Part shown: positions 1 through 64,000 of the stretch, in pieces | How the letters are laid out: each line of letters begins with the position of its first letter | Numbering within the stretch: the stretch's first letter is position 1 | Assembly (NCBI GenBank): GCA_937930535.1 | Contig: CALGKJ010000080.1 | Span: forward strand, 1 to 64,000 | DNA: 64,000 nt | From: an uncultured Clostridia bacterium | GTDB taxonomy: Bacteria > Bacillota > Clostridia > Lutisporales > Lutisporaceae | Direction: 5' to 3' | Program-made: the position numbers and the translations under genes | The notes under the pieces: generated by a model | Told to the model about the DNA's origin: nothing | What the model saw: only the letters and a program-made list of their open reading frames with translations | Databases searched by the model: none

Positions 1-256
1 TTGAACTTTTTTTATATAGAGGTTCTTTGGCTTAAGGCATACCTTGATATTATGAAGATAACATTACATAATAATAAAATAAAGCTATAGAATATACTGA
101 CAAAATAATTTATTATATTATATATGCAATATTATATAAAGTGCCTGTTATGCCAAAAATCCTATAGTAAAGTTTTAAAGCGCATATATGTGTTTTGTTA
201 AACAAATGTCATCAAATTCATAACATCTAAATTAAAGCTTTTGGAGGTAATAAAGT

Positions 257-832
257 ATGAAAGAAATTGATGCAAGAGGGTTAAATTGTCCCCAGCCTGT
301 TATACTGACAAAGAAGGCATTAGAGGAGATGCTGGAGGGAGAAATAATTACAATAGTAGATAATATTACTGCAAGGGAAAATGTATCAAGGCTTGCAGCT
401 AATCTTAACTGTGAATTTGAGGTAGCAGACAAGGATAACTGCTATCATATCAAAATTAAAAAGCTTGGAAAGACTGAAAATATACAAAATGAAGAGGATA
501 TTGTGGTTGTAATAACCTCTGATAAGCTAGGCAGAGGGGAGGACGCTTTAGGAACTGTACTTATGAAAGCATATACCTATACTCTTACAGAAGCTGCACC
601 AGCTCCAAAAGCAGTAATACTTATCAATAGCGGAGTGAAGCTTGTATGTGAAGGCTCTGAGGCATTGGTTAATCTGGAAAAGCTTCATAGCATGGGTGTA
701 GAAATAATAAGCTGTGGAACCTGCCTTGACTTTTATAACATCAAGGATAATCTTAAGATAGGTATAGTTGGAAACATGTATATGATAGTAGAAAAAATGA
801 ACAAAGCGGCAAAGGTTATTAATATAGCATAA
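257..832 (+). CDS. yedF: YedF-type selenium metabolism protein (TusA domain + DsrE-like domain)
   Basis: The 191-residue protein opens with a TusA/SirA-like domain carrying the CPxP motif (C11-P-Q-P14) within a DARGLNCP context. A DsrE/F-like domain follows (about residues 80-190) with a CGTC pair at 153-156. This two-domain layout is that of YedF, which occurs with selenium-metabolism genes. The TusA Cys is expected to carry sulfur or selenium as a persulfide-type adduct; the exact reaction is not settled. The start ATG follows GGAGGTAATAAAGT. It is a cytosolic protein with no signal or membrane segment. The gene stands 38 bp ahead of the mechanosensitive channel gene and may be co-transcribed with it. 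No other selenium gene is in the window. The family assignment is firm; the role is known family context only. Confidence 0.85.
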   Translation: MKEIDARGLNCPQPVILTKKALEEMLEGEIITIVDNITARENVSRLAANLNCEFEVADKDNCYHIKIKKLGKTENIQNEEDIVVVITSDKLGRGEDALGTVLMKAYTYTLTEAAPAPKAVILINSGVKLVCEGSEALVNLEKLHSMGVEIISCGTCLDFYNIKDNLKIGIVGNMYMIVEKMNKAAKVINIA

Positions 833-870
833 AATGCGATTAATTCAGAATTAATTTTGGGGGGGATCTT

Positions 871-1728
871 ATGGAAGGATTTTATGAATTACTTCATAGT
901 TATACTGGTATAAATGCTGATACTATCAGCAAATATTTTTCTATATTTTTAAAAATCGTTGTAATACTAATAACTGCCAAGCTTATTATTTATGTTTCTA
1001 ATCGTGTTATTGTAAATATTTTTAAGCTTTCGCCTAAGCTAAGGATGGAAGAACGAAAGACAGTAACTCTGACGGGAATTCTAAGAAGTGTAATAAAATA
1101 TACTGTATATATTATCATGGTTATATCAATACTTGAGGCATTGGAGATACCCACTCAGCCTTTACTTGCCACAGCAGGTCTTGGTGGTCTGGCAATTGGT
1201 TTTGGAGCGCAAAGCTTGGTCAAGGATGTTTTTACAGGCTTTTTTATACTCTTTGAGGATCAGTATAGTGTGGGAGATTTTGTTACGATCAATGGAATTA
1301 CTGGTACTGTAGAGGAGCTGGGTCTTAGAGTAACTAAGATAAGATCCTTTAAGGGTGAAATAAACATAATACCTAATGGAGAGGTAAAAATCGTAACTAA
1401 TTTATCCAGGGGCAATTCTGTAGCTGTTGTGGAAGTAGGAATCAGCTATGAGTGCGATGAAGAAAAAGCCATAATGGTACTGGATGAAGCAGCTAATAAA
1501 TATTATAATAATAATCCAGACAAGGTAGTAGAAAAGCCGGAGGTTCAAGGCATAATAAGCTTTGGACAGTCAGAGGTTGTAATCAGAACAATTATAAGAA
1601 CCGTTCCATTAATGCATTGGAAGGTTGAAAGGGAAATAAGGAAGGAAATTCTTGAGGCATTTAAGGCTAATGACATTGAGATACCTTATCCGAGAAGAGT
1701 AATAATTGAAAACAAAAATCATTCGTAG
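871..1728 (+). CDS. Small-conductance mechanosensitive channel, MscS family
   Basis: This 285-residue protein has three hydrophobic segments (about residues 20-45, 68-92, 95-130). The third is Gly/Ala-rich (GLGGLAIGFGAQSLVKD), the pore-lining helix signature of MscS channels. The beta-domain follows (VGDFVTINGITGTVEELGLR), then an alpha/beta cytoplasmic domain to the C terminus. The length matches the short MscS type. Such channels open under membrane tension and release solutes during osmotic downshock. The start ATG lies 6-7 nt after a GGGGGGGA Shine-Dalgarno sequence. A copy of repeat A lies directly downstream (1735-1820). In other Firmicutes a member of this family often sits just upstream of DUF951 and rpsF, which agrees with the position here. 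Confidence 0.9.
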   Translation: MEGFYELLHSYTGINADTISKYFSIFLKIVVILITAKLIIYVSNRVIVNIFKLSPKLRMEERKTVTLTGILRSVIKYTVYIIMVISILEALEIPTQPLLATAGLGGLAIGFGAQSLVKDVFTGFFILFEDQYSVGDFVTINGITGTVEELGLRVTKIRSFKGEINIIPNGEVKIVTNLSRGNSVAVVEVGISYECDEEKAIMVLDEAANKYYNNNPDKVVEKPEVQGIISFGQSEVVIRTIIRTVPLMHWKVEREIRKEILEAFKANDIEIPYPRRVIIENKNHS

Positions 1729-1734
1729 TACTCA

Positions 1735-1820
1735 TTATAGAGTTGGTTATCTATAAAGAGAAACAACTTCAAAACTAAATGTATACAGTTGTTTCTCACA
1801 AAGAGTTAGTTATCTATAGT
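1735..1820 (+). repeat. Repeat A, copy 1 (variant arms)
   Basis: Core hairpin GAGAAACAACT ... AGTTGTTTCTC (about 1757-1798) is the hallmark of family A. In this copy it is flanked by related GTTGGTTATCTATA and GTTAGTTATCTATAG segments instead of the AGCAACTC hairpin of copies 2 and 3. It ends a few bases before the DUF951 ribosome-binding site. Confidence 0.75.
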
Positions 1821-1835
1821 AACAGGAGGTTTAGC

Positions 1836-2060
1836 ATGTATTATCCTAAAAAATTCTATGTTGGAGATATAGTAGAAACTAAAAAAGAGCATCCATGCGG
1901 CAGCAAGCAATGGGAAGTAATACGTGTAGGAGCTGATTTTAAGATAAAATGTATTGGATGCAGCCGGATTGTAATGCTTCCAAGACCTAAGTTTGAAAAA
2001 TCGGTTAAGAAAACAATAAAAAGTGCTGCTCCTGAAGAAAATAATATAGAAAATAGTTGA
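1836..2060 (+). CDS. DUF951 family small protein
   Basis: The protein has 74 residues and starts MYYPKKFYVGDIVETKKEHPCGS, matching the DUF951 family. The function of this family is not established. It has three Cys residues (in PCGS and KCIGC contexts) and a conserved KKxHPCG patch that could bind metal or RNA (inference). The ATG at 1836 is chosen because AGGAGG lies 7 nt upstream. An upstream in-frame ATG at 1779 would place 19 extra residues inside repeat A and has no ribosome-binding site. DUF951 genes commonly lie just before rpsF in Firmicutes, as here. Confidence 0.85.
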   Translation: MYYPKKFYVGDIVETKKEHPCGSKQWEVIRVGADFKIKCIGCSRIVMLPRPKFEKSVKKTIKSAAPEENNIENS

Positions 2061-2146
2061 TATTTAGTTTTATAAGTGATATAATTTATAATTGCGCGTA
2101 AAGTATTTTGTCTATGATAATTTAAGACATGATATTTTCGAAAATT

Positions 2147-2184
2147 CCTCGCTCTATCCTGGTGGTAGGGCCGTTAGTCCGAGG
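2147..2184 (+). promoter_or_regulatory. S6:S18 ribosomal-protein leader-like hairpin upstream of rpsF
   Basis: An outer stem CCTCG (2147-2151) / CGAGG (2180-2184) encloses an inner TCCT/AGGG stem, with an unpaired GGGCCGTTAG stretch on the 3' side that contains a CCG (2171-2173). A bulged CCG beside a short stem is the hallmark of the leader bound by the S6-S18 complex for autoregulation of rpsF operons. It lies 17 nt before the rpsF start. The fold was made by hand. Confidence 0.6.
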
Positions 2185-2200
2185 GGAGGAGGTGAATTTA

Positions 2201-2488
2201 GTGAGAAATAAGTATGAAACTATATACATAATCAAACCTACAGTTGATGAAGAAGGTGTAAAGGCTTTGGTTGAAAAATTCAAGGCAATCATCCTAGCTG
2301 ATGGTGAGATTGATACTTTAGACGAGTGGGGCAAGAGAAAGCTTGCTTACTTGATAGATGATATCGGTGAAGGTTATTATGTGTATACAAAATATAGTGC
2401 CGCTCGTGAAATACCAAAAGAGCTTGATAGAGTATTTGGTATAACAGAGGACATACTAAGACACATGACTATCAGATTGGAACAATAA
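2201..2488 (+). CDS. rpsF: 30S ribosomal protein S6
   Basis: Ribosomal protein S6 has 95 residues (MRNKYETIYIIKPTVDEEGVK ... RHMTIRLEQ) and a single ferredoxin-like domain. It binds 16S rRNA as a heterodimer with S18, encoded two genes downstream. The GTG start at 2201 is chosen because GGAGGAGGTG lies just upstream and because S6 proteins begin close to the YETxYIIKP strand. The longer ATG frame from 2129 would translate through the regulatory leader. It is the first gene of the classic rpsF-ssb-rpsR operon. Confidence 0.95.
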   Translation: MRNKYETIYIIKPTVDEEGVKALVEKFKAIILADGEIDTLDEWGKRKLAYLIDDIGEGYYVYTKYSAAREIPKELDRVFGITEDILRHMTIRLEQ

Positions 2489-2540
2489 TTGCAGCAAATT
2501 AATAGTAATATAAATAGTATAATAAATAGGCGGTGTTTTT

Positions 2541-2945
2541 ATGTTAAATAAGGTTGCCCTGGTAGGCAGACTGACAAAAGACCCCGAAATGAGATATACA
2601 GCGAATAATCAGACTCCTGTTGCAAAGTTTACTGTTGCGGTTACTAGAACCTTCAAAAAAGAAGGTCAGCCGGATGCAGATTTCATACCAGTCGTGGTAT
2701 GGGGCAAACAGGCTGAAAACTGCGGCAGATATATTGCAAAGGGCAGATTAGTAGCTGTATCTGGAAGACTTCAGACCAGAAGCTGGGATGACCAGGATGG
2801 TAAAAGGCATTATGCTACTGAAGTAATAGCTGATGAAGTTGATTTTTTAGATAGAGGTTCTGATTCAAAAGGACAGGGTGCAGATTATGGAATGGGTAAT
2901 GATGATTTCCACCCTGTTGATGGAGAAGACGATCTCCCATTTTAG
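2541..2945 (+). CDS. ssb: Single-stranded DNA-binding protein
   Basis: The protein has 134 residues. An OB fold covers about residues 1-105 (MLNKVALVGRLTKDPEMRYT ... FIPVVVWGKQAENC ... GRLVAVSGRLQTRSW), followed by a short acidic linker and the C-terminal tip DDLPF that recruits replication and repair partners. It coats single-stranded DNA as a tetramer. The linker is shorter than in Bacillus SsbA. It lies between rpsF and rpsR, the conserved order, so expression is probably coupled to ribosomal protein levels. Confidence 0.95.
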   Translation: MLNKVALVGRLTKDPEMRYTANNQTPVAKFTVAVTRTFKKEGQPDADFIPVVVWGKQAENCGRYIAKGRLVAVSGRLQTRSWDDQDGKRHYATEVIADEVDFLDRGSDSKGQGADYGMGNDDFHPVDGEDDLPF

Positions 2946-2965
2946 GTAGATAGGAGGGAAATGAT

Positions 2966-3226
2966 TTGAATAGAAGAGGCGGCGAAAGACAAGGCGGCGG
3001 CGGCGGAAAAATGCGTAAGCCTAAGAAACGCGTTTGCAACTTTTGTATCGACAAAGTTGAACATATAGACTACAAAGATATTAGCAAAATCAGAAGATAT
3101 ATAACTGAAAGAGGAAAGATAATTCCAAGAAGAATTTCCGGTAACTGTGCTAAGCACCAAAGACAGCTTACAGTTGCTATAAAGAGAGCTAGAAATATAG
3201 CTTTCCTACCTTTCACAGCTGAATAA
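2966..3226 (+). CDS. rpsR: 30S ribosomal protein S18
   Basis: S18 has 86 residues with a Gly/Arg-rich N terminus, then [19 protein letters not shown] and the conserved [19 protein letters not shown] core. The start is TTG at 2966, 10 nt after TAGGAGGG; no ATG fits better. The CxxC (CNFC) suggests a zinc-type S18 (inference). It is the last gene of the operon, and a G+C-rich hairpin with a T-run follows. Confidence 0.95.
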
Positions 3227-3232
3227 AGCGAT

Positions 3233-3262
3233 AAAGTCCGGTATATCCGGGCTTTTATTTTT
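3233..3262 (+). terminator. Intrinsic terminator of the rpsF-ssb-rpsR operon
   Basis: AAAGTCCGG / CCGGGCTTT stem with a TATAT loop, followed by TTATTTTT. Confidence 0.85.
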
Positions 3263-3278
3263 AGTGCAAGCAATAATA

Positions 3279-3320
3279 AAACCACTAATCTATATCATAT
3301 AAATTAGTGGTTTATTTTTT
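3279..3320. terminator. Bidirectional terminator between rpsR and the lipoprotein genes
   Basis: Perfect 11-bp stem AAACCACTAAT (3279-3289) / ATTAGTGGTTT (3303-3313) with TTATTTTTT to the right and an A-rich stretch to the left. It would end the minus-strand lipoprotein transcript at 3319. Confidence 0.8.
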
Positions 3321-3957
3321 ACTTAAATTTTACTGTGTTGAGTATATCACTTAACTCCTTGTACTCTTCGTCATTTGTATAGGTTAAAGTAAATATTAGA
3401 GCATGGTCTTTTATAAGTGTTACATATTGCTTTTGTTTAAGTGTAAAGCCTTCCAGCTCCATACTTAAATCGAATGCCTTAAATTCTTTGTTTCCAAGCT
3501 TTTCTGTAGTGATCTCACCAAAGGTATAGGGCATACCTGCCTGCTCCATTGCAGTTTTTGTTGCTGTTAGATAATCTTCAGCGTTTTTAATAGTAACATC
3601 TGTAACCAGCTTTAAGTTTTCTGATAATAGGTTTATGTTTGGATTTAAGCCTTCTGAGTAGGTCATTGGATACTTAGCTGCCATTGCAAGGGCTAGGACT
3701 CTTAGTTTTTCCGGATCCAGTGCATTGTCACCTTCAGCAGCGTTTTCATTGCTTGAGGTTGTAAATTCATCAAGTTCTTCCTTTGTAGCTATATTCCAGC
3801 CTTCTGTGACTTTAAACTCAAGGTTAAAATATTTATTAGTATAGGTATTGTCTTTCATTTCACCGAAGGTAATCTTTTCTTCTTTTTTTGCACAGCCCAT
3901 GGATAGTATAAGTGATACAATTAGTAACACCACTATTATTTTTTTTGAAATTTTCAT
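3319..3957 (-). CDS. Putative lipoprotein, paralogue 1
   Basis: The protein has 212 residues. A lipoprotein signal peptide ends in LSMGC (lipid-attachment C22), so it is probably anchored on the outer face of the membrane. The mature part contains FGEMKDNTYTNKYFNLEFKVTEGWNIATKEEL, a pattern like small Clostridia lipoproteins that share a PsbP/DUF-type fold (inference from pattern only). It shares the same frame of motifs with the neighbouring gene (ITFGEMKDNTYTN vs VTLGEINDNTYTN; QAGMPYTF vs QAGLPYTF), so the two are tandem duplicates. ATG start with GGAGGAGAT upstream. I do not recognise a function. Confidence 0.75.
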   Translation of the reverse strand: MKISKKIIVVLLIVSLILSMGCAKKEEKITFGEMKDNTYTNKYFNLEFKVTEGWNIATKEELDEFTTSSNENAAEGDNALDPEKLRVLALAMAAKYPMTYSEGLNPNINLLSENLKLVTDVTIKNAEDYLTATKTAMEQAGMPYTFGEITTEKLGNKEFKAFDLSMELEGFTLKQKQYVTLIKDHALIFTLTYTNDEEYKELSDILNTVKFK

Positions 3958-4002
3958 AAAATCTCCTCCTTAAATATACTGACAAGTATATGAATCCCTA
4001 AT

Positions 4003-4647
4003 CTATAGCTTTACGGTATTAAGGGTATTTTTTAGTTGAGAGTATTCTTCCTCTGTTGTATAGCTGAGTATAAAGTTCAAAGCATAACCTTCTATTATGG
4101 CTGTATGATACCTTTGTGTTATAACTAAATCACCAAGATTTATAGTAGCATCCATAGTTGTAAATTCTTTGCCGCCGATACTCTCTTTACCATACTCCGA
4201 GAAGGTATATGGCAAGCCGGCTTGCTGCATAAGAGTTTTTGCAGAGTCAAGATAATTCTTGCCAGTCTTTACAGATGCTCCTGCCAAGCCTAAATTCTCT
4301 GCAATACACATAAAATTAGGATTAACACCTTCATTATAATTTAAGGGATGCTTAAATATAAATAAAAGGTTAAGAGTTTTCAGCTTTGCTAAATCAAGCT
4401 GTTTTTCCAGTTTTTTATCATCTCCTGATATTGCTTGATTACCCATATTAGTTAGTTGATCCATTTCTTCCTTTGTTGCAAGATACCAGTCTTTGGGAAT
4501 GTCAATTTTCATGTTGAAGAAATCATTTGTATAGGTGTTGTCATTAATTTCTCCCAAGGTTACATCATTAGTCTTTTTAGTGCATCCGATTAAAAATATG
4601 CTTAATAATATTAATAGGATAACCAATGAATTTTTCAGTGCTTTCAT
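4003..4647 (-). CDS. Putative lipoprotein, paralogue 2
   Basis: The protein has 214 residues with a lipobox FLIGC (C22). It parallels paralogue 1 along its full length: EINDNTYTNDFFNMKIDIPKDWYLATKEEMDQL, then MQQAGLPYTFSE, then a C-terminal ILSYTTEEEYSQLKNTLNTVKL. It lies 45 bp upstream of paralogue 1 on the same strand, and AAAGGAGT precedes the start. The two probably form an operon read leftward. Function unknown; surface location is inferred from the lipobox. Confidence 0.75.
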   Translation of the reverse strand: MKALKNSLVILLILLSIFLIGCTKKTNDVTLGEINDNTYTNDFFNMKIDIPKDWYLATKEEMDQLTNMGNQAISGDDKKLEKQLDLAKLKTLNLLFIFKHPLNYNEGVNPNFMCIAENLGLAGASVKTGKNYLDSAKTLMQQAGLPYTFSEYGKESIGGKEFTTMDATINLGDLVITQRYHTAIIEGYALNFILSYTTEEEYSQLKNTLNTVKL

Positions 4648-4664
4648 ATTATTACTCCTTTCAG

Positions 4665-4772
4665 ATGTTATAGAGAAACAACTTCAAAATTAAATTTATC
4701 CAGTTGTTTCTCACAAAAAGATTAGCAACTCTTAACGAAAAGTATTTTGAGTTTAAGAGTTGGCTATCTAAT
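4665..4772 (+). repeat. Repeat A, copy 2
   Basis: First hairpin GAGAAACAACT (4673-4683) / AGTTGTTTCTC (4702-4712). Then comes a second imperfect hairpin AGCAACTCTTAACG ... TTTAAGAGTTGGCT (about 4722-4766). It starts about 15 bp before the ATG of paralogue 2, on its upstream side. Confidence 0.85.
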
Positions 4773-5050
4773 AAAAAGTACAAAACAAGTTATTCTTTTG
4801 TTATATTGCATAACATAGGATATATCTTGCTGTAGTGTACTCTGTGTAAAATATAAATGGTATTAACAGCTTTTATGTATATATCAAAAAACCATTTATA
4901 TGGCAATAAGTCAATTCAATCATAGACTTATTGCTAAGTCAACAATAATTTGCTTTATATAGAAAGTGCTGAAGAAACACACACTATATTTACATTAGTT
5001 GCCTGTTACTATTTTGTGTGTTAATATAAATATAGATTTTTAACAAAATA
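4773..5050. other. Non-coding AT-rich spacer between repeat A copies
   Basis: I see no credible ORF. The stretch holds AT-rich DNA with weak inverted segments (for example CACACACTATAT ... TTTTGTGTG, about 4979-5020). It lies between two A copies in the same orientation. Confidence 0.4.
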
Positions 5051-5051
5051 C

Positions 5052-5156
5052 ATATAGAGAAACAACTTCAAAATTAAAACATTTCAGTTGTTTCTCACAA
5101 AGAGATTAGCAACTCTTAACGAAAAGTATTTTGAGTTTTAGAGTTGCTAACCTGTA
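5052..5156 (+). repeat. Repeat A, copy 3 (most complete)
   Basis: Hairpin 1 is GAGAAACAACT (5057-5067) / AGTTGTTTCTC (5086-5096). Hairpin 2 is TTAGCAACTC (5106-5115) / GAGTTGCTAA (5141-5150), with perfect arms. The sequence between the hairpin-2 arms is nearly identical to that in copies 2, 4, 5 and 6. Confidence 0.9.
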
Positions 5157-5217
5157 GTTTATCTTATGCACTTATAGTTATAATCATTCAGTAAGCACAT
5201 TTGTTATAATGCAATAA

Positions 5218-5285
5218 TATAGGGAAGCAACCATAAAACTTAACTTATCTATGGCTAGTTATTGCTTTCTATATAGGTTTTTGTT
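5218..5285 (+). repeat. Repeat B, copy 1
   Basis: AGGGAAGCAACCATAAAACT at the left and TTGCTTTCTATATAGGTTTT at the right. The GAAGCAA/TTGCTTT pair forms a long-loop stem. It ends next to the mazG-like ribosome-binding site. Confidence 0.8.
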
Positions 5286-5297
5286 GGGAGGATATAA

Positions 5298-5618
5298 ATG
5301 TTCAATAATGAAACTGACATTACTAAAAACATTAGAGTAATTGAATTCCTTAAAAGTGAACTTTTAACAACAGTAGCTTCTTTATATCAAGTGTTGTTGA
5401 AGGGTACAAAGGTGACACAGGAAATAATTGTAGATATATTAGCAAATCTTATTTTGGTAACTTATCTATTGGGTAAAAGACTAGGTGTTGCTTTTTCTGT
5501 AATCGATACTAAAATTCAGGATAAAATAAGAATAGGTATGCTGGAGGATCATGAAACAGAAAAATGGTATGGTGATCTTTCAGACCTAAGTGATTACCTG
5601 AAAAAGAATAAGAAGTAG
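5298..5618 (+). CDS. MazG-like family protein
   Basis: The protein has 106 residues (MFNNETDITKNIRVIEFLKSELL ... RIGMLEDHETEKWYGDLSDLSDYLKKNKK). It resembles the small MazG-like proteins encoded just upstream of yybS in many Clostridia. It is mostly helical, as expected for an all-alpha NTP pyrophosphatase-like fold. It lacks a clear full set of the acidic metal-binding residues of true MazG, so activity is uncertain. ATG start with GGGAGGAT upstream. The next gene starts 9 bp downstream, so it probably leads the yybS-gdpP-rplI operon. Confidence 0.7.
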   Translation: MFNNETDITKNIRVIEFLKSELLTTVASLYQVLLKGTKVTQEIIVDILANLILVTYLLGKRLGVAFSVIDTKIQDKIRIGMLEDHETEKWYGDLSDLSDYLKKNKK

Positions 5619-5627
5619 AGGTGACTC

Positions 5628-6602
5628 ATGCAACGCTTAGATACTAAAGCAATGGTGGAAGGCGCAATATTTACTGCCATTACAGCTCTTATGGGCATAA
5701 TCATAATATATATACCTTTACTTTCGATTATGTCATATATATGGCCTGTTCCCATAGTTATAGTAGGCTATAGAAATGGCTTAAAAATAAGTATACTATC
5801 AGCTATTGCAGCATCCATTATTATATCCATGTTTACAACACTGGCAAATGGGGCTTTTTTAGTTGCTACACTGGGCTTGCCGGGAATCGTAATGGGATAT
5901 ATGCTAAATAGAAAAATAAAGGTTAATATAGTTGTTCTGATAACAGCAATAGTTTTGTCAATAACCTTGGTTATTTCTATGATAGGTACTATCTATATTT
6001 TTTCGCCTTCAGTCTTTGAAAAAATTAACAGCTTGGATACAGCTTTAGATGAGTTTATTAAAGAAACAAAAGAGGTATATATGAGCTTTGGTGCAGATGA
6101 AGAAACAATTCAGCAAATGCTAGATCGAATATATCAGATGTATGAAATGTTAAGAATTACTTTTCCTATATTAATAGTTGTCAGCAATTTGCCTCTGGCA
6201 TATATGATATTCAAGCTTACAAGGCTGATACTCAAAAGATTAGGCTACAATATTGATGATATGAGCAGCTTTAGTGAATGGGGACTGCCAAGGAATATTA
6301 GAGTACCTGCATTGTTTTTGATGGCTGCTGCACTTTTTAGTAAATATATAAATATTAGCTGGTTAAGTATTATTGCGGCAAATATCAGTGTACTGCTGTC
6401 ATTTGTTTTTTTGGTAATAGGGATATCTGTAGTGGCATTTTATCTTAATATTGCAGCTAAAAAGTATCAGATTCCAAGCGTTGCTAAAGCTATTTTAGCT
6501 ATAATGATTATTCTTATATTTATGATGTTCATACCTGCAATAGGAATAGTTGATACAGCGTTAGATATAAGAAAATGGGCTTCCGAGTTTAGGGAGGTGT
6601 AG
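5628..6602 (+). CDS. yybS: YybS family integral membrane protein (DUF2232)
   Basis: The protein has 324 residues and about eight hydrophobic segments, with a soluble helical stretch around residues 135-180. N-terminal MVEGAIFTAITALMGIIIIY and the overall pattern match DUF2232/YybS, an S-component-like membrane protein of unknown substrate. It is immediately upstream of gdpP and rplI, the order seen in Bacillus. Weak start context (AGAGGTGACTC before the ATG) suggests translational coupling to the mazG-like gene. Confidence 0.85.
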   Translation: MQRLDTKAMVEGAIFTAITALMGIIIIYIPLLSIMSYIWPVPIVIVGYRNGLKISILSAIAASIIISMFTTLANGAFLVATLGLPGIVMGYMLNRKIKVNIVVLITAIVLSITLVISMIGTIYIFSPSVFEKINSLDTALDEFIKETKEVYMSFGADEETIQQMLDRIYQMYEMLRITFPILIVVSNLPLAYMIFKLTRLILKRLGYNIDDMSSFSEWGLPRNIRVPALFLMAAALFSKYINISWLSIIAANISVLLSFVFLVIGISVVAFYLNIAAKKYQIPSVAKAILAIMIILIFMMFIPAIGIVDTALDIRKWASEFREV

Positions 6603-6603
6603 A

Positions 6604-8601
6604 ATGAAAAAGCATAAATTTCTGCAAATGCTGGTTCCTGATACATATATATATATATGGATAATTGCCATATCTGTATTTATTATCGGCTATTATAACT
6701 TAATATTGGGCTTTATTGGTGTAGGACTTTTGGGATATCTTATATTTCATTTTTTTCGTACAGCCAATAGAAAAAGGGAAGAGCTGCGATCATATATAGA
6801 GAATCTTTCCGAAAATGTAGATACAGCAACCAAAAACGCAATTTTAAATCTGCCCTTTCCTCTGGTTATTATAGATGATCATGGGATTATTAACTGGTAT
6901 AATCTGCTTTTTGCTAATATATTCCAAGGCGAGTATATTCTTGATAAAAAGCTGTCCAGCTATCTTACTGGAGTGGATATCGGCAGAATACTGAAAAACA
7001 GTATAGAAGAGTTTAAAAACATAAATATTAAGGATAGATATTATGATATTTATTGTAACCTGATATCATTGCCAGAAAGCAAAAATCATAAGAATATTAT
7101 TATTATGTATTTTGTTGATAAAACTGATTATATTAGCATTAAGAATAAATATAATGAAGAAAAAAATGTAATAGGTATATTGCAGGTTGATAATTACGAT
7201 GAGGTGCTTAAGGAGGCCGACGAGCTTTCAAGACCTGCTTTGGTAGCCGAGGTAGATAGAAAAATCAACGCATGGGCTGCCAATTATAATGCAGCTATAC
7301 AAAAATTCTCTAACGGTGATTATCTGCTTTTTCTAAATTATAAGCAACTGCTGGAGATTGAGGCGAAAAGATTTGATATACTTGATGCTGTAAGAGAAAT
7401 TAACTCAGGAAACAGGATTCCCTTGACACTGAGTATAGGAATAGGCTTAAATGGCAAAACCAACGCAGAGCTTCACGGCTTTAGCAGAAGTGCCATGGAT
7501 ATTGCATTAGGCAGAGGCGGCGATCAAGCTGTTGTAAAGGATAATGACAAGCTTTCGTTTTATGGTGGAAAAACAAAGGCTGTAGAAAAGAGAACAAGGG
7601 TAAAGGCAAGAGTAATAGCCTATGCATTGCGTCAGCTTATTGAGCAAAGCGATAATGTAATCATCATGGGACATGAAATGCCGGATCTTGACTGCATTGG
7701 AGCCGCCCTTGGCTTATATAGATGTTGTAAAAATTTGAATAAGAGTACTAAAATAGTTTTGAATAAGGTTAATGCAGCAATTGAAAATCTTTGGATTGAG
7801 CTGAAAGAGGATAATGAATATTCAGATGTATTTATTAATTCTCAGGAAGCACTTATGACTGTTAATGATCATACTCTGCTGGTTGTGGTAGATGTACATA
7901 GACCAAGCTTTACCGAGTGCAGACAATTATTTGACAAGGTAGAAAAGGTAGCTGTTATTGATCACCATAGAAGGGGAACTGAATTTATAGAGGATGCTGT
8001 TATAACTTATATTGAACCTTATGCATCCTCAACAAGTGAGCTGGTTACTGAAATACTTCAATACATGTTTGAGAAAATTAAGTTAAAACAGATTGAGGCA
8101 GAAGCACTGCTGGCAGGTATATTTATAGATACTAAAAACTTTTCCTTTCAAACTGGTGTAAGAACCTTTGAAGCGGCCTCCTTTTTAAGAAAGGCTGGTG
8201 CTGATACAATTCTTACCAAGCAGCTTTTTCAGGATGATATCGAAACCTTTGTCACAAGGGCTGATGTAGTTAAAAATGCACAAATGTTCAAAAAAAGTAT
8301 AGCAATATCGGTTATACCTCAGAATGCAAAAAGTCCTTCTCTGGTAGCAGCTCAGGCGGCAGATGAATTACTAAATATTAAAGGTATTAACGCCTCATTT
8401 GTACTATCAAGAGTCAATGGGGATATATTTATAAGCGGCAGGTCACTGGGAGACATAAATGTACAGGTTGTGCTTGAAAAGCTGGGAGGTGGAGGTCACC
8501 TTACCGTAGCAGGTGCGCAGCTATCAGAAATATCCTTGGAAGAGGGAATTACTTTAGTAAAAAGAGCCATAGATGAATACTTTAAGGAAGGTGAACGATA
8601 A
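6604..8601 (+). CDS. gdpP: Cyclic-di-AMP phosphodiesterase GdpP (DHH family)
   Basis: The protein has 665 residues. Two N-terminal membrane helices (about 12-55) are followed by a PAS-like region (about 80-150), a degenerate GGDEF domain (about 175-300) and a DHH-DHHA1 phosphoesterase. The catalytic motifs are visible: [11 protein letters not shown] from G356, the DHH triad at 453-455, and GGGGH at 628-632. GdpP hydrolyses the second messenger c-di-AMP, which controls potassium and osmotic balance and wall stress. The stop overlaps the rplI start by one base, so the two genes are coupled. The degenerate GGDEF lacks the usual catalytic motif, as is normal for the family. Confidence 0.95.
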
Positions 8602-9047
8602 TGAAGGTTATATTATTACAGGATGTTAAAAGCTTAGGAAAAAAAGACACAATAGTGAATGTAAGTGATGGTTATGCAAGAAATTTTCTTTTTCCCAAAA
8701 GTCTAGCAGTTGAGGCTACTGACAACAAATTAAAGGAAATTGATGATAAGAAGAAATCTGAACAGAACAGGAAGAATAAGGAGCTACAGGCTGCCAAAGA
8801 ACTTGCCGATAAATTAAGTAAGGTCGAAGTTAACATAAAGACAAAGGCAGGAGAAAACGGCAAGCTATTTGGTTCTATCACAAGTAAGGATATAGCAGAC
8901 GCAATAAAGGCGCAGAATAAAATAGATGTTGATAAAAAGAAGGTAGTACTTTCTGATCCTATAAAATCAGCGGGTACTTATCAAGTCGAGGTAAAGGTAT
9001 ATCCTGAAGTTTCTGCCAAGGTCACAGTCAAGATAACAGGAGAATAG
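8601..9047 (+). CDS. rplI: 50S ribosomal protein L9
   Basis: L9 has 148 residues. The N-terminal domain [33 protein letters not shown] binds 23S rRNA, a long charged helix connects the lobes (about 45-75), and a C-terminal domain follows. The length is the family norm. Its ATG overlaps the gdpP stop (AATGA-type junction) after GGAAGGTGA. Confidence 0.97.
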
Positions 9048-9062
9048 GAAGGGGTCGTCCCA

Positions 9063-10901
9063 GTGGACCAATTTCGCAGCACCATTCATAGCAACGATTT
9101 ATCAATTGATGTACTTATTGATTATACCAAGAGACTATACTCAGGAGAAAAAACCAAGGTATTAGATAATATTACTGATGACATAGAAAAAATATGTATT
9201 TTATATAAAATTATATTTGGAGCTTATCCCGAGATTCCTCAAAGAGATAAAAGCGTGTATTGCTTAGTTGACAATATTAAGGACAAGCTCTCTGATATAG
9301 CGGCAAAAAGGTATATTGAAGAAGGAATAAAAAAAGAAGTCATAAAGCGTATGCAGACAAGGGAAAAAGAGTATCTTGAAGAAATGAAGCTTCAGGTTAT
9401 TAAAAAACATACAGGTTTGGAAAACGCTGCTACTCTTAAAAAATTTGCAGAGCTTGAAAAGCTTAAATATGTAAAGCTTTCAAAGTCTATATTAGATACA
9501 ATCAGGCCTAGTAATGAAAATGAGATAATCGGACAGCAGGATGCAATAGCATCATTAGTGTCAAAGATTGCGTCTCCTTTTCCCCAGCATGTAATACTTT
9601 ATGGACCTCCGGGGGTCGGAAAAACTACTGCTGCCAGAATAGCACTGGAAATAGCCAGAAAAAGAAAACACACTCCTTTCAAGGAAAGTGCAAGATTTGT
9701 AGAGGTGGATGCAACCACTTTAAGATGGGATCCTAGAGAATCAGTAAATCCGCTTATAGGCTCAGTACATGATCCCATATATCAGGGAGCCAGCAAGGAA
9801 CTGGCAGAAATGGGAATACCCGAGCCCAAGCCCGGATTGGTAACTGAGGCTCATGGAGGAATACTATTTATTGATGAAATAGGAGAGCTTGATATGATGT
9901 TTCAGAACAAGCTCTTAAAGGTATTGGAAGATAAAAAGGTAAACTTTGATTCATCATATTTTGATGTAAACAATGAAAATATACCTCAATATATAAGAAC
10001 TCTATTTCAAAATGGAGCACCTGCGGATTTTATATTAATAGGAGCGACTACAAGATCTCCCGAGGAGATTAATCCTGCTTTAAGATCAAGATGTGCGGCC
10101 GTATATTTCAATCCATTGGATAGCAGTGATATTGTCAATATAGTAAATAATGCTGCCAATAAGCTTAATATAAGCATAAGCGGGGAAAGCGCACAATTAA
10201 TAAGCAATCATACCTTTGAGGCAAGAAAGGCCGTAAATGTACTTGCGGACTGCTATAGCTGTGCTATTGCCTTAAATAACAGCGTAGAAAATATAGAAAT
10301 AAACGAAGAGGTAGTAAAGCAGGTAATAAGCAAGGGCAGAATGGTACCTGTTAATAAAACTATTGCAAGCGAGAGCAAAGAAACCGGCAAAATATTTGGT
10401 GTAGGTGTAAACGGATTTGTAGGAAGTATAATTGAGCTGGAAGCGGTGTGCTTTGAGCTGGATAATAAGCCAGGCAGGGTAAGATTTAATGATACTGCTG
10501 GCAGTATGACCAAGGATTCGCTCTTTAATGCACTGTCTGTAATAAGAAAGCTGACAGGAAAGAATGTAGATAATTACGATATTCATGTAAACTGCGTTGG
10601 CGGCGGAAAAGTGGATGGACCTTCCGCAGGAGCAGCAATTACAAGCCTTATATATTCTATAATCAAGGACATGCCTGCAAGACTTGACACCTGTATTACC
10701 GGGGAAATATCCATAAGAGGTGATATAAAGGCAGTAGGCGGAGTTGTAGAAAAGATTCACGCAGCCAAAAGGCATGGCTTTGCAAATATTATAATACCCC
10801 TTGAAAATGAAAGCGAAGCAGCACATATTAAGGGAATAAACATCATTGCAGCAGGCAATATTCAAGAGGTAATAGAGTTTATGTTTAACGAATGGTCCTA
10901 A
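9063..10901 (+). CDS. lonC: Lon-family ATP-dependent protease LonC
   Basis: The protein has 612 residues. There is no Lon-type substrate-binding LAN domain; instead a helical N terminus (about 1-150) precedes an AAA+ module with Walker A GPPGVGKT (181-188) and Walker B ILFIDEIGEL. A Lon protease domain follows with catalytic Ser521 in GPSAGAA and Lys564 in VVEKIHAAKR. This arrangement is that of LonC, seen in Bacillus and Clostridia. It would unfold and degrade cytosolic proteins; a role in sporulation is possible but not shown here. The start is GTG at 9063 after GGAAGGGG. It lies 15 bp after rplI and 20 bp before dnaB. Confidence 0.9.
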   Translation: MDQFRSTIHSNDLSIDVLIDYTKRLYSGEKTKVLDNITDDIEKICILYKIIFGAYPEIPQRDKSVYCLVDNIKDKLSDIAAKRYIEEGIKKEVIKRMQTREKEYLEEMKLQVIKKHTGLENAATLKKFAELEKLKYVKLSKSILDTIRPSNENEIIGQQDAIASLVSKIASPFPQHVILYGPPGVGKTTAARIALEIARKRKHTPFKESARFVEVDATTLRWDPRESVNPLIGSVHDPIYQGASKELAEMGIPEPKPGLVTEAHGGILFIDEIGELDMMFQNKLLKVLEDKKVNFDSSYFDVNNENIPQYIRTLFQNGAPADFILIGATTRSPEEINPALRSRCAAVYFNPLDSSDIVNIVNNAANKLNISISGESAQLISNHTFEARKAVNVLADCYSCAIALNNSVENIEINEEVVKQVISKGRMVPVNKTIASESKETGKIFGVGVNGFVGSIIELEAVCFELDNKPGRVRFNDTAGSMTKDSLFNALSVIRKLTGKNVDNYDIHVNCVGGGKVDGPSAGAAITSLIYSIIKDMPARLDTCITGEISIRGDIKAVGGVVEKIHAAKRHGFANIIIPLENESEAAHIKGINIIAAGNIQEVIEFMFNEWS

Positions 10902-10921
10902 CAAACAACCAAGGAGAGTGA

Positions 10922-12265
10922 ATGAGCTTGATTGATGGAATCCAAAAGATACCACCCAATAGTCTGGAAGCTGAACAATCTGTATTAGGTGCAATGCTTT
11001 TGGACAAGGAAGCCATTTCAGCAGCGACTGAGCTAATAACAGGAGATGACTTTTACAGAGAAGCTCACAAAGAAATTTTTGAAGCGGTGGTAGAGCTTTT
11101 TGATCGGGGAGAACCAGTAGACTTAATAACACTTACTGAAAAGCTAAAGGTTAGAAATACCCTCGAAGCAGTAGGTGGAGTTACGTATCTTACTAATCTT
11201 ATGAATGTGGTGCCTACAACCCACAATGTAGGGTATTATGCAAAGATTATAGAAGATAAAGCTATACTTAGAAAGCTGATAAAGTCATCAAATGAGATAA
11301 TAGCAAAAAGCTATGAGGCTTCGGATGATGTTTTAACTATTATAGATAAAGCCGAAAAAAGTGTTTTTGATATATCTTTGAAAAGATCCTCAAAGGGATA
11401 TGAGCATATAAAGAATATACTAACTGTAAACTTTGATATGATAGAGGACTTATATCTGAACAAAGGTAAAATTACAGGGGTAGCCACAGGCTTTGATGAT
11501 TTAGATAATAAGCTTGCCGGCTTCCATGAATCTGAGCTTATTCTGATTGCAGCAAGACCAGCTATGGGAAAGACATCCTTTATGATGAACATTGTTCAGC
11601 ATGCTGCTGTTCGTGGAAAGGTTGCCACAGCAGTATTCAGTCTGGAAATGTCAAAGGAACAGCTTACACACCGTCTGCTGTGTGCTGAGGCATTAATAGA
11701 CGCACACAGACTGAGGGTGGGAGATATAAATGAGGATGAGTGGGTAAAGCTTGCAAGAGCCATGGGTCCTTTGTCAGAGGCACCAATATATATTGATGAT
11801 ACTCCTTCTATTTCTATAACAGAGCTGAGAGCAAAATGCAGAAGACTGAAAATAGAGCATAACCTGGGCTTGGTAGTTATAGACTACTTGCAGCTTATGA
11901 CGGGTAAGGCACAATCTGAAAGCAGACAGCTTGAAATATCAGAGATATCAAGATCCCTAAAAGCACTTGCAAAGGAACTGAACATACCAGTGGTGGCCTG
12001 TGCGCAGCTTTCACGTGCTCCTGAGCTTAGAGCTGATCATAGACCTATTTTGTCTGATCTTAGAGAATCTGGAGCAATTGAGCAGGACGCAGACGTTGTA
12101 ATGTTTTTATATAGAGATGAATACTATCACCCTGATTCAGAAAAGAAAAATATAGGTGAGGTCATAATAGCTAAGCAAAGAGCTGGTTCTACTGGTACAG
12201 TAGAGCTTGTATGGCTGGGGCAGTTTACTAAGTTTGCAAATAAAGAAAAATATGTTAATGTATAA
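10922..12265 (+). CDS. dnaB: Replicative DNA helicase
   Basis: The protein has 447 residues. The N-terminal DnaB domain (PPNSLEAEQSVLGAMLLD ...) binds primase. The C-terminal RecA-like motor shows Walker A (ARPAMGKTSF), LVVIDYLQLM (Walker B), and the SDLRESGAIEQDADVV motif. It is the ring helicase of the replisome (called DnaC in Bacillus). The ATG at 10922 follows AAGGAGAG. No intein interrupts it. It ends at a strong bidirectional terminator. Confidence 0.97.
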   Translation: MSLIDGIQKIPPNSLEAEQSVLGAMLLDKEAISAATELITGDDFYREAHKEIFEAVVELFDRGEPVDLITLTEKLKVRNTLEAVGGVTYLTNLMNVVPTTHNVGYYAKIIEDKAILRKLIKSSNEIIAKSYEASDDVLTIIDKAEKSVFDISLKRSSKGYEHIKNILTVNFDMIEDLYLNKGKITGVATGFDDLDNKLAGFHESELILIAARPAMGKTSFMMNIVQHAAVRGKVATAVFSLEMSKEQLTHRLLCAEALIDAHRLRVGDINEDEWVKLARAMGPLSEAPIYIDDTPSISITELRAKCRRLKIEHNLGLVVIDYLQLMTGKAQSESRQLEISEISRSLKALAKELNIPVVACAQLSRAPELRADHRPILSDLRESGAIEQDADVVMFLYRDEYYHPDSEKKNIGEVIIAKQRAGSTGTVELVWLGQFTKFANKEKYVNV

Positions 12266-12306
12266 AAATGGTTCAGTCCTGTATCGGGCTGAACCATTTT
12301 CTTTAT
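12265..12306. terminator. Bidirectional terminator between dnaB and the GNAT gene
   Basis: AAAATGGTTCAGTCC / GGGCTGAACCATTTT stem with a TGTATC loop and T-runs on both strands. Confidence 0.9.
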
Positions 12307-13199
12307 TTTATTTGATATTTATAGCAAACCATAACTGTATCCTTTGTAAATCCCTCTTTTAAATATAAATCTGCTGCTTTGTCATTCTCTGCATTTACGC
12401 ACAGCATACCATAGGGCAGGTTAACCGTTTTTCCAAAGCTAAGTGCCGCACGAAGAAGATTTTTTCCAAGTCCCATTCCCTGATATTCAGGCATAACAGC
12501 CAGAGGACCTATAAAGGCATAATCCTTATCATTTTCATGCTCCTTTGTCATGCGTATAATGCCTATAGGCTCGTCTTCTTTATAAAGCATTATTAAACCA
12601 CCATCAACGTATTCACTTTCGTCCTTAAAGGCTGTAATGGCTTCTGGCTGGGTTGGGGTTTCTGAGCCCTTAAGTGCAGCAAAAGCCGTATTACGTACCT
12701 TGCACCAGTCAGCTTCGTCCTTATTAAACTGAAGAGACTTAAGCTTAAAGCCGTCGGGAAAGTCAAAAGCAGGCACTTCTATATTATCCCTTACAAGAAC
12801 CCATGAATAACGATAAATTTCAAAATCCAAAGCTTGGATTATGGCTCCCACTTCAACCTTAGCTTCTGGAATAAACAGGTACAAATGATCCAAATCTATT
12901 ATATGCTGCTTAATAGCTTCAAACATAAGATCATATGCTTTAGCAGAAGGTTTTTCTGCGTGAAATATGCGGAAGCGTCCACACTTACTATGGTTTATAT
13001 AGGGCATTATGGTCAGAGACGCAGTGCCAACTATTGCATTTTCATCATCTACAAGCAAATATGTGGGATTATTTTCATCAGCTTTGAAGCTTTCCAAATC
13101 ATCATCATATAAAAATGACTCATCATGGTCAAAACGATATTTTTTGCAATAGTCAACAAAATCAGCTAATCTTTCGGTATTTAGTGTTTCTATTTTCAT
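12303..13199 (-). CDS. GNAT family N-acetyltransferase, two-domain
   Basis: The protein has 298 residues with two GNAT-like halves. The C-terminal half has the acetyl-CoA loop VMPEYQGMGLGKNLLRAAL (about 232-250) and a typical end (CVNAENDKAADLYLKEGFTKDTVMVCYKYQ). The N-terminal half (about 1-125) looks like a degenerate GNAT fold, reminiscent of mycothiol-synthase-type tandem acetyltransferases. Substrate unknown. ATG start with GAAGGAGGAT upstream. It is read against dnaB and shares its terminator. Its upstream region holds two minus-strand terminator-like hairpins. Confidence 0.8.
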   Translation of the reverse strand: MKIETLNTERLADFVDYCKKYRFDHDESFLYDDDLESFKADENNPTYLLVDDENAIVGTASLTIMPYINHSKCGRFRIFHAEKPSAKAYDLMFEAIKQHIIDLDHLYLFIPEAKVEVGAIIQALDFEIYRYSWVLVRDNIEVPAFDFPDGFKLKSLQFNKDEADWCKVRNTAFAALKGSETPTQPEAITAFKDESEYVDGGLIMLYKEDEPIGIIRMTKEHENDKDYAFIGPLAVMPEYQGMGLGKNLLRAALSFGKTVNLPYGMLCVNAENDKAADLYLKEGFTKDTVMVCYKYQIK

Positions 13200-13357
13200 A
13201 TAAAATCCTCCTTCAAAACTTTAATGTGCCCAACTTAATATATCAAACAATATGCTTTAATCACCTCCTAACTGGCATGTAAAGCAAGTAATATGGCTTT
13301 ATATAGTTAAGAAACTGGAAATTTAAAATTATGAAGTTTGTTAGCTCAAATAGTAAT

Positions 13358-13400
13358 CAAAAAACAAAAAGCTGTAAATGAATAACAATACATTTACAGC
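13358..13400 (-). terminator. Minus-strand terminator-like hairpin with no obvious gene
   Basis: Perfect 10-bp stem GCTGTAAATG (13371-13380) / CATTTACAGC (13391-13400). On the minus strand it is followed by TTTTTGTTTTTTG. It lies in the long upstream region of the GNAT gene. Confidence 0.7.
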
Positions 13401-13459
13401 CTGCGATTAATATTAAATATGCCCAACCATTTTGGTTTATGCACAATGATTAAGATATA

Positions 13460-13486
13460 AAAATACCGTGCAGCCAGCACGGTAGA
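13460..13486 (-). terminator. Second minus-strand terminator-like hairpin
   Basis: On the minus strand TACCGTGC, loop TGGCT, GCACGGTA, then TTTTTATAT. The stem is perfect and G+C-rich within AT-rich DNA. No ORF ends here on the minus strand. Confidence 0.75.
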
Positions 13487-13742
13487 TTAATACTATATTA
13501 ATGTCCTGCTATTCTTAACTATGGATATCTGAAGCGGTGTATTAATGCAAAACAATATTGCAATGCATTGATATAATACATTGCAGCAAAAGACCCATTC
13601 ACCACATCAGCAACTATTAAATTAATTAGTTAAGAATATTAATCAACATCTCAAATTCCCCATTTTTAGACAAAATATTAATATAATTTTACCATTTCTT
13701 TTAACGTTCGTCAATGGATTGATAAAAAGTCCACAGAAGTTG

Positions 13743-13790
13743 TGAACATGTTTATCCACAATGGGAATAAATTGTGGATAAACATGTTCA
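13743..13790. other. 20-bp perfect inverted repeat enclosing two DnaA boxes
   Basis: Arms at 13743-13762 and 13771-13790 are exact reverse complements around an 8-base loop (GGGAATAA). Each arm holds one consensus DnaA box: TTATCCACA (13752-13760) and TGTGGATAA (13773-13781). Confidence 0.9.
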
Positions 13791-13935
13791 TATGTGTATA
13801 AATAATGTGCAAAAGTAAACATAATGTGTATAACTTTTTTTGCGGATAATTTAGAGGTATTGAAACAGTTAAATTGGCAATAAAGGTACGAACATATGTG
13901 CATATCTCTGTGGATAATGTGGATAATGTGGATTC
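13743..13935. other. DnaA-box cluster, origin-like
   Basis: Four exact consensus DnaA boxes (TTATCCACA or its complement) lie at 13752, 13773, 13909 and 13918. One-mismatch boxes lie at 13793 and 13825 (TGTGTATAA) and 13841 (TGCGGATAA), and a weaker one at 13927 (TGTGGATTC). The last three boxes are abutting 9-mers. A very AT-rich stretch follows (about 13940-14100), as in DNA-unwinding elements. dnaA, dnaN and rpmH are not in the window. The coding strand does not switch here, so this may be an accessory DnaA cluster instead of the main origin. Confidence 0.8.
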
Positions 13936-14106
13936 TAGCTTAATTTTGTTATAAAAAATTATTTAAATTATTAACATTTACATATAATATAAATAAAACG
14001 CAATCTATGGCTTTAAAAAATATGTACAAGAATTTAATATAGCATAACATTATTCGTGCTATGTCGAATTATATTATAAATTCATATAAAATTATTCGTA
14101 AAAGTA
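13936..14106. other. AT-rich stretch next to the DnaA boxes
   Basis: Almost pure A/T with no ORF. It is a candidate unwinding region by position and composition only. Confidence 0.4.
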
Positions 14107-14135
14107 TTGACATTCCGTATTTGATTTGTTAGTAT
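14107..14135 (+). promoter_or_regulatory. Candidate promoter for the flavoprotein-purA unit
   Basis: TTGACA (14107-14112), 17-bp spacer, TAGTAT (14130-14135). A palindrome AACTTATATAAGTT followed by seven T lies downstream (14257-14277) and could act as an attenuator. Confidence 0.45.
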
Positions 14136-14353
14136 ATTTTAGGGATATGATGCCTTAATATGTAATTTGTAATTAAGGTTTAGTTACTTATAGAGATAAG
14201 CAGCAACAAGTTAACTAATATAGCGGCTGCTCACTCATGTATATAAAGTGCCAATGAACTTATATAAGTTTTTTTGAAATATGTGCTTTCTATGAAGTTT
14301 GTTCGCTATATACAGATCATCAATATAAGGAAGATGATAGTGGAGGTGTATTT

Positions 14354-15730
14354 ATGAAATATGATGTTGTTATAGTAGGAGCTGGTGCCAGTGGGATTTT
14401 TACAGCTTATGAGCTTATTCAAGCTAATATAAACATCAAAATTGCAATACTGGAGAAGGGACACAGCTTGCAAAGAAGGGTATGCCCGATTGATAATAAA
14501 AAGATACATTCCTGCGTTCACTGCTCTGTATGCAATATTATGAACGGATTTGGCGGAGCTGGCGGAATGTCAGACGGAAAATATAACATTACTAATAATT
14601 TCGGTGGAGAGCTGTATAAATATGTTGGAAGAAAAGAAGCTTTGGATTTAATGGATTATGTGGACGAAGTCAATTGTAAAATGGGCGGTGCAGAGGCAAG
14701 GCTCTACTCTACAGAGCATGCAGGACTGAAAACAAAGGCTTTAAGATATGACCTGCATTTGCTGGATGCAAAGGTTAGACATCTGGGAACAGATAGAAAT
14801 CTAGTAATACTCGGTAATCTCTATGACTATCTGAAGGATAATGCTGATATTATATTTGATACAGAGGTAACTGATATTGAGAAGACAGGCAGTGAATTTA
14901 TCGTATCCACTAATAATGGAGATTATAATAGTGAATATTTAGTTTTGGCTACAGGCAGATCCGGCTCTAAGTGGATCTCCAAGGTATGCAGCAAGCTGGG
15001 AATTCAAACTCAAAGCAACCGAGCGGATATTGGTGTGAGAGTTGAGCTGCCGGCAGCAGTATTTGAGCATATTACCAGTGAGGTTTATGAAAGCAAAATA
15101 GTTTATAGAACAAAAAAATATAACGATTTAGTTCGTACCTTCTGTATGAACCCTCATGGAGAAGTAGTAACTGAGAATACTAACGGAATAATAACAGTAA
15201 ACGGACACAGCTACTCTGACCCTAAATACCATACAGAAAATACAAACTTCGCTCTATTGGTTTCTAATCGCTTTACAGAGCCCTTCAAAAACAGTAATGA
15301 GTATGGAGAGTCTATTGCAAGGTTATCAAATATGCTGGGCGGCGGTGTACTGGTTCAGCGGTTTGGTGATTTGATAAAGGGCAGAAGATCAAGTGAAAGA
15401 AGAATGGAAAAAAGCTTCTTAAGAGCAACCCTAAATGCTACACCTGGAGACTTGAGTCTTGTAATCCCAAAAAGACAGCTTGATGATATTATTGAAATGA
15501 TAGTAGCATTAGATAAAATAGCACCGGGTACAGCAAATGAAGATACGCTGCTATATGGTGTAGAGGTTAAATTCTACAATTCAAAGGTTAAAGTAGACGA
15601 AAACCTTGAAACAATTATAAAAGGCTTGTATATACTGGGTGACAGCTCAGGCGTGACACATTCTCTATCTCAGGCTGCGGCAAGCGGTGTCCATGTGGCA
15701 AGACTGTTAGGCAGCAAGTATAAAAACTAG
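14354..15730 (+). CDS. NAD(P)/FAD-dependent oxidoreductase (COG2509-like)
   Basis: The protein has 458 residues. The N-terminal dinucleotide-binding motif is VVIVGAGASGIFTAYEL (about 5-21), followed by EKG, then a Cys cluster (C, CVHCSVC at about 47-60) and a GFGGAGGMSDGK loop. The C terminus has a second FAD contact (YILGDSSGVTHSLSQAAASGVHVARLL). This is the pattern of the uncharacterised FAD-dependent dehydrogenases of COG2509. Substrate unknown; it is cytosolic. ATG follows GTGGAGGTG. It is 38 bp upstream of purA and probably co-transcribed with it. Confidence 0.8.
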   Translation: MKYDVVIVGAGASGIFTAYELIQANINIKIAILEKGHSLQRRVCPIDNKKIHSCVHCSVCNIMNGFGGAGGMSDGKYNITNNFGGELYKYVGRKEALDLMDYVDEVNCKMGGAEARLYSTEHAGLKTKALRYDLHLLDAKVRHLGTDRNLVILGNLYDYLKDNADIIFDTEVTDIEKTGSEFIVSTNNGDYNSEYLVLATGRSGSKWISKVCSKLGIQTQSNRADIGVRVELPAAVFEHITSEVYESKIVYRTKKYNDLVRTFCMNPHGEVVTENTNGIITVNGHSYSDPKYHTENTNFALLVSNRFTEPFKNSNEYGESIARLSNMLGGGVLVQRFGDLIKGRRSSERRMEKSFLRATLNATPGDLSLVIPKRQLDDIIEMIVALDKIAPGTANEDTLLYGVEVKFYNSKVKVDENLETIIKGLYILGDSSGVTHSLSQAAASGVHVARLLGSKYKN

Positions 15731-15768
15731 CATAAGACTGATTAAAAAATACGGAAGAGGTGAAAGTT

Positions 15769-17046
15769 ATGCCTTCAATGGTTATTGTTGGTGCACAATG
15801 GGGAGATGAGGGAAAAGGTAAGCTTACAGATTATCTTACAAATAAAGCAGATGTAGTAGTTAGATATCAAGGAGGCAATAACGCCGGTCACACTGTTGAG
15901 GTTGATGATCAGCAGTATAAGCTTCAATTGATACCTTCAGGAATACTTCACGCTGATAAGCTAAATATAATAGGAAATGGTGTTGTAATTGATCCTGAGG
16001 CATTTCTAGGCGAAATAAAAAAGCTTCATGATAGAGATATACCAACATCAAATCTAAAAATAAGTGATAGAGCCCATATAATACTGCCTTATCATAAAAA
16101 GATAGATGAATTATCTGAGATTAGAAGAGGCAGCAATGATATAGGCACTACTAAAAAAGGCATTGGGCCGGCATATATGGATAAGACAGAGCGCATAGGT
16201 ATAAGAGTATGCGACCTTATGAAAAAAGATGTTTTTGCTGAAAGGCTTAAGCAAAATATAGAAATAAAAAATCAGTATCTTAAAGAAATATTCGGCTTTG
16301 AGGGCTACAGTTATGATGAGGTATTGGAAAAATACCTGCAATATGCTGAACAGCTTCGTCCTTATGTGGCGGATACAAGTGTTCTGGTGTATAACTCAAT
16401 AAAAGCTAATAAGCGGGTACTGTTTGAAGGTGCTCAAGGTACTCTTTTAGATCTGGATTATGGAACATATCCTTATGTAACATCTTCACATCCAGTAGCA
16501 GGAGGTGTCTGTGTGGGTGCCGGCATAGGTCCGTCCATGATACAAAAAGCTGTTGGTGTAGTTAAGGCCTATACTACCAGAGTTGGCAAAGGCCCATTTC
16601 CTACAGAGCTGCATGACAGTACTGGAGAGCTTATCAGGCAAAAAGGCTTTGAGTTTGGAACAGTTACCGGAAGAGCAAGAAGATGCGGCTGGTTCGACGC
16701 TGTAATTGTAAGATATGCTGCCAGAATAAGCGGACTTACGGGGCTTGCTATAACCAAGCTGGATACTATTGCAGGTTTTGATAAGGTTAAGATATGTGTA
16801 GGCTATAAAATAAATAATGAGATAATAAGAGATTTTCCTGCCAGCATAGAGGATCTTGCAGAATGTGAACCTATATATGAGGAGTTTAACGGCTGGGAGG
16901 ATGTCAGCAATATAACAGAGTATAAAAAGCTTCCAACCAATCTAATAAGGTATCTGGAAAGAATAGAGGAGCTTTGTGAAACTCGAATATCAATACTATC
17001 TGTAGGACCAAAACGTGATCAAACCATTGTAATTGAAGAGTTCTAG
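15769..17046 (+). CDS. purA: Adenylosuccinate synthetase
   Basis: The enzyme has 425 residues and makes adenylosuccinate from IMP, aspartate and GTP, the first committed step to AMP. The N terminus [21 protein letters not shown] contains the GDEGKGK loop; NNAGHTV holds the catalytic His; the GTP/IMP loops [12 protein letters not shown] and [12 protein letters not shown] and the C-terminal [10 protein letters not shown] are intact. The ATG at 15769 is chosen because GGAAGAGGTGAAA lies directly upstream and the family begins at this point. The purA-tRNA-walR order is that of Bacillus. Confidence 0.97.
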
Positions 17047-17108
17047 GGTGTTGTGAATATGTGTAAATAAAGTATATATATATAAATAAAAAAAGTTTTA
17101 AAATAGTG

Positions 17109-17137
17109 TTGACAAACAAGCAATAAACCTGTAAAAT
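17109..17137 (+). promoter_or_regulatory. Promoter of the tRNA cluster
   Basis: TTGACA (17109-17114), 17-bp spacer, TAAAAT (17132-17137), 32 bp before tRNA-Lys. Confidence 0.8.
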
Positions 17138-17169
17138 GTATAAATGTGAGCGAAAGAGCTCACAAGTTT

Positions 17170-17245
17170 GACTCACTAGCTCAGTCGGTAGAGCACATGA
17201 CTTTTAATCATGGTGTCCGGAGTTCGATTCTCCGGTGAGTCACCA
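17170..17245 (+). tRNA. tRNA-Lys (UUU)
   Basis: 76-nt cloverleaf with acceptor GACTCAC/GTGAGTC and anticodon loop CTTTTAA. CCA is encoded. Confidence 0.97.
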
Positions 17246-17248
17246 TCT

Positions 17249-17323
17249 GGCCCATTGGTCAAGCGGTTAAGACACCGCCCTTTCACGGCGGTAACAGGGG
17301 TTCGAGTCCCCTATGGGTCACCA
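17249..17323 (+). tRNA. tRNA-Glu (UUC)
   Basis: 75-nt cloverleaf with acceptor GGCCCAT/ATGGGTC and anticodon loop CTTTCAC. CCA is encoded. It starts 3 bp after tRNA-Lys. Confidence 0.97.
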
Positions 17324-17329
17324 CTATTT

Positions 17330-17405
17330 GGGCGCATAGCTCAGCTGGGAGAGCACCTGCCTTACAAGCAGGGGGTCACAGGTTCGATCCCTGTTGTGCC
17401 CACCA
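17330..17405 (+). tRNA. tRNA-Val (UAC)
   Basis: 76-nt cloverleaf with acceptor GGGCGCA/TGTGCCC and anticodon loop CTTACAA. CCA is encoded. Confidence 0.97.
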
Positions 17406-17425
17406 AAAATACCATAAAAAAGTAT

Positions 17426-17454
17426 TTGACAACAAAAAAAGTATATAATATAAT
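17426..17454 (+). promoter_or_regulatory. Internal consensus promoter before tRNA-Asp
   Basis: TTGACA (17426-17431), exactly 17 bp, TATAAT (17449-17454). It is a perfect sigma-A consensus that would drive tRNA-Asp and tRNA-Thr separately. Confidence 0.85.
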
Positions 17455-17480
17455 ATACTTTGTCAATAAGACAAATACAT

Positions 17481-17557
17481 GGCCCAGTAGTTCAGTTGGT
17501 TAGAATGCCAGCCTGTCACGCTGGAGGTCGACGGTTCGAGCCCGTTCTGGGTCGCCA
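17481..17557 (+). tRNA. tRNA-Asp (GUC)
   Basis: 77-nt cloverleaf starting GGCCCAG and ending CTGGGTCG-CCA, with a GTC anticodon. Confidence 0.97.
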
Positions 17558-17574
17558 TAAATCTTATTGAATTA

Positions 17575-17650
17575 GCTGGTGTAGCTCAATTGGTAGAGCA
17601 GCTGACTTGTAATCAGCAGGTCGCGGGTTCGAGTCCCATCACCAGCTCCA
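17575..17650 (+). tRNA. tRNA-Thr (UGU)
   Basis: 76-nt cloverleaf starting GCTGGTG and ending CACCAGCT-CCA, with anticodon loop CTTGTAA. Confidence 0.97.
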
Positions 17651-17664
17651 TTTAAAGAATGTAT

Positions 17665-17699
17665 ATCGTATCTTTATAGATACGATTTTTTATTTTTTT
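17665..17699 (+). terminator. Terminator of the tRNA cluster
   Basis: ATCGTATC (17665-17672) / GATACGAT (17679-17686) with a T-rich tail. Confidence 0.9.
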
Positions 17700-17977
17700 G
17701 ATAGATGTAAATTCTTTGCTATAAATTAATCCAGTGTTATATCAATGACCCTTACGATTCTATTAAATTTGATATTCTTTATGATTTCTAGGTTATTTTG
17801 CATTAACGATTATTTTACCTATATAACCAAGCACAGTTATATATTATAGACATAAGCTAATATCATATTACTGTTTAATTAGTAGACTCAGTGGCAATAA
17901 TTAAATATGTTTATGTTTAAAGCTAAACTATAGATGAGTTTAGTATTATATCTAAACTAATAAAGGGGATAATTTAT
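17700..17977. other. Spacer with a possible operator before the short satD-like gene
   Basis: No ORF. An inverted repeat AGTTTAG (17937-17943) / CTAAACT (17952-17958) lies about 20 bp before the gene start, with a related GTTTA/TAAAC pair just upstream. It could be an operator; this is inference. Confidence 0.4.
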
Positions 17978-18358
17978 ATGGAATATTTAACAATGATTTG
18001 TGATATAAAAAATTCAAAACAGCTCAAAAACCGTGAGGAGGTTCAATATTTTCTAATTGATATGTTAAAAGAGGCAAATAACCGATTTGCCTCTTTTATA
18101 GCTTCAAAATTTATTATAACTCTAGGAGATGAATGGCAAGGTCTTTTACACTATCCATGCAACTATACCGCTATTATAAATTATTTTCATGAAAAGTTGG
18201 ACACAATTGATTTTTACTGTGGAATAGGAATTGGAGAGATTACAATTAATAATTTTGAGCTAACAGTAAACCAATTAGATGGACCTTCTTTTCATAAGGC
18301 AAGAGAAGCATTGAAATATGTAAAACAGCAAAAACATTCTATAGTTATTATTTGCTAA
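17978..18358 (+). CDS. Short SatD-family protein, lacks the C-terminal helix-turn-helix
   Basis: The protein has 126 residues and corresponds to the N-terminal domain of the 289-residue SatD-like protein encoded at 19202-20071. Shared landmarks are D9-I10-x-x-S13, GDEW at 50-53, a CGIGIG strand and DGPSFHKAREAL near the C terminus. SatD was named from a Streptococcus mutans acid-tolerance locus; its biochemical function is not established. The residue pattern resembles class III nucleotidyl cyclases (see findings). The gene ends by overlapping the stop of the DUF3307 gene by four bases in convergent orientation. ATG after AAAGGGG. It may be a full small homologue or a truncated duplicate. Confidence 0.7.
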   Translation: MEYLTMICDIKNSKQLKNREEVQYFLIDMLKEANNRFASFIASKFIITLGDEWQGLLHYPCNYTAIINYFHEKLDTIDFYCGIGIGEITINNFELTVNQLDGPSFHKAREALKYVKQQKHSIVIIC

Positions 18359-19221
18359 ATGAACTTATGAAATATATTCATTTTTAAAATAATTTCGCCA
18401 ATAATAATAGACGCTATAAAACTTATGAAGCTACCTATAACAAACATTTCTACAAAGCGATCATCGTCAAATTTTTTGAGACGAGCGACAGCCTTTACAG
18501 CTAGTATAAATCCAATCAGCTCTGCCCTCCCTATTACTATGGAAAAAATAATCAATAATCTTTCTAGTAGACCTATAATAAATCCACCATTTACTATGCC
18601 TGTATCAGTAGTATCTTTTTCCTTTTTACAAAGTAGCACAATTTTACTAGATACCAAAATACCATGTTGATTTTTTCTCTGTATATATTCAAGAAATATA
18701 TTGATAAACATACCCATTCCCCAAGTTGCCAATAATAAAAGAAATGTCAAGGTAATTATAGTCTGGTTATTTAATATGTTGAGTACAATTGTATATGCAT
18801 CTTTGAAAAAAAATTCTAGTATAGATAAAATATTGTTCTTACATTTGATTTCTATAGCAGTAAAATAACCTATAGTGAATATAACGCATAAATGTAAAAT
18901 CTGATCAGTAAGAAATATATAGATATTGTCTGGTGAGATTATATTATTGGATATAAGTGTAGATTTAATATAATCCAATACAAAATGAATACAAATAGAT
19001 ATTAAAATTGGAATAATTATTTTGTTAAAAGGAAATGGCAACATTAATATCCATAAGATAATCAAATGAATAACGCAATGAATACAATTCCCTCTAATTC
19101 TCTTTATGACATTTCTAGCATTTCTTGTATCTACTATTCTTTTAGATTGAAATACAAAATCTCCTATTACATGAGCAAGGAGAAATCGGATTATAATATC
19201 ATTATAGGATGCTAAAGTCAT
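18355..19221 (-). CDS. DUF3307 family membrane protein
   Basis: The protein has 288 residues with about seven hydrophobic segments. The N terminus (ASYNDIIIRFLLAHVIGDFVFQSKRIVDTRN) with its HxxxDFxxQ pattern, and a later HFVLDYIKS, match DUF3307. The function of the family is unknown. Its ATG follows GGAGGTAGGTT and overlaps the 3' end of the satD-like gene by 20 bases, so translation is probably coupled and the two products may work together. SatD and DUF3307 neighbours recur in Firmicutes (from memory). Confidence 0.75.
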   Translation of the reverse strand: MTLASYNDIIIRFLLAHVIGDFVFQSKRIVDTRNARNVIKRIRGNCIHCVIHLIILWILMLPFPFNKIIIPILISICIHFVLDYIKSTLISNNIISPDNIYIFLTDQILHLCVIFTIGYFTAIEIKCKNNILSILEFFFKDAYTIVLNILNNQTIITLTFLLLLATWGMGMFINIFLEYIQRKNQHGILVSSKIVLLCKKEKDTTDTGIVNGGFIIGLLERLLIIFSIVIGRAELIGFILAVKAVARLKKFDDDRFVEMFVIGSFISFIASIIIGEIILKMNIFHKFI

Positions 19222-20071
19222 AACCTACCTCCATTAGTTTACAGCAATAATCCAATAAATCCTTGATTATCTCATGATTATGTTTGATTGCAAAATACTC
19301 AGCACTTCTAAGTTTTTGGCTGATTCCGCTTTTAGATTCTTTAGAATTACCTTCACGTGCTTCAATCACCTTTGAATAAGTGCCTAATTTAGAATATTCT
19401 ATATAAACCTCTTTCTGCCTTGGTGTCATATGGGCTTTGAGTATTTCTGTATTTTCGATTAGTGTATTAATTAAAGAAGATAAAGGGAGTTCGGTTATGA
19501 TTTTTTTTAGCTGAATTGCCTCATTAAATTTTACTTTCGTTTTCTTAAATGGCTGTTCGTTATCCAAATTAGTAATATTCTCACTTGTCGCAGCAACTTC
19601 CTGCCACGCTTCATCTTTTCCAGTTTCATACCCATTATTAGACATATAGGTCACCCTTTTAAAAAAAATGCGATTATTATTACTATAAATACGCTTATTT
19701 TTACCCACACTTCCATCTTTTGCAATATTAATAGCCTCTCTTGCCATATGAAAGCAAGGACCATCCATCCAGCCAATATTAGAAACAATATTTGTATTCA
19801 AATCGCCAATTCCTATCCCTGCGTAAAATTCAACATTATCTTTCCATAAAAGTTGTTGAAATTCATGGATTAGGTCATAGCACATAGAAGGATTAGTAGT
19901 GATCATCTGCCATTCATCCCCTACTGTGATAGCTATAGGTGATGGCAGTATCTCTGCGTACTTTTCATTCATCATGTCTATATAACCATTCAATTTTTCC
20001 TGTAAAGCACCACGATTTTCAAACTTTTTAGATCCCACAATATCCATAATCAACGCACCATATAGTTTCAT
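19202..20071 (-). CDS. SatD-family protein with C-terminal helix-turn-helix
   Basis: The protein has 289 residues. The N-terminal domain (1-125) shows D10-I-V-G-S14, G51-D52-E-W54, G85-I-G-I-G89 and D103-G-P-C-F-H-M-A-R111. After a linker, residues about 215-285 (MTPRQKEVYIEYSKLGTYSK ... SGISQKLRSAEYFAI) look like a winged or simple helix-turn-helix. The whole matches SatD-family proteins. I infer a sensor domain linked to DNA binding. Its promoter is visible on the minus strand, and a set of inverted repeats lies about 210-260 bp upstream. ATG after GGGAGAAAAAG. Confidence 0.75.
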   Translation of the reverse strand: MKLYGALIMDIVGSKKFENRGALQEKLNGYIDMMNEKYAEILPSPIAITVGDEWQMITTNPSMCYDLIHEFQQLLWKDNVEFYAGIGIGDLNTNIVSNIGWMDGPCFHMAREAINIAKDGSVGKNKRIYSNNNRIFFKRVTYMSNNGYETGKDEAWQEVAATSENITNLDNEQPFKKTKVKFNEAIQLKKIITELPLSSLINTLIENTEILKAHMTPRQKEVYIEYSKLGTYSKVIEAREGNSKESKSGISQKLRSAEYFAIKHNHEIIKDLLDYCCKLMEVGYDFSIL

Positions 20072-20112
20072 TCTTTTTCTCCCTTCAATAGCCTCGTACT
20101 AATAATAAATAA

Positions 20113-20141
20113 ATTATACCAATTATTGCCTAGAGCTGCAA
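20113..20141 (-). promoter_or_regulatory. Promoter of the satD-DUF3307 pair
   Basis: On the minus strand TTGCAG (20141-20136), 17 bp, TATAAT (20118-20113), with TGG before the -10. Confidence 0.7.
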
Positions 20142-20279
20142 TAACTCTCACCTATCGTAGAGTTTGAAATTAACTTATCTATCTGTTTAATCATGTTAAC
20201 CATTAAAATTAGATTACAACTATCGTACTTAAGATTTAAATACACAGCATTAGGGTATTTATGGAATATATAAAGCCCA

Positions 20280-20331
20280 TGACAAAAAATATTTTGTGAG
20301 AATGTTTGACAAAATATTTTTTGTCAAACAT
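20280..20331. promoter_or_regulatory. Nested, mutually exclusive inverted repeats
   Basis: TGACAAAAAATATTTTGT (20280-20297) is the exact reverse complement of 20309-20326. A second perfect pair, ATGTTTGACAAAA (20302-20314) / TTTTGTCAAACAT (20319-20331), overlaps it. Only one of the two hairpins can form at a time. They lie between the 3' end of the dnaC-like gene and the satD promoter. Confidence 0.7.
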
Positions 20332-20370
20332 AGAAGGAAGCTCTCCGTTATAGCGAAAAGCTTCCTTTTA

Positions 20371-21351
20371 TTATATTATCCTATGCATCTTAAGACGTAT
20401 ATCATCTCCGATAAATTCAAACATATCAAAGTTGCCAAATATTCTGGAGGTTATTCTATCGGAATACACCTTAATTATTTCGTCCACATCAAGATTGGTT
20501 GAAATAATCAGCTTCTTATCATTGCTGATGCGTCGGTTTAATATATTGTAGATAGCCAGACCTGAAAACTGAGTAGTAAGCTCTGTGCCAAGGTCATCAA
20601 TAATAAGCAGGTCACAGTTGTAAATGTCACTTAGGTACTGGCTGTTTTGCTCCTCATTATCAAAATCAAACTTGTATTTCCTGACTATATCAATTAAATC
20701 GGGACTATGCTGGTATATTACGCTTTTGTTATGATCAATAAGCTCCTTTGCTATTGATTTACATAAAAAGGTTTTTCCAAGCCCCGGCTTTCCTATAAAT
20801 AAAAGGTTTTTATTGTTATTATCAAAGCTTTTTGTAAAATCCAGACATTTTTTAAAAATATCCTTCATATTATCTCTTGGAGATTGACCATGCTCGTTTT
20901 TTTCATCGGAGTAAAAGTCTATTCTGAACTGATCGAAGTTTTCTTTTTTAAAGCTGTCGCTCATGCTTGACTGCTTGTATAGCAAATCTATTTCCTTTTG
21001 AATATAGCAGCCGCATTTTGAATTATTTACAAAGCCTGTATCCTTGCAGCTTTTACATTGATGCTTTAGCTCTAGGAAATCTATAGGATACTTGTAGGAG
21101 GATAAAAGCTCAGCTTTTTCTATTTTTAAATCCATTTGTTTTTTATGTAGTTCGTCCAAAAGCTTTTCTCTTTCCTGAGAGTTTTTTAGTATAGCCCTAG
21201 TTATATCAACACTTATTCGCACCATTTCCTTTTCTATTTCTTTAAGTCTCGGCAGCTTTTCGTAAACAATGCTTTTTCGATGCTCCAAATCATTTTTAGA
21301 TTTTTCTCTGATATCCTCGTAATGCTTCATTATCTGCTGTGTTCTATTCAC
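20371..21351 (-). CDS. DnaC-like helicase loader, AAA+ ATPase
   Basis: The protein has 326 residues. A helical N terminus (1-100) is followed by a zinc-ribbon-like CKSCKDTGFVNNSKCGC segment (about 116-132). The AAA+ core has Walker A GKPGLGKTF, Walker B LLIIDDLGTE and sensor region ISTNLD. This matches the IstB/DnaI/DnaC group that loads the replicative helicase. The start is GTG at 21351 after GAGGTGAG, overlapping the end of the dnaD-like gene by 8 bp. The pair probably supplies primosome functions at the origin together with dnaB. Confidence 0.88.
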   Translation of the reverse strand: MNRTQQIMKHYEDIREKSKNDLEHRKSIVYEKLPRLKEIEKEMVRISVDITRAILKNSQEREKLLDELHKKQMDLKIEKAELLSSYKYPIDFLELKHQCKSCKDTGFVNNSKCGCYIQKEIDLLYKQSSMSDSFKKENFDQFRIDFYSDEKNEHGQSPRDNMKDIFKKCLDFTKSFDNNNKNLLFIGKPGLGKTFLCKSIAKELIDHNKSVIYQHSPDLIDIVRKYKFDFDNEEQNSQYLSDIYNCDLLIIDDLGTELTTQFSGLAIYNILNRRISNDKKLIISTNLDVDEIIKVYSDRITSRIFGNFDMFEFIGDDIRLKMHRII

Positions 21352-22378
21352 TTAACTCACCTCGGCTCTTTTTTAAGAGATTTTCTTTAAGCAGCTTGGT
21401 GTCATATGTACGGTTTGAAAAATTGTTGAAGGATTTACTGCTTTTTGCTTCCTTGCTAATGCTCCTATCCTTCTTGGTATCGTGCTTTAGTATATAGGCT
21501 TCTATTTCTTCCATGGTTTTGAGCTTGCAGTTGTTCCACTCTGTAAGTATCTTATCAATATAGTGAAAGGAGGGTTTTATGGTTTGAGCAGTAAGCTCAC
21601 AGGCTTTAAGTACAATGTCCTCACTGTATTCATAGGTATAAAACCACTTATGCATTAGTTCTTCCTCAGGAGTCGTAGGCTGCCTGCCAAGACGTAAAAA
21701 ATTAATTACCCTGCTGTATTTTTGCCACTTTTCCTTGTGTCTTGCGGCATATTCAGCGGCTTTTTCGGCAGAATTAATACCTGCATCATACCAATTCTTA
21801 GCTACTTGCTTTAAATAAGGAAGATCTTTCTTATTTCTGGAAAAACAATCTTCTATAATAAGCATAACTACATCCGGTGGAAAGCCATAGTCATCAATCC
21901 AATCCAGAAAGGTGAACATTTCGCTTTGTGAAGCTTCTCTTCCGGCAATCTTTTTTATGTACTCAAACATGTCCTTGATTTTGTAATTGCTTCGTGAATT
22001 AATGATTCTTTGAGGACTGTATTTGTCTGTAATAACAGGAGCGTCCTTAATATTAAGCACTATCTCCTTTATACTCAGAAACTCTATGTCATAACTGCCT
22101 TTTTCATGCTCTGCGAGTCCCATATTAAGCTTGATTATACCTTGTTCCTCCCAGTACCTCCATGCATTAAGCACTTCCTCCTGAGATAGATTCAAGGTTT
22201 TTGCAAGCACTTCATTTGAAAGATAGTTATTAGTATAGCTTGCAGCATACTTAAGCCCAAGTATATAGACCTTGACATAATCACCTGGCGCAGCCGGCAT
22301 ATAGTGATTAATAAATATATTCTCAATAGCAGTATTATGCAAATCCTCTTTATTTGTTTTGTATCTAAAATTATTCAA
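21344..22378 (-). CDS. DnaD domain protein, replication initiation
   Basis: The protein has about 344 residues. An N-terminal winged-helix region (NEVLAKTLNLSQEEVLNAWRYWEEQGIIKL) precedes two DnaD/DnaB-type domains, the second ending in a YxxxIL...W pattern (FHYIDKILTEWNNCKLKT). DnaD-domain proteins remodel origin DNA and help load the helicase. I choose TTG at 22378 because GAGGTG lies 6 nt before it; an in-frame TTG at 22417 has no ribosome-binding site. It sits in an operon with the dnaC-like loader. Confidence 0.85.
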   Translation of the reverse strand: MNNFRYKTNKEDLHNTAIENIFINHYMPAAPGDYVKVYILGLKYAASYTNNYLSNEVLAKTLNLSQEEVLNAWRYWEEQGIIKLNMGLAEHEKGSYDIEFLSIKEIVLNIKDAPVITDKYSPQRIINSRSNYKIKDMFEYIKKIAGREASQSEMFTFLDWIDDYGFPPDVVMLIIEDCFSRNKKDLPYLKQVAKNWYDAGINSAEKAAEYAARHKEKWQKYSRVINFLRLGRQPTTPEEELMHKWFYTYEYSEDIVLKACELTAQTIKPSFHYIDKILTEWNNCKLKTMEEIEAYILKHDTKKDRSISKEAKSSKSFNNFSNRTYDTKLLKENLLKKSRGELSE

Positions 22379-22447
22379 TATAAGCACCTCATAAGTTTTG
22401 ATTATGGTAAATAGCAAAAGATATCATAATTATACCATATTTAGATG

Positions 22448-22505
22448 ATTTCTTTAACATGGTATAGTTAATCATGTTAAAGAAATTATTAACATGTATA
22501 CATGT
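22448..22505. promoter_or_regulatory. Inverted repeats in the dnaD upstream region
   Basis: Perfect 14-bp arms ATTTCTTTAACATG (22448-22461) / CATGTTAAAGAAAT (22473-22486) are followed by a perfect palindrome ACATGTATACATGT (22492-22505). They lie 70-127 bp before the likely dnaD start, within its promoter zone. Operator role is inferred. Confidence 0.65.
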
Positions 22506-22784
22506 ATAATCCATATATAATTAATTGTGTAAATAAGTAAAATGAATAATGAAATGGATATAAAATGCATACTATAATAAACACCACTGAATATACTTTA
22601 TTTGATAAGGCACAAAAACTAATTTGTATAGCTGATGTAAAGTAATCAGCATTTTTTACATATAAAATAATTTATATCCTTCTCATATCGTATTAAGCAT
22701 ATATTGAAGTAATTTGAATAATAATTAATTGAAGGTTTATATGTTTTATAGTAGAATAAAATAGATATACTGTATTTTATATAT
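22506..22784. other. AT-rich spacer
   Basis: No convincing ORF, RNA gene or repeat is seen in this part of the dnaD to M23-peptidase spacer. Confidence 0.4.
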
Positions 22785-22868
22785 AACCAACTCTGAAACT
22801 CAAAATATTTTTCGTTAAGAGTTGCTAATCTCTTTGTGAGAAACAACTGGAATAACTTAAGTTTTAAA
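22785..22868 (-). repeat. Repeat A, copy 4 (hairpin 1 degraded)
   Basis: Minus orientation. It keeps CTCAAAATATTTTTCGTTAA, AGTTGCTAATCTCTTTGTGA and GAAACAACTGGA, but the partner arm of hairpin 1 is lost. Confidence 0.8.
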
Positions 22869-22995
22869 AATGTATAGAAAGCTCATAGAATTTTACATAA
22901 GATATAGTAAGGTGATTTTAAAATCGACTTATTATTTCAAGATAATATATAAGCATATATTATATGCTATCTTGTATACGAAAGGAGAGTAAATA

Positions 22996-24444
22996 ATGCC
23001 TGAAATTAAGCTAAGGGAGATGTATAAGGACTGCGTAAATGGGTTAAAAAATATTTTTCCAAAACTAAAAGATAAATTCAGCGGATTTTCCAGTCCCAAA
23101 TTTGCGAAGAAAATCGTAAATAAAAAGAGGTTTTTATTCAGTGTTAGTGCTGTAACCATAGTGATTATTTTTTCGATATACATATATTTTTCTGGCATAG
23201 CTTATGCCGTAAAGGTTAATGGAGTTGAAATAGGAAAAGTAAGAGATAAAAAAATTATTGGTACCGCACAGAAAAAGCTGGAGGAATTTTATCAGCAAGC
23301 GGCACAAACAAATATTATGCTAACAGCAGAAGTAACTGCCGATAAGTCCAGAGCTTCAAGGAAAGAAGTGATAAATGAGACTCAGCTTTTAGAGGCTTTT
23401 AAGAAACAAATAAATTTTACAGTAGAAACCCATAGTATATATGCTGATGGAGGCGTTATAGCTGTACTGAAAACAAAGGAAGATGCTGATAATGTGCTTG
23501 AAGCAGTAAAGCAGTATTTTCTTAAGGGTACAGATGCCACAAAAATGAAAGAAATAACTTTTGCTGAAGCTGTAGAGGTAAAGCAGGAGTATAATGATAT
23601 TAATAAAATAATGATTCTGGACGAAGTTATAGATTTTGTTATTAAGGGTACAACGGAGGAAAGAACTCATAAGGTTCAATCAGGTGATAGCTTTTGGTCC
23701 ATATCAAAAAAATATAATATGAGTATGGATGACTTAACAAGGGCTAACCCTACAGTTAATCCAAGCAAGCTTAAAATTGACTTGGTTTTGAATTTAGTTA
23801 TTCCCAAGCCGTTAATAAGTGTAAAAACAGTAGAAACCTTAACATATACAGCACAAATTCCATACGAGCAAAAGGTAGAGTTTAGTGATTCCTTGTACAA
23901 GGATCAAACAAACGTAAAGGTTAAGGGTGAATATGGGGAAAAGGAAGTTGTTGCTGACGTAACAAAGATAAACGGTATTGAAGAATCCAGAGCTGTGCTA
24001 TCTGAAAAGGAAATAAAAGCTCCAAAGCCTCAAATACTTGTTAAAGGCACTAAAGCTGTACCGCCAAAGAAGGGAACAGGCACGTTTGCGTATCCTACAA
24101 GAGGGCGTTTATCGTCAAAGTTCGGGCAAAGATGGGGTAGAAGTCATACCGGTATAGATTTGGCAGCACCTATCGGAACGGCGGTAAATGCAGCAGATGG
24201 CGGAGTGATTACATGGGTTGGAACCAAGGGCGCATATGGAAAGCTCATAATAGTTGATCATGGCGGCGGCTTTACATCCTATTACGGACACCTTAGCAAA
24301 TATAACGTAAAAGTTGGAGATAAGGTACATAAAGGTCAAAAGATTGGAGCCGTAGGCAATACAGGTAGAAGCACCGGACCGCATCTGCACTTTGAGATAC
24401 GAAAAAACGGCGTTCCTCAAAATCCATTAAACTATTTAAAATAA
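22996..24444 (+). CDS. Murein-type M23 peptidase with LysM and G5 domains
   Basis: The protein has 482 residues. A membrane anchor lies at about 50-70. A LysM motif follows (HKVQSGDSFWSISKKYNMSM, from about 225), then a G5 domain (about 280-345) and a C-terminal M23 domain. The M23 domain has RSHTGIDLAAP and HLHFEIR, the two zinc and catalytic His motifs, plus YYGHLSKY. It should cleave peptidoglycan cross-bridges or peptide stems at the cell surface. ATG follows AAAGGAGAG. It stands near the walRK genes, and such hydrolases are typical WalR targets, but I see no clear WalR box in front of it. Confidence 0.92.
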   Translation: MPEIKLREMYKDCVNGLKNIFPKLKDKFSGFSSPKFAKKIVNKKRFLFSVSAVTIVIIFSIYIYFSGIAYAVKVNGVEIGKVRDKKIIGTAQKKLEEFYQQAAQTNIMLTAEVTADKSRASRKEVINETQLLEAFKKQINFTVETHSIYADGGVIAVLKTKEDADNVLEAVKQYFLKGTDATKMKEITFAEAVEVKQEYNDINKIMILDEVIDFVIKGTTEERTHKVQSGDSFWSISKKYNMSMDDLTRANPTVNPSKLKIDLVLNLVIPKPLISVKTVETLTYTAQIPYEQKVEFSDSLYKDQTNVKVKGEYGEKEVVADVTKINGIEESRAVLSEKEIKAPKPQILVKGTKAVPPKKGTGTFAYPTRGRLSSKFGQRWGRSHTGIDLAAPIGTAVNAADGGVITWVGTKGAYGKLIIVDHGGGFTSYYGHLSKYNVKVGDKVHKGQKIGAVGNTGRSTGPHLHFEIRKNGVPQNPLNYLK

Positions 24445-24447
24445 TTT

Positions 24448-24486
24448 AAAGCTGGAAGAATGCTTATAATTCTTCCAGCTTTTTTA
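24448..24486. terminator. Bidirectional terminator between the M23 and S8 peptidase genes
   Basis: AAAGCTGGAAGAAT (24448-24461) / ATTCTTCCAGCTTT (24469-24482), then TTTT. It covers the S8 stop codon. Confidence 0.9.
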
Positions 24487-25705
24487 TATCTATCATTCCT
24501 GCCCCTTGCACAATTTTCAGTTCGTTTATTGATATAGCACAGGTTTTTAATATACTTTTAACATCCTCTGGAGTTAATGAACTATTTTTCTGGAATATAA
24601 GTGCAGCGGCAGCGGCAGATAAGCTGGCACTTATGGATGTGCCGCTTGCTTCTTTATAGCTGATGCCAGCTTTTTTGAAATCATAATAAGCCTTGTTCAG
24701 CGGATTATAGGAAATATCTGCGTTTAGCGTATTTACATTATGTCCGGGCATTATGACATCCGGTTTATCCACTTTTGCATAAACAGGACCTCTGCTGCTA
24801 AAAGAAGCAGCCTTGGGATGAGCTTCAATCAGGGTACATGAAGCGGAGGTAAAGCAGGATGCACATATACCTGGGCTTGTAATTGTACTATCGTTAGGTC
24901 CCATATTTCCAGCACAGGTACTAACAAAAAGTCCTCTGTTCCACAGACATTCGGATGCATTGCTAAGCAAGTCAAACTGATTGCTGAAGGAGGAGGTACC
25001 AAAAGGGAGTACCATAATTTTAATATCATATTGTTCTCTTATATCCAGTATCCACTGCATTGCTGCGAGTATGTCGGAATAGAAACCCATGCCAAACTCG
25101 TCAAAGGCTTTTGCACATATTATGCTTGCATCATAAGCAGAAGCCTTGAATTTTCCATCTGTAGAAGCTCCAAAGCCTGCGCCTATGCAGGCAGTTCCAT
25201 GACCATTATCGTCATAGGGGAAATCCATACCCTTAACAAAATCCTTAAAAGCGGCTATCCTGTTTATTGGTTTTGTTAAGTCGGGGTGAGGATATACGCC
25301 AGAATCAATAAAGGCTGCTGATACTCCCTTGCCAGACAGGTGAGTGTTCTTGCTGCTTGGAAGCTTTGGCTGGGCGGCTGCCTGCTTATTTGAAGCCTCA
25401 CCCATTAAAAATGCCTTTCCATCGTAGTATATTTTTTCTATTTCGAGAATTCCTGCCAGTGTTGCAAAATTTCTTACTGGCAGTATACCGCATATAGCTT
25501 TAGCAAAGGGTATAACATATTTAATCTTTAAGCCTAGTCTCTTTACTCTGGAAAGTAATATTGAATCCGGCTCGTGCCTGAAAATAATAATCAGAGGTAT
25601 TTGTTTAAGCTTTTTTATAGAAATCATTTCTTTTACTGCCGGATCAACCTTTCGAGAATAGGTAGTGATGGGTACTTTAGAAATTAATTTTTTTATTATT
25701 TTCAT
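24464..25705 (-). CDS. S8 family subtilisin-like serine peptidase
   Basis: The protein has about 413 residues. The subtilase triad is present: Asp in AAFIDSGVYPHPDL, His in DNGHGTACIG and Ser in ASGTSISASLSAA. The oxyanion Asn is in STCAGNMGPND. A short N-terminal propeptide-like region (about 1-105) precedes the catalytic domain. No clear secretion signal is seen, which suggests an intracellular or unconventional subtilase. I choose ATG at 25705 because GGGGGA lies 5 nt upstream; an upstream in-frame ATG at 25771 has no ribosome-binding site. The C-terminal residues are encoded inside the shared terminator stem. Confidence 0.88.
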   Translation of the reverse strand: MKIIKKLISKVPITTYSRKVDPAVKEMISIKKLKQIPLIIIFRHEPDSILLSRVKRLGLKIKYVIPFAKAICGILPVRNFATLAGILEIEKIYYDGKAFLMGEASNKQAAAQPKLPSSKNTHLSGKGVSAAFIDSGVYPHPDLTKPINRIAAFKDFVKGMDFPYDDNGHGTACIGAGFGASTDGKFKASAYDASIICAKAFDEFGMGFYSDILAAMQWILDIREQYDIKIMVLPFGTSSFSNQFDLLSNASECLWNRGLFVSTCAGNMGPNDSTITSPGICASCFTSASCTLIEAHPKAASFSSRGPVYAKVDKPDVIMPGHNVNTLNADISYNPLNKAYYDFKKAGISYKEASGTSISASLSAAAAALIFQKNSSLTPEDVKSILKTCAISINELKIVQGAGMIDIKKLEEL

Positions 25706-25873
25706 AGCCATCCCCCAATTTGGAAATTTATCTGTAATGATAGGTATAAATATTTCTTCAAAACAAAGCATTAATATATTTCATACTATGATAAAAATAA
25801 AGAAAAGGTGAATATGATAAGCTTATAGTAACTGGCAATATACTAGAATAACTGTAAAGCTGTATAGATACTA

Positions 25874-25960
25874 TAAAACTCAAAATACTTTTCGTTAAGA
25901 GCTGCTAATCTCTTTGTGAGAAACAACTGGAAAAATTTATTTTTGAAGTTGTTTCTCCAT
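25874..25960 (-). repeat. Repeat A, copy 5
   Basis: Minus orientation. Both hairpin-1 arms are present (GAGAAACAACT at 25918-25928 and AGTTGTTTCTC further right). The hairpin-2 half reads AAGAGCTGCTAATCTC. It lies about 90 bp before the zinc-ribbon gene. Confidence 0.85.
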
Positions 25961-26058
25961 AACAATTGCTATAAGAGATTGAATAATAAAAGCATACAGT
26001 GTAAAATATACCTATATAAACCATCAAGAGTATGACAGAAAATAGAGGAGGAATAACT

Positions 26059-26265
26059 ATGCCAGCATTAGATTTTGCATGTATTGAGTGTGGTGAAAAA
26101 TTTTTTGAAATAGTAAATTCGTCAAATCGTGATAAAGTAGTTTGTCCAAAATGCGGCAGTAAGGAAATAAAACAGGTTTTTGAAGGAAAATGCGGCTCTG
26201 GAGGAACAACAAAGGGCGGCGGCTGCAGCAGCGGAAGCTGCGGCGGTTGCAGTGGTTGTCACTAA
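26059..26265 (+). CDS. FmdB-type zinc ribbon protein
   Basis: The protein has 68 residues. C10 (ACIEC) and CPKC give a CxxC...CxxC zinc ribbon (about 10-42) of the FmdB/regulatory family. The tail is rich in Gly, Ser and Cys (CSSGSCGGCSGCH), common in Clostridia members. Possible metal or nucleic-acid binding; exact role unknown. The ATG at 26059 follows GAGGAGGAATAACT; an ATG at 26032 lacks such a site. Confidence 0.85.
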   Translation: MPALDFACIECGEKFFEIVNSSNRDKVVCPKCGSKEIKQVFEGKCGSGGTTKGGGCSSGSCGGCSGCH

Positions 26266-26280
26266 GGTGCTAGTCAATAA

Positions 26281-26334
26281 TATGAAGCTGTAGGCTATGG
26301 ATGTTATTTCCATATGCATACAGCTTTTTTTTAT
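26281..26334 (+). terminator. Terminator after the zinc ribbon gene
   Basis: GAAGCTGTA(GG)... / ...TACAGCTTTTTTTT: arms around AAGCTGTA (26284-26291) and TACAGCTT (26319-26326), then a T-run. Confidence 0.7.
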
Positions 26335-26410
26335 TGTAAGAACATGCTTATACTTTCCAATGAAGTTTACATAATGATGTTATATAATAATATTATAACT
26401 GGATTATATG

Positions 26411-26520
26411 TAAAGGGAAGCAGCATAAAACTGAATTTATTCATGTGATAATTATTGCTTTCTATATAGGTCTTTAGCATGGAATAATTTAAGTTTTAAG
26501 CTAAAAACTCTATAGCTTTT
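26411..26520 (+). repeat. Repeat B, copy 2
   Basis: AGGGAAGCAGCATAAAACT, ATTATTGCTTTCTATATAGG, then the second module TTTAGCATGGAATAATTTAA and TTAAGCTAAAAACTCTATAG. It ends about 20 bp before the peptidase MA gene. Confidence 0.8.
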
Positions 26521-26540
26521 TCGTTAGAAAGAAGGTAAAA

Positions 26541-27380
26541 ATGAAAGTACAAAAACTAAAAAAAACAGCAGTATTTTTAATACTAATATGCAGCTTGTTG
26601 TTTGTATTTAATGAAAAAAGCTTAATAATTGCAAAGTCTCAGGGCTACAAAGCATTGAAGGTTTTTGTGCAGGTTAGAAATACAGAAATAATGTCTTATT
26701 TTTACACTTATGAAACAGAGCATTTTATTTTGCGATATAAGGAAAAGGATGAAAATATTATTAGAAATGTAGCAAGAATCTTTGAGGAAAGCTATAATCT
26801 TATAAATCAAGAGTACAATTACTATCCTAAAAATAAGATGATTGTTTTTGTATATGAGGATCAACAGCACATGTGGGATTATCAAAGCTCGGTAAGAGGA
26901 CAGGCTGTTATGGGCTTTTATAGTATGGGAATAATTCATATACTTTCGCCAAATGCATATGAAGAAAACAAACTGAATCCTATAGATTTTTTCGCAGAAA
27001 ATGGTCCCATATTGCATGAGTACACTCACAAGGTTGTAGACGATATAACTAGGGGCAATATAGAGCTATGGCTGACGGAGGGAATTGCATTATATGAAGA
27101 ATATGAAAAAATAGGAATAGAATGGGCTCCTCGCTTTGAGTATGAAACACTTTTTACAGCGGATGAGCTTAGAAATAATTTTATTTCGATTAGAGAGGTT
27201 CAGGCATACAGACAATCCTTTGATGCTGTAAAAATTATTATTGAAGCATATGGAAAGGACAAGCTTATGCAGGTATTACAGTTATTAAGATCAGGTAATA
27301 GCTTGGATGCTGCCTTTTTAAGAGTATATGGCTTTAGTGCAAATGAATATTTGAATAATGATTTAACGCAATTGTTATAG
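26541..27380 (+). CDS. Peptidase MA-like zinc metalloprotease, exported
   Basis: The protein has 279 residues. An N-terminal signal or anchor helix (about 9-25) is followed by a gluzincin-type domain with HEYTH at 159-163 and a downstream WLTEGIALYEEYE that supplies the third zinc ligand Glu. This matches the peptidase MA-like family. It is expected to act outside the membrane. ATG follows AGAAGGTAAAA. Substrate unknown. Confidence 0.82.
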   Translation: MKVQKLKKTAVFLILICSLLFVFNEKSLIIAKSQGYKALKVFVQVRNTEIMSYFYTYETEHFILRYKEKDENIIRNVARIFEESYNLINQEYNYYPKNKMIVFVYEDQQHMWDYQSSVRGQAVMGFYSMGIIHILSPNAYEENKLNPIDFFAENGPILHEYTHKVVDDITRGNIELWLTEGIALYEEYEKIGIEWAPRFEYETLFTADELRNNFISIREVQAYRQSFDAVKIIIEAYGKDKLMQVLQLLRSGNSLDAAFLRVYGFSANEYLNNDLTQLL

Positions 27381-27390
27381 ATAAATAGCT

Positions 27391-27480
27391 TTAAAACTCA
27401 AAATACTTTTTGTTAAGAGCTGCTAATCTCTTTGTGAGAAACAATTGGATAAATTTAATTTTGAAGTTGTTTCTTTATAA
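27391..27480 (-). repeat. Repeat A, copy 6
   Basis: Minus orientation, directly after the peptidase MA stop. It has AACTCAAAATACTTTTTGTT, GAGCTGCTAATCTCTTTGTG and a closing GAAGTTGTTTCTTTA arm. Confidence 0.85.
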
Positions 27481-27679
27481 ATTAGAAGGATGCAGTCATT
27501 TGATGCATCTTTTTATTTTTAGCAAAAAAAAGAGAAAACAAATATCAAATCTGTTTTCTTATATCCGGGGGGATATAAATATAATTTGTTGAGATATTAA
27601 TATTGTAAAATTTTTCTGTCAAATTGCCCATAAGTAAATGTGCCTATATTTATAGGTCTTTAGCCCTATAAATATCAAT
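27481..27679. other. Spacer between repeat A copies 6 and 7
   Basis: A weak hairpin ATGCAGTCATTTGATGCAT (about 27489-27507) is followed by TTTTTATTTTT. It could terminate the peptidase MA transcript. No ORF is supported. Confidence 0.4.
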
Positions 27680-27752
27680 TCGTTAAGAGTTGATTATCTA
27701 TTTGTGAGAAATAACTGGAAAAATTCAATTTTGAAGTTGTTTCTCTATAGAA
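27680..27752 (-). repeat. Repeat A, copy 7 (variant)
   Basis: Minus orientation. It has TTCGTTAAGAGTTGATTATC, TTTGTGAGAAATAACTGG and GAAGTTGTTTCTCTATAG. The GTTGATTATCTATT part resembles the variant arms of copy 1. Confidence 0.8.
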
Positions 27753-28020
27753 TTACAATTTAATTTTAATAATTTTTATGCTATGGTATAATTATAGGGA
27801 AATTAATTTAAGATTGACATATACTATTGAAAACTTGCTATATTAGAGAGTTTTAAGCATTAAACCATAATATACTTGTAAATGCTGATTTTATTATATC
27901 AAAAATAGCATAAACTATTATATATGTTGCTCTTATATATGATATCATGGAATACCATACATTCAAGAATATGTATGTAAATATAAGCTCAATATAGTAA
28001 CACATGAAGGAGTGGGTTAA
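27753..28020. other. Upstream region of walR
   Basis: No ORF. TATGGTATAAT (27783-27793) and TTGACA (27814-27819, with TATATT 19 bp later) are promoter-like elements. Which one is used cannot be told from sequence. Confidence 0.4.
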
Positions 28021-28716
28021 ATGGATTACAGAATACTCGTTGTTGACGATGAAAAGCCTATATCTGATATTATAAAGTTTAATCTTGAAAAGGAAGGCTA
28101 TAAGGTTGTTGTGGCTGAAGATGGACAGCAGGCTATTAATATGACCTATGAGTATAAGCCGGATCTTATAGTATTGGATATAATGCTTCCGATTTTGGAC
28201 GGCTTTACAGTGTGCAAAAAGCTTAGAGAGAATATTAATACACCTATAATAATGCTTACTGCAAAGGAAGAAGAGGTTGACAAGGTTTTAGGCTTGGAGC
28301 TTGGAGCTGATGATTATATGACTAAGCCCTTTAGTGTAAGAGAGCTTATGGCAAGGGTTAAGGCTAATATAAGAAGGGTAAACTTTGCAAGCAGCGGAGG
28401 GGAAGGCAAGGGGCAGGTTATTAAATCAGGTAATCTCATAATAGATTTAAACAGATATGAGGTTAGAAAAAATGATAATGTAATAGAGCTTACCCTCAGA
28501 GAGTTTGAGCTTTTAAGGTATCTTTCCCTTAATGCTGAGCAGGTGTTTTCAAGAGAAACACTGCTTGAGGAGGTATGGGGCTACGAGTACTATGGTGATG
28601 TCAGAACTGTAGATGTTACTGTAAGACGCTTGAGGGAAAAAATTGAGGATGATCCTAGCAGCGCAAAATATGTTCAAACTAAAAGGGGAGTAGGGTATTA
28701 CTTTAGGAGGATATAG
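28021..28716 (+). CDS. walR: Response regulator WalR (YycF)
   Basis: The protein has 231 residues. The receiver domain has the phosphoacceptor D53 (IVLDIMLPILDG) with acidic D9-D10, and K in TKPFSVREL. An OmpR/PhoB winged helix follows (about 135-230; VWGYEYYGDVRTVDVTVRRLREKIEDDP). Placement ahead of walK and yycHIJ identifies it as the cell-wall master regulator. It activates wall-hydrolase genes in Firmicutes. ATG follows GAAGGAG. Confidence 0.95.
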   Translation: MDYRILVVDDEKPISDIIKFNLEKEGYKVVVAEDGQQAINMTYEYKPDLIVLDIMLPILDGFTVCKKLRENINTPIIMLTAKEEEVDKVLGLELGADDYMTKPFSVRELMARVKANIRRVNFASSGGEGKGQVIKSGNLIIDLNRYEVRKNDNVIELTLREFELLRYLSLNAEQVFSRETLLEEVWGYEYYGDVRTVDVTVRRLREKIEDDPSSAKYVQTKRGVGYYFRRI

Positions 28717-28720
28717 TAAG

Positions 28721-30505
28721 ATGTTGAAAAGCATCCAATGGAAGCTTGTTATAATTTCTTTTTTACTGGTATGGCTTGCTATGTCCATTGTAGGGGTTTA
28801 TATTACAGAGCAGTTTAAGAGTACTCAAATGGAAATCATGCAGGATACAGCCAAGACAAGTGCCATGAGATTTGCAGAGACACTGGGAAGTTATTTGGAT
28901 AGGGCATCTGAAACTAGTAAAACCTTTGATATACAAGAAAAGGGTGAGGACTGGTTTTTAAGTCAGGGTCCCCATATACGCTCTGTAGCAATATTCTCAG
29001 GCACTGATGTAGTATACAAAAACAAAAAGTTTGAGGATTACAGAAGCTATATAATTGTACAACTGGAAGAAGTATATAAACGACAGACAGAGCTTTCTGA
29101 AAAGGATGATAGTGATGAATATTATATATATAATACCATTCCTATACGTTCCGGCATTGATAACAGGATTATTGGAGCTTTATATGTAGGGGTGGATTTG
29201 TCTTCTAGCGAGGAAAGCATAAAGGGTATAAGAAGTATGCTCACCAATGCTACGTTTTTGGCTCTTTCTATTACTGTGCTTTTGGGCATAGTATTAGCAA
29301 GAACTATTACGGAGCCTATAAAGGAGGTTACTTCAAAGGCCGAGAAGATGGCAAAGGGTGATTATGGACAGGTAATCACAGTTAAGTCAAATGATGAAGT
29401 TGGACAACTTACTCAGATGTTTAACTATATGTCCTCCAGACTAAAAAATACACTGGAGGAAGTATTTAACGAAAAAAACAAGGTTGATACGATAGTAACA
29501 CATATGACCGATGGTATTATAGCAGTAAATAATCATGGCAAAATAATTCACGCCAATCCAGCAGTTTTTGGTATATTCAATATTGAGGAGCAGGAGCTTG
29601 AAAATAGCAGCTTTGATGATTTTGCCAAGGAGTACGGTCTGAGTATAACAACAGAGGAGCTGTTTAATGGCAGTGAAAAAAACCATAATATCATCTCAAT
29701 AAATAAATCAATTATAAAAATGAATGTAGAACCCTTTAAAAATGAAAAAAATGAAATAAATGGTGTTATAGTTGTGCTACAGGATGTTACTGAGCAGGAA
29801 AAACTGGACAAGATGAGAAAAGAATTTGTTGCCAATGTATCCCATGAACTGAGAACTCCACTTACTACTATTAAAAGCTATACAGAGACGCTTTTGGATG
29901 GAGCTTTGGAAAATAAGGAGTATACTATTAACTTTCTTAATGTCATAAACAGCGAGTCAGATAGAATGACTAGACTGGTAAAGGATTTACTACAGCTTTC
30001 CAAGCTTGATTATGACAACATCCAGTGGAATATGAGAGAAATAAATCTAACCAGTATACTTCAAGAGTGCTTATATAAGATGGATATTTCCGCTAAACAG
30101 AAGGGGCAGAAGCTAACCTTTGAATCGGAAGCGGATAAGCTTGAAGGGTTTGGAGATAAGGATCGCATAGAGCAGGTTATTATTAATATTATCAGTAACG
30201 CTATAAAGTACACTCCTGAAAATGGTGAAATAAAGGTAATGACAGCAAATGATAAGGAATACAATGTAATTACAGTAACTGATACAGGCATAGGTATACC
30301 TAAGGAGGATATTCCAAGGCTATTTGAAAGATTTTACAGGGTTGATAAAGCTCGCTCAAGGGCAATGGGAGGTACGGGGCTTGGTTTATCCATAGCAAAG
30401 CAGATAGTTGAGGCTCATAAGGGCTATATAAAAATAGAAAGTGAATATGGAAAAGGCACACAGGTTATAATAGGCTTACCGCAAAAGAGTACAAGCAAAG
30501 CATAA
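28721..30505 (+). CDS. walK: Sensor histidine kinase WalK (YycG)
   Basis: The protein has 594 residues. Two membrane helices (about 9-30 and 180-200) bracket an extracellular domain of about 150 residues. Then come HAMP (about 195-250), PAS (about 255-360), HisKA with H375 in NVSHELRTPL, and HATPase_c with N, G1 (DTGIGIP) and G2 (GGTGLGLSI) boxes. It is the wall-sensing kinase of WalR. It is separated from walR by 4 bp, so the two are cotranscribed. ATG after GGAGGATATAG. Confidence 0.95.
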   Translation: MLKSIQWKLVIISFLLVWLAMSIVGVYITEQFKSTQMEIMQDTAKTSAMRFAETLGSYLDRASETSKTFDIQEKGEDWFLSQGPHIRSVAIFSGTDVVYKNKKFEDYRSYIIVQLEEVYKRQTELSEKDDSDEYYIYNTIPIRSGIDNRIIGALYVGVDLSSSEESIKGIRSMLTNATFLALSITVLLGIVLARTITEPIKEVTSKAEKMAKGDYGQVITVKSNDEVGQLTQMFNYMSSRLKNTLEEVFNEKNKVDTIVTHMTDGIIAVNNHGKIIHANPAVFGIFNIEEQELENSSFDDFAKEYGLSITTEELFNGSEKNHNIISINKSIIKMNVEPFKNEKNEINGVIVVLQDVTEQEKLDKMRKEFVANVSHELRTPLTTIKSYTETLLDGALENKEYTINFLNVINSESDRMTRLVKDLLQLSKLDYDNIQWNMREINLTSILQECLYKMDISAKQKGQKLTFESEADKLEGFGDKDRIEQVIINIISNAIKYTPENGEIKVMTANDKEYNVITVTDTGIGIPKEDIPRLFERFYRVDKARSRAMGGTGLGLSIAKQIVEAHKGYIKIESEYGKGTQVIIGLPQKSTSKA

Positions 30506-30650
30506 ATTTAAGTAAACAGCATAGAACAAGTATACTTTCTATAGTATTTTTACAGAATATAAATAATCAATTAGTTGGGATATAGGGTTTTTATTATAAT
30601 TGGAAAGGTTATATTATTTTACCCATAATGTAAAATAAGCTTAACTGTGT

Positions 30651-30667
30651 TGTAATAGTGTTGTAAC
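30651..30667 (+). promoter_or_regulatory. WalR-box-like direct repeat
   Basis: TGTAAT-AGTGT-TGTAAC matches the published WalR site TGTWAH-N5-TGTWAH. A TATAAT lies 11 bp downstream (30678-30683). It precedes the secreted-protein gene at 30828 and is in the walK to yycH gap. Confidence 0.55.
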
Positions 30668-30827
30668 AATTCAGAGATATAATATATACAAGGTACAACA
30701 TGGATATCACTATAAAAATGACCATAAGAGTTTACATAAATTAAACCCAAGGGGTCATTTGTTTTTTGGTATACAGCACATCTATTAGGCATTTTTTATA
30801 TTATAATAAATTCCTGGAGGAATTGAT

Positions 30828-31361
30828 ATGTTAAAGAAAAGTTTTATAGCTGTATTTTTAATATTAGCAACACTTGTTTCAACTATCATTACTACAAGTA
30901 TGCCTATATTCGCAGATACCATTGCAAAAGCTAATAATAAAGGCGGCTCACCTATTGTAGAGATATTAAATAATATCGATGGAGTAAAAACCTTTGAAAA
31001 AAGCTATGCCTTATGTGTACGTGCGAAAGAGGGTACAGTAATTACTTTTCAGCAATATTGGTTTAAAACCGATGAAGAAAAATCTGTAGTATTAAAAAAG
31101 AAGCAGTCAGAAAATAGTCTTGATACGATTGGGGAATGGGTGCTTCAGGATAAGACAGAGCAGTGGGAAATTGGAGCTTCCAGCATATATGCAAGATCTG
31201 TAACATGGAAGCTGGGCAGAAATAAGATAGTGCTTAAAGCGAAGGATAAAAATGGAAACACAGAGACATTGACTATGCTGGTTGAATTAGTAGATAAGAA
31301 GCAGGTAAATGATTTTTTAAAAAGTTATATATTAAAAAATATAGGTGAGAGCTTGGATTAA
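30828..31361 (+). CDS. Secreted protein of unknown function between walK and yycH
   Basis: The protein has 177 residues. A cleavable-looking signal peptide ends near MPIFADT (about 28-32). The mature part is beta-rich, with KNGNTETLTMLVELV near the end, which resembles a bacterial Ig-like fold (inference). I do not recognise the family. It lies inside the walRK-yycHI unit, 18 bp before the yycH start frame, with a WalR-like box and a TATAAT upstream. An extracellular accessory or target of the WalRK system is plausible. ATG after CTGGAGGAATT. Confidence 0.65.
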   Translation: MLKKSFIAVFLILATLVSTIITTSMPIFADTIAKANNKGGSPIVEILNNIDGVKTFEKSYALCVRAKEGTVITFQQYWFKTDEEKSVVLKKKQSENSLDTIGEWVLQDKTEQWEIGASSIYARSVTWKLGRNKIVLKAKDKNGNTETLTMLVELVDKKQVNDFLKSYILKNIGESLD

Positions 31362-31388
31362 AGCTTAGAAAAATAAAAGGTGATATTT

Positions 31389-32846
31389 TTGAAAAGAGAA
31401 AGAGTAAAGTCCGTAGTACTCATTTTATTAGTAATATTAAATTTTGTATTAACTACCCGAATATGGCTATATCCATCCATTGAGGGTATTTTTATTATGC
31501 AGCGAAACAATAACAAGCAGTTTTTATATCAAAATGCATCCTATGATATATCTCAGCTTTTTAAGCCGGATAAAGTAATTATTAACGTAGGGAAGCAATA
31601 CAAAATATCAGTTTTAAATAAAAGCGGTGTAGATCAATATGATGTTTTGCTGGATGATTGCAGGGAGTTATTAAGACAAATTTTATCAAATGGAGAAATA
31701 GCATATAAAAGAAAGCCATTTGAGACATTAGATAAGCTGAGAAATGAAATAAGTCTTGAGCTTGTAAGCAATGAACTGGACAATTCAGATACAATTGCAA
31801 ATCTTCTTAAATTGAACAATAATGTTCATGGTGAAATTAAGTGCATTGATACCGTAGTGTTTGTGCCAGGCAGCAGTAAGATTTATTTATATGATAAAAA
31901 GCAGGAGAAGGACTCTTCTGTATTTGAATTTCAGCTGAGCTTTGCGGAAACTGATTTGGAGCGGTACATTAATCAGATTATAAGTCAAAACTCTGAGCTT
32001 AATAAGACTAAATATATATTTTTAAACAAGTATAACGAAGCAATAAGTGATTCACCTGATGGGTATTCCTTTGGCAGAAATGTAATTGTTCCTATAGATA
32101 CAGTCACACTGCCTATTATGGAGGTTAAAAAGGAGTTTGTAAGTGATGGTACAGTTACAGATGAAATAGTAAACTTCTTTGGAAATGAAGCCTCGGAAAT
32201 CAGCAGCAGTGCAGAGCCGGGCGGTGTTTGGAGATTCACTGACCGGGAGGAGGCATCTGTAAAAATTGATGTTAATGGTACATTGGAATATATAAAATTC
32301 AGATTCTCTGGAAGCAGCATTAATGTCAGCTTGCAGGATGCCATGAAAATAAGCTCGGATTTCGTGGATAAGCATATGGGTTTTCCCAGTGATGCCTACG
32401 TCTCTCATATAGATATACAAAACCAGGGCGGGAACATAAGGTATATTATAAAGTACAGCTATAGACAAGAGGGAATACCTATAATTACAAGTACAAATAC
32501 AAACAGGCATACAATAGAGGTTGAAATAGTAGGCAGTGAGGTAAAAAGATATAAAAGGACTGTCAGTCAGATATCTGAAAGAGGAGACAGCTATTTGACT
32601 GTAGGATTTAGCGAAGCAGCGGATCTTATTAAAAGCTGGAATGACAAAAGACCCTCAAACAGCAAGCTAGTATCAATTGATGATATGTATATTGCATACT
32701 ACGAAAGCAATAATGCGCTGACTCCTGTTTGGGTGGTAGATATTACAACCAAAAATCCCCAAGAAGATAAAGAGAGCAAAAAGGAAAAGCTGATTATAAG
32801 ATATGATAAATATACGGAAACGGGAGTAATAATAGATCAGCTTTAA
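31389..32846 (+). CDS. yycH: WalRK accessory protein YycH
   Basis: The protein has about 485 residues with one N-terminal membrane helix (about 8-28) and a large extracytoplasmic part. Position directly between walK and yycI, size and the single-pass topology match YycH. In Bacillus YycH and YycI bind WalK in the membrane and modulate it. I choose TTG at 31389 because AAAAGGTGA lies 5 nt upstream; a GTG at 31380 would overlap this site. Sequence similarity within the family is low, so the call rests mainly on context. Confidence 0.8.
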   Translation: MKRERVKSVVLILLVILNFVLTTRIWLYPSIEGIFIMQRNNNKQFLYQNASYDISQLFKPDKVIINVGKQYKISVLNKSGVDQYDVLLDDCRELLRQILSNGEIAYKRKPFETLDKLRNEISLELVSNELDNSDTIANLLKLNNNVHGEIKCIDTVVFVPGSSKIYLYDKKQEKDSSVFEFQLSFAETDLERYINQIISQNSELNKTKYIFLNKYNEAISDSPDGYSFGRNVIVPIDTVTLPIMEVKKEFVSDGTVTDEIVNFFGNEASEISSSAEPGGVWRFTDREEASVKIDVNGTLEYIKFRFSGSSINVSLQDAMKISSDFVDKHMGFPSDAYVSHIDIQNQGGNIRYIIKYSYRQEGIPIITSTNTNRHTIEVEIVGSEVKRYKRTVSQISERGDSYLTVGFSEAADLIKSWNDKRPSNSKLVSIDDMYIAYYESNNALTPVWVVDITTKNPQEDKESKKEKLIIRYDKYTETGVIIDQL

Positions 32847-32908
32847 GCCAAGGTGTTGCAGCACATTGATGTATATAGGAATTTAACGCAGCGAAGGAGA
32901 TTAATCTA

Positions 32909-33850
32909 ATGGATTGGGCTAAGGCAAAAACTATATTGATAATCGTATTTATAGCCGTTAATGCTTTTCTTGGCTATCATCTCTATAATATCAGCAGAGG
33001 CGATATAATAAATATAAGTCAGGAAAAAAAGGATAACGTAATAAAGTATCTAAATAAGAATAAGATTTATGTTTCGGCTAAGCTGCCTGATAAGGTAGAG
33101 AATATATATCCCGCAGTTGTCAGCTACAGACAATTTACCGATCAGGAAGTTGCTGCACTATTTACGGAAAAGGGAGTTATAAAAGAAACTATTGAGAACA
33201 ACGAGAGAAGGCTGGAGCTGGGGAGCATTGTTATTACCGTTAGAAACAATAGAGAGCTGCACTATTTGGATAAGTCCAAGCAGCCTGTGCCCAATGATAA
33301 TCAAAGGCTGTGTCAGGAAGAAATAAATAAGTTTCTTCAAATGTTAAAGTTTGATAAGGTTAACAAATATTTTGAACGAATCAGCAGCGAGGATGGCTTT
33401 CGAAAGGTTAGGTACGGACAGAGATATAAAACTAACTTTATAGGAGAAAGCCATATAGAAATTCTGGCTTCCAGTAATGGAGTAAGAGAAGCACATATTG
33501 TATGGTTTGGAAGCATACATGAGATAAGAAATGAGGACAGAATAATATCACCTTTGGATGCTCTTAGCAGAACTACGAGCTATTATAAGAAAAATCCAAT
33601 AATAAAGGATTTTGAACAGCCATCAAACAAAACCTACATGATAGCCAGAGGCAATTACAGCAATGTAAGACCAACTTTGATAAATAAGATAGAACAAGGC
33701 TATTATTTAAAGCTGTATGACTCCATTCCTTTGGAAGATCCCTTGACAAACGCCGTACCAGTATGGAAGGTAACAACAGAAAAGCATAACCTTTATATTA
33801 ATGCTTATGATGAGCATATAGAATATGTTGATTATATAGACAAGAATTAA
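32909..33850 (+). CDS. yycI: WalRK accessory protein YycI
   Basis: The protein has 313 residues. It starts MDWAKAKTILIIVFIAVNAFLGYHLY, a membrane helix typical for YycI (DW.k.k.ili..F...N..L), followed by an extracytoplasmic domain of YycH/YycI fold. ATG after GAAGGAGATT. It is the last gene before a compact terminator, so the walR to yycI unit ends here. Confidence 0.88.
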   Translation: MDWAKAKTILIIVFIAVNAFLGYHLYNISRGDIINISQEKKDNVIKYLNKNKIYVSAKLPDKVENIYPAVVSYRQFTDQEVAALFTEKGVIKETIENNERRLELGSIVITVRNNRELHYLDKSKQPVPNDNQRLCQEEINKFLQMLKFDKVNKYFERISSEDGFRKVRYGQRYKTNFIGESHIEILASSNGVREAHIVWFGSIHEIRNEDRIISPLDALSRTTSYYKKNPIIKDFEQPSNKTYMIARGNYSNVRPTLINKIEQGYYLKLYDSIPLEDPLTNAVPVWKVTTEKHNLYINAYDEHIEYVDYIDKN

Positions 33851-33871
33851 TGCGGCACAGCCGCATTTTTG
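33850..33871 (+). terminator. Terminator of the walRK-yycHI unit
   Basis: ATGCGGC / GCCGCAT with an ACA loop, then TTTTG. TATAAT at 33873-33878 may belong to a promoter for yycJ. Confidence 0.75.
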
Positions 33872-33930
33872 CTATAATGAATATTGTATGGATAGTTAAT
33901 ATAATGAACATGTACTATATTGGCTTCCCC

Positions 33931-34058
33931 ATATAGGGTTTTATATAAAATAATCTAGGGAAGCAATCATAAACTTAATTTATACATGGGCTAGTTATTG
34001 CTTCCATTCTAGGTTTTTAGCTTGGAGTAATTTGAGTTTTAAGCTGAAAACCCTATAT
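33931..34058 (+). repeat. Repeat B, copy 3 (largest)
   Basis: Outer arms ATATAGGGTTTT (33931-33942) and AAAACCCTATAT (34047-34058) are exact reverse complements and enclose AGGGAAGCAATCATAAACTT, TTATTGCTTCCATTCTAGG and TTTTTAGCTTGGAGTAATTT. It ends 38 bp before yycJ. Confidence 0.8.
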
Positions 34059-34095
34059 CTATAGAATTTAATAAGCTTTTACTTTGGAGGTTTAA

Positions 34096-34893
34096 ATGGG
34101 GATTAAATTATGTTCACTTGCCAGCGGCAGCAGCGGCAACTGCATATATGTAGGCGGAGATGACGGCGGACTGCTGGTAGATTGCGGAGTCAGTGGAAAA
34201 GAAATAATTAATAATCTGAAAAATATAGGTGTGTGTAATACTACTGTTAAAGGAATATTGGTAACACACGAACACTCAGATCATGTAAGAAGTGTAGGGA
34301 TAGTGTCAAGAAAGCTAAATATTCCAATTTATGCAAATGTTAAAACCTGGGAAGGTATGATGAACAGCATTGGCAGTATTAAAAGCGAAAACATCAGAAC
34401 CTTTAATACAGGTACTGAATTTGACATTTCAGGAATTAACATTAAAAGCTTTAGCATCCCTCATGATGCCGCTGATCCAGTAGGTTATTGCTTTGGCATT
34501 AAAAAACGAAAAATAAGTATAGCAACAGATTTGGGATATTTTAGTGATATAGTTAAGCAAAATATAAAAGGATCAGATTTGGTAGTGCTTGAATCCAACC
34601 ATGACGTTGAAATGGTTAAGGTATCAAGGTATCCATATTTTCTAAAGCGGCGTATATTAGGCAATTCCGGCCATTTATCCAATGAAGCGGCAGGAAATGC
34701 GGCTTATGAGCTGCTTGAGTCAGGCGTAAGAGAAGTACTTCTTGGACATTTAAGCAAGGAAAATAATTTTCCTGAGCTTGCTTATGAAACGGTAAAGAAT
34801 GTTTTAGAGGAAAAAAGGGTCAAGGTGGGCTTTGACATTATGCTTAATATGGCTCCAAGAAGCGGTATCAGTAAATGCTATAATTTAGAATAA
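34096..34893 (+). CDS. yycJ: MBL-fold metallohydrolase YycJ/WalJ
   Basis: The protein has 265 residues. The metallo-beta-lactamase motif THEHSDHVRSV binds the metals, and the N terminus CSLASGSSGNCIYV plus a downstream ...GHLSNE and GHLSKENN agree with YycJ/WalJ. It is thought to be a nuclease linked to cell division and wall homeostasis and is conserved beside walRK. ATG after CTTTGGAGGTTT. Confidence 0.92.
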   Translation: MGIKLCSLASGSSGNCIYVGGDDGGLLVDCGVSGKEIINNLKNIGVCNTTVKGILVTHEHSDHVRSVGIVSRKLNIPIYANVKTWEGMMNSIGSIKSENIRTFNTGTEFDISGINIKSFSIPHDAADPVGYCFGIKKRKISIATDLGYFSDIVKQNIKGSDLVVLESNHDVEMVKVSRYPYFLKRRILGNSGHLSNEAAGNAAYELLESGVREVLLGHLSKENNFPELAYETVKNVLEEKRVKVGFDIMLNMAPRSGISKCYNLE

Positions 34894-34916
34894 ATCTTAA
34901 GGCTTAGCATATTTTT

Positions 34917-34966
34917 ATAAAGAGAAACAACTACAAGAGTTAATATATTCAGTTGGTTATCTATAA
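34917..34966 (+). repeat. Repeat A, copy 8 (partial)
   Basis: AAAGAGAAACAACTACAAG then TCAGTTGGTTATCTATA. It joins the hairpin-1 left arm to the GTTGGTTATCTATA arm of copy 1, so the middle of the repeat is missing. Confidence 0.7.
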
Positions 34967-35093
34967 TAAGCATTTTTTAAATATTAAGTTTATTGCCTAT
35001 GTATGTATTTATAAATAAAAGTTAGGAATCCTATAACTATGGAAAATTTCATGGAAAATAAATAATCCAGCATTGAAATAGGAGGTGGATTCG

Positions 35094-36287
35094 GTGGGCA
35101 ATTTTGATGATGGCAGAGGGGATTATAGACAAAATAATATAAGGCATTTACGTAATAAAAGACCATCAATAGCAGCTTATTTTGCGGTAGGCTTGATAGG
35201 AGCTATTATTGGAGGCTTTATAATGGCTGCAATTGCACCATACTATATATATGGGAAAATACTGCCTTTTCCCGGTAATACGAGAGACGCTACTCGAGAA
35301 CAACAAATGGCGCAGCCAATTGTATTAAATCCAGCGGATAATATAACAGTTGCCAGTGCCGTAGCCAGGAAGGTAATGCCATCCGTAGTAGGCATTAGTA
35401 CCGTTACCATAGAGAGAGATGTTTTTGGCAAAGGAAAAAGGTTAGAGGGCATAGGTTCGGGAGTTATAGTTCATACTGATGGCTACATACTTACAAACTC
35501 ACATGTAGTTACACAAGACCCAAGCAGGATAACTGTTTATTTTATGGATGGAAAAGAGCTTCATGCTGACTTGTTATGGCAGGATGTGACTCTGGACTTA
35601 GCTGTAATAAAGGTTGATGCAAGAAACCTCAATCTTACAGCAGCCGCATTAGGTGATTCTGACAATGTACTGGTAGGTGAAACTGCTATAGCAATCGGCA
35701 ATCCTCTTGGCTTGCGTTATGAAAGAACTGTTACTCAGGGTATAATATCAGGATTAAATCGCAGCATATGGCTATCGGAAACAGAGCTTATGGAGGATTT
35801 GATACAAACTGATGCTGCCATAAATCCAGGCAACAGCGGAGGTCCCCTTATTAACAGCAGCGGGGAAATAATAGGTATCAATACCGTAAAAGCAGCAACT
35901 GCAGAAGGTTTGGGATTTGCTATCCCCATAAATGTAACTAAACCAGTAGTCAGAAAGTTTGCAGAAACTGGAGAATTTGTACCTACTTATATGGGTATTA
36001 AGCTTTTAGACAGTGAATTTGCAAATATTTATTATCCGGAAGTAGATTTAAAAAGAGGTATATTGATCACAGAAGTAATATCAAATGCTCCTGCTGAACA
36101 AGGAGGCTTGAGATCCAAGGATATACTTACACATATAGACAATATTGAAATAAATACGATGCTGAAATTCAAAAGCGTGCTATATGCCAAGAACCCCAAT
36201 GATAGAGTAGTTGTAAGATATTTAAGGGGCGGAAAGATATTTGAAACAGAAATAACACTGCAAGCAAAACCAAGGGAGACTAGATAA
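35094..36287 (+). CDS. htrA: HtrA-like membrane-anchored serine protease (DegP/HtrC type)
   Basis: The protein has 397 residues. One membrane helix lies at about 30-55. The trypsin-like domain has H137 (TNSHVV), D168 (LDLAVIKVD) and S248 (NPGNSGGPL). A C-terminal PDZ domain (about 290-390, [22 protein letters not shown]) follows. It is an envelope quality-control protease. The GTG at 35094 is chosen because AGGAGG lies 8 nt upstream. The stop overlaps the rlmH start. The yycJ-htr-rlmH order matches Bacillus. Confidence 0.93.
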
Positions 36288-36766
36288 TGAACATTTCGAT
36301 AATTACAGTAGGAAAATTAAAGGAAAAATATATAAGAGAAGCGGTGGCAGAGTATGCCACCCGCTTAACCAAGTATTGCAAGCTCGAAATAATTGAAGTA
36401 CAAGACGAAAAAGCTCCAGAGAACCTAAGTGTTGCTCAGGAGCTTATTGTTAAGGAAAAGGAAGGACAAGCAATACTAAAGCACATAAAGGATGATACCT
36501 ATGTGATAGCTTTAGCCATAAATGGCAAAATGCTGTCCTCAGAAAAGCTGGCAGATTTTATCAATGATCTGGGTATAAGAGGCAGAAGCAGTATAGCCTT
36601 TGTAATAGGAGGTTCACTAGGGTTAAGTGAAGAGGTGCTGAAACGGTCGGATTATCAGTTGTCATTTTCGCCTATGACGTTTCCCCACCAGTTGATGAGG
36701 GTGATACTGTTAGAGCAGGTTTATAGGGGGTTTCGGATTATTCGGGGGGAACCTTATCATAAGTGA
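36287..36766 (+). CDS. rlmH: 23S rRNA pseudouridine1915 N3-methyltransferase RlmH
   Basis: The protein has 159 residues. It is a SPOUT-fold methyltransferase that modifies pseudouridine 1915 in helix 69 of 23S rRNA. Visible marks are [19 protein letters not shown] at the N terminus, [13 protein letters not shown] (SAM knot region) and the conserved end [22 protein letters not shown]. The length is normal and the gene looks intact. Its 3' end is the attachment site of SCC elements in staphylococci, and here this end is duplicated at 38254-38274. Confidence 0.96.
36746..36766 (+). other. Left att-like site at the rlmH 3' end
   Basis: Codons for GEPYHK and stop, containing the core CCTTATCATAAGT (36752-36764). 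An inverted repeat ATTTTT-G-AAAAAT (36773-36785) lies just inside. Confidence 0.75.
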
Positions 36767-37052
36767 TGGGGGATTTTTGAAAAATATAGATAGCGACAAC
36801 TTTAAGTAAATTCAAATACTAATCTATATTACAACCTCTGAAATGCAGATGAAAGATCAAGTTGTTCTATAGATTATAACAAGCAATAGAAATTAACGCC
36901 TATACATACTATAAATTGCCAGTGATAAAAATCATTTATGATTGAAATAGATTCAAATGATAGGCTGATATAATTTCCAATATTAATGACAGCTTACATA
37001 TTATAACTTATAAGCTAATCAGCAAATTTTTCATAATGAAAGGGTGGTGTCA

Positions 37053-38066
37053 ATGCCTGATACAATATTAATTGGAACCAGTATAGAAAATTATGTTGCA
37101 TACAAACTTTATAAGTGGGATATATTGGTGGCTAAACCGTATTTCGATAGAAATGGTGCTGATTTACTTGCTTTAAGAAAGGTTGATAGGGAGGCAAAAT
37201 TTATTAGAATACAGTCTAAAGGCAGAACTATAAAAGGTAATCATACGTCATCGTTAGAAATACCTAAGTCCTACGTAGATAAAGATTTTGTTGTTTTTTT
37301 ACATATAGAAATTGAGCGAATTGATGACGAGAATGAAATATATTTATATTGTTATTTTACTGATGATATTACAAAATGGGACTGTGACAAAGATAATTAT
37401 AAGTTATATATACCAAACAAATTCTATGAGAAAGATAGTTTTAAAGTATGTTTATTCAACAAAGAAAAAGCACATAAAATCATAGAAATAATTGAGAATG
37501 CAAATGTTGAAGAAAGCTTTGACAAATATATTAATAACTTTGATGGCATGTTAGAATCATGCATTTCAATGTGGAAAAAAGCTAATATATTGCCTGATAC
37601 TGATATTCTTGAGGTGCTAGCAGAAAAACTAGATTTCAATCAAACTAATTTATATCAAAATGAGTTCTTGTTTTACAGTGCATTTTATAAACATGATGCA
37701 TTAAGTGAAAAAAATTGGAATGCTTCACTGGAATTTCTATTTCACTACATAGCAGCAGAAAATAATTTAGAAGAGTCGATTTTTAGCAAATATGTCTTAA
37801 AGCGAATTAAGTACAGTAATAGTATGTTTAGTGATTGGTATATTTGTTATAGAAAATATTCAATTGCTTCAATAGTATTAGAGTGTAATGGATTAGACTT
37901 AGAAGGATTATATTGTTTTTGTAGAGATAGCGAAGGTGAAGGTATTGAATATTTTATTTGCAAAGAAAATAGGCAGTTTTCATGCGTTAGACATATTCAA
38001 TATAACGCAAAAAATGAACATATTAAAGTAATAAAACTAATAGAAGAATTTAATACATATGAGTAA
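37053..38066 (+). CDS. Putative PD-(D/E)XK nuclease-like protein, cassette cargo
   Basis: The protein has 337 residues and I do not recognise a named family. Residues 1-60 show the spacing of a restriction-endonuclease-like core: E12 in a helix (SIENYVAYKL), D37 (NGADLL) and Q54-x-K56 (RIQSKGR), close to Holliday-resolvase or Mrr-type motifs. The rest (about 60-337) has no clear motif and may recognise substrate. No membrane or signal segment. I choose ATG at 37053 over GTG at 37044 because AAAGGGTGG lies just upstream. No adjacent methylase or partner is encoded. A defence role is inference from fold and location. Confidence 0.6.
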   Translation: MPDTILIGTSIENYVAYKLYKWDILVAKPYFDRNGADLLALRKVDREAKFIRIQSKGRTIKGNHTSSLEIPKSYVDKDFVVFLHIEIERIDDENEIYLYCYFTDDITKWDCDKDNYKLYIPNKFYEKDSFKVCLFNKEKAHKIIEIIENANVEESFDKYINNFDGMLESCISMWKKANILPDTDILEVLAEKLDFNQTNLYQNEFLFYSAFYKHDALSEKNWNASLEFLFHYIAAENNLEESIFSKYVLKRIKYSNSMFSDWYICYRKYSIASIVLECNGLDLEGLYCFCRDSEGEGIEYFICKENRQFSCVRHIQYNAKNEHIKVIKLIEEFNTYE

Positions 38067-38237
38067 TAGTAAAATATTGGTGATTGGTAAGGTATAAATC
38101 TTATAATATTGATTTTGAGTTGATTATTACAAAACTACTTATGTAAGATTTATTTGAAATAAGGAACAAGGAGACAGATACCTTATCACTATTTTACAAG
38201 ACGCTAATCAATAGTTTCAATAATTGCTTAAAAAACC

Positions 38238-38251
38238 ACCGTTAAAACGGT
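38238..38251. other. Inverted repeat beside the right att-like site
   Basis: ACCGTT-AA-AACGGT, perfect 6-bp arms, two bases before the duplicated GEPYHK codons. Confidence 0.6.
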
Positions 38252-38253
38252 AC

Positions 38254-38274
38254 GGGGAGCCTTATCATAAGTAG
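38254..38274 (+). other. Right att-like site (duplicated rlmH 3' codons)
   Basis: GGG GAG CCT TAT CAT AAG TAG again encodes GEPYHK and stop, with the core CCTTATCATAAGT at 38260-38272. No ORF of the rlmH type precedes it. Confidence 0.75.
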
Positions 38275-38373
38275 TAGTTTATACCGAGAAGATTTGTTAT
38301 CTGTACGGTGTAAATAATATTATTATAGGTGTATAATAGTATTAATAGATATAAAAATACATGGGGTGATTCT

Positions 38374-38994
38374 ATGACGGATATATTTACAATTGGATAT
38401 TCATGTTTTAAAATAGACGAATTTATTAAAATTCTTAAAAAATATAAAATAAATAGTTTGATAGATGTAAGAAGTAATCCTAATTCAAAGTTCTACAAGG
38501 ATTATAATCAAAGTAATTTAGAAAAGGTATTGAAGATGCATGGAATTATTTATAGAAATTATAAGAATGAATTTGGTGCACGGCAAGAAAATCTAAAGTA
38601 TTACAGAAATGGATATTTAGATTTTAAAGAGTATACTAGATCTGATGCTTTTATAGAAGGGGTGCACAAAATAGAGGCTGGGATTAAATTGAATTATTCT
38701 TTTGCCTTCATGTGTGCCGAGAAAGATCCGAGCACTTGTCACAGAAATATAATGGTAGCTAGAGAATTTTATGAATTAGGGTATAATGTAAAGAATATAC
38801 TTTCAGATGGTTCATATGAATCTCAGGAAAGTATTGAACAAAGACTCGTGAACCAGTACTTCCCAAACAGAAGTCAAGTAACACTTTTTTCTGAAAACAT
38901 TACATGGAATGATATGGTTAATAAAAGCTATGAATATAGAAACAGCGAAATAGGTTATAGAATTAATGAAGAAGTAAAGGTGAGTATATCGTGA
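38374..38994 (+). CDS. DUF488 domain protein, first copy
   Basis: The protein has 206 residues. DUF488 marks are TIGYS near the N terminus, DVRSNPNSKFYKDYN, and FMCAEKDPSTCHRN (C...CHR motif). The function of DUF488 is not established; members occur in accessory clusters. I choose ATG at 38374 because GGGGTGAT lies 6 nt upstream; an in-frame ATG at 38329 has no site. Its stop overlaps the GTG of the next DUF488 gene, so the pair is translationally coupled. Confidence 0.82.
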   Translation: MTDIFTIGYSCFKIDEFIKILKKYKINSLIDVRSNPNSKFYKDYNQSNLEKVLKMHGIIYRNYKNEFGARQENLKYYRNGYLDFKEYTRSDAFIEGVHKIEAGIKLNYSFAFMCAEKDPSTCHRNIMVAREFYELGYNVKNILSDGSYESQESIEQRLVNQYFPNRSQVTLFSENITWNDMVNKSYEYRNSEIGYRINEEVKVSIS

Positions 38995-39455
38995 TAGGAC
39001 TCATATATACTATTGGATTTACACAAAAAACTGCACAAGCTTTTTTTCAATTGTTAAAGGAGCATAACATAGACATTGTACTGGACATTCGGTTAAACAA
39101 TACATCGCAGTTAGCAGCATTTACAAAATACCCAGACATACAATATTTTTTAAAAGAAATTTGTAATATAGAGTACATTCATGATACTAAATTTTCTCCT
39201 ACTAATTCAACTTTAAAAAAATATAAAAACGGCGAAATAGATTGGATTCAATATGTTGAAGAGTTTATTCAAACAATGAACGATAGAAAAATTAAGGAAT
39301 ATATACAATTAAATTATAAAACCAATAAAAAAATTTGCCTGCTTTGTAGCGAGTCCACAGCAAATCAGTGTCATAGAAGCTTAATTGCCAATGAGTTCAA
39401 AACATGGCGAGTATTGTATTGCTGGGGTGGACACAACCAGTGGCGAATGGATTAG
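38991..39455 (+). CDS. DUF488 domain protein, second copy
   Basis: The protein has 154 residues. It keeps TIGFTQKT, DIRLNN and LLCSESTANQCHRSL, the same landmarks as its neighbour. Its start is GTG at 38991, overlapping the previous stop. The last 16 residues (from about TWRVLY) read across the start of the next gene in another frame and may be an artefact of lost frame downstream. Paired unequal DUF488 genes followed by a dual-OB gene are known as a recurring set (from memory). Confidence 0.75.
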   Translation: MIGLIYTIGFTQKTAQAFFQLLKEHNIDIVLDIRLNNTSQLAAFTKYPDIQYFLKEICNIEYIHDTKFSPTNSTLKKYKNGEIDWIQYVEEFIQTMNDRKIKEYIQLNYKTNKKICLLCSESTANQCHRSLIANEFKTWRVLYCWGGHNQWRMD

Positions 39456-39913
39456 ACCAGTTTCTGTCACATAATCCAACTAAATCTCAACCAGAGAATT
39501 ATAAATATGATTCTTCAGTGTGTTGGCAAAGAACAGGGAAAATTACATTATATGACTTAATAAAAAATAGAGGCTTTGATAAACCAGACAAGATTTTCTA
39601 TAATAGTAAAAAAGATGTTTTGGAAGATGAGTTATGTGGACAACCCTCATTATTATTTGTAAATGTAAAAAACTCATCCATTTTTATCAAGACTTTTAGT
39701 GATGGTAATAGGCGAATTCAGTTTAATTTTCAATACAATAATATCTCTTATAACTATTTTAAAATAAGTGATGAAGTAATTAAAAATGTTTTTGCTAATC
39801 AATGTGATGGTTTATATAATTATAGAGAAAATTTACCGGTTATATTTAGTTTAACTGATAGGTATAGCAATACAGGTAAATATTATAAAATGGTTGCTCA
39901 GATGTTTTATTAA
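39404..39913 (+). pseudogene. Frameshifted dual-OB-domain-like gene
   Basis: The frame from ATG 39404 gives a good second half (QPENYKYDSSVCWQRTGKIT then QPSLLFVNVKNSSIFIK), which fits dual-OB-domain proteins that accompany DUF488. The N-terminal hallmark, CIAGVDTTSGEWIRPVS, is encoded at 39415-39465 but in a different frame (+2 relative to the ATG). One missing base near 39414 would restore the start; a second frame change with probable loss of about 40 codons is needed near 39465-39475. I read the gene as broken, although a sequencing error cannot be excluded. Confidence 0.6.
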
Positions 39914-39925
39914 AGTATAGGTAAT

Positions 39926-39966
39926 TAAAAAAGGCAAGTAGGGTATTCTCTATTTGCCTTTTTTCT
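39926..39966. terminator. Bidirectional terminator after the DUF488 cluster
   Basis: AAAAAAGGCAAGTAG / CTATTTGCCTTTTTT with a GGTATTCT loop. Confidence 0.85.
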
Positions 39967-40135
39967 GTAATATGAAAAGAGAAGGAATATAAACCACAAA
40001 ATAAGTCATAAACCATTAAAAAACCATTCTTTCACTCGGATTTATGCTATAATCTCCTTATAGAAAACGTTTGCCGCATTTTTATACGCAGAAAAGTAAA
40101 AGCAGGATTTGATACGAAATGGAGGTTGAGGTTAT

Positions 40136-40807
40136 ATGGATACATACAAAATTATTGAGATTAAGCAAAGTGTTTTCGAGGACAACAATAAGGACGCAGA
40201 TTTACTTAGGGAAGAATTGAAAAAGGGTAAAACCTTTTTACTGAATTTGATGTCATCACCGGGTTCGGGTAAAACAACAACGGTTTTGCGGACTATTGAG
40301 GCTTTGAAGGAAGAAATGGGCATAGGAGTTCTTGAGGCTGATATTGACTCAGATGTGGATGCTCGAACTGTTGCGCAGACAGGTGCAAAGGTAATTCAGC
40401 TTCATACAGGCGGGATGTGCCATCTGGATGCAGATATGACTAGGCAGGGGCTGTTGGGGCTGGGTACAGAAGGAATAGATTTTGTCATATTGGAGAACGT
40501 GGGTAATTTGGTATGTCCGGCAGAGTTTGATACTGGTGCATCAAAAAACGCCATGATTTTAAGTGTTCCAGAGGGAGATGACAAGCCTCTGAAATATCCT
40601 TTAATGTTTTCGATTGTTGATGTTTTATTAATTAACAAGATTGACGTAATAGATTATTTTGATTTTGACTTGGAAGCAGTCAAGGAACGTGCAAAAAAAA
40701 TAAATCCCAATATTAAGATTATTCCAATCTCTGCTAGAACCGGGGAGGGAATTGATGAATGGGCTAATTGGATACGAACAGAAATAAAAAAATGGAAACA
40801 AGAATAG
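40136..40807 (+). CDS. hypB: Hydrogenase nickel incorporation GTPase HypB
   Basis: The protein has 223 residues. G-domain motifs are SSPGSGKTTTV (P-loop), EADIDSDVDA, a GGMCHLDADM metal-binding segment with Cys and His, ENVGNLVCPAEFD and NKIDV. HypB uses GTP to insert nickel into [NiFe] hydrogenase. It has no His-rich nickel-storage N terminus. ATG after GGAGGTTGAGG. It is followed 36 bp later by an iron-sulfur flavoprotein and then hypA; no hydrogenase subunit is in the window. Confidence 0.93.
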   Translation: MDTYKIIEIKQSVFEDNNKDADLLREELKKGKTFLLNLMSSPGSGKTTTVLRTIEALKEEMGIGVLEADIDSDVDARTVAQTGAKVIQLHTGGMCHLDADMTRQGLLGLGTEGIDFVILENVGNLVCPAEFDTGASKNAMILSVPEGDDKPLKYPLMFSIVDVLLINKIDVIDYFDFDLEAVKERAKKINPNIKIIPISARTGEGIDEWANWIRTEIKKWKQE

Positions 40808-40843
40808 CTTTATAGTGAAAACTTTGTTTGGGAGGCGATACAT

Positions 40844-43549
40844 ATGGTAAAAGAAAAAGTATTAGATCTTGCCAATAAGATTAGCAGGACAAAACGTGGT
40901 TCAAAATCGGAAATTAAGCCGGAAGATCCCGAATACAAAATTCTGGAGCCTGTTGTTACAGAGGAAATGGCAGAAGCGGCACTTTGCCTTGAGCTGCGTA
41001 AGCCCAAGAGTGCGGAAGAGGTTGCTGTGTTGTGCGGTAAATCTGTAGAAGAAACAGCAAAGCTCTTATGGGAATTGGCAGTTGCGGGAGTTTGCTTTGT
41101 TAATAAAATTGATGGTGTTGATAAATACTGGCATGACCTTTGGATTCCAGGGCATATGGAAATGATGGTTAACAACAAGGAGAATGTTAAAAAATATCCT
41201 CAGATTGCGGAGGCTTTTGAAGCCTATGGAAGAGTGAGAGGATCGAAAACAGCAGGTAATTTCCCTGTAGGCTTAGGCTTAATGCGTGTTATTCCAATCG
41301 AACAAGCTATTATGGGGGAAACCAGAAGAGCATCCTACGAAGAAGTTTCCAAGTACCTTAATGAAAATGAGCTTTTTTCAGTTTCGGATTGTTCCTGCCG
41401 TACTGCAAGAGAAGTTATGGGAGAAGGCTGCGGTCACTTGAAGGAGGATATGTGTATTCAGATGGGTCATGCTGCTGAATATTATATTCGTACAAACAGA
41501 GGTCGTCAGATTACTCGTGAAGAGGCTTTTGAAATTATTAAAAAAGCCGAGGAAGATGGTTTGATGCATCAGATACCAAATACAGATGGTCCTGGAAAAA
41601 CTCACGCTATTTGCAACTGCTGCGGATGCTCATGTCTGTCTTTAAGAACTGCGGAGATGTTCTTAAACACTGATATGGTGCGTTCAAACTATGTTTCACG
41701 TGTAGATAAGGATAAATGTGTTGGCTGCGGAGAATGTGTTGAAAATTGTCCTGTTAATGCATTAAGATTAGGTCATAAAATATGCACAAAAACACCTATC
41801 GTTGAAAAGAAACGTCCTCTTCCCTATGACACAGAATGGGGTCCAGATAAATGGAATCCTGATTATCGTATTAACAGACAGGTTGTTGTGGATACAGGGA
41901 CAAGTCCTTGCAAAGCAGAATGTCCTGCTCATATTGGTATTCAGGGCTATATCAAGCTGGCTTCTCAAGGAAGATATACAGAAGCCCTTGAGCTTATCAA
42001 GCATGAAAATCCATTTCCGGCAGTATGCGGACGTATCTGTCCGAGAAAATGTGAAGCTGCATGTACCAGAGGAGATGTTGATGATCCCATTGCTATAGAT
42101 GATATTAAAAAATTCATTGCAGAGCAAGACTTGAATATGGAGCGACGTTATATACCAAAAGTAAAGCATAAATACGATAATAAAATAGCCGTTATCGGGG
42201 CAGGTCCTTGCGGTCTTTCCTGTGCTTTTTATCTGGCTGTTGAAGGCTATAAGGTAACAGTATTTGAAAAGCAAAAAATACTCGGCGGTATGTTGACGTT
42301 AGGAATTCCATCATTTAGATTAGAAAAAGATGTAGTTAATGCAGAAATCGATATTCTAAAAGAGCTGGGTATTGAGTTTAAGACAGGTATTGAGGTAGGT
42401 AAGGATATAAGCCTTAATGACTTAAGGGGTCAGGGCTTTGAAGCATTTTATCTTGCAATTGGTGCTCAAGCAGGTAGAATGCTGGGCATGGCTGGTGAAG
42501 ATGCGGTTGGTGTTATTACTGGGGTTGATTTTTTACGCAAGGTCAATCTCAATGAAGAGATGAAAATGGAAGGAGCAACCATTGTAATCGGTGGTGGAAA
42601 TGTTGCTGTTGATGTTGCCAGAACCGCTGTCCGCCTTGGTGCATCACAAGTAAATATGTATTGTCTGGAAAGCAGAAAAGAAATGCCGGCACTTGAGGAG
42701 GAAATAGAGGAAGCAGTGTCAGAGGGCATTAAAATCAGCAATTCATGGGGCCCTAAGAGTATTCTTACGGAAAATGGACGTGTTGTGGGTGTTGAATTTA
42801 AAAAATGTATTTCTGTATTTGATGAGAATAAAAGGTTTAACCCTAAATTTGATGAAAATGAGACAAGAATAGTTAAGGCGGATAATGTGCTGATTTCGGT
42901 GGGTCAGGCAATAGATTGGGGTAACTTGATTGCAGGCAGCAAAATAGAACTGAATCCTCAAAAAACAATTAAGGCAGATCCTATTACTTATCAAACGGAT
43001 GAGCCTGATGTGTTTGCCGGCGGTGATGCATTAACCGGACCTAAATTTGCGATAGATGCTATTGCTTTAGGTAAAGAGGGTGCAATTTCAATTCATCGTT
43101 ATGTTCAGCCGGGACAAAGCTTGATTCTCGGTCGTACTAAGAGAGAATACCGTGCATTTGATAAAGAAAATCTTGATCTTGAAGGATACGATAATCTTCC
43201 AAGGCAAAACTCATGCCATATTGATGGAAGTAAATCAAAACAAAGCTTTAAAGATTTACGTGATACATTTACAGAAGAGCAGGTCAAGAAGGAAACAGAA
43301 CGCTGCCTTGGCTGCGGTGCTACAGTTGTGGACGAATACCTGTGCGTAGGCTGTGGATCTTGTGTAACCAAATGCAAGTTTGATGCAATCTCACTAATTA
43401 GAAAATATGATGCTGTTAATATTGAGTTGAGTCAATTGAGGCCCACAATTATGAAATATATAATAAAGCGTAAGGTGAAAATTGCAGCCAAAAAGGCAAC
43501 AACTGCGTTAAGCTCGATTTTTCGCAGGAAAAAAGATAAGACAGAATAA
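40844..43549 (+). CDS. Large iron-sulfur flavoprotein: ferredoxin domains fused to a GltD/NfnB-like oxidoreductase
   Basis: The protein has 901 residues. About 1-260 is a helical domain with many Cys (SDCSCRTAREVMGEGCGH, CNCCGCSCLS). A 2[4Fe-4S] ferredoxin (CVGCGECVENCP) follows at about 285-310. A GltD-like core comes next: CKAECPAHIGIQGYI and CGRICPRKCEAACTR (Fe-S), then an FAD loop VIGAGPCGLSCAFYL and an NAD(P) loop VIGGGNVAVDVARTAVRLGA. A final CVGCGSCVTKC sits near the C terminus. It would pass electrons between NAD(P)H, flavin and Fe-S centres; the partner is unknown. ATG after GGGAGGCGAT. It is sandwiched by hypB and hypA. Confidence 0.85.
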   Translation: MVKEKVLDLANKISRTKRGSKSEIKPEDPEYKILEPVVTEEMAEAALCLELRKPKSAEEVAVLCGKSVEETAKLLWELAVAGVCFVNKIDGVDKYWHDLWIPGHMEMMVNNKENVKKYPQIAEAFEAYGRVRGSKTAGNFPVGLGLMRVIPIEQAIMGETRRASYEEVSKYLNENELFSVSDCSCRTAREVMGEGCGHLKEDMCIQMGHAAEYYIRTNRGRQITREEAFEIIKKAEEDGLMHQIPNTDGPGKTHAICNCCGCSCLSLRTAEMFLNTDMVRSNYVSRVDKDKCVGCGECVENCPVNALRLGHKICTKTPIVEKKRPLPYDTEWGPDKWNPDYRINRQVVVDTGTSPCKAECPAHIGIQGYIKLASQGRYTEALELIKHENPFPAVCGRICPRKCEAACTRGDVDDPIAIDDIKKFIAEQDLNMERRYIPKVKHKYDNKIAVIGAGPCGLSCAFYLAVEGYKVTVFEKQKILGGMLTLGIPSFRLEKDVVNAEIDILKELGIEFKTGIEVGKDISLNDLRGQGFEAFYLAIGAQAGRMLGMAGEDAVGVITGVDFLRKVNLNEEMKMEGATIVIGGGNVAVDVARTAVRLGASQVNMYCLESRKEMPALEEEIEEAVSEGIKISNSWGPKSILTENGRVVGVEFKKCISVFDENKRFNPKFDENETRIVKADNVLISVGQAIDWGNLIAGSKIELNPQKTIKADPITYQTDEPDVFAGGDALTGPKFAIDAIALGKEGAISIHRYVQPGQSLILGRTKREYRAFDKENLDLEGYDNLPRQNSCHIDGSKSKQSFKDLRDTFTEEQVKKETERCLGCGATVVDEYLCVGCGSCVTKCKFDAISLIRKYDAVNIELSQLRPTIMKYIIKRKVKIAAKKATTALSSIFRRKKDKTE

Positions 43550-43623
43550 TCAGTGACATACCAAGTAAAATATGGGAGAATATGAAAACTCCCGTATTTA
43601 TACTATACAGGAGAGGTGATCTC

Positions 43624-43965
43624 ATGCATGAATTGGGAGTTGTGATTGAAGTTATCAAAACTGTTGAAAGTTTTGCTCAACAAAATGGATTGACTAAGAT
43701 TGATACCTTGGTTCTCCAGATTGGAGAGCTTTCATCAATGATTCCAAAATATATTGAAGCTTGTTATCCGGCTGCTGTTGATGGTACTTTATTGCAGGAC
43801 ACAAGATTAAAGATTGAGATATTACCGGGCAATGCAATTTGCAAAAAGTGCAATAAAGTATTTAACCTTATTAAGAATAATATGGTATGTCCAAGCTGCA
43901 CAAGCAAAGACTGGGAGATATTATGCGGAAGAGAGTTTATGATTAAGGAAATCATTGCTTGTTGA
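43624..43965 (+). CDS. hypA: Hydrogenase maturation nickel metallochaperone HypA
   Basis: The protein has 113 residues. It starts MHELGVVIEVIKTVE (nickel-binding His2 and Glu3) and has a zinc site CKKCNKVF ... CPSCTSKDW. HypA delivers nickel with HypB. ATG at 43624 follows AGGAGAGGTGATC; the longer frame from 43582 would bury the conserved His2. It ends before a strong terminator. Confidence 0.92.
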   Translation: MHELGVVIEVIKTVESFAQQNGLTKIDTLVLQIGELSSMIPKYIEACYPAAVDGTLLQDTRLKIEILPGNAICKKCNKVFNLIKNNMVCPSCTSKDWEILCGREFMIKEIIAC

Positions 43966-43982
43966 AATGGGAGGCTGCTTAT

Positions 43983-44017
43983 ATACTGCACAAACAATAA
44001 TGTGCAGTATTTTTTTA
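43983..44017 (+). terminator. Terminator of the hypB-hypA unit
   Basis: ATACTGCACA / TGTGCAGTAT with an AACAATAA loop, then TTTTTTT. Confidence 0.92.
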
Positions 44018-44205
44018 TACAAGAGTACCAGCTATAGTCATTTGGTAAAAGTTACTTACAGATTAAGTAAAGGTAAATGGCGAAATTTGTCGAATGATTA
44101 GAATAGAATATGTTTTTGGTTAATAATGAAAATTTCACTAACATTATTACTGCTGAAAAAATTTTGTTGTAGTTTCATTTATAGATATAAGGAGCTGGTA
44201 AGATT

Positions 44206-45906
44206 ATGAGAATAGACAGAAAGCATATAGTATTTATAGTAATTTCTGTAGTATTGCTTTTGTTCTCATCTGTATCCTATAGATTTATGGGTCCAATTGT
44301 TTGTACAATATGGATCATATTCATAATTATCAATCATGGTATGAAGGGTGGGCTGATTTTTACCCTATTAATGAGCATTATTAGCATAATAGGTATGTAT
44401 ATAGACAGCTCAGCGGATAAAACCCTTGCTATTGTTGGAATGATCACATACTTTATTATGTCTTTAGGCATGGGGATTCCAATAGATTTAATGAAGCGTG
44501 AGCAAGCAAAGAGATTTTCCAGTGAGGAACGCTTAAGAAGAATAACAGATAATATGCAGGATGTTATTATTCAGATTAATCAATGTGGGATTATAAACTA
44601 CATCTCAACTTCTTGTCTGAAATGCTTTGGCTATCCACCTGAATATTATATTGGGAAAAACTTCTATGAATTTGTACATCCAGATGATAATGTTATAATC
44701 AAAAAAGCTGTTGAAGATACTTTTATGAACAAAGGCTTTAATGTTGCTATATATAGATATATCCATAAAGAAGGTAGTTTTGTATGGCTGGAATCTCTTG
44801 GAGAGGTCATTGGTGGTGATAAGAGGAATAAAGCACAGATTGTTATGAATTGCCGTGATATTACAGAAAGAAGAAAAACTGAAGAAAAAATTAAATACTT
44901 AAGCTTTCATGATTCATTAACAGGCTTGTACAACCGTGTATATTTTGAAGATGAGCTAAAGAAGCTTGTATATGCTAAAGTATTACCCTTATCAATTATT
45001 ATTGGGGACGTAAATGGATTGAAGCTAACCAATGATGTATTCGGACATTATGAAGGTGACCGCTTATTAGTTAAAATTGCTGATATTCTAACTCAAGCTT
45101 GCCGAAAAGAGGATATTGTTGCTAGGTGGGGTGGGGATGAATTTGCAATTTTATTGCCAAATACAGATGAAGCAGCGGTTTCTAAAATAGTAAAATATAT
45201 TCATGAAAAATGCAGCGAATGTTCGGGACCAATTAAAATAAGTATTGCAATAGGCACTTCCACGCAAGAAAAATATATAGAAGATATTAAAAACGTTATC
45301 AAGGAAGCGGAAGAGAAAATGTATAGTCATAAGCTATTAGAAAGCAGAAGTGTAAGAGGACATATTATTGATTCTCTTGAAAATACCTTATTTGAGACCA
45401 GCAATGAAACAAGGGAGCATGCCGATAGAATGATGGAAATGGGACGACGTCTAGGCAGAGAGCTTGGCTTATCTGAGGATAAGCAGAATGAGTTAGATTT
45501 ACTGGCACTACTGCATGATATAGGGAAGATTGCAATAAATGACAGCGTTTTGGAAAAGCCTAGCATGCTAAATGAAGATGAATGGGAAGAAATGAAAAAA
45601 CACCCAGAAGTCGGGTTTAGAATTGCCGAATCTACAAAGGAACTATATCATATTTCAGATTATATACTGACTCATCATGAAAGATGGGATGGAAAGGGAT
45701 ACCCACAGGGACTTAAGGGTGAGCAGATACCAAAGCTGTCACGCGTATTGGCAATCATAGATGCTTATGATGTTATGACACATGTACGCCCATACAAAAA
45801 GGCTTTAAGCTCTAGTGAAGCTATGGAGGAAATCAGAAAATGCGCAGGTTCACAATTTGATCCTGATATCGCTAGGGTATTTATCAATATGCTTGAAAAT
45901 GAGTAA
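44206..45906 (+). CDS. PAS-GGDEF-HD-GYP cyclic-di-GMP turnover protein
   Basis: The protein has 566 residues. Three or so membrane helices lie within the first 95 residues. A PAS domain (about 110-225), a GGDEF domain (about 230-375, with SLTGLYN and RWGGDEFAILL) and an HD-GYP domain (about 385-566, LLHDIGKIAI, HHERWDGKGYPQGLKGEQIP) follow. Both the cyclase and the phosphodiesterase motifs look intact, so it may make or degrade c-di-GMP depending on the signal. ATG after AAGGAGCTGG. It stands alone between terminators. Confidence 0.92.
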   Translation: MRIDRKHIVFIVISVVLLLFSSVSYRFMGPIVCTIWIIFIIINHGMKGGLIFTLLMSIISIIGMYIDSSADKTLAIVGMITYFIMSLGMGIPIDLMKREQAKRFSSEERLRRITDNMQDVIIQINQCGIINYISTSCLKCFGYPPEYYIGKNFYEFVHPDDNVIIKKAVEDTFMNKGFNVAIYRYIHKEGSFVWLESLGEVIGGDKRNKAQIVMNCRDITERRKTEEKIKYLSFHDSLTGLYNRVYFEDELKKLVYAKVLPLSIIIGDVNGLKLTNDVFGHYEGDRLLVKIADILTQACRKEDIVARWGGDEFAILLPNTDEAAVSKIVKYIHEKCSECSGPIKISIAIGTSTQEKYIEDIKNVIKEAEEKMYSHKLLESRSVRGHIIDSLENTLFETSNETREHADRMMEMGRRLGRELGLSEDKQNELDLLALLHDIGKIAINDSVLEKPSMLNEDEWEEMKKHPEVGFRIAESTKELYHISDYILTHHERWDGKGYPQGLKGEQIPKLSRVLAIIDAYDVMTHVRPYKKALSSSEAMEEIRKCAGSQFDPDIARVFINMLENE

Positions 45907-45921
45907 GAGAAATAGAAGCTT

Positions 45922-45978
45922 AAAGTCTGTGTTTTTCTGATGGGGTTAACTACAGAAAAAAGCACAGGCTTGATTTTT
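45922..45978 (+). terminator. Terminator after the GGDEF/HD-GYP gene
   Basis: AAGTCTGTG...TTTTTCTG / CAGAAAAA...CACAGGCTT stem with T-run. Confidence 0.75.
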
Positions 45979-46048
45979 GATATTCTGGTTGGAATCTACA
46001 GCGTATTATGTGGTACAATTATGAAATATAAAGCTAAGGAGGATTACT

Positions 46049-46843
46049 ATGGATTACATAAATTCTAATAAAGAAGCATGGGAGGAAGCCTTTGACCACC
46101 GCAAGGCGGGCTGGGGTGAGGATATAGCACAGCGTTTGAAATCTGAGGCTTACCCTTTTTTAGAAAAGGTGCTGATAGATGAGTTACTTCAATTGGACTT
46201 TACAGATAAATCCGTGGCTCAGTTCTGCTGCAACAACGGCAGAGAATTACTATCTATAATGAAGCTTGGAGCTAAAGCAGGAGTAGGCTTTGATATAGCA
46301 GAAAATATGATTGCATTTGCCAATCAAACAGCAAAGACATTAGAAATAAATTGCTCCTTCGTAGCTGCTAACATACTTGAAATTGATGAAAAATTCAATG
46401 ACAGCTTTGATTATATATTTATTACAATAGGTGCAATAACATGGTTCAAGGATCTGACTGTATTTTTTAAAAAGGTATCTGATTGTCTGCGAAAGGATGG
46501 TATGCTGATAATTAACGAAATGCATCCAGTTGTAAATATGCTGGGAGCAGAGGGGGAAGAAAACTATGATCCCACAGCTCCAAATATGCTTGTTAACTCA
46601 TATTTTAAAAAGGAACCCTGGATTGAAGGCGGTGGCATGGGATATATAAGTGGAGAGCCTTATGAGTCAAAAACCTTTTATAGCTATTCCCATACATTTG
46701 CTGATATCATAAATGCAATCAGCCAGAATAATATGTGCTTAACCAAATTAATGGAATTTGACTATGATATTTCTACTATGTTTGGTAAATTAGATTATAA
46801 AGGAATACCGTTATCCTATATTTTAATATGCAGAAGGTTATAA
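46049..46843 (+). CDS. Class I SAM-dependent methyltransferase
   Basis: The protein has 264 residues. Motif I-like VAQFCCNNGRELLSIMKLGAKAGVGFDIAENM and a later FNDSFDYIFITIGAITWF, HPVVNMLG and SHTFADIINAI match generic small-molecule methyltransferases. The substrate is unknown. ATG after AAGGAGGATT. A hairpin (46864-46920) follows. Confidence 0.8.
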   Translation: MDYINSNKEAWEEAFDHRKAGWGEDIAQRLKSEAYPFLEKVLIDELLQLDFTDKSVAQFCCNNGRELLSIMKLGAKAGVGFDIAENMIAFANQTAKTLEINCSFVAANILEIDEKFNDSFDYIFITIGAITWFKDLTVFFKKVSDCLRKDGMLIINEMHPVVNMLGAEGEENYDPTAPNMLVNSYFKKEPWIEGGGMGYISGEPYESKTFYSYSHTFADIINAISQNNMCLTKLMEFDYDISTMFGKLDYKGIPLSYILICRRL

Positions 46844-46864
46844 ATCTTAATAAATATATGAAGC

Positions 46865-46918
46865 TAAAGGGCATTTCTCATAAGCATTATACTCTTATTT
46901 GAGAATAGCCCCTTTTAA
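46865..46918 (+). terminator. Terminator after the methyltransferase gene
   Basis: AAAGGGC...TTCTCATAAG / CTTATTTGAGAA...GCCCCTTTT imperfect stem. Confidence 0.6.
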
Positions 46919-46970
46919 GTTAACTTATATTCAACTAACCGTTTATACAGATAGGAGTGTTTATACAGAT

Positions 46971-48200
46971 ATGAAGGATAGATGGAAAAAAGACATCGTT
47001 TTGTTTATATTCAGTCAAACTATATCGCTATTAGGTTCTTCTCTGGTTCAATATGCAATAATGTGGTATATTACACTCACCACTAAGTCAGGCTTTATGA
47101 TGACGATTTCTGCTATTTGTGGTTTTTTGCCGACTTTTTTTCTTTCACCCTTTGCAGGGGTTTGGGCAGATCGATATAACAGAAAAAAGCTTATTATACT
47201 GGCAGATTCGTTTATAGCCTTAGCAACTCTATTTATGGTCGTAATGTTTTTATTAGGCTATAAATCCATCGGGCTGCTTTTTGTTATGTCCTCCCTAAGG
47301 GCAATTGGTTCTGCTGTCCATATGCCTGCTGTTGGAGCTTTTATCCCTCAGATTGTACCTGAGGATAAGCTGACAAAGGTTAATGGAATCAACAGCAGTA
47401 TTCAATCTATGGTTATGCTGGTTTCTCCAATGCTAAGTGGAGCACTGCTTACTGTAGCAACTATTGAGTCTATTTTCTTCATAGATGTAGTTACTGCGGC
47501 TATTGCAGTTTCGATATTGCTGTTTTTCCTTAAGGTGCCAGCACATGCAAAAGCTCAGAGTCCACAGGAAGTCAGCTATTTCAAGGACTTGCGTGAGGGT
47601 GTATCATATATCAGGAAGCACACTTATGTAAGCAAGTTCTTTATATTCTGTGCCTTTTTCTTTTTTCTTATAGCTCCTGTAGCATTTTTGACTCCTTTGC
47701 AGGTCACAAGGAGCTTTGGTAATGATGTATGGCGTTTGACTGCAATAGAAATTACCTTTTCCATTGGTATGATACTGGGGGGCGTACTTATGGTTTCATG
47801 GGGTGGGTTCAGAAACAAAATTCATACCATGACACTGTCTAGTATTATTATCGGCTGCTGCACCTTTGCATTTGGTGTTGTGCCTGTGTTTTGGGTTTAT
47901 CTATCTATAATGGTTATTTGCGGACTTTCCATGCCGCTATTCAATACCCCGTCAATGGTACTGCTTCAGGAAAAGGTTGAAGCTGATTTTCTAGGACGGG
48001 TATTCGGAGTTTTAAGTATGATATCAAGTTCAATGATGCCTTTGGGTATGCTGGTGTTTGGACCTATGGCAGACATTATACCCATTGAATGGATTTTAAT
48101 TGGAACTGGGTTGTTGTTATTTGTACAAAGCTTTTTCCTGATTGGAAATAAAGACCTTGTTGAAGCTGGAAAACCAAAGGAAATGGCTAATAAAAACTAA
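46971..48200 (+). CDS. MFS exporter, MefA/DHA3-like
   Basis: The protein has 409 residues with about 12 hydrophobic segments. Landmarks are FAGVWADRYNRKKLIILAD (loop 2-3 motif) and GSAVHMPAVGAFIPQIVPEDKLTKVNGI, close to macrolide-efflux-like MFS proteins. Export of a drug or metabolite is inferred; the substrate is unknown. I choose ATG at 46971; the earlier in-frame start at 46899 overlaps the preceding terminator. AGGAG lies 13 nt upstream, a little far. Confidence 0.8.
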   Translation: MKDRWKKDIVLFIFSQTISLLGSSLVQYAIMWYITLTTKSGFMMTISAICGFLPTFFLSPFAGVWADRYNRKKLIILADSFIALATLFMVVMFLLGYKSIGLLFVMSSLRAIGSAVHMPAVGAFIPQIVPEDKLTKVNGINSSIQSMVMLVSPMLSGALLTVATIESIFFIDVVTAAIAVSILLFFLKVPAHAKAQSPQEVSYFKDLREGVSYIRKHTYVSKFFIFCAFFFFLIAPVAFLTPLQVTRSFGNDVWRLTAIEITFSIGMILGGVLMVSWGGFRNKIHTMTLSSIIIGCCTFAFGVVPVFWVYLSIMVICGLSMPLFNTPSMVLLQEKVEADFLGRVFGVLSMISSSMMPLGMLVFGPMADIIPIEWILIGTGLLLFVQSFFLIGNKDLVEAGKPKEMANKN

Positions 48201-48211
48201 TTCAATATTTT

Positions 48212-48246
48212 AAAGAGCTCCTTTTATGGGGCTCTTTATTTTTTAT
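48212..48246 (+). terminator. Terminator after the MFS gene
   Basis: AAAGAGCTCC / GGGGCTCTTT then ATTTTTTA. Confidence 0.85.
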
Positions 48247-48367
48247 GACAGTAAAGCATGTAACCTTTCTAAGTTAAGTTACAATATGAGTTATAAAACT
48301 TGTATGTAAAGTAACAGATGTAGTATAGTTAAGTTAAAACTAACTAACAGAAAGGGGAACATTGACG

Positions 48368-49318
48368 ATGCTTTATCCATTAAAGTTTATACCAATTTAT
48401 AAGGACGTTATTTGGGGCGGAAGAAACCTTGAACAAAAATATGGTAGAAAGCTTCCTAGTGATATGAAAATCGGAGAAGTTTGGGGAATTACTAATAGAC
48501 AAGAGGGAGTTAGTATAGTTAGCAATGGTTTTTTAAAGAATAAAACTATGCAGGATATTATAAATGAATATCCAACAGAGGTGCTGGGACAAACATATGT
48601 AAATGACGGAAAATTTCCGTTACTGATAAAAATAATTGATGCAAATGATAGTCTTTCAATTCAAGTGCATCCTGATGGGGTTGAAGGGAAAACAGAGGCA
48701 TGGTATATTATAGATGCAAAAGAGAGAGCTAAAATAGTATATGGACTAAATAGCGATGTCAACAAAGAGAACTTTATACAAGCTATAAAAGATAATAAAC
48801 TGAGGAATGTTATAAAAGAGGTTGAAGTAAAAGCAGGAGATATATTTTTTATACCTGCTGGAAAAATTCATGCATTGGGTGAAGGAATAATAGTAGCAGA
48901 AATACAGCAGAATTCCAATACAACCTATAGGGTATATGATTGGGATAGAGTTGGATTGGACGGACAACCAAGACAGCTGCATATTGAACAGGCATTAGAG
49001 GTTATTAATTTTAATGCTGAAAATGAAATATTATCAAAGCACTCGAGAATAGATAATGAAAATTATGTAATTCAAACACTGGTCGAATGTGATTATTTTA
49101 AGATTGAAGAAATTAATATTCACAGTAAATATTGCAGCTCCACAGATTTCAATAATCCAGAGATCATAATAAATATCGAGAATGAATTGAAGCTGACATA
49201 TGAAAGCGGGGAGGAAAAAATTGATATTATTGAATCAGTATTGCTGCCGGCTTCATTGGGAGCTTACAGTATAAATGGAAAGGGTAAGATTTTGAGGGTA
49301 TTATACAATAGTTTTTGA
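48368..49318 (+). CDS. manA: Mannose-6-phosphate isomerase, class I (cupin)
   Basis: The protein has 316 residues. Class I marks are FIPIYKDVIWGGRNLEQKYGR, IDANDSLSIQVHPDG (metal His), EAWYII, and FIPAGKIHALGEGIIVAEIQQNSNTTYRVYDW. It interconverts mannose-6-phosphate and fructose-6-phosphate with zinc. I choose ATG at 48368 for its spacing from AAAGGGGAAC; a TTG at 48362 is possible. It leads the sugar-use block and would bring mannose into glycolysis. Confidence 0.92.
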   Translation: MLYPLKFIPIYKDVIWGGRNLEQKYGRKLPSDMKIGEVWGITNRQEGVSIVSNGFLKNKTMQDIINEYPTEVLGQTYVNDGKFPLLIKIIDANDSLSIQVHPDGVEGKTEAWYIIDAKERAKIVYGLNSDVNKENFIQAIKDNKLRNVIKEVEVKAGDIFFIPAGKIHALGEGIIVAEIQQNSNTTYRVYDWDRVGLDGQPRQLHIEQALEVINFNAENEILSKHSRIDNENYVIQTLVECDYFKIEEINIHSKYCSSTDFNNPEIIINIENELKLTYESGEEKIDIIESVLLPASLGAYSINGKGKILRVLYNSF

Positions 49319-49349
49319 AGCTAAACTTAATTTTGAAATGGGGGTACAT

Positions 49350-50357
49350 ATGAAAAAGAATGTAACGTTGCAGGATATTGCAGAAGAATTAGGCGTAACA
49401 AAGGTAACAGTCTCAAAGGCCTTGTCCGGTAAAGAAGGGGTTAGCGAGGATTTGAGAAAGAAAATTATAAAAACCGCAGAAGAAATGGGCTATATGATGA
49501 ATTCCAGTGCCAAAGCATTAAAAACTCATAGAACCGGCAATATTGGAATAATTACAACTGAATTATTCTTAGAGGAAGATGAAAGCTTTTATACAAAGAT
49601 ATGTAAAAATATTTATTTAGAGGCTAATAAGCATATGCTTGATGTAATAGTTACAGTGTTAACAAAAAAGGAAGAAAAAAGCTTGGAGCTGCCGCAGATG
49701 TGTAAAGAAAGAAAAGTAGATGGAATACTGCTGGTAGGACAAATATCAATAGAATATATATTAGCACTGAAAAAGTTTGAAATACCATTTGTGATTGTGG
49801 ACTTCTACTACAAAGAATTAGAGGTTGACTGCATACTAACTGATAACTATTTTGCCAGCTATAGTGCAACCAGCTATTTGATAGAAAAGGGACATAAGGA
49901 AATAGGATTTTGCGGTAATATAAAGCTAACCAGCAGTATACAGGACAGATATTTGGGTTATATCAAGGCACTAATGGAGCATAGCATTTCAACTAGCAAT
50001 GATTATTTAATATTAGACAGAAATGATAAAGGCGAAATAATAGATATTGTTCTGCCTGAAAAGCTCCCGACAGCTTATGTTTGCAATTGTGATAGAGCAG
50101 CATATGAATTAATTAAGAAGTTGACATCAGCAAAATATTCAGTGCCGGATGATTGCTCTATTATTGGATTTGATGATGTTCAGCATAGTATTATTTCAAC
50201 TCCTAAAATAACTACAATAAGAGTAAAGACCGAGGATATCGCCAAATACTCTATCAGCAGAATAATTGAGAAAATTACAAAGCAGGATAGTGAGTTTAAG
50301 AGAATAGTTGTAGATACAGAGATAATCGAAAGAGACTCCGTGCGTAAAATGATATAG
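49350..50357 (+). CDS. LacI family transcriptional regulator (first)
   Basis: The protein has 335 residues. The N-terminal helix-turn-helix (VTLQDIAEELGVTKVTVSKALSGKEGVS) and hinge are followed by a periplasmic-binding-protein-like effector domain with the family marks VDGILLVG, GFDD and TTIRV. It would sense a sugar and control the flanking genes. I choose ATG at 49350 because GGGGG lies 5 nt upstream. It is 31 bp after manA and 82 bp before the binding-protein gene, whose promoter carries a pseudo-palindromic site. Confidence 0.88.
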   Translation: MKKNVTLQDIAEELGVTKVTVSKALSGKEGVSEDLRKKIIKTAEEMGYMMNSSAKALKTHRTGNIGIITTELFLEEDESFYTKICKNIYLEANKHMLDVIVTVLTKKEEKSLELPQMCKERKVDGILLVGQISIEYILALKKFEIPFVIVDFYYKELEVDCILTDNYFASYSATSYLIEKGHKEIGFCGNIKLTSSIQDRYLGYIKALMEHSISTSNDYLILDRNDKGEIIDIVLPEKLPTAYVCNCDRAAYELIKKLTSAKYSVPDDCSIIGFDDVQHSIISTPKITTIRVKTEDIAKYSISRIIEKITKQDSEFKRIVVDTEIIERDSVRKMI

Positions 50358-50387
50358 TTGACAAAAGTAAGTCAATAAAGGTAAAAT
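50358..50387 (+). promoter_or_regulatory. Promoter of the first sugar ABC operon
   Basis: TTGACA (50358-50363), 18-bp spacer, TAAAAT (50382-50387). The TTGACA touches the stop of the regulator gene. Confidence 0.7.
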
Positions 50388-50393
50388 AGACTT

Positions 50394-50415
50394 GTAAGGT
50401 AACCGATAACTTTAC
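50394..50415. promoter_or_regulatory. Candidate LacI-family operator
   Basis: Pseudo-palindrome centred on ACCGAT, with GTAAGGTAAC / ATAACTTTAC flanks. It lies just after the -10 box, where a bound repressor would block initiation. Confidence 0.55.
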
Positions 50416-50439
50416 AAAAGAATAAGGGGGGTACTGAAA

Positions 50440-51720
50440 ATGAAAAAACTATTTACAGTACTGTCTGTTTTACTTACGCTGGTATTTGTATTTACAGCTT
50501 GCGCACCTGACAAAACTGGGATGGAAGCTAATACTCAAGCCGCTAAAGACGACAGCAGTAAAGAAAAGGTACATATTACATTTGCTACGTGGGCTGGCGG
50601 AGACGAATTAAACGAGTTTCAACAAATAGTTGATAAAGTGAACACTGAGTCTAAAGAGTATGAAATAGAATTGTTAAGTATTCCAGCAGACTACTATACT
50701 AAGATTCAGACAATGATTGCAGGTAATACTGCTCCTGATTTGATGTGGTTATCACAAGAATACATTCCTGCTTATGCTGAACTGGGTGCTATCGAAGACA
50801 TTACTGATTTTGCAAGTAAAAACACCAGTATTGATCTTAATGATTTTTATGCGCCAACATTGGCTACAGCCAAATGGAATAACAAAATATACGGATATCC
50901 ATGGATAGCTCAACCTGTAATTATGTATTATAACAAAGATATTTTTGACAAAGAAGGCGCAGCATATCCAGAAGATATTACATGGAATGAGTTTATAGAG
51001 CTTGGTAAGAAGCTGACAAAGGATACTGATAATGACGGCAAAATAGATCAGTATGGATTTATAGTTAATGGCTGGCCTCCCATTCATACATGGCTGTGGA
51101 CTCATGGCGGCGGCGACATAGATGAGAATGGAAATGTTATAATTGATACACCTGAATCAAGAGCAGGTATAAAGGTACTATATGATATTCTGCATGTATC
51201 CAAAATAGCTCCAAGCAAAGCACTAGTAGACGCACAGGGCTTTGGTGAACAATTTAAAGCTGGTAAGATTGCTACATTTATGGGCGGAGCAGGAGATGAT
51301 TTTGAAAAAACTGTAACCTTTAAAGTAGGTTCAACAGTAGTACCCCACGCATCTGAACATGCTACCTTCAATTGGATTGCTTCGACTGTAATGTCTTCAC
51401 AAACAAAGAACAAAGAAGTAGTACAAAAAGCTCTTTCTGATTTAACAAACAAATTCTTTGATTGGAAGGTTGTTCCTCCTATTAAATCAAAATTTGGTAA
51501 GGTTTCAGAAATCAGACCTGACAAGCAAGCGGCTTTACCAGCTATAAAAGCTTCAATGGAATTTGCACGAGGATTTAACAATATGCCAATGCAAAATGAG
51601 ATTGGAACGATGATATGGGATAACCTCTATGACCCACTATTGAGAAATGAAAAGGGATTTGATGTAGATAAAGCAATTGACATAACCGCTGAAGAATTGC
51701 GTACGTTGTTAACAAAATAA
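50440..51720 (+). CDS. Sugar ABC transporter substrate-binding lipoprotein (first)
   Basis: The protein has 426 residues. The lipobox is FTAC (C21). The fold is a family-1 extracellular solute-binding protein: ITFATWAGGDELNEFQ, APDLMWLSQEYIPAYAELGAIEDI and YGYPWIAQPVIMYYNKDIF. It would deliver an oligosaccharide to the two permeases downstream. ATG after AAGGGGGGTA. A 158-bp gap with a large hairpin separates it from the first permease. Confidence 0.92.
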   Translation: MKKLFTVLSVLLTLVFVFTACAPDKTGMEANTQAAKDDSSKEKVHITFATWAGGDELNEFQQIVDKVNTESKEYEIELLSIPADYYTKIQTMIAGNTAPDLMWLSQEYIPAYAELGAIEDITDFASKNTSIDLNDFYAPTLATAKWNNKIYGYPWIAQPVIMYYNKDIFDKEGAAYPEDITWNEFIELGKKLTKDTDNDGKIDQYGFIVNGWPPIHTWLWTHGGGDIDENGNVIIDTPESRAGIKVLYDILHVSKIAPSKALVDAQGFGEQFKAGKIATFMGGAGDDFEKTVTFKVGSTVVPHASEHATFNWIASTVMSSQTKNKEVVQKALSDLTNKFFDWKVVPPIKSKFGKVSEIRPDKQAALPAIKASMEFARGFNNMPMQNEIGTMIWDNLYDPLLRNEKGFDVDKAIDITAEELRTLLTK

Positions 51721-51731
51721 TACAATCTGAT

Positions 51732-51837
51732 AAAAAAAGTTCTAGAGTATATAAATGGTGATAAAGGTTCTACACAGTCCCAAATAAGATGCACCATTTA
51801 TATAGATTTCTCTGGAATTTTTTTTATCCTCTCTAAA
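51732..51837 (+). promoter_or_regulatory. Large hairpin between binding-protein and permease genes
   Basis: Inner perfect 13-bp arms TATATAAATGGTG (51748-51760) / CACCATTTATATA (51792-51804). Outer imperfect arms (AAAAAAAGTTC / GAATTTTTTT) extend it. It could stabilise the upstream mRNA or reduce read-through. Confidence 0.7.
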
Positions 51838-51878
51838 AAAAGATGGACAATATATAAATCAAATGAGGTGAATATTCA

Positions 51879-52769
51879 GTGAACAAATATAAGTATAGGA
51901 AGATTCTAAAAAAATACGAGGGATATTTATTCATTTCACCCTGGATTCTTGGCATTCTTGTTTTTTTTCTCTTACCTGTAGGCTATTCCATATATATTAG
52001 CTTTACGAAATGGACAATCCTAGGAAAGCCTGTTTGGATTGGCTTAGATAATTACAGTGAAATATTTCGTGATAAAAGCTTTTACAATTCTTTATTAGTA
52101 ACCTTTAGGTACGCTGTGTTTGCAATACCCTTAGGGATGATTGCATCCTTTACTATTGCATTTATTCTCAACTCAGATATTAAGGGGTTAAGTTTCTATA
52201 GGACTATTTATTATTTACCCGCCGTAGTATCGGGAGTAGCTGTGTCATTGTTGTGGCGGTGGATATTAGATCCAGAGTTTGGATTGATAAATTCATTGCT
52301 AGCAATGGTTGGTATACAGGGACCGGGGTGGCTATCTGACCCGGCTTGGGTACTCCCATCCTACATTTTAGTCGCTATCTGGGGTGCTGGCGGAGGTATG
52401 ATTACATATCTGGTAGGCTTAAAGGAAGTTCCAAGCTCTCTATACGAATCTGCGGAGATAGATGGTGCAGGCTTTTTTACAAGACTTTTTAGAATTACAA
52501 TACCCATGATGACCCCTATACTCTTTTATAATTTAGTAATGGGTATTATTGGTTCCTTCAGAAAGTTTACAGATGCATATATATTAGGCGGTGCAGGCAA
52601 TCAAGGCAAGTTCTATCTGGTATATCTTTATGAGAATGCATTCAAGTTTTTTAAGATGGGATATGCCACTGCCTTGGCATGGGTTTTATTTATGATTATT
52701 TTGATGCTTACTTTACTGGTTTTCAAATCATCAAGTCTTTGGGTTTACTATGAATCCGAAGAAAATTAG
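51879..52769 (+). CDS. Sugar ABC transporter permease (MalF-type, first operon)
   Basis: The protein has 296 residues, six membrane segments and the permease EAA loop YESAEIDGAGFFTRLFRITIPMMTP. GTG start at 51879 after GAGGTGAAT. It pairs with the next permease to form the channel of a CUT1-type importer. Confidence 0.92.
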   Translation: MNKYKYRKILKKYEGYLFISPWILGILVFFLLPVGYSIYISFTKWTILGKPVWIGLDNYSEIFRDKSFYNSLLVTFRYAVFAIPLGMIASFTIAFILNSDIKGLSFYRTIYYLPAVVSGVAVSLLWRWILDPEFGLINSLLAMVGIQGPGWLSDPAWVLPSYILVAIWGAGGGMITYLVGLKEVPSSLYESAEIDGAGFFTRLFRITIPMMTPILFYNLVMGIIGSFRKFTDAYILGGAGNQGKFYLVYLYENAFKFFKMGYATALAWVLFMIILMLTLLVFKSSSLWVYYESEEN

Positions 52770-52780
52770 AGGTGAAAGAA

Positions 52781-53659
52781 ATGAGAATTAAAGATATAGA
52801 GCTCCTTAATACAAAACAAAAATCAGGGTTTAAAAGGAAAAAAATAACTAAAAAGCTAATTATACATTTGTTGCTAATTATGGGTGGAATAACAATGCTG
52901 CTGCCTTTCTTTTGGATGGTATCAACATCCTTGAAGGAAAACTCATTGCTATTTCAAATTCCTCCAAAGTTTATACCTAGTCCTGTTGCCTTACATAACT
53001 ATCCAGATGCAATAAATACTATCCCATACATGAGATATCTTTGGAATACTACATTTATTACAGTATCTAAAGCCCTTGGGGAAGTATTTATATCTGCATT
53101 TATTGCTTTTGGCTTTGCAAGATTTAAGTTCCGTGGAAAGAAATTCTTGTTTTTATTTTTACTGGCAACAATTATGATTCCGGGAGAGGTTACATTAATA
53201 CCCATGTTTATAATGTGGAGAAAATTAGGTGCAATAGATACATATGTACCTTTAATTCTTCCGGCATTTACAGGCTCTGCTGTTTTTATATTTTTCCTGA
53301 AGCAGTATTTTTCAGCTATACCTAAGGAATTAGAAGAAGCAGCAAGAATTGACGGCTGCAATTCCTTTCAGATTTTTTATAAAATCTTCCTGCCCAATGC
53401 AAAGCCTGCATTAATAACTATTGGAATTTGGTCTTTTCAAGGCAGCTGGAATGATTTAATGGGCCCTTTAATTTTCCTTAACAGTTATAAAAAGTTCACT
53501 TTACAGCTTGGATTATCAATGTTTCAAAGTTTGCATAAGGTAGAATGGGGACAACTAATGGCTGCATCTGTTATGACCATGATCCCTGTATTGATAATAT
53601 TTTTTATGGGTCAAAAATACTTTACAGAGGGAATTAAGTTTACTGGTATTAAAGGATAA
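52781..53659 (+). CDS. Sugar ABC transporter permease (MalG-type, first operon)
   Basis: The protein has 292 residues, six membrane segments and the EAA loop EEAARIDGCNSFQIFYKIFLPNAKPA. ATG at 52781 is chosen because AGAGGTG lies 6 nt upstream. No ATPase gene is present, as is usual when a shared MsmX-type ATPase serves several importers. Confidence 0.92.
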   Translation: MRIKDIELLNTKQKSGFKRKKITKKLIIHLLLIMGGITMLLPFFWMVSTSLKENSLLFQIPPKFIPSPVALHNYPDAINTIPYMRYLWNTTFITVSKALGEVFISAFIAFGFARFKFRGKKFLFLFLLATIMIPGEVTLIPMFIMWRKLGAIDTYVPLILPAFTGSAVFIFFLKQYFSAIPKELEEAARIDGCNSFQIFYKIFLPNAKPALITIGIWSFQGSWNDLMGPLIFLNSYKKFTLQLGLSMFQSLHKVEWGQLMAASVMTMIPVLIIFFMGQKYFTEGIKFTGIKG

Positions 53660-53673
53660 ATAGGGGTATGGAT

Positions 53674-55278
53674 ATGGATAAATGGTGGAAAAGATCTATT
53701 TTTTACGAAATATACATATCAAGCTTTTGCGATAGTAATAATGACGGCATTGGTGATCTAAGAGGAATAACCTCTAAGCTGGGCTATTTAAAAAGCCTTG
53801 GGATAGATGGTATTTGGTTAACGCCATATTACAAATCACCAAAGGTCGATAATGGATACGATATTGAGGATTATTATGAAATAAATCCTGACTATGGGAC
53901 TATGGATGATTTTGATGAGCTTTTAAGGGAGGCACATAAGCGTAATATTAAGATTATTGCAGATCTGGTGCTGAATCATACATCAGACAAGCATAAGTGG
54001 TTTGTTGAATCAAAAGCCTCCAAGGATAGTCAAAAGCGGGATTGGTATATTTGGAAGGACAAGCCTAACAACTGGGAGTCCTTTTTTTCAGGCTCAGCTT
54101 GGGAATATGACGAGCCTACAAAACAATATTATTATCATGCCTTTGCAAAAGAGCAAGTGGATTTGAATTGGAGTAATAGTCAGGTAAAAAAGGCTATGCT
54201 TGATGTTGTCAAGTTTTGGCTTGATAAAGGTATAGATGGTTTTAGATTGGATGTAATAAATTTTTTGAAGGTAAATGATAGCTTTGCAGATAACCCCTCT
54301 GATGAAAATGGTGAGCAGCAGCATATATATGACAAGGATCAGGCTGGAATAATACAAGTTATCCAGGAGCTGAGAGATGTTGTTGAACAGTATGATGATA
54401 GATTTTTAGTTGGAGAAGTGGGTTCTGACAATATTGAGACAATAAAAGAATACATTGGAGATACATGCTTAGATGCAGCCTTTAACTTTAATCTGGGCAG
54501 TATAGAAAAATTCGATGTAAAGAGAATATTTACTGAGCTGAAGCTGATGGAAGAAAAGCTTGATGGGCAATTGCCTACGCTATTTTTCAGCAGCCATGAT
54601 ATGCCTAGGTATATTTCCAGATTTGGCGGAGAAACAATGGATGAGGAAAGAGCAAAATGTGTAGCTGTACTAATGCTAACTGCAAGGGGTATTCCCTTCA
54701 TATATTATGGTGACGAAATTGGTATGAGGGATTATGTAGCTGAGTCCATAGCTTGCATGAGAGATATTCAAGGTGTACTGGCATATGAAAAAGCAATTGG
54801 CAATGGTAAATCATACTCTGAAGCACTTATAATTGCGAACCAGAGGTGCAGAGACAAATCAAGATCTCCAATGCAGTGGGATGCTTCGGAATATGCGGGG
54901 TTCTCTACTGCAAAGCCTTGGATGGAAGTGCATATAAGCAGGTCTGTGATTAATGTTGAAAACCAACTAATAGATGGTAATTCTATATTTAATCATTATA
55001 AACAGCTAATAAGTATAAGGGAAAAACATAAATCCTTGCTATATGGAGTATATGAAAAGCTGGATATGCAGGAAAATGCAATTTACTTCGTAAGGAAATA
55101 TGAGAGTGAAGAAGTTTTGGTAATTATAAATTTTGGTATATCAGAGCTTGAATTTAGTATAGAAAAATATCAAGGCTTTAAATTCGTTTATTCTAATATA
55201 AGAGAAAGCCTTGATTTAAGTAAAAGTACAATTAGAGTAATGTCTAATGAATCAATAATAATGACAAAAGAGGTGTAG
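53674..55278 (+). CDS. GH13 alpha-glucosidase, oligo-1,6-glucosidase-like
   Basis: The protein has 534 residues. The (beta/alpha)8 GH13 motifs are visible: ADLVLNHTSDKHKWF (region I), GFRLDVINF with the nucleophile Asp, LVGEVGSDN with the acid Glu, and FSSHDMPR with the third Asp. A Val follows the nucleophile Asp, the residue linked to alpha-1,6 preference in this subfamily. It should trim glucose from isomalto- or related oligosaccharides in the cytosol. ATG at 53674 suits the GGGG site; the upstream ATG at 53668 is too close to it. Confidence 0.88.
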   Translation: MDKWWKRSIFYEIYISSFCDSNNDGIGDLRGITSKLGYLKSLGIDGIWLTPYYKSPKVDNGYDIEDYYEINPDYGTMDDFDELLREAHKRNIKIIADLVLNHTSDKHKWFVESKASKDSQKRDWYIWKDKPNNWESFFSGSAWEYDEPTKQYYYHAFAKEQVDLNWSNSQVKKAMLDVVKFWLDKGIDGFRLDVINFLKVNDSFADNPSDENGEQQHIYDKDQAGIIQVIQELRDVVEQYDDRFLVGEVGSDNIETIKEYIGDTCLDAAFNFNLGSIEKFDVKRIFTELKLMEEKLDGQLPTLFFSSHDMPRYISRFGGETMDEERAKCVAVLMLTARGIPFIYYGDEIGMRDYVAESIACMRDIQGVLAYEKAIGNGKSYSEALIIANQRCRDKSRSPMQWDASEYAGFSTAKPWMEVHISRSVINVENQLIDGNSIFNHYKQLISIREKHKSLLYGVYEKLDMQENAIYFVRKYESEEVLVIINFGISELEFSIEKYQGFKFVYSNIRESLDLSKSTIRVMSNESIIMTKEV

Positions 55279-55282
55279 AGTT

Positions 55283-56362
55283 TTGATAAAAGCCACAAGA
55301 TATGCTCATAATCCGATAATAACACCAGCAGATGTGAAGCCATCCAGAGAGGATTTAAAGGTTGAATGTACAATAAATGCTGGTATAACTAGATATAATA
55401 ATGAAATAATTATGCTGATTCGTGTAGCTGAAAGTGCAATATCAGAAAACAAAAACATTCTAAAGGTGCCATTGATGGAAAAACAAAGTGAAAAATATCA
55501 ACTGGTAATAAAAGAATTTAATAAGCTTGATGACGCTGATAAGTATGACTTCTCGGATTGTAGAGTAATATTTGCTAAGAATTCAGGAGCAACTAAAAAA
55601 ATCAGCTATTTAACATCCTTATCACATTTTAGAATTGCAAGAAGCAAGGATGGGATTAAATTTGACGTAGAGGAGAAGCCTTTTATGTTCCCCGACGGAT
55701 ATTATGAAACCTGGGGGATAGAAGATCCACGTATCACTAAATTGGGAGATTATTATTATATCAATTATACAGCAGTTTCTGAATGCGGAGCAGCTACTGC
55801 TTTGGCTAAGACGAAGGATTTTGTTACGTATGAAAGGCTAGGTATTATTTTTGAACCGGAAAATAAGGATGTGTGTATTTTCCCGGAGAAAATAAACGGA
55901 GAGTTTTTTGCATTTCACAGACCAGTGCCTAATCAAATAGGAACACCTGATATATGGAGTGCAAAATCATCTGATTTAATCCATTGGGGACAGTATAAGC
56001 ATTTTGATAAGGTTAGCGAAAGCGGTTGGGAGAATGGCCGCATTGGCGGAGGTGCTGTTCCATTCAAGACTGAAAAGGGATGGATAGAAGTATATCATGC
56101 TGCTGATAAGGACAGCAGGTATTGTTTAGGTGCATTGCTTTTGGACTTAGAGAATCCTAATATTATTTTAGCAAGAACCAAAACGCCAATTTTGGAGCCG
56201 GAAGCACCCTATGAGGTAGAAGGCTTTTTTGGAAATGTAGTATTTACTTGTGGTGCTTTATACGAAGAAGGAATATTAAGGATTTATTATGGGGGAGCAG
56301 ATAAGGTCATGGCACTGGCAGAAATACCTATAGAAGATTTATACAGAGCATTAGGAATTTAA
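55283..56362 (+). CDS. GH130 mannoside phosphorylase
   Basis: The protein has 359 residues with the five-bladed beta-propeller pattern of GH130. The catalytic Asp is in WGIEDPRIT, and other marks are INAGITRYNNEIIMLIR, FHRPVP and GRIGGGAVP. GH130 enzymes use phosphate to split beta-mannosides and release mannose-1-phosphate. Exact subfamily cannot be set from sequence by eye. The start is TTG at 55283 after AAGAGGTG, which lies in the end of the GH13 gene. It ends the first sugar operon. Confidence 0.88.
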   Translation: MIKATRYAHNPIITPADVKPSREDLKVECTINAGITRYNNEIIMLIRVAESAISENKNILKVPLMEKQSEKYQLVIKEFNKLDDADKYDFSDCRVIFAKNSGATKKISYLTSLSHFRIARSKDGIKFDVEEKPFMFPDGYYETWGIEDPRITKLGDYYYINYTAVSECGAATALAKTKDFVTYERLGIIFEPENKDVCIFPEKINGEFFAFHRPVPNQIGTPDIWSAKSSDLIHWGQYKHFDKVSESGWENGRIGGGAVPFKTEKGWIEVYHAADKDSRYCLGALLLDLENPNIILARTKTPILEPEAPYEVEGFFGNVVFTCGALYEEGILRIYYGGADKVMALAEIPIEDLYRALGI

Positions 56363-56367
56363 TAATA

Positions 56368-56582
56368 TAACGTGAGTTCGATAAAGAAAGCATAAATATT
56401 ATTTCACTCACTGAATGTTTCGAGACAAAGAAATTCTAAACTTGCTGCGGATTGCGTCAAAACTCGCTATGCTCAAACACTTGACGCAATTATTCCTCCG
56501 CTGCGTTAAGAATTTCTAAGTCTCTACACAAGGTTTATTACATAATATCTATACTTTCTTTATTTGTATCGAACTCACGTTA
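56368..56582. mobile_element. 215-bp MITE-like hairpin element
   Basis: Perfect 16-bp terminal inverted repeats TAACGTGAGTTCGATA (56368-56383) / TATCGAACTCACGTTA (56567-56582). The interior folds on itself, with GAAATTCTAA / TTAAGAATTTC and TTGCGTCAA / TTGACGCAA pairs. A possible 3-bp target duplication ATA flanks it. No coding capacity. Confidence 0.75.
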
Positions 56583-56583
56583 A

Positions 56584-56622
56584 TATAGCCCTCGGTGATT
56601 ATCGAGAGGCTATAGGGTTTTT
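56584..56622 (+). terminator. Terminator-like hairpin after the MITE-like element
   Basis: ATAGCC-CTCG / CGAG-AGGCTAT followed by AGGGTTTTT. Confidence 0.7.
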
Positions 56623-56715
56623 GCTTAAAACTTAAATTATACCAAGCTAAAAACCTAGAAGGGAAGCAATAACTAGCTTATGAATAAGTTAAGTTTTATG
56701 GTTGCTTCCCTATAT
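56611..56715 (-). repeat. Repeat B, copy 4
   Basis: Minus orientation. TATAGGGTTTTTGCTTAAAA, ACCAAGCTAAAAACCTAG, GAAGGGAAGCAATAACTAGC and GGTTGCTTCCCTATATA. It lies directly before the DUF1861 ribosome-binding site. Confidence 0.85.
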
Positions 56716-56737
56716 ATTATTATGGAGGGATTATATT

Positions 56738-57661
56738 ATGTCACCGAAAATGATAGAGGAATTATTATTAGAGTATAGAAGTAAAAGACAGCCATGGAAT
56801 CCAGAAAAAATAAAATTTATTTGTGATGGAATAAAAGATGTCTATAATATAACAGCACCTTTTGAGGATAATGGGGAATTGGTTATCGCTGGCAGAGTTG
56901 AGGCACGTGACAGTGAGAACTCTGAGGTGTGCTTCTTTGTAGAAAGCAATGGTATTTGGAACATTAGACCCAGCTCTCCAAGGCTTAAGCTTCAAGACCC
57001 ATTTTTTATAAAGCTTCATGGGGAGCTGGTTTTGGGTGGAGTTGAAATATTTCCTCATCCAGAAGACCATGATATAATATGGTATAGAACGGTTTTCTAT
57101 AGAGGAAAATCTATTGATATCTTGACACAATTTGCGGCTGGACCAAATGGTATGAAGGATATACGTCTAGTAGAACTGGCGGATAATAAAATAGGAGTAT
57201 TTACCAGGCCTCAGGGGGAAAAGGGCGGTCGTGGAAAAATAGGCTTTTTTAAGCTTGATAAGCTGGAGGATTTGGATGAGGAAAAAATAAATGCTGCTCC
57301 GCTGCTGGAGGGGCAATTCGTTGACTCAGAATGGGGCGGAGTCAATGAAGCTCATCTGCTATCAAATGGACTTATAGGAGTATTAGGACACATAGCTAAA
57401 TTTGACGAGGAAGGCAATCGCCATTATTATTCTATGGAATTTTGTTTTAATTCTGGTACAATGGAAAATACAAATATAAATATTATTGCTGAAAGACGCA
57501 ATATGCTGGAGGGAGATGCAAAAAGACCTGATTTGGTTGATGTAATGTTCAGCGGTGGATTAATAAGAAGCGGAAATGGAACTGCTGTACTATATGCAGG
57601 CATAAGTGATGCAGAAGCTCAAAAGGTAATAATTGAAGACCCATTTATAAAATATGAGTAA
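56738..57661 (+). CDS. DUF1861 family protein, GH130-related beta-propeller
   Basis: The protein has 307 residues. It resembles the DUF1861/MTP-1-like family, whose beta-propeller is related to GH130 (GPNGMKDIRLVELADNKIGVFTRPQGEKGGRGKIG, FVDSEWGGVNEAHLLSNGLIGVLGHIAKFDEEGNRHY). The GH130 EDPR signature is not present, so catalysis should not be assumed. ATG at 56738 follows ATGGAGGGATT; the longer frame from 56702 runs through repeat B. It is flanked by the GH130 and GH36 genes. Confidence 0.82.
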   Translation: MSPKMIEELLLEYRSKRQPWNPEKIKFICDGIKDVYNITAPFEDNGELVIAGRVEARDSENSEVCFFVESNGIWNIRPSSPRLKLQDPFFIKLHGELVLGGVEIFPHPEDHDIIWYRTVFYRGKSIDILTQFAAGPNGMKDIRLVELADNKIGVFTRPQGEKGGRGKIGFFKLDKLEDLDEEKINAAPLLEGQFVDSEWGGVNEAHLLSNGLIGVLGHIAKFDEEGNRHYYSMEFCFNSGTMENTNINIIAERRNMLEGDAKRPDLVDVMFSGGLIRSGNGTAVLYAGISDAEAQKVIIEDPFIKYE

Positions 57662-57763
57662 ACAAATGCTTATAAAGAGGAATGAGAGATTTAAACTATT
57701 AAATATTTGGGAGGGTTGAATAGTGAATCTTTCTATATATAAATTTAATAGCTGGAGGTAATT

Positions 57764-59956
57764 ATGGGTATTATTTTTAATCAACAAAATAAAACTTTTC
57801 ACCTGCAAGCTGGCAATACCAGCTATATATTTCAAATTTACAGAGAGGGATATCTTACACATCTTTATTGGGGGCATAAGATAAGGAGCAATGATTTATC
57901 CAGATTGATACCCTATGGCAGGAAATCCCTTGCGCCTACACCAGATGATTCGGATGAGGGTTTTTCACCAGACACTATTTTACAGGAATATCCAGCCTTT
58001 GGAAACGGTGACTTTAGAACTCCTGCTTATCAGATACAGCTTGAAAATGGTTCTACAATAACAGATTTAAGATACAAAAGTCATAAGATTACAAAAGGAA
58101 AAAAAGCACTTAAGGGGCTTCCAGCTACCTATGTAGAAAGTGATACAGAAGCCGAGACCTTGGAAATTGTACTTTACGATGAGGTTTGCGGATTAGAAGC
58201 CCATCTGACTTATACTGCATTTGAAAAATATAACGCCATAGCTCGCAGCGTAAGGCTTATAAATAGCGGTAAGCAGCAATTGAAGGTTCTTCGGGCCTTA
58301 AGTGCCAGTGTGGATTTTTTCAGCTCCGACTACGATTTTTTACACCTTCCCGGATCTTGGGCTAGAGAACGTCATATAGAGAGAAAAGCCTTGGCGGTAG
58401 GAACACAAGCTATAGAAAGCAGAAGGGGTGCAAGCAGTCATCAGCAAAATCCCTTTGCCGCACTTTTAAGCAGGGGTGCTAATGAAAAGGAGGGTGAGGT
58501 TTTTGCATTCAGCCTGGTTTACAGTGGTAACTTTATTGCTCAGGTAGAGGTTGATCAATTTAAAAGTGCCAGATTTTCTATGGGCGTAAATCCCTTTGAT
58601 TTTTCATGGATTTTAGAACCCAGCGAAAGCTTTCAAACTCCTGAGCTTATTATGGTTTACTCAAATAATGGTCTGGGAGAAATGTCTAAAACCTTTCACA
58701 GGCTTTATAGAAACAACCTGTGCAGAGGCAGCTATAAGCTGAGAACAAGACCAATTCTCATAAATAACTGGGAAGCTACATATTTTGATTTTACTGCTGA
58801 AAAGCTGGAGAATATAGCAGAAACAGCAGCGGAGCTGGGAATAGAGCTTTTTGTACTGGATGATGGGTGGTTTGGAAAGCGAAATGATGACAACAGCTCT
58901 CTAGGTGATTGGTTTGTAAATGAGGAAAAGCTTCCTATGGGGCTTGAGGATTTGGCAAACAGAATAAATAAACAGGGGCTTGAATTTGGGCTGTGGTTTG
59001 AACCAGAAATGATATCCGAAAATAGTGACTTGTACAGAGTACACCCGGACTGGTGTATACATGTACCAAATAGAAACAGAACCAAGTCGAGACATCAGCT
59101 TATACTTGATTTGACAAATGAGGAAGTGCGAAAATACATTGTACAAACTGTTTCCAAAGTTTTACGCAGTGCTCCTATAAAATATGTAAAATGGGATATG
59201 AACAGACATATGACTGAAGCTGGTTCGGCTTATCTTCCAAAGGAAAGACAAAGAGAAACTGCACATAGATATATTTTAGGCTTATATGAAATAATGGATC
59301 AGATTACCTCTGCTTTTCCAGAAATATTGTTTGAAAGCTGTTCGGGAGGAGGCGGCAGATTTGATCCGGGAATCTTATACTATATGCCTCAAACATGGAC
59401 CAGTGATAATACTGATGCAATCGAAAGGCTGTTTATACAATACGGCACCAGCTTGGTATACGCTCCAATAACTATGGGTGCTCATGTATCTGCTGTTCCA
59501 AACCATCAGCTTGACAGAATTACTGATCTAAGTATAAGAGGTCATGCAGCCATGTCGGGCAGCTTTGGATATGAGCTGGATTTGACTAAATTTACATCAG
59601 AGGAAAAAGCGGCAGTAAAAAGACAGATAGAGCAGTATAAAGAAATTAGAGAAATAGTACAGTTTGGAGAGCTTTACAGGCTGAAAAGCCCCTTTGAAGG
59701 CAATGAAGCTGCATGGATGTTTGTTTCTGAGGATAAGAAGGAATCTGTGGTATTTTACTTTAGGATTCTTGCCAAGCCAAATCCTCCATTAATGTCCATA
59801 CTTAAATTAAATGGCTTAGATGAGGATAAAAATTATGAAATCGTCGGAACTGATAAAGTCTACGGCGGAGATGAGCTGATGTATGCTGGCATAAATATAC
59901 CAGATTTAAAGGGCGATTATGTGAGTGTTTGCTGGAGGCTTAGGGATAGGGAATAA
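57764..59956 (+). CDS. Alpha-galactosidase, GH36
   Basis: The protein has 730 residues, the usual GH36 size. Marks are LFVLDDGWFGKRNDDNSSLGDW, GLEFGLWFEPEMIS, KWDMNRHMTEAG with the nucleophile Asp, SGGGGRFDPGILYYMPQTWTSDNTDAIERL with the acid/base Asp. No signal peptide, so it acts in the cytosol on imported alpha-galactosides such as melibiose, raffinose or galactomannan fragments. ATG follows CTGGAGGTAATT. Confidence 0.94.
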   Translation: MGIIFNQQNKTFHLQAGNTSYIFQIYREGYLTHLYWGHKIRSNDLSRLIPYGRKSLAPTPDDSDEGFSPDTILQEYPAFGNGDFRTPAYQIQLENGSTITDLRYKSHKITKGKKALKGLPATYVESDTEAETLEIVLYDEVCGLEAHLTYTAFEKYNAIARSVRLINSGKQQLKVLRALSASVDFFSSDYDFLHLPGSWARERHIERKALAVGTQAIESRRGASSHQQNPFAALLSRGANEKEGEVFAFSLVYSGNFIAQVEVDQFKSARFSMGVNPFDFSWILEPSESFQTPELIMVYSNNGLGEMSKTFHRLYRNNLCRGSYKLRTRPILINNWEATYFDFTAEKLENIAETAAELGIELFVLDDGWFGKRNDDNSSLGDWFVNEEKLPMGLEDLANRINKQGLEFGLWFEPEMISENSDLYRVHPDWCIHVPNRNRTKSRHQLILDLTNEEVRKYIVQTVSKVLRSAPIKYVKWDMNRHMTEAGSAYLPKERQRETAHRYILGLYEIMDQITSAFPEILFESCSGGGGRFDPGILYYMPQTWTSDNTDAIERLFIQYGTSLVYAPITMGAHVSAVPNHQLDRITDLSIRGHAAMSGSFGYELDLTKFTSEEKAAVKRQIEQYKEIREIVQFGELYRLKSPFEGNEAAWMFVSEDKKESVVFYFRILAKPNPPLMSILKLNGLDEDKNYEIVGTDKVYGGDELMYAGINIPDLKGDYVSVCWRLRDRE

Positions 59957-60013
59957 AAAGGTATTGTCTCGCATAGGAACATAATTCCACTGCGGGACAG
60001 TACCTTTTTTATA
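59954..60013. terminator. Bidirectional terminator between GH36 and the second LacI gene
   Basis: AAAAAGGTA-TTGTCTCGC / GCGGGACAG-TACCTTTTTT; both strands have T-runs. Confidence 0.8.
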
Positions 60014-61019
60014 ATCTTTTACAGGAACCTCTCACAATAAATTTAGTGTCCAGTATAGTTCTTACATCAGTAGTTTTTCCTTCTATCAAATCAAAAAGTT
60101 TTTCGGTAACAACTTTACCAAGCTGGAGTATTGGGACATCAATGGTCGTAAGAGGAGGAGTGGTTATTTGAGAAATATCATAATTATTATGACCTATTAA
60201 GGATATATCCTCAGGTATCTTTAAGCCTAATTCAAGCATTGCCTTATAAGCTCCTACAGCCTTAATGTCATCCGTTGCAAATATAGCAGTTGGAGGGTTA
60301 GGAGTCTTTAAAAGCCTTATTGCAGCTTCGTAGGATTGATTTATGTCATAGCCTCCGTTTGCAACTAAGGAGTAATCTACAGGTATACCAGCTTCCTTAT
60401 GAGCCTCTATATATCCATCAAGACGTTCCTTGCTTACAACATAATTTAGTGGAGCATGTATACAAGCTATTCTTTTGTGTCCAAGACTGATAAGATAATT
60501 TAGAGCCTCCTTGCAATCTGCAAGATTATCAGTGTCTACCGAGTATACTCTATTTGCCAGATACTCGTTTAACACCTTTCCCAATACAACGAAGGGGAAG
60601 TTTAGCTCATAAAGCTTTTCTATAAGCAAATCGTTTATTCTTGAGCTTAGCAGGATTAGACCCTGCACAACCTTGCTTTCGATCATGGATAGACATTTTT
60701 CCAGTTCCTTCATTTCATCTGCTGAGTTATTTAATATAATTTCGTAACCCTTTTCATCAGCAACCTCCGCTATTGATTGAAGTATCAGAGGTACAAAGCC
60801 TTGGTTTGAAGAACGTGAGGAAACTACGCCTATTGAGTGAAAAGAGCCGCCTCCAAGACTTTGAGCTATTTTATTGGGCTTAAAGTTTAGTTTTTTAATG
60901 GCATCAAGCACCTTTTTTTTAGTTTCAGGCTGAACATTTGAGGCATTGTTTATTACTCTGGAAACAGTAGATATAGAAACGTTTGCAAGCTTAGCCACAT
61001 CTTTTATATTAGAACTCAT
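60009..61019 (-). CDS. LacI family transcriptional regulator (second)
   Basis: The protein has 336 residues. Helix-turn-helix IKDVAKLANVSISTVSRVINNASNVQPETKKKV and hinge LNFKPNKIAQSLGG are canonical; the effector domain ends in TTIDVPILQLGKVVTEKLFDLI. It is read away from the second ABC operon and likely represses it. ATG after AGGAGGCTCC-type sequence on the minus strand. Two candidate operators lie in the divergent gap. Confidence 0.9.
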   Translation of the reverse strand: MSSNIKDVAKLANVSISTVSRVINNASNVQPETKKKVLDAIKKLNFKPNKIAQSLGGGSFHSIGVVSSRSSNQGFVPLILQSIAEVADEKGYEIILNNSADEMKELEKCLSMIESKVVQGLILLSSRINDLLIEKLYELNFPFVVLGKVLNEYLANRVYSVDTDNLADCKEALNYLISLGHKRIACIHAPLNYVVSKERLDGYIEAHKEAGIPVDYSLVANGGYDINQSYEAAIRLLKTPNPPTAIFATDDIKAVGAYKAMLELGLKIPEDISLIGHNNYDISQITTPPLTTIDVPILQLGKVVTEKLFDLIEGKTTDVRTILDTKFIVRGSCKRL

Positions 61020-61047
61020 AAGGAGCCTCCTTTAATATTGTTTATAA

Positions 61048-61112
61048 TATAGGGAAGCAACCATAAAACTTATTTATAGGTTAGTTAGTGCTTCCTTTCT
61101 AGGTTTATAACT
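61048..61112 (+). repeat. Repeat B, copy 5 (short)
   Basis: TATAGGGAAGCAACCATAAAA, GTTAGTTAGTGCTTCCTTTC and TAGGTTTATA. It is in the divergent gap next to the second lacI gene. Confidence 0.75.
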
Positions 61113-61163
61113 ATTGTATTGATAGTTTAAATTATAGCACGAATACATTAATTTGCAATGTTT

Positions 61164-61182
61164 TGAAAAAACGCTTTAACCA
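61164..61182. promoter_or_regulatory. Candidate LacI/CcpA-type operator 1
   Basis: TGAAAAAACGCTTTAACCA. The CG-centred AAAACGCTTT core fits LacI-family sites; it departs from the CcpA cre consensus at the outer TG. Confidence 0.5.
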
Positions 61183-61261
61183 GTTGATATGATAATATGC
61201 AAAAACTAAAGAAAATGTGAGAATATACTAGAAAATATTAAGAAATGGCAGATAATATAAT

Positions 61262-61278
61262 TGAAAAAAACGTTTCCA
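61262..61278. promoter_or_regulatory. Candidate LacI-family operator 2
   Basis: TGAAAAAAACGTTTCCA with a perfect AAACGTTT centre, about 70 bp before the second binding-protein gene. Confidence 0.5.
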
Positions 61279-61345
61279 TAATATATAATCATTTTAAGAT
61301 AATAATTCATAAATAACAGATTTTTAATACAAAGGGGGAAAAGAA

Positions 61346-62626
61346 ATGAATAAAAAGCTTCTAGTACTAGCTCTCGTAATAGTATTTGCTGTTTGTACAA
61401 TATTAAGCGGATGCAGTGCAAAACCTGTATCTAATGAAGGTACAAAGAATGCAGAGCCACAGGTCTTAAAGATTACATATACAGGTACACCACAGCCCCA
61501 CGAGAAGGAGTACATAATAAACACATTTATGAAAAACTTTGAAATCAAGTATAATGCCAAGGTAGAAGTAGACTTTGTAACTCAGGAAGATGGCAAAAAG
61601 AAGATTCAATCTGAGCAGGAAAGCAATAATATCATAACAGACATTATATTTGCAGATACTGCAAATATGGCTCCATATATAAACGGCGGGTGGATGGAAG
61701 ATATAACTGGTGTTGTTAATAACAGCAAATCCACCTTTACTAATATGTTTGATGCAACTATTATAAAGGATGGAAAAAGATATTTCGTACCAGTCAGCTT
61801 TGATGTATATATTACCATAGCAAATAAGCAGGCTCTAAAATATCTTCCGGCAGGCTTAACAGAAAACAATGTTGTAAACGGACTTACCTGGGAACAGTAT
61901 GCAGCTTGGGCAAATGCTATAGCAGCAGGGGAAGGCGTAGGCAAAACAATGATGCCTGCTAACCTTACAGGTTCCCAGCTATTATATCCTATGGCCGGCT
62001 TAGGCATGGCATACGGTGCGGAATTCCCTGATTTTAAATCAGCGGGCTTTAAAACAGCTATGGGCATCATAGCTGAGATGGCGAAGGGAAATGCATTTTA
62101 TCCAGAGCAGGATCAATATACAGCTCCAACAGATCCTCTAAAGAGCGGAGCAGTCTGGCTGACCTTTGCTCACATGGGACCTACTGGCGTGGCATACAAT
62201 GCTTCTCCAAATGATTATATTATCGGTGCAGCTCCAAAGGGAGCAGATGGTGCAGGCTCAACAGCCGGTGCGTGGGCTTACGGAGTACATAAGGGTACAA
62301 AAAACAAGGAGCTGGCAGAAAAGTTTATCAGCTATGCTATCGACCCACAAGTTAACTACGAGCTTTGTTCAGAGTTTGGGGGACTTCTAAGTCCAATCAA
62401 GGAAGTAGGAAGCATGCTTGATACAAGTGATGTTATTATGAGAGCAGGCTCTAAGATGCTTGATACTACAAAGGTGTCTGGAGTACCAGCAACTCTTTAT
62501 ACAGATTGGAATGCAGTTAAGCTTCTTTATGGTGATTTATTCAATAAGATATTAAAGGATAAAGCTGTTCCAGATGATCAATTTTTCACTGACTTGCAAA
62601 CAAAGCTGGAGGCTTTAAAGAAATAG
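61346..62626 (+). CDS. Sugar ABC transporter substrate-binding lipoprotein (second)
   Basis: The protein has 426 residues. Lipobox LSGC (C23). It has a family-1 solute-binding pattern (LKITYTGTPQPHEKEYIINTFMKNF, DIIFADTANMAPYINGGWMEDIT, GAWAYGVHKGTKNKELAEKFISYAIDPQ). ATG after AAGGGGGAAAAG. It is distinct in sequence from the first binding protein, so it probably recognises another sugar. Confidence 0.9.
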   Translation: MNKKLLVLALVIVFAVCTILSGCSAKPVSNEGTKNAEPQVLKITYTGTPQPHEKEYIINTFMKNFEIKYNAKVEVDFVTQEDGKKKIQSEQESNNIITDIIFADTANMAPYINGGWMEDITGVVNNSKSTFTNMFDATIIKDGKRYFVPVSFDVYITIANKQALKYLPAGLTENNVVNGLTWEQYAAWANAIAAGEGVGKTMMPANLTGSQLLYPMAGLGMAYGAEFPDFKSAGFKTAMGIIAEMAKGNAFYPEQDQYTAPTDPLKSGAVWLTFAHMGPTGVAYNASPNDYIIGAAPKGADGAGSTAGAWAYGVHKGTKNKELAEKFISYAIDPQVNYELCSEFGGLLSPIKEVGSMLDTSDVIMRAGSKMLDTTKVSGVPATLYTDWNAVKLLYGDLFNKILKDKAVPDDQFFTDLQTKLEALKK

Positions 62627-62648
62627 GTTAAATTATAGGAAACTAAAT

Positions 62649-62681
62649 GAGGGGATGGATATTAAGTATCCTCCCCTTGTT
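62649..62681 (+). promoter_or_regulatory. Hairpin between second binding-protein and permease genes
   Basis: GAGGGGATGGAT / ATCCTCCCCTTG with a short T-rich tail. It resembles the larger hairpin in the first operon by position. Confidence 0.6.
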
Positions 62682-62710
62682 TATTAATATGAAATAGGAG
62701 AGTAATAATA

Positions 62711-63649
62711 TTGAGTAAAGCAAAGTTAGAAAATTCAAGTCAAATTGGTCTAACTAACAGCAAAGGCTTAAGTAGTATATTTAATAAAAAAACAATACCA
62801 TACTTATTATTGCTGCCGGCATTTATATATTATGCGGTATTTTGGCTTGCACCTGTATTTGCCGGAGTGCTTGAGGTTTTTACTGATATGAATGGCAGCT
62901 TTACCCTTACTGAAAACTTTAAGCTTATGCTTAAGTCGGATTTGTTTGATAAAGCGGTAATGAATACAGCACTATTTGCAGCAATTTCTGTAATTTTACA
63001 ATATTTCATTGCTCTTTTGCTGGCTGTATTACTAAGCCGTAAGTTTAAGGGCTCCAAGCTTTTGATGTTCGTTGCCATGATACCTATGGCGATTACTCCT
63101 ACGGCGGTTGCAATACTATGGAAGACAGGCTTGATTAAGGATGGCTGGGTAAATTCAGTGCTGATGTTTCTTCGCATAATCAAGGAACCCATTGTATTTT
63201 TAAATGCGGAGGGTCTGGCGGCGGTATTTTTAATAGTATTAATAGATACATGGACTGTAACACCATCAGTTATGATTATATTATCAGCAGGCTTACAGGG
63301 AATTCAGAGGGAGCTGAAGGAAGCGGCATATACCTTTGGTGCTAATAAATGGAGGATTTTTGTTGATATAACATTGCCCATATTAAAGCCTTCAATTATA
63401 ACCTCTATTATTTTGAGATTGATAGCTGCTATTCAGGTATGGGCTATAGCCGTAATGGTTTTAGGCTTTAGCAGGGTTCCTTTTTTGGTGGAAAGAATAG
63501 CCTTTTACGTTGATGCAGTGCCGGGTGTAGCTACAAGTGAAAAGCTTGCATTTACCTTCTCCTTTACCACCACAGTTATAGTATTTATAACCACCGTAAT
63601 TTACTTGAGGGCTACAAAGAAAAAAACCAAGCAGGGAGGGAATAGTTAA
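62711..63649 (+). CDS. Sugar ABC transporter permease (second operon)
   Basis: The protein has 312 residues with six membrane segments and the EAA loop KEAAYTFGANKWRIFVDITLPILKPS. Start is TTG at 62711 after AGGAGAG. Its stop shares one base with the next start. Confidence 0.9.
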   Translation: MSKAKLENSSQIGLTNSKGLSSIFNKKTIPYLLLLPAFIYYAVFWLAPVFAGVLEVFTDMNGSFTLTENFKLMLKSDLFDKAVMNTALFAAISVILQYFIALLLAVLLSRKFKGSKLLMFVAMIPMAITPTAVAILWKTGLIKDGWVNSVLMFLRIIKEPIVFLNAEGLAAVFLIVLIDTWTVTPSVMIILSAGLQGIQRELKEAAYTFGANKWRIFVDITLPILKPSIITSIILRLIAAIQVWAIAVMVLGFSRVPFLVERIAFYVDAVPGVATSEKLAFTFSFTTTVIVFITTVIYLRATKKKTKQGGNS

Positions 63650-64000
63650 TGGACAAGCTTAATATTATCCATAAAACAGTGATTAGTATTATCATCTCTA
63701 CTATGGTAATTAGTGTCGTAGTTCCGTTATTATTCTTTCTCAGCATTACTTTTTCCTCAGATGTTGAGATGACAAAATTCCCGAAAGCACTGATTCCTAC
63801 CTTTGCTGTAACTGTAAAGGTAGCTCCCGCAGAAGATGGAGAATATGAGATTTTTCATAACAGAGGTGAGGGCTACCGCTCAATAATAACAACTAAAAAC
63901 CCTACTAAGCTGGAAAACCATTTTAGAAGGCAGTACTCTGTAACAATATCGGGAGAAAAGCTGCTTGAGGATTTTAGTAAAACCAGAGTAAATGGCTCTA
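63649..64000 (+). CDS. Second permease of the second sugar importer, cut by the window end
   Basis: The frame is open to the last base and gives 117 residues. MDKLNIIHKTVISIIIS begins a membrane helix (about 10-38). About 80 hydrophilic residues follow with no second helix, an unusually long extracytoplasmic segment for a MalG-type permease. ATG overlaps the preceding stop (TTAATGG). The permease call rests on operon position and the first helix. Confidence 0.65.
   Translation, partial: MDKLNIIHKTVISIIISTMVISVVVPLLFFLSITFSSDVEMTKFPKALIPTFAVTVKVAPAEDGEYEIFHNRGEGYRSIITTKNPTKLENHFRRQYSVTISGEKLLEDFSKTRVNGS

Follow-up and report, generated by a model that had tools for sequence, protein, structure and literature searches.

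We found that the window, a 64,000-nucleotide stretch of chromosome from an uncultured Clostridia bacterium, carries downstream of dnaB a 45-bp core built around tandem DnaA boxes, which is, by sequence identity, more conserved across the whole order than the replication origin itself. The reading that we favor, with somewhat better than even confidence, is that the locus is a dedicated oriC-proximal regulatory element of DnaA boxes outside the origin, on which DnaA is predicted to form a fixed complex, possibly together with a second protein. Such an element probably helps to control the timing of the start of chromosome replication.

The first-pass annotation of the window had reported a dense cluster of DnaA boxes at this place, and the cluster proved to be real. 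The window holds seven strict DnaA boxes (TTATNCACA), starting at 13437, 13752(+), 13773(-), 13793(-), 13825(-), 13909(-), and 13918(-), and six of them fall within the 175 bp of positions 13752 to 13926. Variant boxes come on top (TTTTGCACA, ATATGCACA, TTATCCGCA, and GAATCCACA, all on the minus strand), within less than 200 bp. The box density is far above chance, with six strict boxes per 200 bp at the cluster and at most two when 300 sequences matched to the window in composition were generated by a first-order Markov model. Genome-wide, the consensus TTATCCACA has 51 copies in 4.69 Mb, of which 4 lie inside the cluster; its reversed control has 81. Three 9-mers abut at 13909–13935; thus, the claim of three tandem abutting boxes holds for the abutment, while the third box, TGTGGATTC, is degenerate. 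The AT-rich DNA said to follow the boxes was also found, with an AT content of 83%. All features are listed in Table 1.

Table 1. Coordinates of the features in the window.
Feature	Positions	Strand	Basis or remark
dnaB replicative helicase	10922..12265	+	constant upstream neighbor of the element in relatives
Perfect 20-bp inverted repeat with 8-nt loop and two facing consensus boxes	13743..13790	.	
Consensus DnaA box, left arm	13752..13760	+	box scan
Consensus DnaA box, right arm	13773..13781	-	box scan
DnaA box TTATACACA	13793..13801	-	box scan
Variant DnaA box TTTTGCACA	13806..13814	-	box scan
DnaA box TTATACACA	13825..13833	-	box scan
Variant DnaA box TTATCCGCA	13841..13849	-	box scan
Conserved 45-bp core CGAACATATGTGCATATCTCTGTGGATAATGTGGATAATGTGGAT	13889..13933	+	single copy, 20/22 genomes, 98.6% mean identity
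Invariant 26-bp run CGAACATATGTGCATATCTCTGTGGA, including the GAACA motif (not a DnaA box)	13889..13914	+	identical in 20/20 genomes
Weak DnaA box ATATGCACA that opens the tandem series (12 bp start-to-start to the next)	13897..13905	-	invariant in 20 genomes
Consensus DnaA box TTATCCACA	13909..13917	-	box scan
Consensus DnaA box TTATCCACA, abutting the 13909..13917 box	13918..13926	-	box scan
Degenerate third abutting box GAATCCACA	13927..13935	-	sequence; partly conserved
AT-rich flank (83% AT) without DnaA-trio runs	13936..14090	.	not conserved
FAD-dependent oxidoreductase	14354..15730	+	downstream neighbor
purA adenylosuccinate synthase	15760..17046	+	

In a DNA search of the window's family (f1), a block around positions 13887–13934 (45–83 bp, identity 85–100%) turned up in 20 genomes out of 22, spanning seven genera; the two genomes without the core are 69% and 80% complete. 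One relative (L016) is JAKPKE010000035.1, an unclassified Bacillota metagenome bin. The run CGAACATATGTGCATATCTCTGTGGA occurred exactly once per genome in 20 of the 22, with no mismatch over 26 bp, while the reversed control never occurred. Conservation of the boxes in relatives, a comparison that the first-pass annotation had called for, was thus confirmed for the core. Its mean identity across the 20 genomes was 0.986, and the flanks were not conserved. The best 45-column windows reached 0.80 between dnaA and dnaN and 0.78 upstream of dnaA, values that may be understated by gappy alignments. Written out, the core consists of GAACA, two bases, TGTGCATAT, CTC, TGTGGATAA, TGTGGATAA, and TGTGGAT. 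Its boxes, which start at intervals of 12, 9, and 9 bp, all face the same way in the 20 genomes.

This pattern bears on the question of whether the cluster could be a passive sink for DnaA, in which the number of boxes alone would matter. The extra boxes outside the core do vary in number and orientation, as a sink would allow, but the non-box positions and the exact spacing of the core are kept across seven genera. Pure titration would need no conservation at the level of bases, and our own reading, in its simplest form, thus accounts poorly for the main observation. We regard the passive sink as quite improbable. It leaves the frozen non-box bases and spacers unexplained; a fixed nucleoprotein complex would fit better. 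The core is constrained almost perfectly, its non-box GAACA included, which suggests a fixed DnaA complex, in which a second protein may occupy GAACA. Of the readings put forward by the first-pass annotation, the one that survived is the DnaA-titrating cluster, or more broadly a regulatory one, and the conservation of the core across relatives strengthens it.

The perfect inverted repeat of 20 bp that holds two consensus boxes facing each other, also claimed before, is indeed present, with arms at 13743–13762 and 13771–13790. It is the longest perfect inverted repeat (loop 3–30) in the window, and folded as single-stranded DNA it gave a z of -8.8. A search for RNA elements returned no Rfam match at the gathering score, with sub-threshold matches to microRNA hairpins at the palindrome only. 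The relatives carry one to three boxes ~100 bp upstream of the core, in variable number and orientation: tandem in genera g2, g3, and g5, facing in g1 (the genus of the window), g4, and g7, and outward in g6. This comparison was made between genera, as the sole other g1 genome (G007) did not yield the region. Conservation of the palindrome, another point raised for checking, failed for its sequence, while the facing arrangement recurred in g4 and g7. We therefore rejected a conserved palindrome, since the conservation is limited to the presence of boxes ~100 bp upstream of the core. From these alignments, the palindrome is best described as the local form of a variable upstream box module, and the earlier idea of a cruciform concerns the very part whose sequence is not conserved.

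The first-pass annotation had correctly placed the cluster away from dnaA. The window's genome is assembled in 252 contigs, with dnaA on a separate contig (C98) that ends ~170 bp upstream of the gene, and rpmH on C165, where a separate DnaA-box cluster immediately precedes it. Thus, the bipartite origin rpmH-dnaA-dnaN is present and split by an assembly gap. The break falls within rpmH-dnaA (L012 = G000:C98:1-9823; L206 = G000:C165:1-20000), and part of the dnaA promoter boxes is missing. Among the relatives, nine carry dnaA and the element on a single contig, 27–39 kb apart (for instance, 31.6 kb in G014, 33 kb in G006, 33.6 kb in G008, 39 kb in G010, and 29 kb in G016).

A chromosomal or secondary origin at the cluster, as the first-pass annotation had considered, could account for the dense DnaA boxes, the AT-rich flank, and the helicase and loader genes close by. 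However, the GC skew changed sign at rpmH-dnaA in five of five f1 relatives and was mostly positive across the element, which lies inside one arm; no sign change was seen at the element itself. A DnaA-trio-like run was found in 17 of 17 dnaA-dnaN regions, including that of the window's own genome, as compared to 0 of 20 elements, the window included. Furthermore, the dnaA-linked boxes are still present at the canonical origin, and in the stretches read of five relatives, clusters of at least three strict boxes occurred at the origin and the element only. The chromosomal origin was thus rejected on the skew flip at rpmH-dnaA, 29–39 kb off, and on the missing trio-like run. A second origin module is unsupported on the same evidence, namely, the absence of a skew flip, the distance from dnaA, and the absence of a trio-like run. 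We give an origin of either kind next to no credence.

The element was found downstream of dnaB and in the same orientation in every relative checked. The location given before, between the dnaB/GNAT genes and purA, was right on the dnaB side, while the next gene to the right is an FAD-dependent oxidoreductase, followed by purA. The gene downstream differs by lineage, with two types of FAD oxidoreductase in f1 and purA in f70 and f89, and lies ~200 to 1000 bp from the core over unconserved DNA.

These changes weigh against the main rival to our reading, a gene-specific operator, by which the core would be a DnaA-responsive and possibly SOS-responsive control site of a nearby gene (the FAD oxidoreductase, purA, or dnaB). 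In Bacillus subtilis, DnaA does serve as a transcription factor in a number of regions other than oriC (PMC4447404), and most f1 genomes share a TTG ~39 bp upstream of the core, which would be compatible with a role in transcription. However, no consistent -10 hexamer stands beside this TTG, and promoter-like sites were fewer than in shuffles; a promoter was rejected because consistent hexamers are absent. The core also begins with CGAACATATG, which resembles the CGAAC-N4-GTTCG box, its first ten bases approximating half an SOS box, and such boxes are present in the window's genome, one of them upstream of a dinB-like polymerase gene. Yet the second half-site of the core is always GTGC and never GTTC, and the LexA/SOS palindrome is thus absent there. 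An SOS box was rejected on the same ground: GAACATATG resembles one, but its partner half-site is never right. With both the downstream gene and its distance changing between lineages, we consider an operator unlikely. As a separate observation, the CGAACATTTGTTCG palindrome before the dinB-like gene (L212:1502) suggests the form of the SOS box in this genome, where LexA itself gave a weak, partial match only.

We find it hardly credible that the core is unrelated to DnaA and represents a small open reading frame, a conserved RNA, or a relic of a mobile element. The core is crossed by one frame that is open in every genome, but the lengths and starts of the reading frames vary and the third positions are invariant. 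The frame is open because of the 9-bp repeats, and a small peptide was rejected on this account. A conserved RNA is opposed by the Rfam result given above. Against a mobile relic, viral contigs contained no exact copy of GAACATATGTGCATATCTC, and phages and plasmids no copy close to full length; the partial matches in Microviridae, Vibrio phages, and IncY plasmids represent tandem DnaA boxes.

Beyond the window's family, a class-wide sample of 391 genomes searched with a looser pattern showed the element in its context only in f1 and f70. When the order of genome G326 was searched, the element was present in six f70 genera and in three f89 genomes. There it takes a diverged form, GAAC(A/G)-N2-TGTGCATA, followed in most copies by TGTG-type boxes at 12 and 21 bp, and it lies between dnaB and purA wherever the locus could be checked. 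In four f70 genomes, the element is 27–38 kb from dnaA in the same orientation. The search of the order of f1 returned f1 genomes only, and at least two orders are thus involved. The gene order is shared by five Clostridium loci, at which the element was not found and almost no boxes were present; thus, its function is not general. Two further families (f38 and f57) carry a similar module, TCAACA-N2-TGTGGATAA-N3-TGTGGATAA, which in the f38 genome G241 (L151:1480-1510) lies directly upstream of dnaA. The likeness of the two sequences may reflect common ancestry or common design of the core and an origin module.

By analogy, the DnaA-box clusters (DBCs) of B. subtilis are the established parallel for the element. 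Reviews describe six of them outside oriC, whose joint deletion leads to early initiation (PMC5295017, PMC13220808, citing Okumura et al. 2012), and the title of Okumura et al. (2012) calls them oriC-proximal. Judged by these review descriptions, both consist of DnaA boxes in non-coding DNA outside the origin of a Bacillota chromosome. In contrast to the DBCs, our element is a single locus per genome with a near-invariant 45-bp core and a non-box motif, and it is fixed after dnaB across the order and in related families. Escherichia coli datA likewise has DnaA boxes at a fixed chromosomal place outside oriC and acts on initiation; however, it works with IHF, while the cofactor of our element is at most putative, and IHF and datA are reported to be absent from B. 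subtilis (PMC13220808). DARS1 and DARS2 of E. coli are similar in that their core is strongly conserved and its three DnaA boxes keep a fixed arrangement, but boxes I and II point in opposite directions (PMC8682772), whereas those of our core are tandem and same-facing in 20 genomes. The bipartite oriC of Firmicutes (for example, in Clostridioides difficile; PMC7561715) also has DnaA-box clusters, and another clostridial family has tandem boxes spaced by 12 bp (TGTGGATAActcTGTGGATAA) immediately before dnaA; unlike these origins, the element is not beside dnaA and has neither a DnaA-trio-like run nor a skew switch. Last, the replication regions of IncY plasmids and Microviridae have tandem DnaA boxes, abutting or 3-bp spaced. 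These are unrelated replicons without the GAACA motif, and the likeness is limited to the box arrangement. In rodent-gut Microviridae (L229:1500-1560 and L228:1460-1550), the boxes follow directly after the replication initiator gene, with five copies of TGTGGATAA at gaps of 2–3 bp in L229.

Taking up the regulatory element again, we infer from the relatives that it lies ~30–40 kb from oriC on the rpmH side, so close that its duplication would follow initiation almost immediately. DnaA is predicted to occupy the consensus boxes at 13909–13926 and to spread head to tail onto the neighboring boxes, with the upstream box module as a presumed second anchor. The doubled capacity to hold or inactivate DnaA could then delay the next round of initiation. 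A more specific version is rather less probable, and we put it forward tentatively: a sequence-fixed control site of Clostridia, similar to datA or DARS, which would alter the nucleotide or oligomer state of DnaA with a second protein reading GAACA. The reviews consulted report no sequence-fixed control locus of that sort for B. subtilis, and among open-licence papers we found no description of a DnaA-box element between dnaB and purA. Whether B. subtilis possesses regulators of the balance between ATP and ADP forms of DnaA is described as unknown, with datA and DARS absent (PMC13220808). The core is a candidate DnaA control site in Bacillota. As a 45-bp site at a roughly constant distance from oriC, with relatives in two orders, it is compact and directly testable, and its conservation names the bases to mutate. 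The Clostridium loci with the same gene order provide a natural control, and the lineages with and without the element are known.

The genes around the element showed some features of their own. The FAD oxidoreductase (14354–15730) is ~80% identical in g2 and g6 and ~40–45% in g3, g4, g5, and g7, as if it had been replaced, and Clostridium species carry a type with 76–79% identity. Genes for a DnaD-domain protein and a DnaI/DnaC-like helicase loader lie on the minus strand of the window at 20371–22417, near dnaB, purA, and the element, and this arrangement near dnaB-purA was also found in f70. Past the 3' end of the loader gene, a perfect 18-bp inverted repeat with an 11-nt loop (20280–20326) probably represents a terminator.

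Follow-up and report, generated by a model that had tools for sequence, protein, structure and literature searches.

The locus considered here raises the question of whether a second copy of the rlmH tail, lying 1508 bp downstream of the first, marks the end of a mobile cassette and, if so, what kind of enzyme could have moved it. SCC elements, which occupy this place in the chromosome, are known mainly as methicillin-resistance carriers in staphylococci, and ccr-less cassettes of the SCC type are termed pseudo-SCC by staphylococcal workers. The DNA analyzed (64,000 nucleotides from an uncultured bacterium of the Clostridia family Lutisporaceae; below, the window) had previously been subject to a sequence-only reading, which claimed that the 3' codons of rlmH recur at 38254–38274, that small inverted repeats lie at the inner ends of the segment so delimited, and that the whole suggests an SCC-type attachment system with no ccr gene inside. 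Taking all the evidence below into account, we consider it very probable that this 1508-bp segment represents a passive (ccr-less), pseudo-SCC-like cassette of the SCC type, presumably moved by a recombinase supplied in trans. The features of the locus are listed in Table 1.

Table 1. Positions of rlmH, the predicted cassette with its attachment sites, and the right-hand neighbors in the window.
Feature	Coordinates	Strand	Remarks
rlmH	36287–36766	+	159 aa, intact, C-terminal GEPYHK-stop (TGA); Pfam PF02590, E=1.3e-60
Left attachment site = rlmH tail, GGGGAACCTTATCATAAGTGA	36746–36766	+	Predicted crossover dinucleotide GA, 36749–36750
Cassette unit, 1508 bp	36751–38258	+	Between two predicted crossovers, spacing 1508
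Left inner arm, ACCTTATCATAAGTGATGGGGGATTTTTG	36751–36779	+	Compare ACC..TATCATAAGTAATGCGGTTTTT in other cassettes
Orphan ORF, 340 aa	37044–38066	+	Sole large ORF of the cassette; weak N-terminal PD-(D/E)XK_5 resemblance, E=0.035, below cut-off
Right inner arm, AAAAAACCACCGTTAAAACGGTACGGG	38230–38256	+	Repeats the left inner arm in inverted, degenerate form
Right attachment site = tail copy, GGGGAGCCTTATCATAAGTAG	38254–38274	+	Predicted crossover GA, 38257–38258; translation would again read GEPYHK-stop
DUF488 protein, PDC-M45B (candidate defense system)	38329–38994	+	PADLOC; outside the cassette
DUF488 protein, PDC-M45C	38991–39455	+	PADLOC
DuOB protein, PDC-M45A	39404–39913	+	N-terminal third of the domain missing; Pfam match from profile position 62 of 210

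The claimed recurrence of the rlmH codons is borne out. The 19-mers GGGGAACCTTATCATAAGT (36746–36764) and GGGGAGCCTTATCATAAGT (38254–38272) are identical at 18 positions, i.e., differ by one mismatch, and only one out of 2000 shuffles of the region 36767–40136 yielded a 19-mer with at most three mismatches from the rlmH tail. The window contains two exact copies of the 13-bp core CCTTATCATAAGT, and so does the entire 4.69-Mb assembly, these being the 36746/38254 repeat pair, so that the whole-genome count suggested earlier reveals no third copy. When one mismatch is allowed, the whole assembly contains 17 matches, the same number as for the reversed-pattern control; hence the core alone is weak evidence, and what counts is the 19–21-mer together with its arms. 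This lack of excess is the point in favor of a chance repeat, a reading whose probability we nevertheless regard as negligible, given the shuffles, the recurrence of the repeat in relatives (see below), and a site profile constructed from 40 non-rlmH sites of relatives with the window excluded. The latter assigns 35.7 bits to position 38254, 14.6 to the rlmH tail, and 7.0 to the next-best non-rlmH place, the maxima on five shuffles being 2.5–10.2 bits; placing 38254 above every other position was the outcome set as decisive against chance. The copy at 38254 is thus confirmed as a real repeat of the rlmH tail.

The small inverted repeats are present as well, at 36773–36785 (ATTTTTGAAAAAT) and 38238–38251 (ACCGTTAAAACGGT), but both fall within a single larger att palindrome of degenerate sequence, whose two inner arms contain them. 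The sites are near-palindromes centered on GA in the motif GGN-GA-RCC: with the inner five positions left out, arm complementarity is maximal at GA (0.42, vs. 0.19–0.31 at neighboring centers), and this symmetry points to GA as the likely crossover dinucleotide. The outer arms at the predicted joint of the window are 40% complementary, and thus its inverted repeats are degenerate. Elsewhere, two tail copies face each other and form a full palindrome resembling an ideal attP, namely, at G007:C18:6255–6288 in a relative and at G000:C61:67243–67276 on another contig of the window genome (G000). Many tail copies (e.g., sites in G014, G007, G008, and G021) are followed by a conserved terminator-like hairpin, ACAGCCCAGAAGC...GCTTCTGGGCTGTTTT.

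This architecture suggests the following mechanism. A large serine recombinase, either a Ccr-type enzyme or one like the ~700-aa proteins of the Lutispora relatives, would insert a cassette circle at the rlmH tail, with strand exchange at GA of GGN-GA-RCC. The left end of the cassette would supply the last rlmH codons (PYHK-stop), which is why rlmH would stay intact, and the displaced chromosomal tail would become the mark of the right end. On this view, the unit would have been brought in by an enzyme supplied in trans or would be what that enzyme left in place. We infer that an enzyme of the Ccr kind moved the unit of the window; that its gene was located elsewhere (or disappeared when part of a larger element was deleted) and that the unit can still move are likewise extrapolations.

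Insertion at the 3'-end of rlmH with direct repeats of the tail and inverted repeats of degenerate sequence just inside both ends, features of SCC elements, are found in the unit, and ccr is absent; bounds formed by the rlmH tail combined with the lack of ccr correspond to a pseudo-SCC, in a host that is not a staphylococcus. The statement that no ccr gene lies inside holds, since the sole large ORF is the 340-aa orphan, and neither a recombinase gene nor its remnant was found in the 1508 bp by the ORF and family search. No homologues of the orphan besides itself were found in 391 genomes of the class, and its single-sequence fold prediction is uninformative (mean pLDDT 38.8). Beyond the second repeat lie three parts of the PADLOC candidate system PDC-M45, followed by hypB. 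The first ~61 DuOB positions are absent from PDC-M45A, which overlaps the preceding gene in another frame and is probably a damaged gene. A third att site was considered as the right end of PDC-M45 and rejected, the best profile score in 39850–40140 being -15.4; as the profile detects no further site between the 38254 copy and hypB, the right boundary of this segment is undefined.

Similar organization is observed in relatives. The rlmH-tail motif has 48 matches in 22 relatives, compared to one for the reversed pattern, and about 110 matches compared to one in the 391 genomes of the class. The HtrA–rlmH order upstream is common to the relatives, and the region downstream of rlmH differs in each. 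Extra tail copies on the same contig and strand downstream of rlmH were found in at least seven out of 14 family genomes with located rlmH, the window genome included (G000, G007, G008, G011, G014, G016, G021); seven is a lower bound, since some contigs of the other seven end soon after rlmH. In G011, four tail copies bound three single-gene units (encoding an AraC/GyrI protein, a Gate-domain protein, and a DEAD helicase), and tandem tail-bounded units are likewise present in G014 and G008. In Lutispora saccharofermentans (G016) and in G021, the gene of a ~700-aa large serine recombinase directly follows rlmH, and the element ends at a tail copy 14–16 kb further on; the element termini form the inverted repeat GAGTCATGTATT centered, as read by eye, on GA of GGT-GA-ACC. 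The G021 recombinase is weakly Ccr-like (120 bits to CcrC).

In the suggested search for an empty site, none of the relatives examined was found to have an exact one for the 1508-bp unit, and rlmH was not seen in the other examined genome of the same genus; turnover behind rlmH is apparent from the sister genomes G017 and G016, where the distance from rlmH to the shared flank is 2.9 and 17.3 kb, respectively, a difference that is not a clean empty site. A divergent RlmH-like ORF of ~130 aa lies inside the recombinase element of L. saccharofermentans (G016:C15:7250–7639). Since this element inserted, the host rlmH has ended with GER instead of GEPYHK, and the ORF is possibly a replacement copy. 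On another contig of the window genome, two tail-like copies of one orientation (G000:C69:3978 and 7280) are 3.3 kb apart, with ORFs of 486, 190, and 375 aa between them.

Within the family, G016 and G021 have recombinase-bearing elements at rlmH, and PDC-M45A next door is visibly decayed. Both observations are what one would expect if the unit were a remnant of a larger SCC-like element, in which an internal deletion removed the ccr part and left one ORF between the att sites. We consider this unlikely, as the unit contains no trace of a recombinase, and units of 1–2 kb, some of them single-gene with intact ends, stand in tandem in many genomes and are more simply explained as having moved as such. 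The passive cassette remains the preferred reading.

CcrB homologues occur in tail-bounded elements of other Clostridia. In G326, a one-contig clostridial genome, an element of 13.7 kb begins at rlmH and has a CcrB homologue (324 bits) at its far end; then come a tail copy, a blaI/blaR-like passive unit (named by eye from its ORFs), and another tail copy. Two more cases come from stretches in which rlmH was not seen: in G392, tail copies 17.6 kb apart flank a CcrB homologue (383 bits), and the homologue of Anaerovirgula (428 bits) is preceded by a DUF927/Cch-HTH helicase and followed, 0.6 kb further on, by a tail copy. Of the 391 class genomes, three pass the threshold E 1e-80 for CcrB, two of them within tail-bounded elements, the third being G193. 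In every case the score falls far short of the 900-bit equivalog cut-off set by NCBIfam, and thus the proteins are homologues and not CcrB in the staphylococcal sense. Together with the tandem tail-bounded units and the GA-centered near-palindromes, CcrB homologues inside tail-bounded clostridial elements support the earlier proposal of an SCC-type attachment system in Clostridia.

The tail is not limited to this class. Scanning GTDB with a pattern of the rlmH tail preceded by AC yielded at least 119 stretches and, after removal of rlmH-internal sites, at least 123 extra copies in at least 100 loci, mostly from Bacillota (rlmH and extra copies were told apart by blast hit or codon pattern, not site by site); a scan of viral contigs yielded six stretches. 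Among the matches listed for named genomes, copies share a single orientation at each of the 31 loci where at least two occur, and in 17 out of 18 rlmH/extra-copy pairs the extra copy is downstream on the rlmH strand. Many tail copies lie elsewhere than at rlmH, and hence not every copy marks an insertion at rlmH. Such copies, some of them full palindromes (G007:C18, G000:C61), and the conserved hairpin after the copy in G014 would agree with a dispersed palindrome, REP- or terminator-like, that overlaps the rlmH end by accident and spreads without site-specific recombination. The uniform orientation just described argues against this reading, as do the copies bounding a Ccr-bearing element that starts at rlmH, and we regard it as highly improbable compared with a site-specifically moved cassette. 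Shared content between units was noted in two cases, selected from a search that covered 68 units and not indicative of a rate: a ~1.7-kb unit is 94% identical in Lederbergia citrisecunda and Bacillus sp. FJAT-29790, with homology ending at the tail on one side and ~130 bp beyond it on the other, and an ABC-ATPase gene is common to units of a Clostridiaceae MAG and Paenibacillus mangrovi (1765 bp at 78%). An AraC-type regulator gene standing alone in a tail-bounded unit is a recurrent finding in different clostridial genomes (loci L165, L158, L050).

In staphylococcal composite regions, e.g., in S. stepanovicii, tail repeats partition the stretch after rlmH (PMC4723332). As in such pseudo-SCC and composite SCC, where tail repeats with synonymous and stop-codon variation delimit units of differing content (PMC4723332), the unit described here is bounded by tail copies; unlike them, it has a clostridial host, unrelated cargo, and a tail encoding GEPYHK and not EAYHK or ESYHK. 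SCC-like elements at rlmH outside staphylococci have already been described, namely, the Pol-SSB elements of Bacillota, located downstream of rlmH, with tandem composites noted (2023; PMC10061031), and the unit of the window adds to them. These elements have large serine recombinases, and their second end was identified from its match to the terminal ~12 bp of rlmH; their examples from C. difficile and C. perfringens reside in ssrA, not rlmH (PMC10061031). The Pol-SSB elements carry primase, helicase, and recombinase genes, whereas our unit has none of these. It shares with the elements of L. saccharofermentans and G021 the place at rlmH and, as read by eye, the GGT-GA-ACC center, and differs from them in that they possess their own inverted repeats and a weakly Ccr-like recombinase and span 14–16 kb. 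The literature searched, which reached few subscription papers, contains no description of rlmH cassettes in Clostridia.

Integrons form tandem arrays of small cassettes that share a recombination site and depend on a tyrosine integrase and attC. Units of the type described here are similarly small, tandem, in some cases single-gene, and share one site; in contrast to integron cassettes, a serine recombinase is inferred, no integrase platform was seen, and a housekeeping gene's end serves as the site. The same site, the same kind of cassette, and the CcrB homologues in Clostridia suggest that the SCC machinery is an old and widely used route of gene exchange in Bacillota. Tentatively, and with more doubt than confidence, one may go further and propose that gene capture takes place at the rlmH tail throughout Bacillota: small passive cassettes, some with a single ordinary gene, would circulate among genera, and even among classes, and be strung together behind rlmH by recombinases supplied in trans; if true, this would in effect be a serine-recombinase counterpart of the integron. 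The interest lies in the spread in Clostridia and in the sharing of cassettes between genera, and GGNGARCCNTAYCAYAARTRR with its arms provides a sequence handle for mapping this route.

Finally, the search for Ccr-like recombinases proposed in the sequence-only reading did yield 12 recombinase-domain hits in the window genome, seven of which were scored directly against the NCBIfam Ccr models, but no obvious cognate enzyme for the unit among them. The identity of these proteins to the site-linked recombinases is at most about 37% over short stretches and 35% over full length. Given that the assembly consists of 252 contigs with 97% completeness, the cognate enzyme may be missing from it. The best CcrB-like hit (251–253 bits) is located on contig C60, adjoining dpaA and away from rlmH. 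A CcrB-like recombinase beside dpaA is observed in two genomes, at G000:C60 (locus L058), 3140–6064, and at G010:C97 (locus L295), 1807–6196; in G010, dpaB appears split around the CcrB-like protein, resembling spoVFB intervening elements excised in sporulation.
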